A stretch of DNA of 46,739 nucleotides, from the NCBI GenBank assembly GCA_003599485.1, contig QZKM01000041.1, positions 1 to 46,739 on the forward strand, read 5' to 3'. Shown in pieces: positions 1 to 46,739 of this stretch. Origin of the DNA: Gammaproteobacteria bacterium (GTDB lineage Bacteria > Pseudomonadota > Gammaproteobacteria > SURF-13). Every line of letters starts with the position of its first letter. Position 1 is the first letter of the stretch. Position numbers and translations under genes: made by a program. Under the pieces are notes generated by a model. The model saw nothing but the letters and a program-made list of their open reading frames with translations, had not been told where the DNA came from and searched no databases.

Positions 1-692
1 AGATTCAGCGCGCGGGTTTAAGCGCCGCGCCGCACCTGTCCTGCATCGCCTCCTCACGCGCGGAACTGCGCGAACTGCTGAGCGCCTATAAACGGCACGG
101 CATCCGCCACATCGTGGCGCTGCGCGGCGACCTTCCCGCGGGAGCGGGCAAACCCGGCGAGTTGCCTCACGCGCGCGACCTGGTGGAGTTCATCCGCGCC
201 GAGACCGGCGATTACTTTCACATCGAGGTGGCCGCCTATCCGGAGTTTCACCCGGAAGCGCGCGACGCCGCGCACGATTTACACAACTTCAAACGCAAGG
301 TGGAGACGGGCGCAAACAGCGCCATCACGCAATACTTTTACAACGCCGACGCCTATTACCGCTTTGTGGAGAGTTGTGAGAAAATGGGCGTCACGCTTCC
401 CATCGTGCCGGGCATCATGCCCATCACCCACTACGCACAGCTTGCGCGTTTCTCCGACCGATGCGGCGCGGAAATTCCGCGCTGGCTGCGCAAACGCCTC
501 GAAGCCTTCGGCGATGACGCCGCTTCGCTGCGCGCCTTCGGCCTGGATGTCGTCACTGAACTGTGCCGCGAGCTGCTCGATGCGGGCGCGCCGGGCCTGC
601 ACTTCTACACCATGAACCAGGCCGGGCCCGCCGTGGCGATTTGGAAAAACCTGAATCTTGACGTAAAGCTCACACAAGGAGGCCATAGCTGA
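1..692 (+). CDS. metF: 5,10-methylenetetrahydrofolate reductase, C-terminal part (5' end outside window)
   Basis: MetF is a cytoplasmic FAD enzyme that reduces 5,10-methylene-THF to 5-methyl-THF, the methyl donor for methionine synthesis. The frame is open from base 3 and has no start in the window. The first visible residues (PHLSCIAS, then GIRHIVALRGDLP) match the conserved middle of the family, so roughly the first 60 residues are missing. Further family segments follow: DYFHIEVAAYPEFHPEA, a K-x-E-x-GA stretch before AITQYFYNADAYYRF, PIVPGIMPI, and the C-terminal GLHFYTMNQA. The stop at 690-692 is followed by a non-coding stretch with a short mobile repeat, so this gene ends its transcription unit. 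Similarity is clear over the whole visible length and I see no better alternative. Confidence 0.95.
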   Translation, partial: IQRAGLSAAPHLSCIASSRAELRELLSAYKRHGIRHIVALRGDLPAGAGKPGELPHARDLVEFIRAETGDYFHIEVAAYPEFHPEARDAAHDLHNFKRKVETGANSAITQYFYNADAYYRFVESCEKMGVTLPIVPGIMPITHYAQLARFSDRCGAEIPRWLRKRLEAFGDDAASLRAFGLDVVTELCRELLDAGAPGLHFYTMNQAGPAVAIWKNLNLDVKLTQGGHS

Positions 693-722
693 TATATTCT
701 TCCACTGCTAAGGATATTAAAT

Positions 723-917
723 TAGAACCTATCTCAAAATTAAAGAAGCACTAAATTAACCATTAATCCGTCATTCCGGGCGGAGCGTAGCGGAGACCCG
801 GAATCCAGTGTCTTTATATTCAATGATTTACTGGGTTCCCGCTGGAGCCTGTCCCCGCGCAGGCGGGGACAGGAACGACGCACTTTTAAAGTTCATCTGA
901 TTTTGAGACAGGTTCTA
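723..917. mobile_element. MITE-like element, ~195 bp, with 18-bp terminal inverted repeats
   Basis: Bases 723-740 (TAGAACCTATCTCAAAAT) are the inverted complement of 900-917 with one mismatch. The outer flanks are both AT-rich and contain TTAA, which may be the remains of a target duplication. Inside lie two strong hairpins: ATTCCGGG at 773-780 with CCCGGAAT at 797-804, and CCTGTCCCC at 848-856 with GGGGACAGG at 865-873. There is no coding frame. Short length, terminal inverted repeats and absence of a transposase fit a non-autonomous miniature element. It fills most of the 693-1021 gap between metF and the kinase gene; the rest (918-1021) shows only the ribosome binding site of the kinase. 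Confidence 0.6.
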
Positions 918-1021
918 GTTAAAATTCAAGCGAGTCCGTAGTTTTCATGGCCCCGGCGGCCCGGCGCCGGATGCTCGCATCGGCGCCCCGCCACATGCCA
1001 GACCGAAGGAGGTGAAACAGC

Positions 1022-3286
1022 GTGATACGCAACCTTCCATTCCGTGGACTGCGCGGCCGGTTGCTCCTGCTGGTGCTGTTTGCCGTCGCCCCGGCCTTCG
1101 GGCTCATCGCCTACACCGCGCTGGAACAACGGCAGGCCGCGGCGCAGGCGGCAAAAGACAACGCCCTCGGTCTGGCGCGGCTCGTGGCTGTGGTACAACG
1201 GCGGCTCATCGAGAGCACCCACGAACAGCTCGTAAGTTTGGCGCAACTTCCCATCGTGCGCCGTCCGGCATGGGCGGACCTTTGCGCCGAAACCTTCGCG
1301 CGCCTGCTCAAGCAGCATTCCCACTATCTCAATCTCGGCGTTATTGAACTGAACGGCGAGCTGCGATGCAGCGCCGTGCCGATGAAGGAGCGCGTAAACC
1401 TGGCCGACCGGCCCTATTTCATCCGTGCCCTGGAATCACGCGATTTCGCCATGGGCGACTACCAGATCGGCCGCGTCACCGGCAAGGGCAGCGTCAACTT
1501 CGGCTACCCGGTGCTTGACGAAGCGGGACAACTACAGGCGGTGGTATTCGCGGCGCTGGACCTCGCGGCCTTATTCAGCGACCTGGTCACGAACGTCCCG
1601 CTGCCTGAGGGCGCAACGTTCCTCATGGTGAACGAGGAAGGCGCCATCTTGGCACGCCACCCCGATCCACATCGCTGGGTGGGAAAAAATGTGGCGGAGT
1701 CGGCGCTGGCTCGGGAAATGCGCGCGCAACCAGGCGAAGGCGTGATTGAAGCTCCCGGCATGGACGGCGTGGAACGATTCTATGCCTTCGTACCGCTGTA
1801 TGCCGCGCCCGGGGGCGAGGCCGACGTAGCCATCGGCTTGCCGAAAAGCGCGGTGCTCGGCCCGGCGCACATGGCCTTCATCCGCAACCTGGCGTTGATG
1901 GCGCTGGCCGCGGCGCTGGCGCTGGCCGCCGCCTGGGCGGGTGGCCGCCTCCTCGTCCTGCGCCCGGTCAACGCCCTGATCCAGGCCGCCGGGCACCTCG
2001 GCGGCGGCGACCTGAGCGCGCGCACCGGTGTCAATCACGGCACCGGCGAATTGGGCCGCCTCGCGCAACACTTCGACGACATGGCGGAGTCTCTGCAGGA
2101 GCGCGAACTGGTGCTGCGCCAGGCCATCGCCGAGCGCCGGATCAGCGACGCGCGCTTCGCGGACATTATCAACAACGCCGCTGATGCCGTCATCAGCGTG
2201 GATGAACACCAGCGCATCGTGCTGTTCAATCACGGTGCGGAAAAAATTTTCGGCTACGCTGCTTCAGAGATTCTTGGTCAACCGCTCGACGTGCTGTTGC
2301 CGGCGCGCTTCGGCGCAATGCACCGCCGCCATATCCAGAACTTCGCCGCCGCGCCCGAAACAGCGCGGCATATGGCGCAGCGGGGCGAGATATGGGGGCG
2401 GCGCAAGGACGGCGCGGAGTTTCCGGCCGAGGCGTCCATCTCGAAGCTGGCTCAGGACGGCAGCATGATCTTTACCGCCATTCTGCGCGACATCACCGAT
2501 CGCAAAAAGGCGGAAGACGAAATCCGTACGCTGAACACGCAACTGGAACAACGCGTCATCGAGCGCACCGCCCAACTCGATGCCGCCAACAAGGAACTGG
2601 AGGCGTTCAGCTACTCCGTCTCCCACGACCTGCGCGCGCCGCTGCGCGGCATTGACGGCTTCAGCCAAGCGCTGCTGGAAGACTACGCCGGCAAGCTGGA
2701 CGATCAGGGCCGCGGCTATTTACAGCGCGTGCGCGCCGCCAGCCAGCGCATGGCCGAACTGATTGACGACATGCTCCACCTGTCGCGCGTCACGCGCGCG
2801 CCGATGCGGCGTGAATCCGTTGATCTCAGCGCCCTGGCCGCGTCCATTGCCGAGGAACTGCGCCGGGCGCAGCCGGAACGCACGGTGGAGACCGTCATTC
2901 AGCCTGGCCTCGCCGCCGAAGCCGACGCCAGGCTGTTGCGGGTGCTGCTCACGAACCTGCTCTCCAACGCCTGGAAATTCACCGCCAAACAGGAGCGCGC
3001 CAGGATCGAGTTCGGCGCGACGCGGGAGAATGGCAGGCCGGTCTATTTCGTGCGCGACAATGGCGCCGGTTTCGACATGCAGTACGCGCACAAACTGTTC
3101 GGCGCCTTCCAGCGGCTGCACGCCATGGACGAATTCCCCGGCACCGGCATCGGACTCGCCACCGTGCAACGCATCGCGCACCGCCATGGCGGACAGGTCT
3201 GGGCGGAGGCCGCCGTGAACCACGGCGCCGCCTTCTACTTTACGCTACAAGCCGAAACACCTCAAAACCAAAAAATCGAAATCTGA
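1022..3286 (+). CDS. Membrane-bound PAS sensor histidine kinase
   Basis: A 754-residue sensor kinase. A GTG start at 1022 is chosen because a strong AAGGAGGTGA ribosome binding site lies at 1006-1015. Order of parts: membrane segment about 12-31; a periplasmic sensor of about 250 residues in the size and style of a double-Cache domain; second membrane segment about 290-313; HAMP about 310-362; PAS about 375-495; a coiled linker; HisKA with the phospho-acceptor His535 in [10 protein letters not shown]; and a HATPase with [15 protein letters not shown] and GTGIGLATV. The catalytic end resembles bacteriophytochrome-type kinases that pair with Rcp1-like receivers. Such a receiver lies 15 bases downstream, followed by a receiver-GGDEF-EAL gene, so the three look like one operon. 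The ligand cannot be told from sequence. Confidence 0.9.
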
Positions 3287-3301
3287 AACCGGAGGCCGGA
3301 C

Positions 3302-3751
3302 ATGAACAACAAAACCATTCTGCTGGTGGAGGACAACCCCGACGACGAGGCGCTGACCCTGCGCGCCCTCCAGAAGAACAACATCGTCAACGAGGTGATG
3401 GTCGCGCACGACGGCGCGGAGGCGCTTGATTACCTGTTCTGCAGGGGGACCTACGCCGGGCGCGATCCGTGTCGGGCACCGGCCGTGATTCTGCTTGACC
3501 TCAAGCTGCCGAAGGTGGACGGCCTGGAGGTGCTCAAGCGGTTGCGCGCCGATGAACGCACCCGGTTGCTGCCGGTGGTGATCCTCACCTCCTCGAAGGA
3601 GGAACAGGATTTGGTCAACGGTTACCGCTTCGGCGCCAACAGCTACATCCGCAAGCCGGTGGACTTTAACCAGTTCATGGAAGCCGTCAGACAACTGGGG
3701 CTCTATTGGCTGGTGCTGAACGAACCGCCACCTGCCCAAGGGGCGCACTGA
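3302..3751 (+). CDS. Single-domain response regulator (Rcp1/CheY-like)
   Basis: A stand-alone receiver of 149 residues with no output domain. Receiver signatures are complete: the acidic pocket in LLVEDNPDDEAL, the phospho-acceptor Asp66 in ILLDLKLPKVDG, the switch residues in VILTSSKEEQD and the conserved Lys in YIRKPVDF. The longer loop before Asp66, containing LDYLFCRGTYAGRDP, is characteristic of Rcp1-type receivers that serve phytochrome-like kinases. An ATG with a GGAGG site about 8 bases upstream defines the start. It lies between the kinase (15 bases upstream) and the receiver-GGDEF-EAL gene (15 bases downstream). It is therefore likely a phosphate sink or relay for that kinase, acting through protein contact. 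Confidence 0.92.
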   Translation: MNNKTILLVEDNPDDEALTLRALQKNNIVNEVMVAHDGAEALDYLFCRGTYAGRDPCRAPAVILLDLKLPKVDGLEVLKRLRADERTRLLPVVILTSSKEEQDLVNGYRFGANSYIRKPVDFNQFMEAVRQLGLYWLVLNEPPPAQGAH

Positions 3752-3766
3752 AGGAAAAAACAAGCC

Positions 3767-5464
3767 ATGCTAAAGATACTGCGTGTCCTGATTGTGGAAG
3801 ACTCGGCGGACGACGCCGAGCTCATTCTGCGCGAACTGGGTCACGACGGCTACTCCGCACAGTCCGAGCGCGTGGATAATTCCGAAGCCCTGCACCGCGC
3901 GCTCGATGGCCAGACCTGGGACATCGTGATCTCCGATTACGTGATGCCTCGGTTCAGCGGGCTTGAAGCCCTGTGGATCATACAGGAGAAGAAACTGGAC
4001 ATACCGTTTATCATCGTCACGGGCGCGATCGGCGAAGACATGGCCGTCGCCGCCATCAAGGCGGGGGCGCACGACTACATCATGAAAGATCGCATGGCGC
4101 GGCTCGGACCCGCGGTCGGGCGCGCGCTCGATGAGGCCGAGGTGCGGCGCGCGCGCCACCGCGCGGAGGAGCGCTTGCGTTACCTCGCCTACTTCGACCC
4201 GCTCACCGAACTGCCTAACCTGGCGCATCTCCATGAACGTCTCGCGCAGGCTTATACCGACGCGCAACGCGACCGGCAAGGCTTTGCGCTGCTCATGCTG
4301 AATATCAACCGCTTCCGCGAGGTGAACGAGGCCCTCGGGCACGACAATGGCGACGTGTTCCTGCAGCAGGTGGCGCGGCGGTTACAGTCGCAGTTGCGCC
4401 GTTCCGACATGGCGGCGCGCGTCGGCGCCGACGAATTCGCGCTGCTGCTCTACCCGTGCGGGCGCGAGGATGCACTGGCGCGCGGACAGGCGATTCTCGC
4501 GGCCTTCGAACAGCCGCTCGATGTAGCCGGTCTCCCGATTGAGTTGAACCTGCGTCTCGGCGCTGCCCTCGCGCCCGATCACGGCGCCAGCAGCCGCCAT
4601 CTGCTGCAGCACGCGGACGTGGCGCTGTCGCTCGCGCGGCGTGACGGTGCGCCACTCTCCCTGTACGACCCGCTGCGCGACCCATCGAGCCCGAAACGCC
4701 TGCTGCTCATGGGCGAACTGCGCGCGGCCATCGGCAACCGTCAACTCATGCTGCATTTCCAGCCCAAGGTGAACCTGCGCGACGGCGCGGTATGCGGCGC
4801 GGAGGCGCTGGCGCGCTGGGAGCACCCTGAACTGGGGCGCGTGCCGCCGGATGAATTCATTCCGCTGGCCGAAAAGAGCGGGCTCATTCATCCGCTCACG
4901 CTGAGCGTGCTGGAGACGGCCGTGCAGCAGGCCCGGGCGTGGCGTGAGCGTGGCTGGCACATGCCGGTCGCCGTCAACCTGTCGGTGCGCAACATGCTTG
5001 ACCCGGCGCTGGTGAAGAAGGTCGAGGCGCTGCTCATCGCCCGCGCCATGGAGGCCAACATGCTTGAGATCGAGATCACCGAGAGCGCGCTCATGGAAGA
5101 CCCGGTGCGCGCGCTCGACATCCTCACCGTGCTGAACGCCATGGGCATTCAACTTTCCATTGACGACTTCGGCACCGGCTACTCCTCGCTCGCCTACCTG
5201 AAGAAGCTGCCGGTCACGGCCGTCAAGATAGACAAGTCGTTTGTGCTCGACATGATTTCGAATGCCGACTCGGCGGCGATTGTGCACTCCACGATTGATC
5301 TCGCCCACAGCCTCGGCCTCAAGGTGGTGGCCGAGGGCGTGGAAAACAAGGAAACGCTGGAACGTCTCACCGAATTCGGCTGCGACGAGGCACAGGGTTA
5401 CTTCATCGGCCGCCCGATGCCGGAGGAAGAAATGGCGCGCTGGCTGAAGACGCGCGGTTTTTGA
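3767..5464 (+). CDS. Receiver-GGDEF-EAL protein, probable cyclic-di-GMP phosphodiesterase
   Basis: 565 residues with three domains. A receiver (about 1-125) has the phospho-acceptor Asp57 in VISDYVMP and Lys in IMKDR. A GGDEF domain (about 140-300) reads GADEF at residues 220-224 instead of GG(D/E)EF. An EAL domain (about 310-560) has EAL at 346-348, DDFGTGYSS and the late IDKSFV and AEGVE motifs. The EAL half keeps the metal and catalytic signatures, so c-di-GMP hydrolysis is likely. The GGDEF half has lost the second glycine of its active loop and is more likely regulatory than a cyclase. As the last gene of the kinase cluster it is the apparent output, turning a periplasmic signal into a change in c-di-GMP. 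Confidence 0.92.
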   Translation: MLKILRVLIVEDSADDAELILRELGHDGYSAQSERVDNSEALHRALDGQTWDIVISDYVMPRFSGLEALWIIQEKKLDIPFIIVTGAIGEDMAVAAIKAGAHDYIMKDRMARLGPAVGRALDEAEVRRARHRAEERLRYLAYFDPLTELPNLAHLHERLAQAYTDAQRDRQGFALLMLNINRFREVNEALGHDNGDVFLQQVARRLQSQLRRSDMAARVGADEFALLLYPCGREDALARGQAILAAFEQPLDVAGLPIELNLRLGAALAPDHGASSRHLLQHADVALSLARRDGAPLSLYDPLRDPSSPKRLLLMGELRAAIGNRQLMLHFQPKVNLRDGAVCGAEALARWEHPELGRVPPDEFIPLAEKSGLIHPLTLSVLETAVQQARAWRERGWHMPVAVNLSVRNMLDPALVKKVEALLIARAMEANMLEIEITESALMEDPVRALDILTVLNAMGIQLSIDDFGTGYSSLAYLKKLPVTAVKIDKSFVLDMISNADSAAIVHSTIDLAHSLGLKVVAEGVENKETLERLTEFGCDEAQGYFIGRPMPEEEMARWLKTRGF

Positions 5465-5517
5465 GAGCTGCATGGTTTATGCTGATGCCGCTTGAATAGC
5501 CCTCGCTTATACACGCC

Positions 5518-6867
5518 ATGAAAAACAACGGATGGGCGCGGCGCGACCTCGCCGCGCTGTGGCACCCCTGCACGCAGATGAAGGATCACGAGCAGTTCCC
5601 GCCTATCCCCATCAAGCGTGCGCAGGGCGTATGGCTGGAAGACTATGACGGCAAACGTTATCTCGACGCCATCAGTTCCTGGTGGGTCAACCTGTTCGGC
5701 CACTGCAACCCGCGCATCAACGCCGCGCTGCGCGAGCAACTCGATCGTCTGGAGCACGTGCTGCTCGCCGGGTTCACACACGAGCCCGCCATCCTGCTTG
5801 CCGAACGCCTGATTCAACTCGCCCCCAAGGGACTCGCGCGCTGCTTCTATGCCGACAGCGGCTCGGCCGCGATGGAAATCGCCATGAAGATGAGCTATCA
5901 CTACTGGCGCAATCTGGGGCGGGCAAACAAAACCAGATTCATCACCCTCGCCAACGGCTATCATGGCGAAACACTGGGCGCGCTTTCGGTGGGCAATGTC
6001 GCTCTCTACAAGGAAACCTATGCGCCGCTGTTGATGCCGGCGATCAGCGTAGCCTCACCGGACTGCTTCTATCGCGAGCCCGGTGAAAGTTGCGCGGAAT
6101 ATTCCAGGCGCATGTTTATCCCCATGGAGCAGGCCCTGGAAAAACATGCGGCGGAAACCTGCGCGGTGATTGTGGAGCCCCTGGTGCAGTGCGCGGGTGG
6201 CATGCGCATGTACGACCCGGTTTATCTGGCCCTGCTGCGCGAGGCCTGTGACCGTCACGGCGTGCATCTCATCGCCGATGAGGTCGCCGTGGGTTTCGGC
6301 CGCACGGGAAAGATGTTTGCGTGTGAGCACGCGGCGATTGCGCCGGATTTTCTTTGCCTGGGAAAAGGGCTGACCGGCGGTTATCTGCCGCTCTCCGCCG
6401 TGCTCACCACGGACGAAATTTATCAGGCGTTCTACGGCGGCTACGCCACGCTCAGGGCCTTTCTCCACTCGCACAGCTACACCGGCAATGCGCTCGCCTG
6501 CCGCGCGGCGCTGGCGGCGCTGGATATTTTTGAACAAGACAAGGTGCTGGAAAACAATCAGATGCTGGCGCGGGCGATGCACGACGTCAGCGCGCGGTTT
6601 ACTCACCACCTGCACGTGGCCGAGGTGCGCCAGACCGGCATGATACTCGCCATCGAGATGACAAAAGATAAAGCCAGCCGTACGCCCTACCCGTGGCAGG
6701 AGCGGCGCGGCTTAACCGCCGCCCGTCATGCATTGAGCCAAGGTGTGCTGCTGCGTCCCCTGGGCGACGTGATTTACTTCATGCCGCCGTATGTGATTAC
6801 AGCGGAGGAGATCGCCCACATGGCGGAAACCGCCCGGCAGGGTATTATTCTGGCGACGCGAGATTAG
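5518..6867 (+). CDS. bioA: Adenosylmethionine-8-amino-7-oxononanoate aminotransferase
   Basis: BioA is a PLP enzyme of biotin synthesis that moves the amino group of S-adenosylmethionine to 8-amino-7-oxononanoate, giving 7,8-diaminopelargonate. The 449-residue length is typical. Visible motifs are LWHPCTQM and SSWWVNLFGHCNP at the N-terminus, YADSGSAAMEIAMKMSYHYW, ANGYHGET, IADEVAVGFGRTG, and the PLP lysine Lys283 in LGKGLTGGYLPL. The ATG at 5518 has no clear Shine-Dalgarno sequence but matches the family N-terminus. The gene is alone here, 53 bases after the EAL gene, while bioB-F-H-C-D lies about 29 kb away. A strong bidirectional hairpin terminator follows it. Confidence 0.96.
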   Translation: MKNNGWARRDLAALWHPCTQMKDHEQFPPIPIKRAQGVWLEDYDGKRYLDAISSWWVNLFGHCNPRINAALREQLDRLEHVLLAGFTHEPAILLAERLIQLAPKGLARCFYADSGSAAMEIAMKMSYHYWRNLGRANKTRFITLANGYHGETLGALSVGNVALYKETYAPLLMPAISVASPDCFYREPGESCAEYSRRMFIPMEQALEKHAAETCAVIVEPLVQCAGGMRMYDPVYLALLREACDRHGVHLIADEVAVGFGRTGKMFACEHAAIAPDFLCLGKGLTGGYLPLSAVLTTDEIYQAFYGGYATLRAFLHSHSYTGNALACRAALAALDIFEQDKVLENNQMLARAMHDVSARFTHHLHVAEVRQTGMILAIEMTKDKASRTPYPWQERRGLTAARHALSQGVLLRPLGDVIYFMPPYVITAEEIAHMAETARQGIILATRD

Positions 6868-6924
6868 CGTCTGTCCTCTACGCTTTTTTCTTGTATCTTT
6901 TCCCTTGCATCTGCCGTAGATAAA

Positions 6925-6956
6925 AAAACGGCGCTGTGTCGCCACAGCGCCGTTTT
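6925..6956. terminator. Bidirectional intrinsic terminator between bioA and the cytochrome operon
   Basis: A perfect 14-bp stem (AAAACGGCGCTGTG at 6925-6938 with its complement at 6943-6956) and a 4-base loop. It has A and T runs on either side and lies between two convergent genes. It can end transcripts from both bioA and the cytochrome c gene. Confidence 0.9.
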
Positions 6957-6977
6957 ATTACAACCTTGCAGTACGGA

Positions 6978-7391
6978 TTAGTACTTGCCCGGATCCAGCT
7001 TGTAACCCTTGCGGATGTAGGTCAGGTAGGCAATGATGTCCACCATGTCCTGGCTGTCCGCGGCGAGGGCCTTGCCTTCCAGCGGGTTCTCAATGCACCA
7101 GTTGATCATTTCCCACAGCTGGGACACTTTGCCCAGTTGTTTCTGGAACTTGGGATAGGTCTCCGGGTGAATGTTGGTGCCTTCCGGATGGCACTGGTCG
7201 CAAGCCACGCCGTTGCTGTCCACCTTGACTCCACCGTGGTACAGGGGTTCACCGCGCTTGATGGACGCTTCGAACTCCTTCTCCCACTTGGAGGTATCGG
7301 TTACGGCTTCCGCGTGCGCGGGCAGTGCAGTGGCCAAACCCAGAATAAAGGACGCGCCCAGCGCGGCCAATGTGCTTTTACGTATCGTCAT
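6978..7391 (-). CDS. Periplasmic monohaem cytochrome c, SoxA/TsdA-like
   Basis: 137 residues from the ATG at 7391, which follows AAGGAG at a good distance. An upstream in-frame extension is rejected because it runs into the preceding gene. A Sec signal peptide ends near PAHAEA (about residues 24-29), leaving roughly 110 residues. One haem site, C64-x-x-C67-H68, is visible. Downstream, INWCIENPLEGKAL followed by DSQDMVDIIAYLTYIRKG resembles the C-terminal half of SoxA and TsdA. In those proteins a cysteine is the distal haem ligand, so Cys99 is a candidate for the same role. This is inference from pattern and needs alignment. The gene is second in an operon, 19 bases after a Tat-exported metallophosphoesterase, and probably shares its FNR-type control. 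It could instead be a plain electron carrier with a methionine ligand. Confidence 0.82.
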   Translation of the reverse strand: MTIRKSTLAALGASFILGLATALPAHAEAVTDTSKWEKEFEASIKRGEPLYHGGVKVDSNGVACDQCHPEGTNIHPETYPKFQKQLGKVSQLWEMINWCIENPLEGKALAADSQDMVDIIAYLTYIRKGYKLDPGKY

Positions 7392-7410
7392 GGTTTTGCT
7401 CCTTATTCTC

Positions 7411-8517
7411 TTAATAGTGCATCTGGGCCTTGGTGGCGGGGCCGGCTCCGATTTCCTTGAGCTGACCATCCCAGGTGACTTTACGCTTCGGGTTGTCGCC
7501 CCACTGGATGATCTCCGCATCAAGCTTGCCACCGGTGTTGGTGTTGATCAGCGTCCAACCCGTGGCGTCACGGAAGTTGGCCACGTCGGCACGGTGATAC
7601 GGCAGAATCAGGTTCGGGACATAGTCCGGACCCTTGCCGCAACCCTGGTAACGTCCGCCGAAGCACATGGTGCTGTCAGCAATGGTGCTCGGATGCGGCC
7701 ACGGCCACGCGGTGGAGAAGTTGGAGAAGAAGGCCATGTTGCCCTTCTGGCTGCCGAACGGCTGGTGCACGTGGTTGTACAGCACGGTCACGCGCTTGAA
7801 CGGCGCCAGAATAGCCTGGATTTCTTCCGCGTCCTCGGTCCAGAAGTTCCAGCCGCTGTAGATCTTCTGTATCGGGGAGTGCGAGCACACGATGGTGTGC
7901 TTGTTCTTGTCCATGCCGGCGACGGTCTTCTTCAACCAGGCCAAGCCTTCACGGCCCAGACGGAAGGGGGAGCCGTCAACATAGTTGTCCAGGCGCATCA
8001 TTTCACGCATGCGCTTCTGGGGATCCTTGGCCTGACGCTTTTCCCAGTCCTCGGCGGCGCGGATGGTGGTCAGCATGATGAACTGAACGCCCTTGTGCTC
8101 GAAGGTGTAGTTGTCGGCGGGGATGCCGTAGGCGGCGCGTGAAGACTTGCCCATGTCGAGGAAGTAGTCATGCTCACCGTTAATGGCGCGGACCTTGAGG
8201 CCGGTCTTGGACCACATGTCCATGCCATGATCCAGCTCGGACTTCAGGCCGGCCTGGGCCAGGTCACCACCGAAGTAGCAGAAGTCGGGCTTCGGGTTGG
8301 CGTTCATCACTTCGCTGATCGCCAGCTTGAAACCGTCGTCCCAGCTCTTCACGAATTTGGTGCCAGAGATTTGTTGCAGGTGCTGGTCGGTGATCCAGGC
8401 GAAGGTGAAGCTTTCACCCGCCTGGGCCTCGACCGTGACCATGCTCAAGGGCAGGATGCTGCCAACACCGGCAGCAGCCGCACCCTTGAGGAAATTACGG
8501 CGACTAAGATTCATCAT
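7411..8517 (-). CDS. Tat-exported calcineurin-like metallophosphoesterase
   Basis: 368 residues. The N-terminus is a twin-arginine signal (SRRNFLKG, then a hydrophobic stretch to about residue 33), so the protein is exported folded. The calcineurin-like fold is shown by D44-x-H46, GGD at 83-85, GEHD at 114-117, H213 in CSHSP and NHVH at 248-251. Two signature positions are unusual: the family has GNHD and GHxH, here GEHD and NHVH, so the usual Asn metal ligand is Glu. SoxB is also a Tat-exported member of this fold, but it has a further 5'-nucleotidase C-terminal domain of about 200 residues that is absent here. ATG 8517 or the adjacent ATG 8514 may start translation; AGGAG lies at 8527-8531. 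The downstream partner is a SoxA-like cytochrome. The substrate is unknown. Confidence 0.88.
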   Translation of the reverse strand: MMNLSRRNFLKGAAAAGVGSILPLSMVTVEAQAGESFTFAWITDQHLQQISGTKFVKSWDDGFKLAISEVMNANPKPDFCYFGGDLAQAGLKSELDHGMDMWSKTGLKVRAINGEHDYFLDMGKSSRAAYGIPADNYTFEHKGVQFIMLTTIRAAEDWEKRQAKDPQKRMREMMRLDNYVDGSPFRLGREGLAWLKKTVAGMDKNKHTIVCSHSPIQKIYSGWNFWTEDAEEIQAILAPFKRVTVLYNHVHQPFGSQKGNMAFFSNFSTAWPWPHPSTIADSTMCFGGRYQGCGKGPDYVPNLILPYHRADVANFRDATGWTLINTNTGGKLDAEIIQWGDNPKRKVTWDGQLKEIGAGPATKAQMHY

Positions 8518-8561
8518 TGGTTTGCTCTCCTGTTTTTAACAAGTTGTGAAAGTTTTAATTT

Positions 8562-8575
8562 TTGATGTTAATCAA
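8562..8575 (-). promoter_or_regulatory. Perfect FNR/Anr-type box upstream of the phosphoesterase-cytochrome operon
   Basis: TTGATGTTAATCAA matches the TTGAT-N4-ATCAA consensus of the oxygen-sensing regulator FNR in all ten defined positions. Its centre is about 51 bases before the ATG at 8517. A class II promoter (box at -41.5) would put the start point near 8527, giving a very short leader. Whether it activates or represses is therefore open. Confidence 0.7.
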
Positions 8576-8594
8576 GGAATTAAAGCTTTTTATA

Positions 8595-8610
8595 GGTTTA
8601 TATATAAACC
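8595..8610. promoter_or_regulatory. 16-bp perfect palindrome, candidate second operator
   Basis: GGTTTATATATAAACC is fully self-complementary and lies 34 bases (centre to centre) upstream of the FNR-type box in the same AT-rich intergenic region. No regulator can be assigned from sequence. The remaining stretch up to rimO (8611-8769) shows no gene; it holds a small palindrome AGCGGAGCCGCT near 8705. Confidence 0.4.
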
Positions 8611-8769
8611 GCTTCAGATACTAAGGTGACTCACCCCGATTTGTCAAGAGCCGGTCTTCATGGAAATGATCCCCATCACCTCTCGGCCGGACTCTTCAAC
8701 CCCAAAGCGGAGCCGCTAAGTAATACACCCGCGGCCCTTAAAAGTCAACAAAGATCAGCGGCGATACGC

Positions 8770-10086
8770 CTAAGCCAGGCGCGCGTCAAGGTCATGCTCG
8801 TCCGATGCGATAATGGTCACGCTGGCCCACTCGCCCGCCTTCAGACCGCGCGCGTCCGCCAGGCGGATCACGCCGTCTATCTCCGGAGCCTCATGCACGG
8901 AGCGCGCGCTGGCGCCCGCGCCGGTAATTTCATCTATCAGCACGGCGTAAGTCCGCCCGATCCTGCGTTGTAACTTGGCGCGCGATATCGCCGCTTGGGC
9001 CTGCATAAAACGCGCGCGCCGCTCTTGCTTCACTTCCTCTGGCACGTGATCCGGCAAGGCATTAGCGCGCGCGCCCTCAACCGGCGAATAGGCGAAGCAG
9101 CCGGCGCGATCCAGCTCTGCCTCATGCAGAAACTCGAGCAACGCTTCGAATTCGGCCTCGGTTTCTCCGGGAAAGCCCACGATAAACGTGCTGCGCAGCG
9201 TGATCTTCGGACAGACCTCGCGCCAGCGCCGGATGCGCGCCAGCGTGTCTTCAGTATTCGCCGGGCGCTTCATCGCCTTCAGGATGCGCGGGCTGGCGTG
9301 TTGCAGCGGCACATCGAGATAGGGCAGCACCTTACCCTCGGCCATGAGCGGGATGAGATCGTCCACGTGCGGATAGGGATACACATAGTGCAGGCGCACC
9401 CACACGCCGAGGCCGCCCAAGGCGCGCGCCAGGTGCGTGATGTGCGTTTTCACCGGACGCCCCTGCCAGAATGCAGTGCGATACCTGACATCCGCGCCAT
9501 AGGCGCTGGTGTCCTGGGAAATAATCAGCAGTTCCTTCACGCCGCTCTTTCCCAGGTTCTCCGCCTCCTGCATCACCTCGTGCAGCGGGCGGCTGCGGAG
9601 ATCACCGCGCATTGAAGGGATGATGCAAAACGTGCAGCGGTGATTGCAGCCTTCGGAGATTTTTAAATAGGCGTAATGTTTGGGCGTGAGCTTGACGCCC
9701 TGCGGCGGCGCCAGACTGGTAAACGGATCGTGCGGCGCGGGCAAATGAGTGTGCACCGCGCCCATCACCTCTTGCAGCGCATGCGGGCCGGTCACCGCCA
9801 GCACCTGCGGGTGGGTTTGCTTGACGATGTCGCCCCTGGCGCCGAGACAGCCGGTGACGATCACCTTGCCGTTCTCGGCCAGCGCCTCGCCGATGGCGTC
9901 CAGCGACTCTTCCACCGCATCGTCAATGAAACCGCAGGTGTTGACGATAACGAGATCGGCGTCCTGATAACTCGGCGCGACTGCGTAACCTTCGGCGCGC
10001 AACCGGGTGAGGATGTGCTCCGAATCCACCAGCGCCTTGGGACAACCCAGGCTGACAAAACCGACTTTGGGTGGAATGGAGGACAT
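8770..10086 (-). CDS. rimO: Ribosomal protein uS12 methylthiotransferase
   Basis: RimO is a radical-SAM, two-cluster iron-sulfur enzyme that adds a methylthio group to Asp89 (E. coli numbering) of ribosomal protein S12. The N-terminal domain starts [17 protein letters not shown], and the next cluster cysteines lie in NTCGFID and VTGCLGAR. The radical-SAM core has C-x3-C-x2-C in [10 protein letters not shown] followed by [12 protein letters not shown], which is typical of RimO rather than MiaB. The C-terminal TRAM part ends [18 protein letters not shown]. The ATG at 10086 (438 residues) is preferred to one nine codons upstream, because the family begins close to the [10 protein letters not shown] motif. 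There is no strong ribosome binding site at either. It stands as a single gene on this strand. Confidence 0.94.
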
Positions 10087-10175
10087 AACACGGGTCTGGC
10101 CTGCGAGCCGCAAGCCGCAGATGTGGTGAATTTAGGCGGGACGACGTGCCCGGAATGGATTTATTCAGGGCTTCC

Positions 10176-10415
10176 CTAGGCGACGTTCTGCATGCGATTA
10201 GCGAAATCACGGCCGGAGGTGGCGGAGGGCAAAGGCTTGCCATCCTTCCGATACAACTCTATGGCCTCTTCGACAATCAAACAAAGGTCATCGAAAACTT
10301 GCCTCTCGTCATCGCCGTGACAACCGCCGAAAATCAGCCCGGGCGCGCTCCCAACATAGCACTGGTCTTCTTCAGACCATTCGACGATTTTTGCGTATTT
10401 AGCGCTGTCTTTCAC
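10176..10415 (-). CDS. hicB: HicB-family antitoxin
   Basis: 79 residues. HicB antitoxins carry a partially degraded RNase H fold that occludes the HicA toxin. The sequence YAKIVEWSEEDQCYVGSAPG, the GGCHGDD segment and the helix EEAIELYRKDGKPLP match this domain. I see no separate DNA-binding domain after it (only about 15 residues remain), so this is a short HicB form. Its ATG overlaps the hicA stop by 4 bases, showing translational coupling in the usual toxin-first order. The unit sits just downstream of the intron-bearing tRNA gene. The stretch from hicB to rimO (10087-10175) shows nothing further. Confidence 0.88.
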   Translation of the reverse strand: MKDSAKYAKIVEWSEEDQCYVGSAPGLIFGGCHGDDERQVFDDLCLIVEEAIELYRKDGKPLPSATSGRDFANRMQNVA

Positions 10416-10609
10416 TTCTTCGACTCCTCCAGGGCCAGGCGTACCGCTCGGATCTGGTAATTTTTTGCATCATCTCCAGGTTTACCGGAAATTGTCACGG
10501 GTTTCCGGGCATTCGGGTGGACAAAGTTCCGGTGGCTTCCTTTGCCGCCGCGATTTACGAACCCAGCGCTTTCCAATTCGGCTATCAGTTCCCTTACTTT
10601 TGGCGGCAT
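10412..10609 (-). CDS. hicA: HicA-family mRNA interferase toxin
   Basis: 65 residues, the normal HicA length. HicA is a small double-stranded-RNA-binding-like fold that cleaves mRNA. The catalytic histidine lies in GGKGSHRNFVHP, followed by the conserved VTISGKPGDDAKNYQIRAVRLAL strand-helix region. The ATG at 10609 is 42 bases past the 3' end of the upstream tRNA gene on the same strand, so the pair may be read from the tRNA promoter or from a promoter of its own in the AT-rich gap. Both proteins look intact, so the module is probably functional. Confidence 0.92.
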   Translation of the reverse strand: MPPKVRELIAELESAGFVNRGGKGSHRNFVHPNARKPVTISGKPGDDAKNYQIRAVRLALEESKK

Positions 10610-10651
10610 CCACTTAACCGTAATTTTTCTGGTCGCATAGTTTTAACTGGA

Positions 10652-10965
10652 TGGTGGGCCCGGAAGGACTCGAACCTTCGACCAAGGGATTCACTTTTTC
10701 CCGCCATTTCCAGCGGGAGTGGACTATCTCATCACCCGCGAATACATCGCTCAGGGTGCGGGACGCTCAAAGCCTGTGATTAAGGACACTCAAGCCCTCA
10801 GGTAGTCTCTGCGCCTTCCGGAAGTGTACTCCCGGCTTGGCTCAGGGTTGCCATCAGCCGTTAACTGGAAGGTTTCCCTGAATTCATCCCGTTCATTTCA
10901 TATCTTTCAATATGAACGCACCATTTTGATGAGTCCCCTGCTCTAACCAACTGAGCTACAGGCCC
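10652..10965 (-). tRNA. ileX: tRNA-Ile2 (CAU anticodon, lysidine type), interrupted by a group I intron
   Basis: Read on the minus strand, the exons form a complete cloverleaf. The acceptor GGGCCUG (from 10965) pairs with CGGGCCC, then discriminator A and an encoded CCA (10654-10652). The D arm is GCUC-AGUUGGUUA-GAGC, the anticodon stem GGGGA/UCCCU, the loop CUCAUAA, and the T arm GAAGG-UUCGAGU-CCUUC. The anticodon C34-A35-U36 is at 10931-10929. The GACUCAUAAUC loop context and following UUGGUCG match E. coli ileX rather than methionine tRNAs, so C34 is expected to be changed to lysidine by TilS for AUA decoding. The exon break falls between U36 (10929) and A37 (10691), the same place as in Azoarcus. 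It lies downstream of rpoD on the same strand and upstream of hicA. Confidence 0.93.
10692..10928 (-). ncRNA. Group I self-splicing intron, Azoarcus-like (IC3-type), 237 nt
   Basis: The 237-base insertion between U36 and A37 of tRNA-Ile2 has group I hallmarks. The 5' exon ends in U and the intron ends in G (10692). A GGUG internal guide pairs with the exon end CAU and the first intron base C to form a short P1 with a U-G wobble. A P2 hairpin (GUUCAUAU...AUAUGAA) follows. A core segment contains GAUGGCAACCCUGAGCCAAGC, close to the P4-P6 region of the Azoarcus intron. The P7 strands are AGAGACUACC (10810-10801) and GAUAGUCC (10728-10721), and a P9 hairpin has CCCGC/GCGGG. There is no open frame, so no homing endonuclease. 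Similarity to the Azoarcus tRNA-Ile(CAU) ribozyme was recognised by eye from memory, not by alignment. Confidence 0.9.
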
Positions 10966-11087
10966 GTCATTCTATACCTCAGTGATGCCATCCCTGGCGT
11001 TACTTCATCTTGCTTGCAAGCTCCAGCCCAGCCATCCTTAGCTGGGCGCTCGCTGCTTCGCAGCTCGCCCAACTGAGCTACAGGCCC
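10947..11087 (-). repeat. 19-bp direct repeat of the tRNA 5' end around a ~103-bp palindrome-rich spacer
   Basis: GGGCCTGTAGCTCAGTTGG occurs twice on the minus strand: at 10965-10947, where it begins the functional tRNA, and at 11087-11069, where the tRNA sequence stops. The 103-base spacer (10966-11068) is rich in hairpins: GGGCG-A-GCTGC-GAA-GCAGC-GAG-CGCCC, then GCCCAGC paired with GCTGGGC, and the small palindromes GCTTGCAAGC and GCCATCCCTGGC. A TATTAT -10-like hexamer stands a few bases before the outer copy, so the tRNA transcript may start near there and carry the partial copy in its leader. The layout suits an insertion or slippage event that duplicated the 5' end of the gene. Confidence 0.75.
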
Positions 11088-11122
11088 AAATAATACAAAA
11101 CGCGCGCAGCGCCCCGGCTCCG

Positions 11123-11216
11123 CCCCCTTCTCCACTTGGGAGAAAGGATGGGGATGAGGGGGCATACCGCTTAAGGATACCCCTCACCCCCGCCCTCTCC
11201 CGCAAGGGGAGAGGGA
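11123..11216. repeat. Inverted pair of REP-like palindromes downstream of rpoD
   Basis: Two G/C-rich elements in opposite orientation face each other across a 17-base spacer. The first (11123-11162) is a CTTCTCC/GGAGAA-type hairpin followed by a GATGAGGGGG tail. The second (11180-11216) begins CCCCTCACCCCCGCC and holds a CTCTCCC/GGGGAGAG hairpin. The mirrored arrangement of tail plus hairpin is that of REP/REPIN intergenic elements. It lies between the rpoD stop and the tRNA, and could also act as a terminator or stabiliser for the rpoD mRNA end. Confidence 0.6.
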
Positions 11217-11279
11217 GATTGATTTGGAGTACAACGGGCCAGATTATACCGGGCCGTTGCGGTTATGGATAGGAGCGGC

Positions 11280-13109
<1,830 letters not shown>

Positions 13110-13174
13110 GTGAGTAATGACCCTCGAAACACAAAATTGTTCAATAATAACATAAAGCTGCAGCCGTTGGTGAG

Positions 13175-15049
13175 TTAGCCGGAGAGGGGGCCGGCGGGGG
13201 GCGGAGACAACAGATCGCCCAGTTCACGCTTCTCCTCGGCGGAGAGCGGGGCGATGCGTGATTTGCCGATCAGGTATTCGCGCCGCGCTTCCAGGCCTTG
13301 GCGCTCGATTTGCGCCAGCGCCCCCAGAAACTCCGTTGGCCATTCCTCTTCTTTCAGGAGCGGCTGCCATTGGGCGAGCTTGAGCAGATGCCGGCCGTGC
13401 GGCGTGCCGCGCCAGCGCTCAAGCAGCGCCGCGGTATTAAGGTGCGGCTGGGCCTGCAACAATTCAAGCAGGCTCACCAGGATATCCGCGCCGGCGATCC
13501 CGGTACCGGCGAAACGCTGAGGATTCCCCGCTGCTTGGGCCAATACCGGCCGCTGCAGCAGCAGCGCAACGGCGCGCCGCACGGGCGGCATGGGCGCATC
13601 CGCCTCGCCGGTGAAGTCATCCAGGCGGCGGGCGCGTTCCCCGCTCCGGGGCGGTTTGGCCGCGCCGGCTATCCCCAATAATCCGCTCAAGATACGGGTA
13701 TTGACGTGGGCAATCTCGCCCAGGCGCGTCACCATCATGTGGCGGAATACCCCTTCGGGCAATCTGCCCAGCAGCGGGCGCGCCAGTTCCACCAGACGCG
13801 CGCGCCCGTCCATGGTCTTGATATCGGTTTGTTTGGCCAAACCTTCATAGAAGAAGTCCGACAACGGCATGGCCGCTGCGACGCGCGCCTCGAACGCCGC
13901 CTGCCCTTCTTTGCGCACCAGCGTGTCCGGGTCCTCGCCCTCCGGCAGAAACAGAAAACGCGCCTGGCAGCCTTCGTGCATCAAGGGCAGCGCGGCCTCC
14001 AGCGCGCGCCAAGCCGCCTCACGCCCGGCGCGGTCGCCATCGAAGCAGAACACCACCTCCGGCGCCACGCGGAAGACGCGCTCCAGGTGCTCGCGCGTGG
14101 TGGCGGTGCCGAGCGTCGCCACGCTGTTGCGGATGCCGTGCTGGGCCAGCGCCAGCACGTCCATGTAGCCCTCCACCACCAGCAGGCGCTCGATCTTGCG
14201 CAGGCTCTTGCGCGCCTGATACAGGCCGTACAACTCGCGTCCCTTGTGGAACACGGCGCTCTCCGGCGAATTGAGATACTTGGGCTCGTCCTTGCCCAGC
14301 ACTCGCCCGCCGAAGCCGATCACGCGCCCGCGCTGATCGTGGATGGGAAACATGATGCGCTCGCGGAAGCGGTCATACACGCCGCCGCCTTCTTTCTCCA
14401 CCAGCAGACCGAGCTTGACCAGGGCCGGATGCGCGGCAGCGAAGGCGTGCGCGAGATGGCTCCAGCCGGACGGGGCGTAGCCGACGCCGTATTCGGCGGC
14501 GATTTCGCCCGTCAGGCCGCGGCCCTTGAGATAGTCCACCGCGCGTTTAGCCTCGGCGGTCGCTCCCGGCGTCCTGTGCCGGGCAGGATGCCCCAATGTC
14601 GCGGGCGCAGGGACGCGCAGGAGCGACCCTCCCGCGACATTGGCACGTCCTTGTGCGTCATGCTCGCGCAGTTGCCTGCGGTAAAACTCCGCCACCTGCT
14701 GCAACAGGGCGTAGCTGTCCTGATCCACGCGCACGGCGGGCGCATCAACGCCGGTGCGCGGCACGGTGAGGCCGGCAGTGCGCGCCAGCTCGTGCACCGC
14801 CTCGACAAAATCCAGGTGTTCGTACTCCATGAGAAAGCCGATGGCGGTGCCGTGCGCGCCGCAGCCGAAGCAATGGTAAAACTGCTTTACCGGGCTCACC
14901 GTGAAGGAGGGGGTTTTTTCTTCGTGGAACGGGCAGCAGGCGCTGTATTCGCGCCCGCTTTTTTTGAGCGGCACGCGCGCGTCTATCACCTCGACGATAT
15001 CCGCGCGGTTTAACAACTCGTCTATGAATTCTTTGGGAATCAGACCCAT
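13175..15049 (-). CDS. dnaG: DNA primase, with an in-frame palindrome-encoded insertion
   Basis: DnaG makes RNA primers at the replication fork. Of 624 residues, the N-terminal zinc domain holds [12 protein letters not shown] and [11 protein letters not shown]. The RNA polymerase core contains [35 protein letters not shown], the TOPRIM segment [36 protein letters not shown] and [17 protein letters not shown]. The C-terminal helicase-binding part starts after about residue 480. Between FYRRQLRE (about residue 127) and AKRAVDYL there are about 37 extra Ala/Gly/Pro/Arg-rich residues coded by a palindromic repeat (listed separately). These explain most of the excess over the 581 residues of E. 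coli DnaG. The frame stays open and both domains look intact, so the protein is expected to work. It follows yqeY by 55 bases. Confidence 0.97.
14558..14643. repeat. Palindromic repeat inserted in frame within dnaG
   Basis: Two inverted repeats interlock here: GGTCGCTCC (14558-14566) with GGAGCGACC (14620-14628), and CCAATGTCGCGGG (14593-14605) with its exact complement (14631-14643). A third small hairpin, CCCGGC/GCCGGG, lies at 14565-14583. The segment codes for residues of about 136-164 of DnaG that have no place in the family. Bases are more G/C-rich and more structured than the flanking gene. The likely full insert is about 111 bases (37 codons), with edges that cannot be set exactly by eye. 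Confidence 0.75.
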
Positions 15050-15104
15050 GGCGTAGTCTGCTCAGACCGCAACAAACGGTGCTACCCGGCGGCAGCGGGC
15101 AAGC

Positions 15105-15572
15105 TCAGCTTTTGGCTTCCAGCCTGGACTTGGCCCTGGCGCTGACCTGGCTCAAGTCGGCGCGTCCTTGCAGTTTGGGTTTGAGCAGCGCCATTACCTT
15201 GCCGAGGTCCTTGAGCGAGGCGGCGGCGCTGGTCTGGATGGCCTCGGCGATCAAGGCCTCGATTTCCGCCCCGGACAGCGCCGCAGGCATGTAGGACTGG
15301 ATGAGGTCAATCTCGAACGATTCCTGGGCGGCGAGATCGGCGCGCCCGGCGGTTTGATATTGGTTCAGGGAATCGCGGCGCTGTTTGAGCATCTTATCCA
15401 GCACCGCCAGCACCTGCGTGTCGTCCAACTGGATGCGCTCGTCCACTTCGCGCTGCTTGATGGCGGCGAGGATCAAACGCAATACCACGAGGCGCCGCTT
15501 CTCGCCCGCGCGCAACGCGGTTTTGACATCCTCGTTGAGGCGGGCTTTCAGGGAAGACTCGCTTTCACTCAT
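15105..15572 (-). CDS. yqeY: GatB/YqeY domain protein
   Basis: 155 residues, all helical, matching the stand-alone YqeY family that is homologous to the tail domain of the GatB amidotransferase subunit. Signatures: LKARLNEDVKTALRAGEKRRLVVLR at the start, AAIKQREVDER, LDKMLKQRRDSLNQYQTAGRADLA, EIDLIQSYMPAALS and LGKVMALLKPKLQGRADLSQVS. The tail domain in GatB contacts tRNA; the role of the free protein is not settled. Its place between rpsU and dnaG is common in proteobacteria and points to co-transcription with the macromolecular synthesis genes. The ATG at 15572 gives the typical MSES-type start. Confidence 0.95.
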   Translation of the reverse strand: MSESESSLKARLNEDVKTALRAGEKRRLVVLRLILAAIKQREVDERIQLDDTQVLAVLDKMLKQRRDSLNQYQTAGRADLAAQESFEIDLIQSYMPAALSGAEIEALIAEAIQTSAAASLKDLGKVMALLKPKLQGRADLSQVSARAKSRLEAKS

Positions 15573-15613
15573 GTCCCTGCGCCTGAGCCATGGGAATTAT
15601 CAAGCGGGCTTGA

Positions 15614-15880
15614 TTAATACGTGCGCTGAACGATGCGCCGGTAAGGCTTCTTGGATTCCGGCTCGGGGCGGGCGTTGAACGGCACCGGCTTGGCGCGCAG
15701 CACCTTCTTCTCCTGCCGCTTCACCGCGGCGGCGGCCTTGCGTTTGCGGATCGTGGTCGGCTTCTCGTAGAATTCGCGCTTGCGCATCTCGGTCAGCGTA
15801 CCGGCCTTCTCGCAGGTGCGCTTGAAACGCCGCAGCGCGACCTCAAACGGCTCATTCTCTTTCAAACGTACAAAAGGCAT
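15614..15880 (-). CDS. rpsU: Small ribosomal subunit protein bS21, with extended C-terminus
   Basis: 88 residues beginning [21 protein letters not shown], with the conserved [19 protein letters not shown] and [13 protein letters not shown]. bS21 sits near the 3' end of 16S rRNA and helps initiation. E. coli S21 has 71 residues and ends soon after the basic KRHAKK region; here the chain runs on with a Pro/Lys/Arg-rich tail ([18 protein letters not shown]) of about 17 residues. It is the first gene of the operon; ATG 15880 is preceded by CAGGA. A consensus-like promoter lies 36-64 bases upstream. Identity is certain; the tail is the odd part. Confidence 0.97.
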
Positions 15881-15915
15881 AAGGCATCCTGAATTAACGT
15901 TAAACTAAACCGAAA

Positions 15916-15944
15916 ATTATACCCTACTCCGCCCCTTCCTGCAA
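15916..15944 (-). promoter_or_regulatory. Sigma70 promoter of the rpsU-yqeY-dnaG-rpoD operon
   Basis: On the minus strand, TTGCAG (15944-15939), a 17-base spacer and TATAAT (15921-15916). The -10 hexamer is perfect and the -35 matches four of six. The expected start point is near 15909, leaving a leader of about 28 bases before rpsU. Confidence 0.7.
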
Positions 15945-15970
15945 AGCCGCCGCCCGCCTGAAACCACTCC

Positions 15971-16981
15971 ATGCGTATACTCGGTATCGAGACCTCGTGC
16001 GACGAAACCGGCGTCGCGCTCTATGATTCGGAGCGCGGGCTGCTGGCGCATGCGCTGCACAGCCAGGTGGAGCTGCACGCGGAGTACGGCGGCGTGGTGC
16101 CGGAGCTGGCCTCGCGCGATCACATCCAGAACACCCTGCCGCTGATTCGCCGGGTATTAAGCGCAGCGGCCTGCCGGACCGATGAAATTGACGGCGTGGC
16201 GTATGCCGCAGGTCCGGGTCTGATCGGGGCGCTGCTGGTGGGCGCGGCCATTGCGCGCAGCCTGGCCTATGCCTGGAACGTGCCTGCCGTGGGCGTGCAC
16301 CATATGGAGGCGCATCTGCTCGCGCCGCTGCTGGAACCCGACTCCCCGGAGTTTCCGTTCGTCGCACTGCTGGTCTCCGGCGGCCACACCCTGCTGGTAC
16401 AGGTGCTGGGTGTAGGCCAGTACCAGGTGCTGGGCGAGTCGCTGGACGATGCCGCCGGCGAGGCGTTTGACAAGGTCGCCAAGCTGCTCGGCCTGGGCTA
16501 CCCCGGCGGCCCCGCGCTGGAACGGCTGGCCGTTGCAGGCGAGGCTGGACGATTCCATTTCCCGCGCCCGATGACAGACCGGCCGGGGCTGGACTTCAGC
16601 TTCAGCGGCCTGAAGACCCACGCGCTCACCACCCTGCGCAGCGCGGGGGACGATACGCAGACGCGCGCCGATCTCGCCCATGCGTTCCAGGAAGCCGTGG
16701 TGGACACGCTCGCCCTCAAGTGCGAACGCGCGCTGCGCGAGACCGGCTTAAGCCGCCTCGTGGTCTCCGGCGGAGTGAGCGCCAACCAGCGGCTGCGCCA
16801 GCGCTTTTCTCAACTCGGTAAAAAATTGCACGCCAGCGTCTTCTACCCGCGGCTGGAGTTTTGCACCGACAACGGCGCGATGATCGCCTATGCGGGTTAC
16901 GCACGGCTTGCCGCGGGGCGGCACGCGCAATCCGATCTTGCCTTTGGAGTCCACGCGCGCTGGCCGCTGGATGCCATCTAA
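15971..16981 (+). CDS. tsaD: tRNA N6-adenosine threonylcarbamoyltransferase
   Basis: TsaD transfers the threonylcarbamoyl group to A37 of tRNAs reading ANN codons, working with TsaB and TsaE. The 336-residue chain starts [19 protein letters not shown]. It carries the metal-binding HMEAH motif (about residue 111), [30 protein letters not shown] and the late [14 protein letters not shown] and [12 protein letters not shown] motifs of the ASKHA fold. The gene runs divergently from rpsU, which is typical of proteobacteria. Its stop overlaps that of plsC by 4 bases on the other strand. The start has no strong Shine-Dalgarno sequence, but it fits the family N-terminus exactly. Confidence 0.97.
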
Positions 16982-17700
16982 GATGATCGAGGGGCCAACA
17001 CGCGCATTTTTTCCTCTATCCATGCCTCGGCCAGCGTGTTGATTTCTGCGGCGCTCCTGCCTTTGCTCTCGATCACCGGGCCGATAACCACGCGTATCGT
17101 GCCGGGATATTTAATAAAGCTGTTGCGCGGCCAGAGCAGCCCCGCGTTGTGCGCGACGGGCAGCACGGGATAACCGCTCTTTTCCGCCAGCATCGCGCCG
17201 CCGATGGCGTAGCGGCGTTTTTCGCCCGGCGCGACGCGCGTGCCTTCCGGGAAGATCACCACCGGACGGCCCTGCTTGAGGCGCTGCATGCCCTGCTCGA
17301 CAAGCTGATCCAGGGCGCGCCTGCCCGCGCCGCGATCTATGGCGATCGGTTGCAGCATGGCGAATCCCCAGCCGAAAAACGGTATCCACAGCAACTCGCG
17401 CTTGCACGCCCAGGCCAGCGGCTGCGGAAAAATACGCGGCAAGGCGTAGGTCTCCCAGGCGGACTGGTGTTTGCACAAAATCACACACGCCCCCTGCGGG
17501 ATGTGTTCACGGCCGTGAACTTCATAGCGCAGACGGCAAATCTTTTTTAAGCACCACAGGTTGAAGCAGCTCCACTGGCGGATGAAACGATAGCGGACGT
17601 GAAATGGAAGCAGGCCGGCAAGCACACTCAACGGGGCGAAGATCAGCGTGGAAACCGCCTGACAGGCCGTAAACAACAGGCAGCGCAGAAATTGCATCAA
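16978..17700 (-). CDS. plsC: 1-acyl-sn-glycerol-3-phosphate acyltransferase
   Basis: 240 residues. PlsC acylates lysophosphatidic acid to phosphatidic acid at the inner membrane. The N-terminal hydrophobic segment ([20 protein letters not shown]) anchors it. The catalytic motif is KHQSAWET, an H-x4-E form of the usual H-x4-D that is common among proteobacterial homologues. It is followed by [16 protein letters not shown], the substrate motif FPEGTR and [11 protein letters not shown]. The ATG overlaps the gmhB stop by 4 bases, so the two are coupled, and the gene ends the glyQ-glyS-gmhB-plsC run. It could be a lipid A or ornithine-lipid type relative, but the motifs fit PlsC best. Confidence 0.9.
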
Positions 17701-18236
17701 CGACGCTCCAGCAAAGCGCTTACAAACGCCGCAAGATCGTCATACACCTCGACTCCGGCGGGCAATTTCCCGCTTTTTATCACTTCCTCGCCCTTTCCGG
17801 TGCGCACCAAAACCGGTTTGGCGCCCACCGCCTGCGCGGCTTCAATATCGCGCAAGGTATCCCCCACGGCGGGCACGCCCTTGAGGTCGTGATTAAATTG
17901 GGTTGCGATGTCGCGCAACAGGCCGGGTTTGGGTTTGCGGCAGGCGCAATTGTCTTGCGGTGCGTGCGGGCAGTAAAAAACCGCATCCAGCGCGCCTCCC
18001 GCCCCGGCGGCCTCGCGTTGCATCTTTTCGCTGATCTTGCGCAGCGTGTCGAGCGTGAACAAACCGCGCCCCACACCCGACTGATTGCTCGCCACCACCA
18101 CCGTGTAGCCCGCGCGCTTCAAGCGCGCGATGGCGTCTAAACTGCCCGGAACCGGCGCCCACTCTTCCGGCGATTTGATGTATTCATCGGAGTCATGGTT
18201 AATGACGCCGTCGCGGTCGAGAATGATGAGTTTCAA
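17697..18236 (-). CDS. gmhB: D-glycero-beta-D-manno-heptose 1,7-bisphosphate 7-phosphatase
   Basis: 179 residues of the HAD family. GmhB removes the 7-phosphate during ADP-heptose synthesis for lipopolysaccharide core. Motif I is LDRDGVINHDS, motif II VVASNQSG, and the zinc loop is CPHAPQDNCACRKPKPG with its Cys/His set. Motif IV is VGDTLRDIEAA. These separate GmhB from general HAD phosphatases. The start at 18236 lies 5 bases past the glyS stop, and the end overlaps plsC. The neighbourhood glyS-gmhB-plsC is widespread in gamma- and betaproteobacteria. Confidence 0.95.
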   Translation of the reverse strand: MKLIILDRDGVINHDSDEYIKSPEEWAPVPGSLDAIARLKRAGYTVVVASNQSGVGRGLFTLDTLRKISEKMQREAAGAGGALDAVFYCPHAPQDNCACRKPKPGLLRDIATQFNHDLKGVPAVGDTLRDIEAAQAVGAKPVLVRTGKGEEVIKSGKLPAGVEVYDDLAAFVSALLERR

Positions 18237-18241
18237 CTGAT

Positions 18242-20332
18242 TCAGGATGGGGCTCCGTATTGCAGCTTGGAAATATCGGCCACGCGCATGAACAGTCCTT
18301 CCAGCTTGGTAAGCAGCGCCAGGCGGTTATCGCGCAGCGCGGCGTCCTCCACCATCACCATCACCTTGTCAAAAAACGCATCCACCGCCGGGCGCAGCGC
18401 TGCAAGCTGCTTCAGCGCCTGAGTATACTCGCCCTGGTGCACCAGGGGCGTCACTTCATTCTCCAGCCGTTCCATCTGCTCCGCCAGCCGCTTTTCCTCC
18501 TCCGCTTCCAATAACGCGAGATCTATCACATCGCGCGCCTCGCCTTTGGCCTGTTTGAGAATGTTGCGGATGCGCTTGTTCGCCGCCGCAAGCGCTTCCG
18601 CCTCCGGCATTTTACGAAACGCCTGTATCGCCTTGAGACGCGGAATAATCCAGTCCATGCGCGTGGGCTTGAGGCTCAGCACGGCATCAACCTCGTCCGC
18701 GCCAAACTCCTGCTCGCGCAGATAGGGCTTCAAGCGCTCCAGCATGAACTCGTACAATTCTGGCACGGTCTCTTTGGCGATCACGCCCGCCGGGAACTGC
18801 GCCTCGGCGATTTCCAGAAGCTGCATCAGATTGAGCGATAAATTTTTTTCCATCAGCGTGCGCAACACGCTCAACGCCGCGCGGCGCAAACCGAACGGGT
18901 CTTTGTCGCCGGTGGGAATCAGGCCGATGCCGTATATGCCGGCCAGCGTATCCAGCTTGTCCGCCAGCCCCACGCAAATACCCCCGCTACTCTCAGGCAC
19001 GCGATCGTAATGCTCGCGTATCGCCTCGGCCACCTCCGGGGCTTCCCCGTCGTGCAACGCGTAATAACGCCCCATGACGCCCTGCAATTCCGGGAACTCG
19101 CCCACCATACCGGTCAGCAGGTCGGCCTTGCATAAATACGCCGCGCGCTCAACCTGCTTGACGTCCGCAGCGAATTTTATTTCCTTCAGTTTTTCCGCAA
19201 CGGCGACGGCGAGCTTCTGCAGACGCTCGACGCGCTGCAACTGACTGCCGAGCTTGTTGTGATACACCACGTTGGCGAGTTTGGGCACACGATCAGCCAG
19301 CTTGGTCTTCTTATCCTGCTCGTAAAAAAACTTGGCGTCCGAAAGGCGTGCGCGCAGCACGCGCTCGTTGCCATGAATGATGGCGGCGGGATTATCCGTC
19401 TGGTTGTTGCTTACAAACAGGAAGCGTGGCAGCAATTTTCCGTTCGCATCAAGCAACGGAAAGTATTTTTGATGCTGCTTCATGGATAGAATCAGGCACT
19501 CCTGCGGCACACTGAGGAATCCAGCGTCGAACTGTCCCGCGTAAACCACGGGGTATTCCACCAGCGCGGTCACTTCATCCAGCAGGTCAGCATCTTCCAA
19601 AGGCTGCGCGTCACCCGCCGCCGCGCGCAACTTGTCTTTTATCAGGCTGCGGCGTTGCTCAAAACCGGGAATGGCCGAGCCCTCTTTTTCGAGCGCTTTT
19701 TCGTAACCATCAGCAGCGGTGAGGGTTATTTTCCCTGTGCCCAGAAAGCGGTGGCCCAGCGTTGTGTTGCCGCTCTGTAAGCCCAGCACCTCGCCCGGCA
19801 CAGTCTTTTTCCCATGCAGCATCACCAGCCCATGCACCGGCCGAACGAATTCCACTTCGCTGCCGCCCCAGCGCATCAGCTTGGCGACGGGGAGTTTTTT
19901 GATGACGCCCGCGACGATGGCGGCGAGATGCTTTTCCAGCGCCTCGCCCGGCTGTTTTGCTCGAAATACAAAATACTCGCCTTTTTTGTCGCTCTGTTTG
20001 TGCAGCGCGGTGATTTCCACGCCGCAGGATTTGGCGAAGCCGGTGAGCGCGGGCGTGGGCTTCTCGTTTTGGTCAAACGCGCTGGCGAGCGCGGGGCCTT
20101 TGCGCTCAATCGTGCGCTCCGGCTGCTTGTCCAGCACATCCTTGATAAGCACAGCCAGGCGGCGTGGTGTGGCGTACCCGGTGACGGCCTGCTCGTAACC
20201 GGCTTCCGCCGCGACGAAACCCTGCTCCTTCAACCCGTCAAATATGCCTTGGCAAAAGGCTTTAGAAAGCTTGAGCAATGATTTGGGCGGCAGCTCTTCG
20301 GTGAGCAGTTCGATGAGTAAACTGTCCTGCAT
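18242..20332 (-). CDS. glyS: Glycine-tRNA ligase beta subunit
   Basis: 696 residues, the standard length. GlyS is the tRNA-binding subunit of the alpha2beta2 glycyl-tRNA synthetase. It starts LLIELLTEELPPKSL, then has YATPRRLAVLI, a central KTVPGEVLGL and LGHRFLG, CLILSMKQHQKYFPLLD, LFVSNNQ, NERVLRARLSDAKFFYEQD, KLDTLAGIYGIGLIPTGDKDPFGLRRAA and a C-terminal anticodon-binding-like helical region ending DNRLALLTKLEGLFMRVADISKLQ. ATG 20332 follows the glyQ stop by 3 bases, so translation is coupled. All landmarks are in place. Confidence 0.98.
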   Translation of the reverse strand: MQDSLLIELLTEELPPKSLLKLSKAFCQGIFDGLKEQGFVAAEAGYEQAVTGYATPRRLAVLIKDVLDKQPERTIERKGPALASAFDQNEKPTPALTGFAKSCGVEITALHKQSDKKGEYFVFRAKQPGEALEKHLAAIVAGVIKKLPVAKLMRWGGSEVEFVRPVHGLVMLHGKKTVPGEVLGLQSGNTTLGHRFLGTGKITLTAADGYEKALEKEGSAIPGFEQRRSLIKDKLRAAAGDAQPLEDADLLDEVTALVEYPVVYAGQFDAGFLSVPQECLILSMKQHQKYFPLLDANGKLLPRFLFVSNNQTDNPAAIIHGNERVLRARLSDAKFFYEQDKKTKLADRVPKLANVVYHNKLGSQLQRVERLQKLAVAVAEKLKEIKFAADVKQVERAAYLCKADLLTGMVGEFPELQGVMGRYYALHDGEAPEVAEAIREHYDRVPESSGGICVGLADKLDTLAGIYGIGLIPTGDKDPFGLRRAALSVLRTLMEKNLSLNLMQLLEIAEAQFPAGVIAKETVPELYEFMLERLKPYLREQEFGADEVDAVLSLKPTRMDWIIPRLKAIQAFRKMPEAEALAAANKRIRNILKQAKGEARDVIDLALLEAEEEKRLAEQMERLENEVTPLVHQGEYTQALKQLAALRPAVDAFFDKVMVMVEDAALRDNRLALLTKLEGLFMRVADISKLQYGAPS

Positions 20333-20335
20333 GGT

Positions 20336-21259
<924 letters not shown>

Positions 21260-21337
21260 GTGAGCTTTGCTGAGGAAAAAGCTAAGTATAGCGTGCCGTG
21301 GCGTGGCTGGTGCAGAATTCAAACCCTTGGGCCGATA

Positions 21338-21384
21338 TGCGCTATTTTAGTGCATTATGAATTTTCATGCCCTGATATAGGGCA
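21338..21384 (+). promoter_or_regulatory. Tandem NtrC binding sites upstream of glnA
   Basis: TGCGCTATTTTAGTGCA (21338-21354) fits the 17-base NtrC pattern TGCRCY-N5-RGTGCA. TGCCCTGATATAGGGCA (21368-21384) is a second, weaker palindrome of the same length, 30 bases away centre to centre, or about three helical turns. They lie near -116 and -86 from the predicted sigma54 start, a distance typical of enhancers. Confidence 0.8.
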
Positions 21385-21435
21385 ACGCATTCTACGTCAC
21401 TTTCAAAAACAAAAGCAAAAAGAGGGATTTATAAA

Positions 21436-21450
21436 TGGCACGTTTCGTGC
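21436..21450 (+). promoter_or_regulatory. Sigma54 (-24/-12) promoter of glnA
   Basis: TGGCACGTTTCGTGC has GG at 21437-21438 and GC at 21449-21450 with exactly ten bases between, and the TGGCACG half is perfect. The start point should be near 21462, giving a leader of about 79 bases. Together with the upstream NtrC sites this marks nitrogen-limited induction. Confidence 0.85.
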
Positions 21451-21540
21451 CAAAATGCTTTTTTACCGTCACGGGTTCCATAACCATAAAGACGGCCATA
21501 CCCCATTACTTAAAAGCCATTTATTAAGCAGGAGAGTTTC

Positions 21541-22947
21541 ATGTCTGAAAAAGTTTTAAAGATGATAAAGGACAACAACGTCAAGTTTGTTGATTTCCGT
21601 TTTGCCGACACCAAGGGAAAGGAGCAGCACGTCTCCGCGCCGGCGCACATCGTGGACGCCGACCTGTTCAAGGACGGCAAAATGTTTGACGGCTCATCCA
21701 TCGCGGGGTGGAAGGGCATCCAGGAGTCGGACATGATTCTCATGCCGGACGCGGACACCGCAGTGATGGACCCGTTTACCGACGAACCCACCCTGCTGCT
21801 GCGCTGCAACATCGTTGAACCCTCCACCATGAAGGGCTATGAGCGCGACCCGCGCTCGCTGGCGCAGCGCTGCGAGGCGTACATGAAGTCCAGCGGCATC
21901 GCCGACACCGCGTTCTTCGGCCCGGAGCCGGAATTCTTTATTTTCGACGACATCCGCTGGGGTTCGGACATGAGCGGCTCATTCGTGAAGATAGACTCCG
22001 AGGAAGCCGCGTGGAATTCGGAAAAGGTATTTGAAGGCGGCAACATCGGTCATCGCCCCGGCATCAAGGGCGGCTACTTTCCGGTGCCGCCGGTGGACTC
22101 ATCGCAGGACATCCGTTCCGCCATGGCGCTCGCCATGGCGGAGATGGGGCTGGTGGTGGAAGCTCACCACCACGAAGTGGCGACCGCCAACCAGAACGAA
22201 ATCGCCACCAAGTTCAACAGCCTGGTGAAGAAGGCCGACGAACTGCTGATCTTGAAGTACGTGGTGATGAACGTCGCCCATCAATACGGCAAGACCGCGA
22301 CCTTCATGCCCAAACCCCTGGTGGGCGACAACGGCTCCGGCATGCACTGCCACCAGTCGCTCGCCAAGGGCGGCCAGAATCTGTTCACCGGCAACAAGTA
22401 CGCCGGGTTGTCGGAACTCGCGCTGTACTACATCGGCGGCATCATCAAGCACGCGCGCGCGCTGAACGCCTTCTGCAATCCCGGCACCAACAGCTACAAG
22501 CGCCTGGTGCCCGGCTTCGAGGCCCCGGTGATGCTCGCCTATTCGGCGCGCAACCGCTCGGCCTCGATCCGCGTGCCCTATGTGGCGAACCCCAAGGCGC
22601 GCCGCATCGAGGTGCGCTTCCCCGACCCCACCGCCAATCCGTACCTCGCCTTCTCGGCCATGGTGATGGCCGGTCTGGACGGCATCCAGAATAAAATTCA
22701 TCCGGGCGAGCCGATGGACAAGGACCTGTACGACCTGCCGCCGGAAGAGGAAGCGCAGATTCCGAAGGTGTGCCATTCGCTGGAGATGGCGCTGGAACAC
22801 CTGGACAAGGATCGCGCCTTCCTCAAGCAGGGCGGGGTGTTCACCGACGACGTGATAGACTCCTACATCGGCCTCAAGATGCAGGAAGTCACACGCCTTC
22901 GCATGACTTCGCACCCGGTCGAGTACGACATGTACTACAGCCTGTAA
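21541..22947 (+). CDS. glnA: Glutamine synthetase type I
   Basis: 468 residues. GlnA makes glutamine from glutamate, ammonia and ATP as a dodecamer. Motifs: [17 protein letters not shown] at the start, [12 protein letters not shown], the first active-site glutamates in [28 protein letters not shown], the ATP-site [18 protein letters not shown], and RSASIRVP. Tyr397 in [10 protein letters not shown] sits at the same number as the adenylylated tyrosine of E. coli, so control by GlnE is expected. The chain ends with [16 protein letters not shown] precedes the ATG by 7 bases. Transcription is read from sigma54/NtrC elements and ends at a strong terminator. Confidence 0.99.
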
Positions 22948-22965
22948 GGGTCAGGTTCAACACGA

Positions 22966-22990
22966 CGCCCCCGCAAGGGGGCGTTTTTTT
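22966..22990 (+). terminator. Intrinsic terminator of glnA
   Basis: A perfect 7-bp stem CGCCCCC/GGGGGCG with a GCAA loop is followed directly by seven T residues. It lies 19 bases after the glnA stop. The rest of the gap to the peptidase gene (22991-23191) shows no coding frame. Confidence 0.92.
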
Positions 22991-23191
22991 GGCTGTTGGC
23001 GTAAAAAGTGCTACAAAATCTCCGGTCACAAACGAGTTTAGAGTCAAAACCACCCGCAGAATCCGCGAGATTGATTTATACCAAGTCTAAAATTAAGACA
23101 GCCCCAAGGTTGCAATCCGGCAGAGACCGGTGGAAAATGTAAACCAAAGTAAAACCAGCCTGACATACCAAAGAATAACAGGAAAGGGAGC

Positions 23192-24238
23192 ATGAAACTC
23201 CTCAAGTCGGTCAAAGTGTTAATAAAACGTCTGTTCCCGGAGCGCCAGCTTTTCTACCGCAGCCAGGGACGGGTACGGTTTATTTCTTTCGCGCCGGGGG
23301 TACAAATTATCTGCTCTGTGGCGCTATTGGCATGGGGCGGCTGGACCGGCTACCGTGAGATCACCACCGTCACCGATGCCGAGCGCATCGTCATACAGGA
23401 AGAGCGGATCGAGCAACTGTCTTCCGAATCCAGTTCCCTCAGAGTTCAAAATGAAAGCCTCACCCATCAGGTGGGCCAACTGCAAAGTTATCTGCAGGAT
23501 TCGTTGAGCCGGCTGGCCGAAACCAAGGCATTGCATGAAGAGTTGGTGGCGCGAGTGCAGGAACACACTGCATCCGATGTACAACGCATGGGACGCGCGG
23601 TCGCCCTCACCGGCCTCAAACTGGACCAATTGCTGCCCGCTTTGAGCAAGCCCGGCAATAATAAAGGCATGGGCGGACCCCTGGTTGATCCCCATGAAGC
23701 TGATCAAAACCGCGCGCCCTACACCGGGCTGTCCGGTCTTCCCGCCACGCCCCAGGTAGACATCATGGGGAAGCTCGATAAGCAACTGAGCGTCTGGTCT
23801 CAGCTGCGCTCCGTATTGAACCGCCTGCCGCTCGGGATGCCGGTCGAGACCGGACGTGTGACGAGCGGTTTTGGCGCGCGTAGCGACCCCTTCACGCACG
23901 GCTCCGCCGTGCATCACGGTCTCGATATCGCCGCCGGGAAAGGTACGCCCATTTACGCCACCGCCCCGGGCGCGATCACCTTCGCCGGCCGCAACGGCCC
24001 GTACGGCCTCATGGTGGAGATAGACCACGGCCTGGGGATAAAGACGCGCCACGGCCACTTGAGCAAAATCCTGGTCCAGGCGGGTGACCGGGTCTCCTAT
24101 CGTGACAAGATTGCCTTGATGGGTTCGACAGGACGCAGCACCGGACCGCACCTGCATTACGAGGTGGTGTTCAACGGCGTGCCGCAAAACCCGGCCAAAT
24201 TCCTCAAGGCGGGTAAATATGTTCTGGAAGAAGGGTAA
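23192..24238 (+). CDS. M23 family (LytM-type) peptidoglycan endopeptidase, membrane-anchored
   Basis: 348 residues. A basic cytoplasmic N-terminus is followed by one membrane segment (about 33-52), then a coiled coil (about 60-125: ERIEQLSSESSSLRVQNE and onward), a linker and a C-terminal LytM domain (about 225-335). The zinc and catalytic residues are seen in HHGLDIAAGKGTPIYA, HGHLSK and GPHLHYEV, so it should be an active endopeptidase cutting peptide cross-bridges in the periplasm. Its 3' end overlaps a bactofilin gene by 20 bases. M23 peptidase plus bactofilin is the known cell-shape pairing in several bacteria, in which the bactofilin places the enzyme. A GGAAAGGGAG site supports the ATG at 23192. 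Confidence 0.93.
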   Translation: MKLLKSVKVLIKRLFPERQLFYRSQGRVRFISFAPGVQIICSVALLAWGGWTGYREITTVTDAERIVIQEERIEQLSSESSSLRVQNESLTHQVGQLQSYLQDSLSRLAETKALHEELVARVQEHTASDVQRMGRAVALTGLKLDQLLPALSKPGNNKGMGGPLVDPHEADQNRAPYTGLSGLPATPQVDIMGKLDKQLSVWSQLRSVLNRLPLGMPVETGRVTSGFGARSDPFTHGSAVHHGLDIAAGKGTPIYATAPGAITFAGRNGPYGLMVEIDHGLGIKTRHGHLSKILVQAGDRVSYRDKIALMGSTGRSTGPHLHYEVVFNGVPQNPAKFLKAGKYVLEEG

Positions 24239-24650
24239 GGAAGCCAGCGTCGTGAGCAGAAACGGCAGCGCACCCTCCATACTGAGCGCCAATCTGCGCG
24301 TGACGGGTAATCTTGTTACCGACGGCGAACTGCAGGTGGACGGCGCCGTCGAAGGCGACGTGAACGCGGGCCGCCTGACCGTCGGCGAGGCCGCCAAGAT
24401 CACCGGCAACGTCACCGCCGAACAGGTAATCGTGCAGGGAGAAGTGCGCGGCACGATCTGCGCGCGCAGCGTGCAGATCGCGCGCACCGCCAAGGTCGCC
24501 GGCGATATCGGCTGGCGCGAAACACTGTCCATCGAGGCGGGCGCCCATTACGAAGGGCAGTGCAAACATACCGACAAACCGCGCGACACTGGCAAACACC
24601 CTTCCCTGCCTGAATCGGCGCACTCCTTCCTGCAAAAGGCCGCGAGTTGA
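24219..24650 (+). CDS. Bactofilin (DUF583) cytoskeletal protein
   Basis: 143 residues with the short right-handed beta-helix of bactofilins at about 20-115, shown by regular six-residue steps of V/I/G (NLRVTGNLVTDGELQVDGAV, VEGDVNAGRLTVGEAAKITG, VRGTICARSVQIARTAKVAG). The tails are short, polar and flexible. Bactofilins form non-polar filaments on the inner membrane and recruit cell-wall enzymes. The start lies inside the 3' end of the M23 peptidase gene (20-base overlap in another frame), so the two are translated together. An ATG at 24219 with GGCGGG upstream is the best start; the MFWKKGK N-terminus suits a membrane-touching tail. Confidence 0.95.
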   Translation: MFWKKGKEASVVSRNGSAPSILSANLRVTGNLVTDGELQVDGAVEGDVNAGRLTVGEAAKITGNVTAEQVIVQGEVRGTICARSVQIARTAKVAGDIGWRETLSIEAGAHYEGQCKHTDKPRDTGKHPSLPESAHSFLQKAAS

Positions 24651-24753
24651 TCCGCAACACCCGGGTTTCCAAACCCGTCCCTTTGGGTGGTCTTGATGCC
24701 CTCACCGGGCTTTAAGTTGTTTATCACAGTTGCCTGCCTTATGCTAAAGACCT

Positions 24754-25314
24754 ATGATCCGGTCACTTGCACCTGTTGCGCTGGCCTTAGCCTGCCTGGT
24801 TCCGCCCATGCTGGCGCAAGGCGCCGTTTATAAGTGGGTTGGGCCCGACGGAAAGGTCACTTATTCCGACAGGCCGCAACCCGGAGCGCAGGAAATGAAG
24901 CTGCCCAAGGAGCCGCCACCGCCGCCTGAAGTCAAAGCCATTCCCGCCACTGCACCCAGCGCCAGCCCACCCCTGGTAGCCAAGCCCGGCGAAAAACCCG
25001 CCGCGGAGTTTAAAGGCTACAGTAAGGTAGCCATCGTCAAACCCAAAAATGACGAGGCGGTGCGTTCCAACAACGGCAACCTTGATGTGGAGCTCGCCCT
25101 GGAACCGGCGTTTGACTCCACGCTCGGCCACCAGTTCATGGTGAGCGTAGACGGCAAGCCGTTCGGCGAGGCGCAAACACAGCCAAGCTTTCAATTGCTT
25201 AACCTGGACCGCGGCACACACAGCCTGCGCGTAGAAGTCAAAGACGCCCAAGGCAAAACCGTGGGCGATACCGGCTCTATCGTGTTTCACATCTTGCGCG
25301 TGTCGGTGCAGTAG
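24754..25314 (+). CDS. Exported DUF4124-domain protein
   Basis: 186 residues with a Sec signal peptide (about 1-23, cut near MLAQGA). Directly after it comes the short DUF4124 motif YKWVGPDGKVTYSDRPQPGAQ. A proline-rich linker follows (PPPPPEVKAIPATAPSASPP), then a beta-rich segment of about 95 residues that looks like an Ig-like or fibronectin-type fold (FMVSVDGKPFGEAQTQPSFQ, DRGTHSLRVEVKDAQGK). Its job is unknown; proteins of this kind occur before or near glnLG in many gammaproteobacteria. A candidate promoter, TTGTTT-17-TATGCT (24717-24745), would give a nearly leaderless mRNA, so that promoter is uncertain. Confidence 0.85.
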   Translation: MIRSLAPVALALACLVPPMLAQGAVYKWVGPDGKVTYSDRPQPGAQEMKLPKEPPPPPEVKAIPATAPSASPPLVAKPGEKPAAEFKGYSKVAIVKPKNDEAVRSNNGNLDVELALEPAFDSTLGHQFMVSVDGKPFGEAQTQPSFQLLNLDRGTHSLRVEVKDAQGKTVGDTGSIVFHILRVSVQ

Positions 25315-25404
25315 TTTATGAAGAAAATTCTTCGATGCCACCTTTTGTTTATTCCCTCTCCCAAAACCCTATAACATAGCAGCTACTCGCTTCCCCTATC
25401 TTGA

Positions 25405-25421
25405 TGCACCATAATGGTGCA
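25405..25421. promoter_or_regulatory. Consensus NtrC site upstream of glnL-glnG
   Basis: TGCACCATAATGGTGCA is a complete match to the NtrC palindrome TGCACC-N5-GGTGCA. No sigma54 promoter follows it. It overlaps a possible sigma70 promoter (TTGATG at 25401 and TACTAT at 25422), which suggests repression of glnLG by NtrC, as in enteric bacteria. Confidence 0.82.
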
Positions 25422-25523
25422 TACTATCTTTAGTCCGCAGCGTTCCGGCGGTGTAAAAAATTTATAAGTAATTGTTTTTTTGACATTTTATGAAATTTTT
25501 AAGGCATTGGTTCAGGTCTTGCT

Positions 25524-26585
25524 ATGGCTGCTACTGATATGAGCACGGCCAAGCTTTATCCTGCAATCATCGAAAATCTCAACACAGCGGTCCTGCTCCT
25601 GGACGGGGCGTTAAGGGTGACTTACCTCAATCCGGCGGCGGAAACGTTGTTGGCGCTGTCAGCGCGCCGGGCGCGTGGACTTGCACTCGGCGACCTGCTG
25701 CCTGAGGCGCGCGGCTATCTGGAGGCGCTGCGGCGCGCGCTCGCCAACCAGCACCCCTACACCGAGCGCGAGGTGAGTTTGCGCCTGCCGGGTAATCAGG
25801 AACCCGTGGTGGTGGACAGCAGCGTCACGCCGCTCAGCAGTCAGAAGCTGCTGGTGGAGCTGTTGCGCGTGGACCAGCATCTGCGCATCACGCGTGAAGA
25901 GACACGCCTGGCGCAGTATCAGGCCAACCGCGTGGTGCTCAAGGGCCTGGCGCACGAGATCAACAATCCCCTGGGAGGCCTGCGCGGCGCGGCGCAGTTG
26001 CTGGAGCGCGAGATCGATTCAGATAATCTCAAGGAATACACCCGGGTAATTACCGGCGAGGCGGACCGTTTGCAAAATCTTTTGAAGCGCATGCTGACGC
26101 CGGGCAGTCCGCCGCAGCGGCGGATGATTAATATTCACGAGGCGCTGGAGCGGGTGCGCAGTCTGGTGCTGGCCGAAACCCACCAGGGCATTGAGGTGCG
26201 GCGCGATTACGATCCCAGCCTGCCGGAGCTGTCGGCCGATCCGGAGCAGTTGATCCAGGCGCTGCTCAACATCGTGCGCAACGCCGCGCAGGCCCTAGGC
26301 GGCAAAGGCGTGATCCGCCTCGGCACGCGCATCGCGCGCCAGCGCAGCATCGGCCATAAAAGCCATCGCCTGGTGGCGCGCATCACGATTGCGGATAACG
26401 GTCCCGGCATACCGGCACAGATCATGGACACTATTTTTTACCCCATGGTGAGCGGGCGCGCAGGCGGCAGCGGCCTCGGCCTGTCCATCGCGCAAACGCT
26501 GGTCAATCAGCACGATGGGTTGATCGAGTGCACGAGCCGTCCCGGCGATACGGTATTCACGGTTCTGCTGCCATTACAACCATAG
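25524..26585 (+). CDS. glnL: Nitrogen regulation sensor histidine kinase NtrB
   Basis: 353 residues, cytoplasmic. NtrB phosphorylates NtrC when nitrogen is short and, with PII bound, helps dephosphorylate it. A PAS domain (about 12-120: IIENLNTAVLLLDGALRVTYLNPAAETLL) is followed by HisKA with His144 in GLAHEINNPLGGLRGAAQLLE. The HATPase has NIVRNAAQAL, DNGPGIP and GGSGLGLSIAQTLV. There are no membrane segments. The ATG at 25524 and another five codons later are both possible. It precedes glnG by 8 bases. The NtrC site upstream suggests self-limiting control. Confidence 0.97.
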   Translation: MAATDMSTAKLYPAIIENLNTAVLLLDGALRVTYLNPAAETLLALSARRARGLALGDLLPEARGYLEALRRALANQHPYTEREVSLRLPGNQEPVVVDSSVTPLSSQKLLVELLRVDQHLRITREETRLAQYQANRVVLKGLAHEINNPLGGLRGAAQLLEREIDSDNLKEYTRVITGEADRLQNLLKRMLTPGSPPQRRMINIHEALERVRSLVLAETHQGIEVRRDYDPSLPELSADPEQLIQALLNIVRNAAQALGGKGVIRLGTRIARQRSIGHKSHRLVARITIADNGPGIPAQIMDTIFYPMVSGRAGGSGLGLSIAQTLVNQHDGLIECTSRPGDTVFTVLLPLQP

Positions 26586-26593
26586 AGCGCGCC

Positions 26594-28003
26594 ATGTCCA
26601 GAAAAACCATCGTATGGGTCATAGACGACGACCGCTCCATCCGCTGGGTGCTGGAAAAGGCCCTGCAGGGCGCCGACATGCAGGTGCGCTGCTTTGAAAG
26701 CGGGCGCGGCGTGCTGAATGCGCTGGCGCGCGAGACGCCGGACGCGCTCATCAGCGACATCCGCATGCCGGACGTCAACGGCCTGGAACTGTTAAGCGAG
26801 ATCAAGCAGCGTTACCCGCAACTGCCGGTCATCATCATGACCGCGCATTCCGATCTCGACAGCACAGTAGCGGCCTATCAACGCGGAGCGTTCGAGTATC
26901 TGCCCAAGCCGTTTGACGTGGACGAGGCGGTCAACCTGGTGCAGCGTGCGCTCAAGGCAAAGCGCGGCCAGCCAAGCCTGCCCGCGCAAGGCGCGGCAGA
27001 ATTCACGCCGGAGATCATCGGCGAGGCGGCCTCCATGCAGGAGGTGTTCCGCGCCATCGGCAGGCTGTCGCGCTCCAACATCACCGTGCTCATCACCGGG
27101 GAGTCGGGCACGGGCAAGGAACTGGTGGCGCGCGCGCTGCACCGGCACAGTCCGCGCGCCGGCAAGCCTTTCATCGCCCTCAACATGGCCGCGATTCCGC
27201 GCGACCTGCTGGAATCGGAACTGTTCGGGCACGAGCGCGGCGCGTTTACCGGCGCGCAACAGCAACGCATCGGACGTTTCGAACAGGCTGACGGCGGCAC
27301 CTTGTTTCTGGACGAGATCGGCGACATGCCCGCGGAACTGCAAACCCGTTTGCTGCGCGTGCTGGCCGACGGCGAGTTTTACCGCGTGGGCGGCCACCAG
27401 CCGGTGAAGGTGGACGTGCGCATCATCGCCGCCACGCATCAGAATCTGGAACAGCGCGTGCAGCAGGAGCGTTTCCGCGAAGACCTGTTCCACCGGCTTA
27501 ACGTGATCCGCGTCCACACCCCGGCCCTGCGCGAGCGGCGCGAGGATATTCCCGCGCTGGCGCGCCACTTTCTCCTGCAGGCCGCGCGCGAATTAAACGT
27601 CGAGCCGAAGATTTTGAGCGCCGATACCGAAGTACAGTTGTGCAGACTGCCCTGGCCCGGCAACGTGCGCCAACTGGAAAACACCTGCCGCTGGCTCACC
27701 GTGATGACCGTGGGCCAGGTGATACACGCTGAGGATTTGCCTCCGGAACTGCGTCATCCCACCGCCATGGAAGACACGCACGAAGACTGGCAAAGCGCGT
27801 TGCAACACTGGGTGGAACTGCGTTTGATGCATGGGGAGAGCGGTCTGCTCAACAGCGCCACGCCCGATTTCGAGCGCATTATGATCGAGGCCGCGTTGAA
27901 GCACACCGGGGGGCGGCGCCAGGATGCGGCAAAATTGCTCGGCTGGGGACGCAATACCTTGACGCGCAAAATCCAGGAACTGGGATTGAAAGTTTCAGAG
28001 TAG
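26594..28003 (+). CDS. glnG: Nitrogen regulation response regulator NtrC
   Basis: 469 residues, the same as E. coli NtrC. Translation is placed at ATG 26594 (MSRKTIVWVIDDDRSIRWVLEKAL); the open frame reaches upstream into glnL but the family starts here. The receiver has Asp55 in LISDIRMPDVNG. The sigma54-activating AAA+ domain has GESGTGKE (Walker A), the sigma54-contact loop GAFTGA, FLDEIGDMP (Walker B) and RVGGHQPVKVDVRIIAATHQNLE. The C-terminal Fis-like helix-turn-helix contains GRRQDAAKLLGWGRNTLTRKIQEL. Its sites are visible before glnA and glnL in this window. Confidence 0.98.
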   Translation: MSRKTIVWVIDDDRSIRWVLEKALQGADMQVRCFESGRGVLNALARETPDALISDIRMPDVNGLELLSEIKQRYPQLPVIIMTAHSDLDSTVAAYQRGAFEYLPKPFDVDEAVNLVQRALKAKRGQPSLPAQGAAEFTPEIIGEAASMQEVFRAIGRLSRSNITVLITGESGTGKELVARALHRHSPRAGKPFIALNMAAIPRDLLESELFGHERGAFTGAQQQRIGRFEQADGGTLFLDEIGDMPAELQTRLLRVLADGEFYRVGGHQPVKVDVRIIAATHQNLEQRVQQERFREDLFHRLNVIRVHTPALRERREDIPALARHFLLQAARELNVEPKILSADTEVQLCRLPWPGNVRQLENTCRWLTVMTVGQVIHAEDLPPELRHPTAMEDTHEDWQSALQHWVELRLMHGESGLLNSATPDFERIMIEAALKHTGGRRQDAAKLLGWGRNTLTRKIQELGLKVSE

Positions 28004-28061
28004 CTTGCGCATTTTAGATTGAGTATTATGTTCCTTGACCATTTCAGCAGGAAATCACCGG

Positions 28062-28496
28062 GTGCCTGAGCGGAAAACATTCATCTGGCTTATTGCGGGA
28101 CTGGCTCTTGCCTGCGTTCTCTCTGCTCACGCTGAACGGCTCAAACCCATTGCGAGCGAGGAGCACGGCATTTTGCTTTCTCCCGGCATGGCGCAGCTCA
28201 TGGAAGAGGCCGAGGCGGGCGACGCCGAGGCCGCCAACACGGTGGGCGTGCAATATGAAATGGGCCTGAGCGTAGTAGAAAACTATAATGAGGCGATGAA
28301 GTGGTATCGCAAGGCGGCTGAGATGGGCAGCGTCGAGGCCTTGTACAATATCGGCGCCATGCACGAAGGCGGGTCGGGAATGCCCAGAAACAAGGACGAG
28401 GCGTTGCGCTGGTATGAACAAGCCGCCGCCAAGGGTCACGGCGGCGCACAAACCCGGGTTAAAATACTCAAGGAGCCCGCATCGGGCGCAAAATAA
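28062..28496 (+). CDS. Exported Sel1-repeat protein
   Basis: 144 residues from a GTG at 28062 with AGGA about 10 bases upstream; a TTG nine codons earlier is a weaker choice. An N-terminal signal peptide (TFIWLIAGLALACVLSAHA) sends it out of the cytoplasm. Two Sel1-type helical repeats of about 36 residues follow: DAEAANTVGVQYEMG to KWYRKAAEMGS, and VEALYNIGAMHEGG to RWYEQAAAKGH. Such repeats form protein-binding surfaces; the partner is unknown. It lies 58 bases after glnG and ends 3 bases before the convergent coaD stop. Confidence 0.85.
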   Translation: MPERKTFIWLIAGLALACVLSAHAERLKPIASEEHGILLSPGMAQLMEEAEAGDAEAANTVGVQYEMGLSVVENYNEAMKWYRKAAEMGSVEALYNIGAMHEGGSGMPRNKDEALRWYEQAAAKGHGGAQTRVKILKEPASGAK

Positions 28497-28499
28497 GCG

Positions 28500-29030
<531 letters not shown>

Positions 29031-29627
29031 TTATCCGGGATTGTGGCGCGCCAGATGATAGCCGACCTGGCCGGCCTGTTTGCTTTTTATGATGCGCCAG
29101 TTGTCAGGCATCGGCGGGGCATAGTCTGCCTCCGCTTCCATGTAAACGTACGCGCCGGGTTTCAGCCAGCCGTGTTTTTCCAGGGCCTGACACGCGGGAG
29201 CGATGAGCCCCTGCCGGAACGGCGGGTCGAGAAACACGATATCGAAGGCGCCCAGCGGCGCAGACGCAAGGTAAGCCAGCGCATCGGCCCGAATGATTTC
29301 CGCGCTGCTTGTGTGCAGGGTATGCGCATGTTCGCGCAGGCGGGCGACGGCGCGTGCGTCGCTGTCCACCATCACCACACTGGATGCTCCGCGTGACAGC
29401 GCCTCAAAACCCAGCGCGCCGCTGCCCGCGTATAAATCCAGGCACTTCGCGCCTTCAATGACGGGCGCGAGCCAGTTGAACAGGGTCTCGCGCACCCGGT
29501 CGGGCGTGGGGCGCAGCGTTTCAATTTCCGGGAAGCGCAGCTTTCTGCCGCGCCACGTCCCGCCAATGATGCGTAACTGCTGCGGCCGGCGCGGACGTTT
29601 TTTGACGCGCACGTTAAGGCTGTGCAC
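29031..29627 (-). CDS. rsmD: 16S rRNA (guanine966-N2)-methyltransferase
   Basis: 198 residues. RsmD methylates G966 of 16S rRNA in the assembling small subunit. LRIIGGTWRGRKLRFPE, LRPTPDRVRETLFNWL, the SAM-binding LDLYAGSGALGFEALSRGA and the catalytic LDPPF motif identify it. The likely start is a GTG at 29627, which overlaps the end of the upstream M16 gene by 14 bases. The N-terminal VRVKKRPRRPQQ tail is basic, as expected of an RNA-binding enzyme. Second to last in the M16-M16-rsmD-coaD run. Confidence 0.95.
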   Translation of the reverse strand: MHSLNVRVKKRPRRPQQLRIIGGTWRGRKLRFPEIETLRPTPDRVRETLFNWLAPVIEGAKCLDLYAGSGALGFEALSRGASSVVMVDSDARAVARLREHAHTLHTSSAEIIRADALAYLASAPLGAFDIVFLDPPFRQGLIAPACQALEKHGWLKPGAYVYMEAEADYAPPMPDNWRIIKSKQAGQVGYHLARHNPG

Positions 29628-30930
29628 CGCCGCCCACGATGACCGTCACCCTCTGCTCCGGTTTGATGCGGCGCTGAAAGGCATCCTTGATTTGCGCCAG
29701 CGTGACCTGCTCGACGCGTTGGGTATAGGTATCCAGATAATCGAGCGGCAGGTCATAGAATGCAATCAGCGCAAGATGGTCGAGCAGTTTGCTGTTGCTG
29801 TCGAGGCGCAGCGCGAAACCGCCAGTGATGTTTTGTTTGGCGGCCTTGAGTTCCTTTGCAGTGGGGCCTTGCGCAACAAAGTTACTCAGGGTGTCGAGCA
29901 GCACTTGCAGCGCCTCGTCGGCCTTGTCGTTGCGGGTCTGCAAGCCGAGTGTGTACGGGCCTGCCACGCGCATGGGCGCGAAGTAGCTGTAGGCGCTGTA
30001 GGATAGACCGCGCTTCTCGCGTATCTCATTGGAGATGCGCGACACCAGCCCATTGCCGCCCAGGATGTGATTGCCGACCAGGAGCGGAAAATAGTCCGGG
30101 TCGTCGCGGCTCATGCCGGTCTGCCCCATGAGAATGTGGGTTTGCGTGGACGGATGCGGTATACGGATGGTCTGTGCAGCCTGTGGCGCGACGGCGGGGA
30201 GCGCCGGCGCGCGTTCGCCGGAGGGCAGCAGCCCTGCCACCTGTTCCGCCAGCGCCTCGGCCTGCGCGCGGTTCAGTGCGCCGACGATGGCGACCACGGC
30301 GTTCCTCGCCACGTAATAACGTCCATGAAACGCCGCTATGTCCTCCCGCGTGAGCCTGCCCACCGACTGCTCGGTTCCACCCGGCTCGCCGGCATAGGGA
30401 TGGTCGGCGTATAACGCTTTATAAAAATTCTTGCCGGCGATAGCGCCCGGCGACTGTTCCTGCTGACGCAAACCCACCAGCATGCGGTTGCGCTCGCGCT
30501 CGAAGGCGGCGGCGGGAAAAGCGGGTGCGCGCAGCACCTCTGCCATAAGATCAAGCGCGGGTTGCAGCAGTCTGGCCTCAGCGAGGCTGCGCAGGCTGAC
30601 CGAGGCGCTGTCACGATCCGCCCCCGCACCGAACTGCGCGCCCAAAGAGGCGAAGCGCTCGGCGATTTCGTCCGCGTTGAGTTCGCCCGTTGCCGTCTTC
30701 ACGCCCTCCGCGAGCATCGCGCCGGTCAGCGCGGCAAGGCCATTCTTGTCCGCGTCGCGCGCGCTGCCCGCGTCAAATACCACGCGCACGTCCACCATGG
30801 GCAACTCAGGCGCGGGCACAAAATAAACGCGCGCGCCGTTCTGCGTCTGCCAGTGCTGAATCGCCGGACCGGCCTGGGCGATGCTCGCCACGAATACCAG
30901 CGCGGCCAGCAACCCATACTTAGCGCACAT
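29614..30930 (-). CDS. M16 family protein, probable non-catalytic subunit
   Basis: 438 residues with a Sec signal peptide (about 1-20, ending IAQAGP). The M16 fold is clear in both halves (FDAGSARDADKNGLAALTGAML; MGQTGMSRDDPDYFPLLVGNHILGGNGLVSRISNEIREKRGLSYSAYSYF). The zinc motif HxxEH is absent: the place where it should be reads LAALTGAML. The C-terminal R/Y motif of the partner-type subunit (EKRGLSYSAYSYF) is kept. M16B enzymes often work as a heterodimer of an HxxEH subunit and an R/Y subunit, and the catalytic partner is the gene just upstream (11-base overlap). It should therefore act in a periplasmic peptidase pair with unknown substrate. Confidence 0.93.
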   Translation of the reverse strand: MCAKYGLLAALVFVASIAQAGPAIQHWQTQNGARVYFVPAPELPMVDVRVVFDAGSARDADKNGLAALTGAMLAEGVKTATGELNADEIAERFASLGAQFGAGADRDSASVSLRSLAEARLLQPALDLMAEVLRAPAFPAAAFERERNRMLVGLRQQEQSPGAIAGKNFYKALYADHPYAGEPGGTEQSVGRLTREDIAAFHGRYYVARNAVVAIVGALNRAQAEALAEQVAGLLPSGERAPALPAVAPQAAQTIRIPHPSTQTHILMGQTGMSRDDPDYFPLLVGNHILGGNGLVSRISNEIREKRGLSYSAYSYFAPMRVAGPYTLGLQTRNDKADEALQVLLDTLSNFVAQGPTAKELKAAKQNITGGFALRLDSNSKLLDHLALIAFYDLPLDYLDTYTQRVEQVTLAQIKDAFQRRIKPEQRVTVIVGGGAQP

Positions 30931-32302
30931 CGTGGCCTCCCTTGCCCGCTGAGGCGCGCCGTTTATCCGGGTCCATGGGTAGCGGCTCCAGCACGGCCAC
31001 GGTCAGCCGGTCGTCAATTAAATATTTGCGCGCCACTTGCTGCACCTGCTCCGCAGTAACGGCATTGATGCGATCCAGGTATTCGTCCATCACGCGCCAT
31101 CCCAAGCCCACCGTCTCCAGCATACCGATTTGCATCGCCTGACCAAAAACTGAATCGCGCTCATAGACCCGGTTTGCCACCACTTGCGCCTTGATGCGCG
31201 CGAGTTCTTCCGTACCCACCGGCTCATCCTGCGCGCGCTTGATCTCGGCGCGCAGCGCCTGCTCCAGCTCCATGCTGCCGCGTCCCTGCGCGGGTGTGCC
31301 GTCAAATAAAAATAAATCCGGTGCGCGCGCGTAGAGGTTATAGCCTGCGCTCGCATTGGCCGCGATCTGCTGCTCACGCACCAGGCGCTTAGGCAGACGC
31401 GCGCTGCCGCCGCCGGAAAACACGGCGGACAGCACTTCCAGCGCATACGCCTCCCATCTGTCTTCCGGCTTCAGGCTGTTCAGCACCGGCGCGGGATAGC
31501 CCATGATGAGATAGGGCAGTTCCGCCGGCGCCTTGACCGTGACGCGGCGCACGCCGTTTTGTTCCGCCTCGCGGCGCGGCTTGGGTGAAACCAATTTACC
31601 CGGCTTGAGCGGGCCGAAATGGCTTTGCGCGAGTTTATGCACCTCGCGCGCGTCCACATCGCCCACCACCACCAGCGTGGCGTTGTTGGGTGCATACCAG
31701 CGCCGGTACCAGTCTTTCAGATCATTGAGGGTCAGATTTTCCAGGTCATCCATCCAGCCGATGACCGGGTTGCGGTAGGCGCTGTTTTGAAACGCGACGC
31801 CGTTGAATTCTTCATAGGTGCGCGATTCGGGGTCGTCTTCGGTGCGCAGGCGGCGCTCCTCCATCACCACTTTCAGTTCCTTCTCGAATTCTTTTTCTTT
31901 GAGCAGCAGGTTGCGCATGCGGTCGGATTCGATCATGAAACTCACCGGCAGGCGGCTTTTTTCCAGTTGCTGGTAATAGGCCGTGTAGTCGCGTCCGGTG
32001 AAGGCGTTTTCGCGTCCGCCGTTTTCGGAGATGATGCGCGAGGCCTCGTTCGGTCCGAATTTGCGCGTGCCCTGAAACATCATGTGCTCCAGCACGTGCG
32101 AGATGCCGGTGATGCCGCTGTATTCGTAGCTGGAACCGACCTTGTACCACACCTGCGACACCACCACCGGCGCCCGATGGTCTTCACGTACAATGATCTT
32201 GAGGCCGTTGTTGAGCTTGAATTCATGCGTGGCGCTGTCCGCGCCGTACGCCGCGCCGAGAAACAACAGCAGCGGCAGGAGTAAGATAAAGCGTTTATAC
32301 AC
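30920..32302 (-). CDS. M16 family zinc peptidase, catalytic subunit
   Basis: 460 residues from a GTG at 32302, with GGACAGG upstream. A signal peptide (FILLLPLLLFLGAAYGAD) points to the periplasm. The catalytic H-x-x-E-H is HVLEH in GISHVLEHMMFQGT, and the third zinc ligand is expected in KELKVVMEERRLR about 75 residues later. NAFTGRDYTAYYQQL is also typical. The second half is the usual inactive repeat. The stop overlaps the start of the non-catalytic M16 gene, consistent with equal production of both halves. This gene is divergent from ftsY, as in many gamma- and betaproteobacteria. Confidence 0.95.
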   Translation of the reverse strand: MYKRFILLLPLLLFLGAAYGADSATHEFKLNNGLKIIVREDHRAPVVVSQVWYKVGSSYEYSGITGISHVLEHMMFQGTRKFGPNEASRIISENGGRENAFTGRDYTAYYQQLEKSRLPVSFMIESDRMRNLLLKEKEFEKELKVVMEERRLRTEDDPESRTYEEFNGVAFQNSAYRNPVIGWMDDLENLTLNDLKDWYRRWYAPNNATLVVVGDVDAREVHKLAQSHFGPLKPGKLVSPKPRREAEQNGVRRVTVKAPAELPYLIMGYPAPVLNSLKPEDRWEAYALEVLSAVFSGGGSARLPKRLVREQQIAANASAGYNLYARAPDLFLFDGTPAQGRGSMELEQALRAEIKRAQDEPVGTEELARIKAQVVANRVYERDSVFGQAMQIGMLETVGLGWRVMDEYLDRINAVTAEQVQQVARKYLIDDRLTVAVLEPLPMDPDKRRASAGKGGHDVR

Positions 32303-32375
32303 AAACCTGTCCTTATTTATTTTGTTTAGATGATAACATAGCGGTCAATAGCCCTACCTATGACCGTGACCACCG

Positions 32376-33332
32376 ATGTTAAGTTTCAAAAAACCACCTC
32401 CTTCCGGTAACACCGGTTTAACCGGCCTGGCCCGCCTCAAGCAGGGACTGGCGCGGGCGCGCAGCGGTCTGGGCGCGGCCTTTGCCGGGCTGTTCCGCGC
32501 TTCCGCCGTGGACGAGACGCTGCTGGAGGAAATAGAAACCCTGCTGCTTGGCGCGGACGCGGGGGTAGAGGTGACGCAGACCGTGCTGCACTCTTTACGC
32601 ACGCGCCTGGCGCTGGGCGAACTGCCAGACGGCGCGGCGCTGAATGCTGCGCTGCGCGCGGAACTGCTTGCCATGCTTGCGCCCTCTGCGCAGCCGCTGC
32701 GCATCCCATCTCACATCCGGCCGTTCGTGATTTTGGTGGTGGGCGTCAACGGCGCGGGCAAGACCACCACCATCGGCAAGCTGGCGAAACAGTTGCAGCA
32801 ATCCGGCCACAGCGTGCTGCTGGCCGCGGGTGACACCTTCCGCGCCGCCGCAATGGAACAATTACAGAACTGGGGAGCACGCAACAACGTGCCCGTGATC
32901 GGTCAGCCGCAGGGCGCGGACTCCGCCTCGGTGATTTACGACGCGCTGCAAGCGGCCAGGGCGCGCGGGGCAGACGTGTTGATCGCGGACACCTCCGGGC
33001 GATTGCACACGCAGAGCAACCTGATGGAGGAACTGAAAAAGATCAAACGCGTAGTCAGCAAGCTCGACCCCGCCGCGCCGCACGAAGTAATGCTGATCGT
33101 GGACGGCACGCAGGGACAAAACGCGCTGGCGCAGGCCGTGCAATTCCATCAAGCTCTCAGCCTCACCGGCGTCACCCTCACCAAGCTCGACGGCACGGCC
33201 AAGGGCGGTATCGTGTTCGCCATCGCCAAAAAGCTCGGTGTGCCGTTGCGTTACATCGGCATCGGAGAAGGCGTGGATGATTTGCGCGAATTCGACGCGG
33301 CGCAGTTCGTAGAAGCGTTGTTTGGCGAATAA
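32376..33332 (+). CDS. ftsY: Signal recognition particle receptor FtsY
   Basis: 318 residues. FtsY is the membrane-associated GTPase that receives SRP-ribosome complexes. The short N-terminus lacks the long acidic A-domain of E. coli FtsY (497 residues). The N domain (about 20-105: LARARSGLGAAFAGLF, LLEEIETLLLGADAGVE) is followed by the GTPase with GVNGAGKTTTIGKLA, DTFRAAAMEQL, DTSGRLHTQSNLMEEL, TKLDGTAKGG and YIGIGEGVDDLREFDA. It heads the ftsY-ftsE-ftsX run, with 3 bases before ftsE. Confidence 0.98.
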   Translation: MLSFKKPPPSGNTGLTGLARLKQGLARARSGLGAAFAGLFRASAVDETLLEEIETLLLGADAGVEVTQTVLHSLRTRLALGELPDGAALNAALRAELLAMLAPSAQPLRIPSHIRPFVILVVGVNGAGKTTTIGKLAKQLQQSGHSVLLAAGDTFRAAAMEQLQNWGARNNVPVIGQPQGADSASVIYDALQAARARGADVLIADTSGRLHTQSNLMEELKKIKRVVSKLDPAAPHEVMLIVDGTQGQNALAQAVQFHQALSLTGVTLTKLDGTAKGGIVFAIAKKLGVPLRYIGIGEGVDDLREFDAAQFVEALFGE

Positions 33333-33335
33333 AAC

Positions 33336-34025
33336 ATGATTCATTTTGACCACGTCGGCAAGCGCTATCCCGGCGGGTTTGAGGCGTTAAACGATCTCTC
33401 TTTTGAAATCACCCAGGGCGAGATGGCGTTTCTCACCGGTCATTCCGGCGCGGGCAAGAGTACGGTATTAAAACTTATCGCGCTCATCGAGCGCGCCAGC
33501 GCCGGCCAGGTGATCGTCAATGGCCAGAATCTCACAGCGCTGGGCGAGCGGCGCATTCCTCATCTGCGCCGCTCCATCGGCATGGTGTTTCAGAATCATC
33601 GTCTGCTGTACGACCGCACCGTGTTCGACAACGTCGCGCTGCCGCTCATCATCAGCGGACATGGCCACGGCGAGATCGGGCGGCGGGTGCGCGCCGCGCT
33701 GGACAAGGTCGGGCTGCTCGATAAAGAACGCGCCTGTCCCATCACGCTCTCCGGCGGCGAACAGCAGCGCGTCGGCATCGCGCGCGCCGTGGTGCACAAG
33801 CCGCCCATCCTGCTCGCCGATGAACCGACCGGCAATCTCGACCCCGATCTGTCGCGCGAGGTAATGGAACTGTTCCGTCAGTTCAATCAATTCGGCGTGA
33901 CGGTGTTGATCGCAAGCCACGACCTCGATCTCATCACGCGCCTGCCGTATCGCGTCCTCAGCCTGAAGGCCGGACGCCTGAGCGGCGAGCGCGCAGCCCC
34001 GCGTGCGGGCGCGTTACCCGCATGA
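33336..34025 (+). CDS. ftsE: Cell division ATP-binding protein FtsE
   Basis: 229 residues, an ABC ATPase of the FtsEX complex that switches on septal peptidoglycan hydrolases through EnvC-type partners. [24 protein letters not shown] starts the chain. Walker A is GHSGAGKST, the Q-loop lies in [10 protein letters not shown], the signature is [15 protein letters not shown], Walker B is [12 protein letters not shown], and the switch His is in IASHDL. The stop overlaps the ftsX ATG by 4 bases. All ATPase residues are intact. Confidence 0.98.
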
Positions 34026-35014
34026 AACGCCGCCCCTGCAAGCCAGCGCTGCCGCGTAATGAAGCCCCGCGCCGTGGCGCGGAGCGGCGCACGGGCGCGA
34101 ATGGGTTCAGCGCCTGGCTGCGCAACCACCTGCGCGTATTCTTTAATACCCTGGGCCAGCTGTACCGCGCCCCACTGCACGCCTTGCTCACGGTGGCGGT
34201 GATCGGCATCTCGCTTGCCCTGCCGGGCGGGCTCTATGTAGTGCTGCAAAACGCCCAGCGCCTGGCCGGCCATTGGCAGGGAACGGCGCAGATTTCGCTT
34301 TTTCTTAAAGCTTCCGTCAGCGACGAGGAGGCTGAAAAACTGGCCGTACAGGTACGCGGAGTGGAGAACATCAAGCAGGTGCGCATCCTGTCACGCGCTC
34401 AGGCCTTGGAGGAGTTTCGCGCGCTTTCCGGCCTGGACCAGGCGCTCTCCGCGCTGGGGGAGAATCCTTTGCCTGCGCTGCTGATCGTGACACCCGCCTC
34501 GGAGGAGCCGGCCGCCGCCGAGGCATTGTTGAAAACCCTTGCCGCCCTGCCTGAAGTGGAAGCGGCCGAGCTGGACCTCGATTGGCTCAAGCGACTGCGC
34601 GCGTTGCTGGACTTGTTGCAGCGCGCGGTGTGGCTGCTCGGCGCGCTGCTGTCCGGCGCCGTGCTGCTCATCATGGGCAACACCTTGCGCCTCGCCATTC
34701 ACAACCGGCGCGAGGAGATCGAGCTCATGCGCCTGATCGGCGCCACCGATGCCTTCATCCGCCGCCCGTTTTTATACTCCGGCCTCATCTACGGGCTGTC
34801 CGGCGCGCTGTTTGCATTAATACTGCTGGGGTTTATCCTGGGATTGCTTGCCGCCCCCGTTAAGGCGCTGGCGGAGCTTTATAATAGCTCCTTTGAAATC
34901 AATGGCTTGGGTGTGGATTCCGGCCTCGGCCTGCTTGCCCTTGGAGCCCTGTTGGGGCTGGCGGGGGCATGGCTGGCGGTGGGACGGCAACTCAAACAAA
35001 TCCAGCCCGGATAG
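34022..35014 (+). CDS. ftsX: Cell division protein FtsX
   Basis: 330 residues, the membrane partner of FtsE. A basic N-terminal tail (about 45 residues, rich in Arg) is followed by a first membrane segment (LHALLTVAVIGISLALPGGLYVVL, about 58-80). A periplasmic domain of about 125 residues carries the FtsX motif VSDEEAEKLAVQVRGVENI. Three more membrane segments follow (about 205-225, 255-275 and 300-320), with LRLAIHNRREEIELMRLIGAT in the cytoplasmic loop. The periplasmic domain binds the hydrolase activator. ATG 34022 overlaps ftsE, so both are made together. Confidence 0.97.
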   Translation: MKRRPCKPALPRNEAPRRGAERRTGANGFSAWLRNHLRVFFNTLGQLYRAPLHALLTVAVIGISLALPGGLYVVLQNAQRLAGHWQGTAQISLFLKASVSDEEAEKLAVQVRGVENIKQVRILSRAQALEEFRALSGLDQALSALGENPLPALLIVTPASEEPAAAEALLKTLAALPEVEAAELDLDWLKRLRALLDLLQRAVWLLGALLSGAVLLIMGNTLRLAIHNRREEIELMRLIGATDAFIRRPFLYSGLIYGLSGALFALILLGFILGLLAAPVKALAELYNSSFEINGLGVDSGLGLLALGALLGLAGAWLAVGRQLKQIQPG

Positions 35015-35043
35015 GCTCCAAAGGGTTGAACTTTATAGCCGGT

Positions 35044-35070
35044 TTAGCACTCTCATTGCATGAGTGCTAA
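35044..35070. promoter_or_regulatory. Perfect CIRCE element (HrcA operator) overlapping the rpoH promoter
   Basis: TTAGCACTC-N9-GAGTGCTAA matches the CIRCE consensus in all 18 defined positions. Its right arm overlaps an extended -10 promoter TGCTAAAAT (35065-35073), so HrcA binding would block initiation near 35080. The rpoH start codon is 32 bases after the element. This places sigma32 synthesis under HrcA repression, by inference. Confidence 0.9.
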
Positions 35071-35101
35071 AATAACGTTTGTGAGAAATGAAGGGGTTGC
35101 C

Positions 35102-35944
35102 ATGACTGCGTCTTTATCCTTGGCGGTACCGGCCGGAAGCCTGCATCAATACATGCAGGCCGCGCACAGCGTGCCCATGCTGAGCGTGGACGAGGAGCGC
35201 GCGCTGGCCGTGCGCTACCGCGAACACGATGATCTCGACGCCGCCATGAAGCTGGTGCTCGCGCACCTGCGCTTCGTGATCCATGTCGCGCGCGGTTACA
35301 GCGGCTATGGCCTGAGCCAGGAAGACCTGATCCAGGAAGGCAACATCGGTCTGATGAAGGCGGTGAAGCGTTTTGATCCGGCGATGGGCGTGCGCCTGGT
35401 GTCGTTCGCCGTGCACTGGATCCGCGCCGAGATACACGAATTCATCTTGCGCAACTGGCGCATCGTCAAGATCGCCACCACCAAGGCGCAGCGCAAGCTG
35501 TTTTTTAATCTGCGCAGCGCCGCCAAGCGCCGCGGCTGGTTCAGTCACGATGAAATCCAGCACGTCGCCAAAGATTTAGGAGTGCGCGCCGAGGACGTGC
35601 GCGAGATGGAGGCGCGCCTGAACGGCCATGACTACGCCTTCGACGCGCATGATGATGATGCCGACGACGGCGCATACGCGCCGGCAGCCTATCTGCCCGA
35701 CCTGCGCTACGACCCGGCGACCGCGCTGGAGCAAAGCGACGCGGAACAAGACAACGTCACGCGCCTGCAACAGGGTCTCGCCAAGCTGGATGCGCGCAGC
35801 CGTGACATCATGCAGCGCCGCTGGTTGAACGAAGGCAAGGCCACGCTGCAAGAGCTGGCCGATGACTACCAAATTTCAGTGGAGCGCGTGCGCCAGCTGG
35901 AAAGCGCGGCGCTGAAAAAGCTCAAGTCCACCTTGGCCGCCTAG
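35102..35944 (+). CDS. rpoH: RNA polymerase heat-shock sigma factor sigma32
   Basis: 280 residues (E. coli 284). The ATG at 35102 is used, with AAGGGG upstream; an in-frame ATG at 35060 lies inside the CIRCE operator and before the likely transcription start. Region 1.2 starts [19 protein letters not shown]. Region 2 has [43 protein letters not shown] and [24 protein letters not shown]. The RpoH box is [14 protein letters not shown]. Region 4 has [27 protein letters not shown]. It follows ftsX by 87 bases, an order conserved in gammaproteobacteria. Confidence 0.98.
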
Positions 35945-35952
35945 AATTGGAT

Positions 35953-35981
35953 GGTGGGTTACGGCTTCGGCCTAACCCACC
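35953..35981. repeat. Hairpin repeat between convergent rpoH and bioD, possible terminator
   Basis: GGTGGGTTA (35953-35961) and TAACCCACC (35973-35981) form a perfect 9-bp stem around an 11-base loop with its own CGGC/TTCG-like core. It lies between the stops of two convergent genes. GTGGGTTA...TAACCCAC hairpins of this kind are dispersed repeats in many proteobacterial genomes. There is no T run, so termination would be weak or Rho-aided. Confidence 0.55.
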
Positions 35982-35986
35982 CTACA

Positions 35987-36667
35987 TCACCCCAATATAA
36001 CTCCCACATCCAGCGCAGCGGCGATTTGATTCACATCGCGCTGCGGCAGATACGGCACACTGCCCAACAGCGGCGCACTGATGCGTTCGCGTAACGCGGC
36101 TATATTGCGCTCCAGTTCGGTAAACCGAGGCTGCACGGCGTTCGCCACCCAGCCAGCGAGCGGCACGCCGTGTTGCATGATGCTCTGCGCGGTAAGCAGC
36201 GCGTGATTCAAGCACCCCAGTCGTATCCCCACCACCAGAATCACGGGCAGGCCCAGGCACTTTGCCAAGTCCGCCATGGTATCACGCCCATTGAGCGGAA
36301 CCAGCCAGCCGCCCGCGCCTTCCGCGATCACCACATCGGCGCGCGCGGCAAGCATATCGAACTGCGCCTTGATGCGCGTAAGATCAATGCGCACGCCCGC
36401 ATCGTGCGCCGCGAGGTGCGGCGCGATGGGCGCGGCGAAAAAATACGGGTTCACCTCCTCGTAGCTCGCGCGCAGCGTCGCGTGCTCGCCGAGCAGCAGC
36501 GCGTCCTCGTTACGCAAGCCTTGCGCCGTCTCAATGACGCCGCAGGCCACGGGCTTGAATGCCGCCGTCCGGCAGCCTGCGTCCGCCAGGACCTTCAGCA
36601 AACCCAGCGCCACCCAGGTTTTGCCCGCATCGGTGTCGGTACCGGTGATGAAAAAACCGCGCGTCAC
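35987..36667 (-). CDS. bioD: Dethiobiotin synthetase
   Basis: 226 residues. BioD closes the ureido ring of dethiobiotin from 7,8-diaminopelargonate, CO2 and ATP. The P-loop is GTDTDAGKTWVALGL. The conserved FKPVACGVIET (substrate Lys), EGAGGWLVPLN and VVGIRLGCLNHALLT follow. The ATG overlaps the bioC stop by 4 bases. It is the last gene of the bioB-F-H-C-D operon; its product supplies BioB. Confidence 0.96.
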   Translation of the reverse strand: MTRGFFITGTDTDAGKTWVALGLLKVLADAGCRTAAFKPVACGVIETAQGLRNEDALLLGEHATLRASYEEVNPYFFAAPIAPHLAAHDAGVRIDLTRIKAQFDMLAARADVVIAEGAGGWLVPLNGRDTMADLAKCLGLPVILVVGIRLGCLNHALLTAQSIMQHGVPLAGWVANAVQPRFTELERNIAALRERISAPLLGSVPYLPQRDVNQIAAALDVGVILG

Positions 36668-37569
36668 GGGTTTTTGCGTCCGCGCAAACTCGACAGCGGT
36701 ATCTTGACCGTACCCTCATGCGCCTTTTGCAGTTCACCCTCCGGCGCCCAGGCGTGGCCATAGACCACTTCATAGCTGGCCGGCAGCACGCCGTTCCGGC
36801 GCCATGTTTCGTACGCCGCGCGCATATTCTGCATACGTGTCTTGCCAGTGAGGCCGTGCGCGCGCCCGGCGCTGACGTTGTGCGCGCCGAGCGCCTTCAA
36901 ATCGCGCATCAGTTTGTCCACATCGGGATAGGTGAGGGTAAACTGTTCCATGTCCATCACCGGGTTAGTAAAGCGCACTCGCAGCAGGGCGTCGCCAAGG
37001 TCGTGCATGTCCATGAAGGCGTGCACATGAACAAATCCATCCGCGCGCGCGAAGCTCTCGCGCAACTCCTTCAAGGTGTCCGGCCCGAAGCTGGAAAACA
37101 TGAGCAAGCCGCCGGGCGCGAGCACGCGCCGCATTTCGCTTAATACGCGCTCCGGCTCGCCGCACCATTGCAGGGTGAGATTGGAAAACACCAGTTCCAT
37201 GCTTCCCGTAGCAAACGGCAGCGCCTCCGCGTCGGCGCAGGTAAATGTGGTGCGCCGCATAAACCATTTGTCCATCATGGGCGTGGCGCGGCGCGCCAGG
37301 CGCAGCATGCCCAGGGAAAGATCGAGCGCGGTTACTTGAGCGAACGGATAACGTTGTGCCAGCATACGGGTGCTTCTGCCCGTGGCCGAGCCGATGTCGA
37401 GCACACGCCGCGGGTTGAGCTTGACGAGATCGAGGCGCTGCACCATGCGCTGCGCCACCTCTTTTTGCAACGGCGCATGATCCTCGTAGCTATGCGCGGC
37501 GCGGTCAAAGGCGCGCCTCATGAGCGCCTTATTGATGCGATAGCGTTGGTCCAGCGGGCCGTCACTCAT
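36664..37569 (-). CDS. bioC: Malonyl-ACP O-methyltransferase
   Basis: 301 residues. BioC methylates malonyl-ACP so that fatty acid synthesis can build pimeloyl-ACP methyl ester. AFDRAAHSYEDHAPLQKEVAQRM is the typical BioC N-terminus, followed by the SAM-binding motif VLDIGSATGRST, LDLSLGMLRLAR, LVFSNLTLQWC and APGGLLMFSSFGPDTLKEL. It sits between bioH (8-base overlap) and bioD (4-base overlap). BioC beside BioH shows the BioC-BioH pimelate route of E. coli. Confidence 0.95.
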   Translation of the reverse strand: MSDGPLDQRYRINKALMRRAFDRAAHSYEDHAPLQKEVAQRMVQRLDLVKLNPRRVLDIGSATGRSTRMLAQRYPFAQVTALDLSLGMLRLARRATPMMDKWFMRRTTFTCADAEALPFATGSMELVFSNLTLQWCGEPERVLSEMRRVLAPGGLLMFSSFGPDTLKELRESFARADGFVHVHAFMDMHDLGDALLRVRFTNPVMDMEQFTLTYPDVDKLMRDLKALGAHNVSAGRAHGLTGKTRMQNMRAAYETWRRNGVLPASYEVVYGHAWAPEGELQKAHEGTVKIPLSSLRGRKNP

Positions 37570-38329
37570 GGAGGAAGGTGCGCAGCGCGCGCTGGAATTC
37601 CTGCGGGTGGGTCAGAAACGGTGCGTGCGCCGCGCCGGGGATAACCCGTAACTCGGCTTGCGCCAGATTCACCGCCATGTATTCATGCGCGGACACCGGC
37701 GCCAACGTGTCGCGCGCCCCGGCAATGAGCAAAATGGGGTGGCCGACGGATGTAAGCCGTGGCCGGAGATCGGTGTTGCGCAAAATGTCCAGGCCCGCAT
37801 GCAACGCGGTTGCTTGCGGCTCACCATAACGAAACACCATGTCGCGCAGCCGGCGCAACCAGACAGACGCCTGCTCACTGCCACGCAACTGCAAGGCGAG
37901 AAAGCGCTGTATGGTTTTGCGGTAGTCGCCGTGCAATTGCTGCGCAAATTGACCGAGGACTTCCGGCTCAATACCATGAGGCCAGTCCTGTGCGTTGACA
38001 AATTTCGGCGTGCTCGCCACCAGCGCCAATTTCCGCACCCGCTGTGGGTAATGCGCCGTAATGTGCAACGCCACCGTGCCGCCCAGCGACCAGCCGATCC
38101 AGTGTGCTTGCGGCGGCGCATGCTGCAATACCCGCTCCGCCACCTGCTCCAGGGTGCAGCGTTCAGGGGCTGCGTGGCTGCGGCCGTGTCCCGGCAAATC
38201 CATTGTGGTGACGCGAAAATCCCACGCCAGCTCGCGCACCGTGTCTTGCCACACGGCGCTGTTCAAGCCCCAGCCGTGCAGCAAGACGACGTCCGCGCCG
38301 CGGCCGCTGGTTTCGCAATACAGGGTCAT
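37562..38329 (-). CDS. bioH: Pimeloyl-[ACP] methyl ester esterase
   Basis: 255 residues, an alpha/beta hydrolase. BioH removes the methyl ester to free pimeloyl-ACP, ending chain growth at C7. [16 protein letters not shown] carries the oxyanion region. The nucleophile is Ser81 in WIGWSLGG, identical to E. coli BioH. The acid lies in [14 protein letters not shown] and the catalytic His in [13 protein letters not shown]. The stop overlaps the bioC start and the start overlaps the bioF stop by 4 bases, so the protein is made with its pathway partners. Confidence 0.95.
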
Positions 38330-39525
38330 CGCACGGGCGCCAGTTCAGCCAGCGCCTCCAGCAACCGGTCCACCTGCTGCACGTCATGCGCGGCGGAAAA
38401 GGTGATGCGCAGGCGCGCCCGCCCCTTGGGTACGGCGGGCGGGCGGATGGCGCTGATTAAAATACCGCGCGCGTAGAGCTGCTCGCTGATGCGCAGGGTA
38501 GTTTCATTATCGCCGGTCAGCAATGGCTGAATCGGCGTGACGGAGTTCATCAGGTTAAGCCCCAAGTGGGTCGCGCCGGTGCGGAAGCGGTTTATCAGTG
38601 CGCGCAGCTTTTCCCGCCGCCAGTTTTCACTTTGCGCCAGGCGCAAACTCACCCGCGTCGCCTCGGCGACGGCGGGCGGCAAGGCGGTGGTGTAGATATA
38701 GCTGCGCGCCTGCTGAATCAGCGTTTCTATCAGTTCCTCGCTGCCAGCGACAAACGCGCCGAAGGTTCCCAAGGCCTTGCCCAACGTGCCAACCAGAATG
38801 GGCACGTCTTCAACGGTCAAGCCGAAATGCTCCTGCGTGCCGCCGCCGGTTTTTCCCAGCACGCCGAAGGCGTGCGCGTCATCTATCATAAGCCAGGCAT
38901 CGTGCCGCCTTGCAATGCGTGACAGCTCCGGCACGGGAGCGATGTCGCCATCCATGCTGAATACCCCATCGCTCGCGATAATCATCCGCCGGTCTGTTTT
39001 CGCAACGCATTTCTTTTCCAAATCCGCCATATCGGCATGCGCGTAGCGCAGCAGACGCGCGCCGGACAACAGCCCGGCGTCTATGAGCGAGGCGTGATTC
39101 AGCCGGTCTTCCAGCACCACGTCGCTGCCTGCCTGTGCGTCGCACGCAGACAGGCGCCCGGCCAGGGCGCTGATGACGCCAAGATTGGCCATGTAGCCGG
39201 TGGAAAACAACAATGCGCGCGGCCGCCGGGTAAATCCGGCCAGCTCCTCCTCCAGGGCATGATGCGCGCTGCTGTGTCCGCTGATGAGATGCGACGCGCC
39301 GCTGCCTGCGCCATAGCGCGCCGCTCCCTGCTGCATCGCCTTTACGACTTCAGGATGATTGGCGAGGCCGAGATAATCGTTGCTGCAAAACGAGAGGTAG
39401 CGCTTGCCGTCAATGATGACATCCGCGCCGGGCGCGCCCTGAGTGACGCGGCGCGTGCGGTAGAGATGCTGTTTGCGGCGCCCGGCAAGCGCGGCGCCAA
39501 GCCCGGCACGCCAATCCCCCGCCAT
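38326..39525 (-). CDS. bioF: 8-amino-7-oxononanoate synthase
   Basis: 399 residues. BioF condenses pimeloyl-ACP with L-alanine using [84 protein letters not shown] and the PLP lysine in [19 protein letters not shown] mark the family. It follows bioB by 3 bases and overlaps bioH. A DAQAGSD segment (about residue 130) is a little longer than usual but harmless. Confidence 0.96.
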
Positions 39526-39528
39526 TTT

Positions 39529-40509
39529 TTAAACCGGGCGAATGCCGAGCTTTTCCAGCAACGCCCTGTCCTGTTGCGCCTGCGGGTTGCCGGTGGTGAG
39601 CAGTTTGTCGCCGTAGAAAATCGAGTTCGCGCCCGCGAGGAAACACAGCGCCTGCACCGCCTCGGGCATGTGCTCGCGCCCGGCGGAAAGGCGCACACGG
39701 CTGCGCGGCAGCATAATGCGCGCCACCGCGACGGTGCGCACGAATTCGAGCGGGTCCAGCGGCTCGGCGCCATACAGCGGCGTGCCCTCCACCTGCACCA
39801 GGTTATTGATCGGCACGCTCTCCGGCTGCGGATCAAGATTCGCCAACTGCGCGATCAGCCCGGCGCGCGCGCGCCGCGTCTCGCCCATGCCGACGATGCC
39901 GCCGCAGCACACCTTGATATCCGCCGCGCGCACTTGCTCCAGGGTGTCAAGCCGGTCCTGGTAATCGCGCGTGGAGACGATCTCGCCGTAAAATTCCGGC
40001 GCGGTGTCGAGGTTGTGATTGTAGTAATCCAGCCCGGCCTGCTTTAACTGTCCGGCCTGGCCTTCCTGCAGCATACCGAGCGTAGCGCAGGTCTCCAGGC
40101 CCAGTTCACGCACCGCCTTGATCATCTCCAGCACCGGCTGCAGATCCTTCTGCTTCGGCCCGCGCCAGGCGGCGCCCATGCAAAAGCGCGTCGCACCGTT
40201 CTCTCTGGCCGTGCGCGCCGCCGTCAGCACGTCTTCCAGCGGCAGCAACGCCTCGTTCTTCACCCCGGTGTGATAACGCGCCGCCTGCGGACAATAGCCG
40301 CAGTCTTCCGCACAGCCGCCGGTCTTGATGGAGAGCAGCGTGGAAAGCTGCACCTGATTGGCGTCAAAATGCGCGCGGTGCACGGTTTGCGCGCGGAACA
40401 ACAGGTCGTTGAAAGGCAGGTCAAACAATGCCTCCGCCTCGGCGACGGCAACAGGGTTCGTGCGCGCGCGCGGCAGCGTATAAATCTCTTGTAACTGTGC
40501 ATCCGTCAT
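39529..40509 (-). CDS. bioB: Biotin synthase
   Basis: 326 residues from the ATG at 40509; a TTG two codons upstream is open but less likely. BioB is a radical-SAM enzyme that inserts sulfur into dethiobiotin. The [4Fe-4S] site is C66-x3-C70-x2-C73 in [48 protein letters not shown] and RLSAGREHM give the other family marks. It is first in the bio operon and has a good sigma70 promoter in the short gap shared with divergent comF. Confidence 0.97.
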
Positions 40510-40544
40510 CTTCAACTCTCACACAGGCGGGTTACAATCATGGA

Positions 40545-40572
40545 ATGATAACGGCTGCACACAGACTGTCAA
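40545..40572 (-). promoter_or_regulatory. Sigma70 promoter of the bio operon
   Basis: On the minus strand, TTGACA (40572-40567), a 16-base spacer and TATCAT (40550-40545). The -35 is perfect and the -10 matches five of six. The start point is expected near 40538, about 29 bases before bioB. No complete BirA operator is seen. Confidence 0.78.
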
Positions 40573-40578
40573 CCTGAA

Positions 40579-41289
40579 ATGGGAATAAATGTAGACGGCT
40601 GTATAAGAAATATACAATCGTGGCTGATGCCCCGTTGCTGCGTGCTATGCGGCGCGGGTGGTGAAGGCGAATTGTGCGCGGGCTGTGAGCGGGAGTTGCC
40701 CTTCAATGAATCGTGCTGCGCGCGTTGCGCCGTGCCGTTGCCGGAGGCAAAAGGGGAATTACTGTGCGGGCCCTGTGCACAGCGGCCGCCTCCTTATGAT
40801 CGCGCGCTGAGCCTGCTGCGTTACGCCTATCCGGCGGACAAGCTGATCCAAAAACTCAAGTTCAACGCCCAACTGCATCTTGCGCGCCTGCTGGGCGAGC
40901 GCCTGGCAGGGTATGTTGCGCGGCACGTCACGCAAGCGCCGCAGGTGATTCTCCCCGTGCCGCTGCATCGCACGCGCCTGCGCGAGCGCGGCTTTAATCA
41001 GGCGTTGGAGCTGGCGCGGCCTGTTGCACGCCGTCTGAACATTCCCCTGGACTATCGAAGCTGCGCACGCGTGCGCGCCACCGCCGCGCAATCCCTGCTC
41101 CCCGCCGCCGAGCGGCGGCTCAACATCAAGGGCGCGTTTCAAATCACCCGGCCGCTGGCCGCGCGCCACGCCGCCATCGTGGACGACGTGATGACCACAG
41201 GACACACCGTGGAGGAATTCGCCGCCACCCTGCGCAAGGCGGGGGTGGAGAAAATTGAGGTATGGGTGCTGGCCCGCGCCGCGCCGTAA
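40579..41289 (+). CDS. comF: ComF family protein (phosphoribosyltransferase fold)
   Basis: 236 residues. An N-terminal double zinc finger (CCVLCG, CAGCERELP, CCARCAVPLP, CGPCAQRPP) is followed by a phosphoribosyltransferase-like domain. That domain has VILPVPLHRTRLRERGFNQALELARPVA and the PRPP loop AAIVDDVMTTGHTVEEFA. ComF proteins help draw single-stranded DNA through the inner membrane during natural transformation; in E. coli the relative GntX/YhgH aids use of DNA as food. The ATG at 40579 is taken; ATG 40627 (MPRCCVLCG) is a fair alternative. Divergent from bioB, a common arrangement. Confidence 0.93.
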   Translation: MGINVDGCIRNIQSWLMPRCCVLCGAGGEGELCAGCERELPFNESCCARCAVPLPEAKGELLCGPCAQRPPPYDRALSLLRYAYPADKLIQKLKFNAQLHLARLLGERLAGYVARHVTQAPQVILPVPLHRTRLRERGFNQALELARPVARRLNIPLDYRSCARVRATAAQSLLPAAERRLNIKGAFQITRPLAARHAAIVDDVMTTGHTVEEFAATLRKAGVEKIEVWVLARAAP

Positions 41290-41300
41290 TGGAAATGACG

Positions 41301-42041
41301 TTACGGCGTCATGACGTTGGGCTGCTCGGCGAACACATCCCGGTAGGCGGCATAACCCGCTGCAAACAACACCGGCAGCAACACCAGCCAGCCCAGCATG
41401 AACGGGATAGAGGCCACGACGGCGAGCACGATATAGATCAGGCCGAACACGATAAACGGCGCCCAGTTCGCCGCCACCGCGAAAAAGCTCTCCTTGAGCG
41501 AGGAAACCGGCTCGCGTTTGGAAAAGCACACCAGCGGCACGGCGAAGGTGTAAGCCATGAACAGCGGCAGCGCCAGAATCAACGCCAGCATCAAGGCCGT
41601 CATACCCGCCTGCAGCATGCTTGCCATTGCCTCCGGGCTGGGCTCGCCGCCCGGCATCATCCCACCCATCAGCGTGGCGCCCATCATGCCGCCGCCCACC
41701 ACCAGCGCGATCACGATGCTGATCACGATTTGCGCGCCGACAAAGATGAGCGCGAGGATCAGCAGCGGCCTGAACAACTCGCCGAAACCGGCGAACAGCA
41801 GGTTGAAACCGGCCGGCTCGTTTTTGTGCAGCCGGTCCAGCGCCACGTACAGTCCGGCGGCCAACAGGACCACCGCGAGCATGCTGATCAGCCAGCCCAA
41901 AAACGGGATCAAATTCAGCAACAACATGATGAGCACCAGCACCGCCGTCATGCCGATCAACAACCCGGGGCTTTTCGTGAAAAGCCGCCAGCCCTCCGCA
42001 TACCAGGCCGCGCCGCGCTCGATGGAAACGGTTCGATGCAT
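41301..42041 (-). CDS. Polytopic inner-membrane protein (BPSS1780-like family)
   Basis: 246 residues with about six membrane segments: two after WRLFTKSPGLLIGM (about 30-70), one near 90-115, two around 140-170, and one at about 195-230. The N-terminal RGAAWYAEGWRLFTKSPG and the late SLKESFFAVAANWAPF are features I associate with the uncharacterised BPSS1780 membrane-protein family. A Gly/Met-rich loop (GGGMMGATLMGGMMPGG) lies in the middle. GGGGAGGG lies just before ATG 42041. No function is known. It is convergent with comF, 11 bases apart. Confidence 0.8.
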   Translation of the reverse strand: MHRTVSIERGAAWYAEGWRLFTKSPGLLIGMTAVLVLIMLLLNLIPFLGWLISMLAVVLLAAGLYVALDRLHKNEPAGFNLLFAGFGELFRPLLILALIFVGAQIVISIVIALVVGGGMMGATLMGGMMPGGEPSPEAMASMLQAGMTALMLALILALPLFMAYTFAVPLVCFSKREPVSSLKESFFAVAANWAPFIVFGLIYIVLAVVASIPFMLGWLVLLPVLFAAGYAAYRDVFAEQPNVMTP

Positions 42042-42069
42042 GCCTCTACCCTCCCCTGGAACAATTTAG

Positions 42070-42441
42070 GTGTACGCTGCGTCAACAATACCACACTCCG
42101 TTGCGGAACGCGCTACTCGCTACATCGAAAAGGCGAGCGCCGATGACAGATTGCTGATTAACGGTATTGTGCTTTGTGAACTGGTGCGGGTACTGGAGTC
42201 CGCCTATGGCTTCCCAAAGGAAGCTATTGTTGACGTTGTCGAGAAAATTTTCACCACCATCCAATTCGAAATCGAAGACAAAAGTACGGCGTGGCTGGCC
42301 CTCAATGACTTTAAACGCCACCGGGCCGACTTCGCGGACTGTTTGACCGGGAGAAAAAATTCCGCCTTCGGATGCAGTGAAACAATGAGTTTCGACAAAA
42401 GACTGAAGGGGCTGGACGGGTTTAAGCTGATATATACATAA
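42070..42441 (+). pseudogene. N-terminally truncated PIN-domain (VapC-like) toxin remnant
   Basis: About 115 residues align by eye with the body of a VapC-type PIN nuclease: ATRYIEKA, INGIVLCELVRVLESAYGF (conserved Glu), LALNDFKRHRADFADCL (conserved acidic residues) and TMSFDKRLKGLDGFKL. The family's first strand with the catalytic Asp (usually an MxxxDTN start) is missing. The frame begins only at a GTG without a ribosome binding site. No antitoxin gene is next to it. I read it as a decayed toxin gene. Base use is less G/C-rich than its neighbours, which hints at transfer. Confidence 0.75.
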
Positions 42442-42651
42442 TGACATAAATCGTCGCGAGCGGCTTTCAGGCGGGGGCGGCGGAGCGCAGAGTCTACCCT
42501 GCTCGAACAGTGGAACCGGTGTGGTATACATGGAAGTCTGTCGCCACGCACCCGGATTCCGGGCACCGCCTGGTTGCGCACCGCGTGCATCAAAACCGCA
42601 CAGCGGATTTATGTTATTATTACGACAGGTTTTACCCCAAAAACTTACGCC

Positions 42652-44853
42652 ATGCGCACACCAGGCACGGTACCGGTTGTCCCGGAACGCAGCCAAAACA
42701 ACGACACACCCGCTCAGGGAAACCAGGGTAGCCGCCCAATCAGGGCGCGCCACCCATCACTGGACCATGGACGCGAGGCGCGAATCACGCGCTTGTGTCT
42801 CGCGTTCACGCTCGTATGCTGGGCGACGGCCACAACGGTCTTCGCCGAAACGCTGTGGAGGCAGCTATCGGCGCAAGCCGCGCCGTTCGATGCCGCAGGC
42901 ACGTTGCTGTTCACGATTCTCTTCAGCGGCCTGATCTACGGCGGCGTCGTTTACCATCTGGCGCGCCTCGGTTACCTGCGGCGCCGGGCGCAACACGTCC
43001 CGGCCGACCGCGAGACGCTGGAGCGCTGCTTCGACGACGAGCGCGCGCCGGCGGTGACGGTGCTGGTGCCGTCCTACAAGGAAGAGCCGGAAGTGGTGCG
43101 ATGCGCATTGCTGAGCGCCGCCTTGCAGGATTACCCCCACCGGCGCGTGGTGCTGCTGCTGGACGACCCGCCGGCGCCATCCACGGCCGAGGACGCGAAG
43201 CGGCTGGCGTGCACGCGCGCCCTGCCGCATGAGATCGCTTCCCTGCTGCGCCCGCAGGCGGCGCGGTTTGCAGCCGAATACCAGGGCTTTCTCCGTCGCT
43301 GGAACACGCGCCATCTCGACCGGGTCGCGGAAACACGCCGGCTCGCACACCTTTGCCGTGAGGCGTCCGACTGGTTCGAGGCACAGACCAGCGGTTATCC
43401 GGCCGGCGACCATCATACCGGCCTGCTTACGCGCCTGACCTTCAAGTCCGCGCGCGACGACCATCTGCGCCGCGCCGAGGCGCTGGAACGCCGTGCCGAG
43501 GCCGGAGGCCTCGGCGAGGCGGACCTCCTGCGCGAATACCGTCGCCTGAATCACCTGCTGCACGTCGAGTTCGCCTGTTTCGAGCGCAAGCGCTACGTCA
43601 ACCTGCCGCACGAAGCCAACAAGGCGATGAACCTGAACGGCTATATCGCGCTCATGGGCCGCAGCTTCCGCGAGGTGATGAAACCCGACGGGCTCCATCT
43701 CGAGCGCTGCCTGCCGGCTGAGGCCACGCTGCGCGTGCCGGACACGGATTACCTGATCACGCTCGATGCCGACAGCCTGCTCGCGCCGGACTACGCCGCA
43801 CGCCTGATACACCTGATGCAGCAGCCGGGTAACGAGCGCCTGGCGGTGGCGCAGACACCCTACAGCGTGATTCCCGGCGCACCCGGCCTGCTGGAGCGCA
43901 TCGCCGGGGCGACCACCGACATCCAGTGTCTGCTGCACCAGGGTTTCACCGCCTACGACGCGACCTACTGGGTCGGCGCCAACGCATTGCTGCGCGTTTC
44001 GGCGCTGCGCGACATCGTATGCGACGACAGCGAGCGCGGCTTCCCGGTTAAAAAGTTCATCCAGGACCGAACCGTCATCGAGGACACGGAATCGAGCGTG
44101 GGCCTCGTCGCGCGCGGCTGGCGGCTGTACAACTACCCCGGGCGCCTGGCCTACAGCGCCACCCCGCCCGATTTCGGCGCGCTGGTCATCCAGCGCCGGC
44201 GCTGGGCCAATGGCGGGCTGATCATCCTGCCCAAGCTGCTGCGCTACCTGGCGACACGCGCGCGCCGGCCCGTGATGGAAGGCTTTATCCGCACCCACTA
44301 CCTCGCCTCACCGGCCCTGGCCAATGCCGGCCTGCTGCTCCTGCTGGCGCTGCCGTTCGGTGAGGACCGCCTGATCGTCTGGGTGCCGCTCGCGGCGGCG
44401 CCTTATTTCCTCTTATATGCGCGCGACCTGGCGCAAATCGGTTACCGCGCAAGCGATGCACTGCGGGTCTACGCGCTGAATCTGTTGTTGATCCCGGTGA
44501 ATCTTGGCGGTGTACTCAAATCGCTGCACCAGGCTGCCACCGGCCGCAAAACGCCGTTCGCGCGCACGCCCAAGGTGACCGGCCGCACCGCCGTGCCGGC
44601 GCTGTATGCCGCAGCGCCCTTGTTGCTGTTCGGTCTATGGCTTATCGGCGCCGGGGTGAGCGCCTGGCAGGGATACGGGGTGCTGGCCGCGTGCGGCCTC
44701 GTCAACGCCGCCTTCCTGGCCTATGCCATCCGGACGTTCGTTGGCCGGCAGGAATGCCGCGCGGGTTTTGTGCGGGAACAGGATAGTTCAAGCGTGCCGT
44801 CCGGCCTCAGTAGTACAGCTCGCGCTGGTAAACCCATTCACGCTCGCGCGTGA
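42652..44853 (+). CDS. Membrane glycosyltransferase, family 2, with a long helical insertion
   Basis: 733 residues from ATG 42652; the frame is open farther up to a TTG but the extra 26 codons look non-coding. Two membrane segments (about 45-65 and 82-102) precede a GT-A catalytic domain: VTVLVPSYKEEPEVV, the nucleotide-site Asp171-Asp172 in LLLDDPP, D372-A-D374 in LITLDADSLL, EDTESSVGLVARGW as the acceptor region, and QRRRW at 514-518. Several membrane helices follow from about residue 545. This is the layout of processive polysaccharide synthases of the cellulose/hyaluronan type. About 200 residues separate the first Asp pair from DxD, much more than usual, and are mainly charged helix. The product is unknown. 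Its 3' end overlaps the convergent surface-protein gene by 47 bases. Confidence 0.88.
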   Translation: MRTPGTVPVVPERSQNNDTPAQGNQGSRPIRARHPSLDHGREARITRLCLAFTLVCWATATTVFAETLWRQLSAQAAPFDAAGTLLFTILFSGLIYGGVVYHLARLGYLRRRAQHVPADRETLERCFDDERAPAVTVLVPSYKEEPEVVRCALLSAALQDYPHRRVVLLLDDPPAPSTAEDAKRLACTRALPHEIASLLRPQAARFAAEYQGFLRRWNTRHLDRVAETRRLAHLCREASDWFEAQTSGYPAGDHHTGLLTRLTFKSARDDHLRRAEALERRAEAGGLGEADLLREYRRLNHLLHVEFACFERKRYVNLPHEANKAMNLNGYIALMGRSFREVMKPDGLHLERCLPAEATLRVPDTDYLITLDADSLLAPDYAARLIHLMQQPGNERLAVAQTPYSVIPGAPGLLERIAGATTDIQCLLHQGFTAYDATYWVGANALLRVSALRDIVCDDSERGFPVKKFIQDRTVIEDTESSVGLVARGWRLYNYPGRLAYSATPPDFGALVIQRRRWANGGLIILPKLLRYLATRARRPVMEGFIRTHYLASPALANAGLLLLLALPFGEDRLIVWVPLAAAPYFLLYARDLAQIGYRASDALRVYALNLLLIPVNLGGVLKSLHQAATGRKTPFARTPKVTGRTAVPALYAAAPLLLFGLWLIGAGVSAWQGYGVLAACGLVNAAFLAYAIRTFVGRQECRAGFVREQDSSSVPSGLSSTARAGKPIHARA

Positions 44854-46739
44854 AGGCCCGGATCGTAGACTCGCCAACCGCGAAATCGCCGACACCGGCG
44901 ATGCCGGTTCCTTTCGTAGAGGTGGGCTGGGTGCCGCCGGTTGCAAGCGTGACGTTAGACCACGTTCCGGAATTCGGGTATTCGGGCGAATATCGTCTGA
45001 TGACAAAATCGGCGGTGGATGCCCCCGTGTCTATGTCGGTTGACGGGCAGCCGGTCGTAACCGTGCTGCTGCAAAAATTGAAGGTGGCCTCGTAGTTTGT
45101 AAAGGTCACGGTATTGTTCTTGAGTGTCCAGAAACGATTTACGTTCAAATTCGGATCGATATCGGAATCGGTTATCTGCGGGTGACCGTCGGGGCTCCAC
45201 GGCATGGTGGCGCCCGTTACGCTGCCCTCTCCGCTTACCGATGCAAACGTGACGTCTATGGGGGTGTATTTGGCGCTGTCGCCGACCTCGAACGTGCAGG
45301 CGACGGACGATCCGGTCGGAATTTTCTTCCGCAAGTTGCCCACGATGTGTCCGGGGCTCGCGCCCGGGCGCGATACGCTCGGCGCCGTGCATGGCGCCGT
45401 GGTTGTGAGCGTATAGTTGTATGGATTCGGCGCCGTGCTCGTGCCGGTAGTGATTTTTCCTGCGGTCAGCGTAAGGGTGTTGTTGACCATCGTATCGACG
45501 CCCAGGGTCAACCCAGCGCTGTTATTCAGGGTGAGGTTGTAGAGGGTCGGGGCGGTCGCGCCGCCGATGCTCTGGGCGGCTGTACCGTTGAACGTGGTCG
45601 TGGTGCTGCCGGCGCCGAACCCGGCGGTATTCGTGAAGTTGCCTGAGATGGAAAGGTCCACGTTCGTGGCCACGCCCGCAGCGTTGTTGAATACTACGTT
45701 GTGAAACGACGTGGCGTGGCCGCCGATGGTTTGGGCCGAAGTACCGTCGAAGGTGAAGGTGCTCGTGCCCTGCGTGAGGGTGCCGGTGGCGTTGGTGGTG
45801 AAATTGCCTTTGACGGTGTGTGAGTAGGTCTTGGCATCGAAGGCAGTCCCGTCGCCGATGTCCGCATTTCCGTTAACCGTGATGCCGGCGTTCATGGATA
45901 GCGCCACCGTGCCGGCGGCGGTCAGATTGCCGGCAATGGTCATGGCCGCGTTGAAGATGCGGTTGCCGGAGTTGCTCAACAGCAGATTGCCATAATTCGC
46001 GCCCCCGCCCGGCGGCGGCACGGTCATGTTGAAACTCGGGTTATATTCCGCCGTGCTGTCGCTCGCGATAGATACGGTGGCGTAGTTCGAGGGAAAGTTG
46101 GCGGAGGCGATTTGCAGCAGCGAGCCGCTTCCCAGCGTCAGCGTCCCGCCGGCAGTGCCGCGGTTAATCGAGTTGGCGCCTATGTTCAATGTGCCAGCGG
46201 TCAGCGTCAGGTTGTTGCCGATGGTGATGTTGCCGCTGGTGGTTGCCGTGCCCGATGCCTTGTTGATCGTGAGGTTGTAGTAACCATAGTTGGTCACGGT
46301 CTGCGCGCCGGTGCCGTTGTATTCGACCGTGCCGGTACCGAACGTTATGTCCGTAGCGCCACTGGCTGTGATGGAACCACCAACCTTCAGGGTGCCCGTG
46401 GTAAACGACAGTAATGCTTTTTTCGTGCCCGTACCGCCGACAATGGTGACCGAAGCGGCAACGCTCAATGTACCGCTGCCGATAGCAAGCCCCGCCGTAC
46501 CGGTCCCGGGCGTACCGATGCGTACTAACGTAGCCGCGGCGTTGCTGACGTTGACGGTCACCGTGTGCGAAGTTGCTGTAAAATTGATGTACACCGGGGT
46601 GGTTGCGTCGGGCACACCTAATACCAACAACGTGCCGGGGCAGGTTCCGGGAACGCCGCCGGGGCTGTCCGCCCACGTCAAGGCGGAATTCCAATTGCCG
46701 GTGGCCACGGAATAGCAGCCCGCGCCGGCAGGCGTGTAT
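44807..46739 (-). CDS. Beta-repeat surface/secreted protein, C-terminal part (5' end outside window)
   Basis: The frame is open to the window edge (YTPAGAGCYSVATGNWNSALTW), so more than 640 residues are visible but the start is not. The chain is Gly/Thr/Asn/Ala-rich with almost no charge. It is built of repeats of about 45-60 residues of the pattern G-A-Q-T/S-I/V-GG...YNLTINNA-G...LTLTAG; clear copies start GTGAQTVTNYGYYNLTINKA, GTSAQTIGGHATSFHNVVF and GTAAQSIGGATAPTLYNLTL. This suggests a parallel beta-helix. A non-repeat C-terminal region has paired cysteines (NFCSSTVTTGC), DFAVGES and ends REREWVYQRELYY. Proteins like this are found near MSHA-type pilus genes, but no such gene is in view. 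Function unknown, probably adhesion. Confidence 0.8.
   Translation of the reverse strand, partial: YTPAGAGCYSVATGNWNSALTWADSPGGVPGTCPGTLLVLGVPDATTPVYINFTATSHTVTVNVSNAAATLVRIGTPGTGTAGLAIGSGTLSVAASVTIVGGTGTKKALLSFTTGTLKVGGSITASGATDITFGTGTVEYNGTGAQTVTNYGYYNLTINKASGTATTSGNITIGNNLTLTAGTLNIGANSINRGTAGGTLTLGSGSLLQIASANFPSNYATVSIASDSTAEYNPSFNMTVPPPGGGANYGNLLLSNSGNRIFNAAMTIAGNLTAAGTVALSMNAGITVNGNADIGDGTAFDAKTYSHTVKGNFTTNATGTLTQGTSTFTFDGTSAQTIGGHATSFHNVVFNNAAGVATNVDLSISGNFTNTAGFGAGSTTTTFNGTAAQSIGGATAPTLYNLTLNNSAGLTLGVDTMVNNTLTLTAGKITTGTSTAPNPYNYTLTTTAPCTAPSVSRPGASPGHIVGNLRKKIPTGSSVACTFEVGDSAKYTPIDVTFASVSGEGSVTGATMPWSPDGHPQITDSDIDPNLNVNRFWTLKNNTVTFTNYEATFNFCSSTVTTGCPSTDIDTGASTADFVIRRYSPEYPNSGTWSNVTLATGGTQPTSTKGTGIAGVGDFAVGESTIRAFTREREWVYQRELYY

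Follow-up and report, generated by a model that had tools for sequence, protein, structure and literature searches.

A stretch of gammaproteobacterial DNA 46,739 nucleotides long (the window in the following) carries a tRNA-Ile2(CAU) gene that is broken within its anticodon loop. The question raised by this locus is whether the interrupting sequence is an intron that is spliced out in order to provide the tRNA, and how such an intron came to reside there.

The split gene and its surroundings

The whole split gene occupies 314 nt (10652-10965, on the minus strand as are all features of the window given below). The 5' exon comprises the first 37 nt of the tRNA and ends in CUCAU with U36 in standard numbering (10929-10965), the 3' exon extends from A37 to an encoded CCA (10652-10691), and the 237-nt insert lies between U36 and A37, inside the anticodon loop (10692-10928). 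As had been read from the letters in a first-pass annotation, the exons join perfectly across the insert, giving a 77-nt tRNA with the loop CU-CAU-AA that is folded by ARAGORN once joined. Run on the window with default settings, ARAGORN missed the split gene entirely, and with introns allowed it misplaced the splice and called a tRNA-Gln(CTG).

The assignment of the host as tRNA-Ile2(CAU), also proposed in that annotation, is borne out by the tRNA body, which is Ile2-like and not Met-like, with the acceptor strand GGGCCUG and the pairs C4-G69 and C5-G68. These two pairs are read by lysidine synthetase. A gene for this enzyme, TilS, is present in the assembly (181 bits, no stops) as well as in five members of the family to which the window belongs, and the one further CAU tRNA seen in the assembly (L008) is an elongator Met with the acceptor strand GGCUAUG.

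Upstream of the tRNA, and not part of the intron, lies a copy of a genome-wide repeat (10966-11087) whose first 19 nt (11069-11087) duplicate the tRNA 5' end. The repeat contains hairpins and a CCAGGGATGGC-like motif and has 11 matches in all in the genome (L223-L231); copies with a 19-nt tRNA 5' duplicate precede the genes for Ile2, Arg(CCG) and Met (here two tandem copies), and other copies lie away from tRNAs. The 19-nt duplicate was considered as a one-sided repair scar of intron homing, a reading that was rejected, as the duplicate heads a repeat with ten further matches and the same repeat with tRNA 5' duplicates stands before tRNA-Met and tRNA-Arg. On the other side, between the tRNA and rimO, a HicA toxin gene (Pfam PF07927; 10412-10609) is overlapped by an open reading frame in the position of HicB that has no Pfam match (10176-10414). 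In three genomes of one genus (G002, G003 and G004) rimO starts close behind the tRNA and leaves no room for this pair.

An ORF-less group I intron with a conserved core

The covariance model of group I introns, RF00028, matches the insert over its full length (10941-10700, model positions 1-253 of 253) with 82.6 bits (E 1.3e-19), the gathering score, which is the curated cut-off, being 50 bits; the insert is the sole group I intron of the 1.69-Mb assembly. An endonuclease reading frame was sought in the intron and none was found, the longest stop-free stretch being 41 codons. The covariance search suggested in the first-pass annotation has thus come out in favour of a group I intron, and the parts it had recognized, namely a P1 guide, P7 strands, a P4-P6-like core, a terminal G and no endonuclease, are all recovered on the structure drawn for the window.

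In this structure, which was drawn by hand on the window sequence and counted on 44 gammaproteobacterial relatives, P1 (10919-10931) pairs the exon bases CAU with the internal guide GUG, extended by CA/UG, so that U36 forms a U-G wobble pair at the 5' splice site in 44 of 44 relatives. P2 (10897-10916) is a hairpin of 8 bp with a GAAA loop. All core helices, P3, P4, P6, P7 and P8, are present: P3 is formed by the strands 10887-10891 and 10759-10763, the P4-P5-P6-P6a domain occupies 10813-10881, the guanosine-binding helix P7 pairs GACUA (10803-10807) with UAGUC (10722-10726), and P8 lies at 10733-10758. Between P7 and P3 an extra, P7.1-like arm (10773-10802), with CCUG/CAGG as its outer and AGGGC/GUCCU as its inner helix, constitutes a 30-nt insertion relative to the Rfam consensus. 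The 3' end is built by P9.0 (CACU/AGUG), enclosing P9 with a GAAA loop, followed by the terminal G (10692-10721). A further helix, P8a, can be drawn on the window but is paired in only 28% among the relatives and is rejected as a helix of the family.

Over the 44 relatives 95% of the cells are paired, compared with 34-44% when the partners are slid by 1-3 columns, a percentage that leans towards the drawn structure because this was derived from one of the counted sequences. Firmer evidence comes from two-sided changes, which are found at 30 of 70 pairs in 300 cells, compared with 21 pairs and 95 cells in shuffles. The covarying helices are P2 (two-sided changes at all eight pairs, 98% paired), P6a (five of seven pairs), P8 (three pairs, 100% paired), P9 (five pairs, 95% of cells paired) and the inner helix of the arm between P7 and P3 (three pairs, 100% paired). 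P9.0 is paired in 99% of cells. P4 is mostly invariant, and the exon-guide pairs of P1 as well as P3 (both in 44 of 44), P5, P7 and the outer helix of the arm never vary and hence carry no covariation information; the terminal G is likewise invariant. Invariance of the P1 exon-guide pairs, P3, P7 and the terminal G is as would be expected under selection for splicing.

Distribution and structural classes

An exact-pattern scan of a collection with one genome per species matched at least 119 stretches, and among the matches listed 104 parsed records, including a few duplicates between collections, contain tRNA-Ile2 introns at U36/A37. These introns are 202-321 nt long and all end in G. Pattern matches in Patescibacteria and Margulisiibacteriota were rejected as Ile2, being tRNA-Asn. 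The same site is thus interrupted in at least about 100 gamma- and betaproteobacterial loci, and where the first-pass annotation saw a longer relative of the Azoarcus intron standing by itself, the insert is one member of a common set in which 237 nt is a typical length. The window intron is of an ordinary kind and widespread among relatives.

By the sequence that follows P7, three structural classes were set. Class A, which contains the window intron, is gammaproteobacterial with the CCUG...CAGG arm (at least 78 loci after removal of duplicates). Class B, mostly of 264-269 nt, is found in Burkholderiales with a GGGUG...CACCC arm (at least 13 loci). Class C, of 202-207 nt, is betaproteobacterial and has AGACUAGACGG without an arm (at least seven loci); we take it to be the Azoarcus kind. 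In Burkholderiales classes B and C are observed at the same tRNA site with the same upstream gene, which suggests replacement or repeated occupation of the site.

Ile2 group I introns have already been reported in Acidovorax and Burkholderia, in a passage of PMC8450103 that names no gammaproteobacterial members outside Burkholderiales. Residing in the same tRNA, these introns probably correspond to the 264-nt Burkholderiales class, which also possesses an arm between P7 and P3, but one unrelated in sequence to that of the window (GGGUG...CACCC) and in other hosts. Group I introns in tRNA genes are reported more widely in cyanobacteria, alpha- and betaproteobacteria; the cyanobacterial introns of tRNA-Leu(UAA) and tRNA-fMet share with the present one the small group I type and the location in the anticodon loop, but reside in other tRNAs and other hosts (PMC4033280). 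A description of class A was not found in the literature searched.

Descent and transfer of the intron

As tRNA-Ile2 adjoins rpoD in many gammaproteobacterial loci, a linked host gene is available for comparison with the intron. Across 44 loci, intron and RpoD distances correlate with a Mantel r of 0.64, a value reached in none of 2000 permutations, and the two trees have 12 of 41 splits in common, where label shuffling gives a mean of 0.2. A single minor conflict between them has support, and the deep nodes of the intron tree lack resolution. Judged from these sequences, the intron mostly follows host descent. The alternatives left by the first-pass annotation, horizontal movement or old descent, apply jointly, in that an old family has undergone some horizontal movement.

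The class A intron is sometimes lost and sometimes transferred. The family of the window, which in the collection is its whole order with six genomes, has the intron in three of the six, and in one genus it is present in G003 and absent from G002 and G004. The rpoD gene of G003 is 94% identical to that of the intronless G002, while the introns of G003 and G001, a member of another genus (rpoD 79%), are 96.6% identical. G003 and G001 are also linked by a 574-bp alignment (86%) that spans the split tRNA and DNA upstream of it; about 300 nt upstream of the G003 tRNA match G001, and rpoD and the sequence just downstream of the tRNA match G002. G003 thus appears, from these alignments, to have acquired from another genus the tRNA with its intron and adjoining upstream DNA.

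A free-standing HNH endonuclease gene at related loci

In G003 a small HNH protein is encoded between rpoD and the tRNA on the opposite strand. Among the matches listed, an HNH gene, intact or decayed, immediately precedes the intron-bearing Ile2 gene in about 12 of 76 class A loci. The homologues show 57-63% identity, with one weaker and additional decayed pieces, and in one locus (L109) the reading frame looks interrupted. At Ile2 loci, every HNH match is antiparallel (divergent) and is located 65-645 nt upstream of the intron. Upon clustering of open frames, this was the only recurrent upstream family that resembles a mobility gene, the others being rpoD, its shadows in other frames, and local neighbours.

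The nearest named families of the protein are phage HNH endonucleases; its identity is deduced from PHROG matches, invariant residues (HH, N, H and cysteines) and, for an intron-encoded form, a (weak) Pfam HNH match. In the PDB no sequence relative was found, and a fold search gave nothing significant, T4 endonuclease VII being best with E 0.76. Homologues with 34-44% identity are encoded inside tRNA-Asn(GUU) introns of Patescibacteria, 540-630 nt long and located between U35 and U36. Group I introns of this Patescibacteria tRNA were observed in L081, L098, L100, L120, L131, L132, L138, L143, L151 and others.

Free-standing endonucleases that serve ORF-less introns have been reviewed for phages as collaborative or trans homing, with F-CphI and the psbA intron as a case in which, as here, an ORF-less group I intron is accompanied by a separate endonuclease gene (PMC3984707). 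In contrast to the phage systems, the hosts are cellular bacteria, the interrupted gene is a tRNA gene, the endonuclease is predicted and absent from the window, and the HNH family is also encoded inside the Patescibacteria tRNA-Asn introns. An ORF-less intron linked to an endonuclease gene of fixed place and orientation is found in the relatives only. By analogy, the linkage between HNH and Ile2 suggests trans homing, and it is close to an even chance, if slightly below it, that the gammaproteobacterial Ile2 introns spread with a free-standing divergent HNH gene of which the same family is intron-encoded in Patescibacteria tRNA-Asn.

For the window itself, it is conceivable, though we rather doubt it, that the intron of its lineage arrived as a transferred cassette of tRNA and intron by trans homing and that the free-standing HNH gene has since been lost. 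Such an arrival would concern the origin and upkeep of the intron and is compatible with splicing. The mosaic locus of G003, with its intron and upstream DNA like G001 and its rpoD and downstream sequence like G002, would fit, as would the HNH gene carried there and its remnant in G001, the uniform distance and orientation of the HNH matches, and an alignment search of 274 genomes of the host's taxonomic class, in which the lone HNH match sits at the intron-bearing Ile2 locus of G041. However, neither an HNH gene nor a recognizable remnant was found at the window locus, the similarity of the window intron to those of G001 and G003 is about what RpoD predicts (z 0.3-0.4), and cleavage of the tRNA gene by HNH is predicted only. 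The HNH link consequently says more about the family than about the window. In the rpoD-tRNA interval of G001 (L214), the HNH remnant contains an inserted restriction-modification pair of an MT-A70 methylase and a BglII-type endonuclease.

Relation to the Azoarcus intron

The first-pass annotation had called the intron Azoarcus-type, which holds for the tRNA and the U36/A37 site and fails for the structural class. The 205-nt class intron of the Azoarcus BH72 pre-tRNA-Ile(CAU) is likewise ORF-less, has a terminal G and uses a GUG guide to pair with the exon CAU, whereas the window intron has 237 nt, the covarying 30-nt arm at 10773-10802 in place of the compact form without it, and a different sequence after P7. 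In this comparison the 202-207-nt betaproteobacterial introns served as a stand-in, with Azoarcus itself represented by mentions in the literature (PMC3984707; PMC4033280).

That the window intron is a longer direct derivative of the Azoarcus class, recently passed on from betaproteobacteria, is very unlikely. The shared tRNA and site would agree with such a passage, but the arm, the sequence after P7 and the P9 region differ, the 202-207-nt introns are all in betaproteobacteria among the matches listed while the class of the window is gammaproteobacterial, and the shallow groups of the latter class agree with RpoD.

The only Ile2 gene found and its predicted processing

No second Ile2 gene was found in the assembly: a BLAST search with the joined tRNA recovered both exons, and all remaining matches were weaker ones, 79-80% identical, to other tRNAs. 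With a completeness of 96% and no fMet tRNA recognized, the tRNA set of the assembly is incomplete, and a gap could hide a second Ile2 gene. In the 274 evenly sampled genomes of the taxonomic class, with unsplit Ile2 recognized by exact pattern, 11 genomes have split Ile2, 75 unsplit and none both, a pattern which argues that the tRNA can be supplied only if the split gene is spliced. A twelfth split-gene match (G192) was rejected as a chance match before tRNA-Asn. A second intact tRNA-Ile2 gene, which would have spoken against the first-pass annotation, is accordingly seen neither in this genome nor in the 11 intron-bearing genomes of the class. In some bins (L042/L118, L076/L135, L097/L136; G006) two contigs each carry the 3' end of an intron-bearing Ile2 gene, and two split copies may be present in one bin.

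Taking together anatomy, conservation, covariation, the search for a second gene, TilS and distribution, the insert is very probably a functional group I intron; it has no ORF and interrupts the only tRNA-Ile2(CAU) gene that was found. The notion of a decaying, non-splicing insertion in a cell that relies on a different Ile2 gene has only the incompleteness of the assembly in its favour and is highly improbable given the intact core and exons, the covariation of the family and the lack of a second Ile2 gene here and in ten other intron-bearing genomes.

For the functional intron, splicing and its order relative to modification are inferred as follows. In the folded precursor the anticodon, CAU at the end of the 5' exon, would pair with the guide GUG, guanosine bound in P7 would attack after U36, and U36 would then attack after the terminal G, whereby the exons are joined. 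Located within the anticodon loop and paired with the anticodon, the intron would prevent TilS from forming lysidine on C34 until it has been spliced out.

Implications

An essential tRNA would thus become usable only after RNA self-splicing and subsequent lysidine modification, a processing order that is testable. As tools of the ARAGORN type do not model the intron, they miss or misname the split gene, and many proteobacterial genomes seem to lack tRNA-Ile2 as a consequence. The part worth pursuing is the link with HNH. If it is real, the family would be a natural example of an intron that travels with a separately encoded endonuclease, with a fused form in another phylum, and the free-standing HNH gene and its fused form in Patescibacteria would represent both stages of the assembly of a mobile intron.
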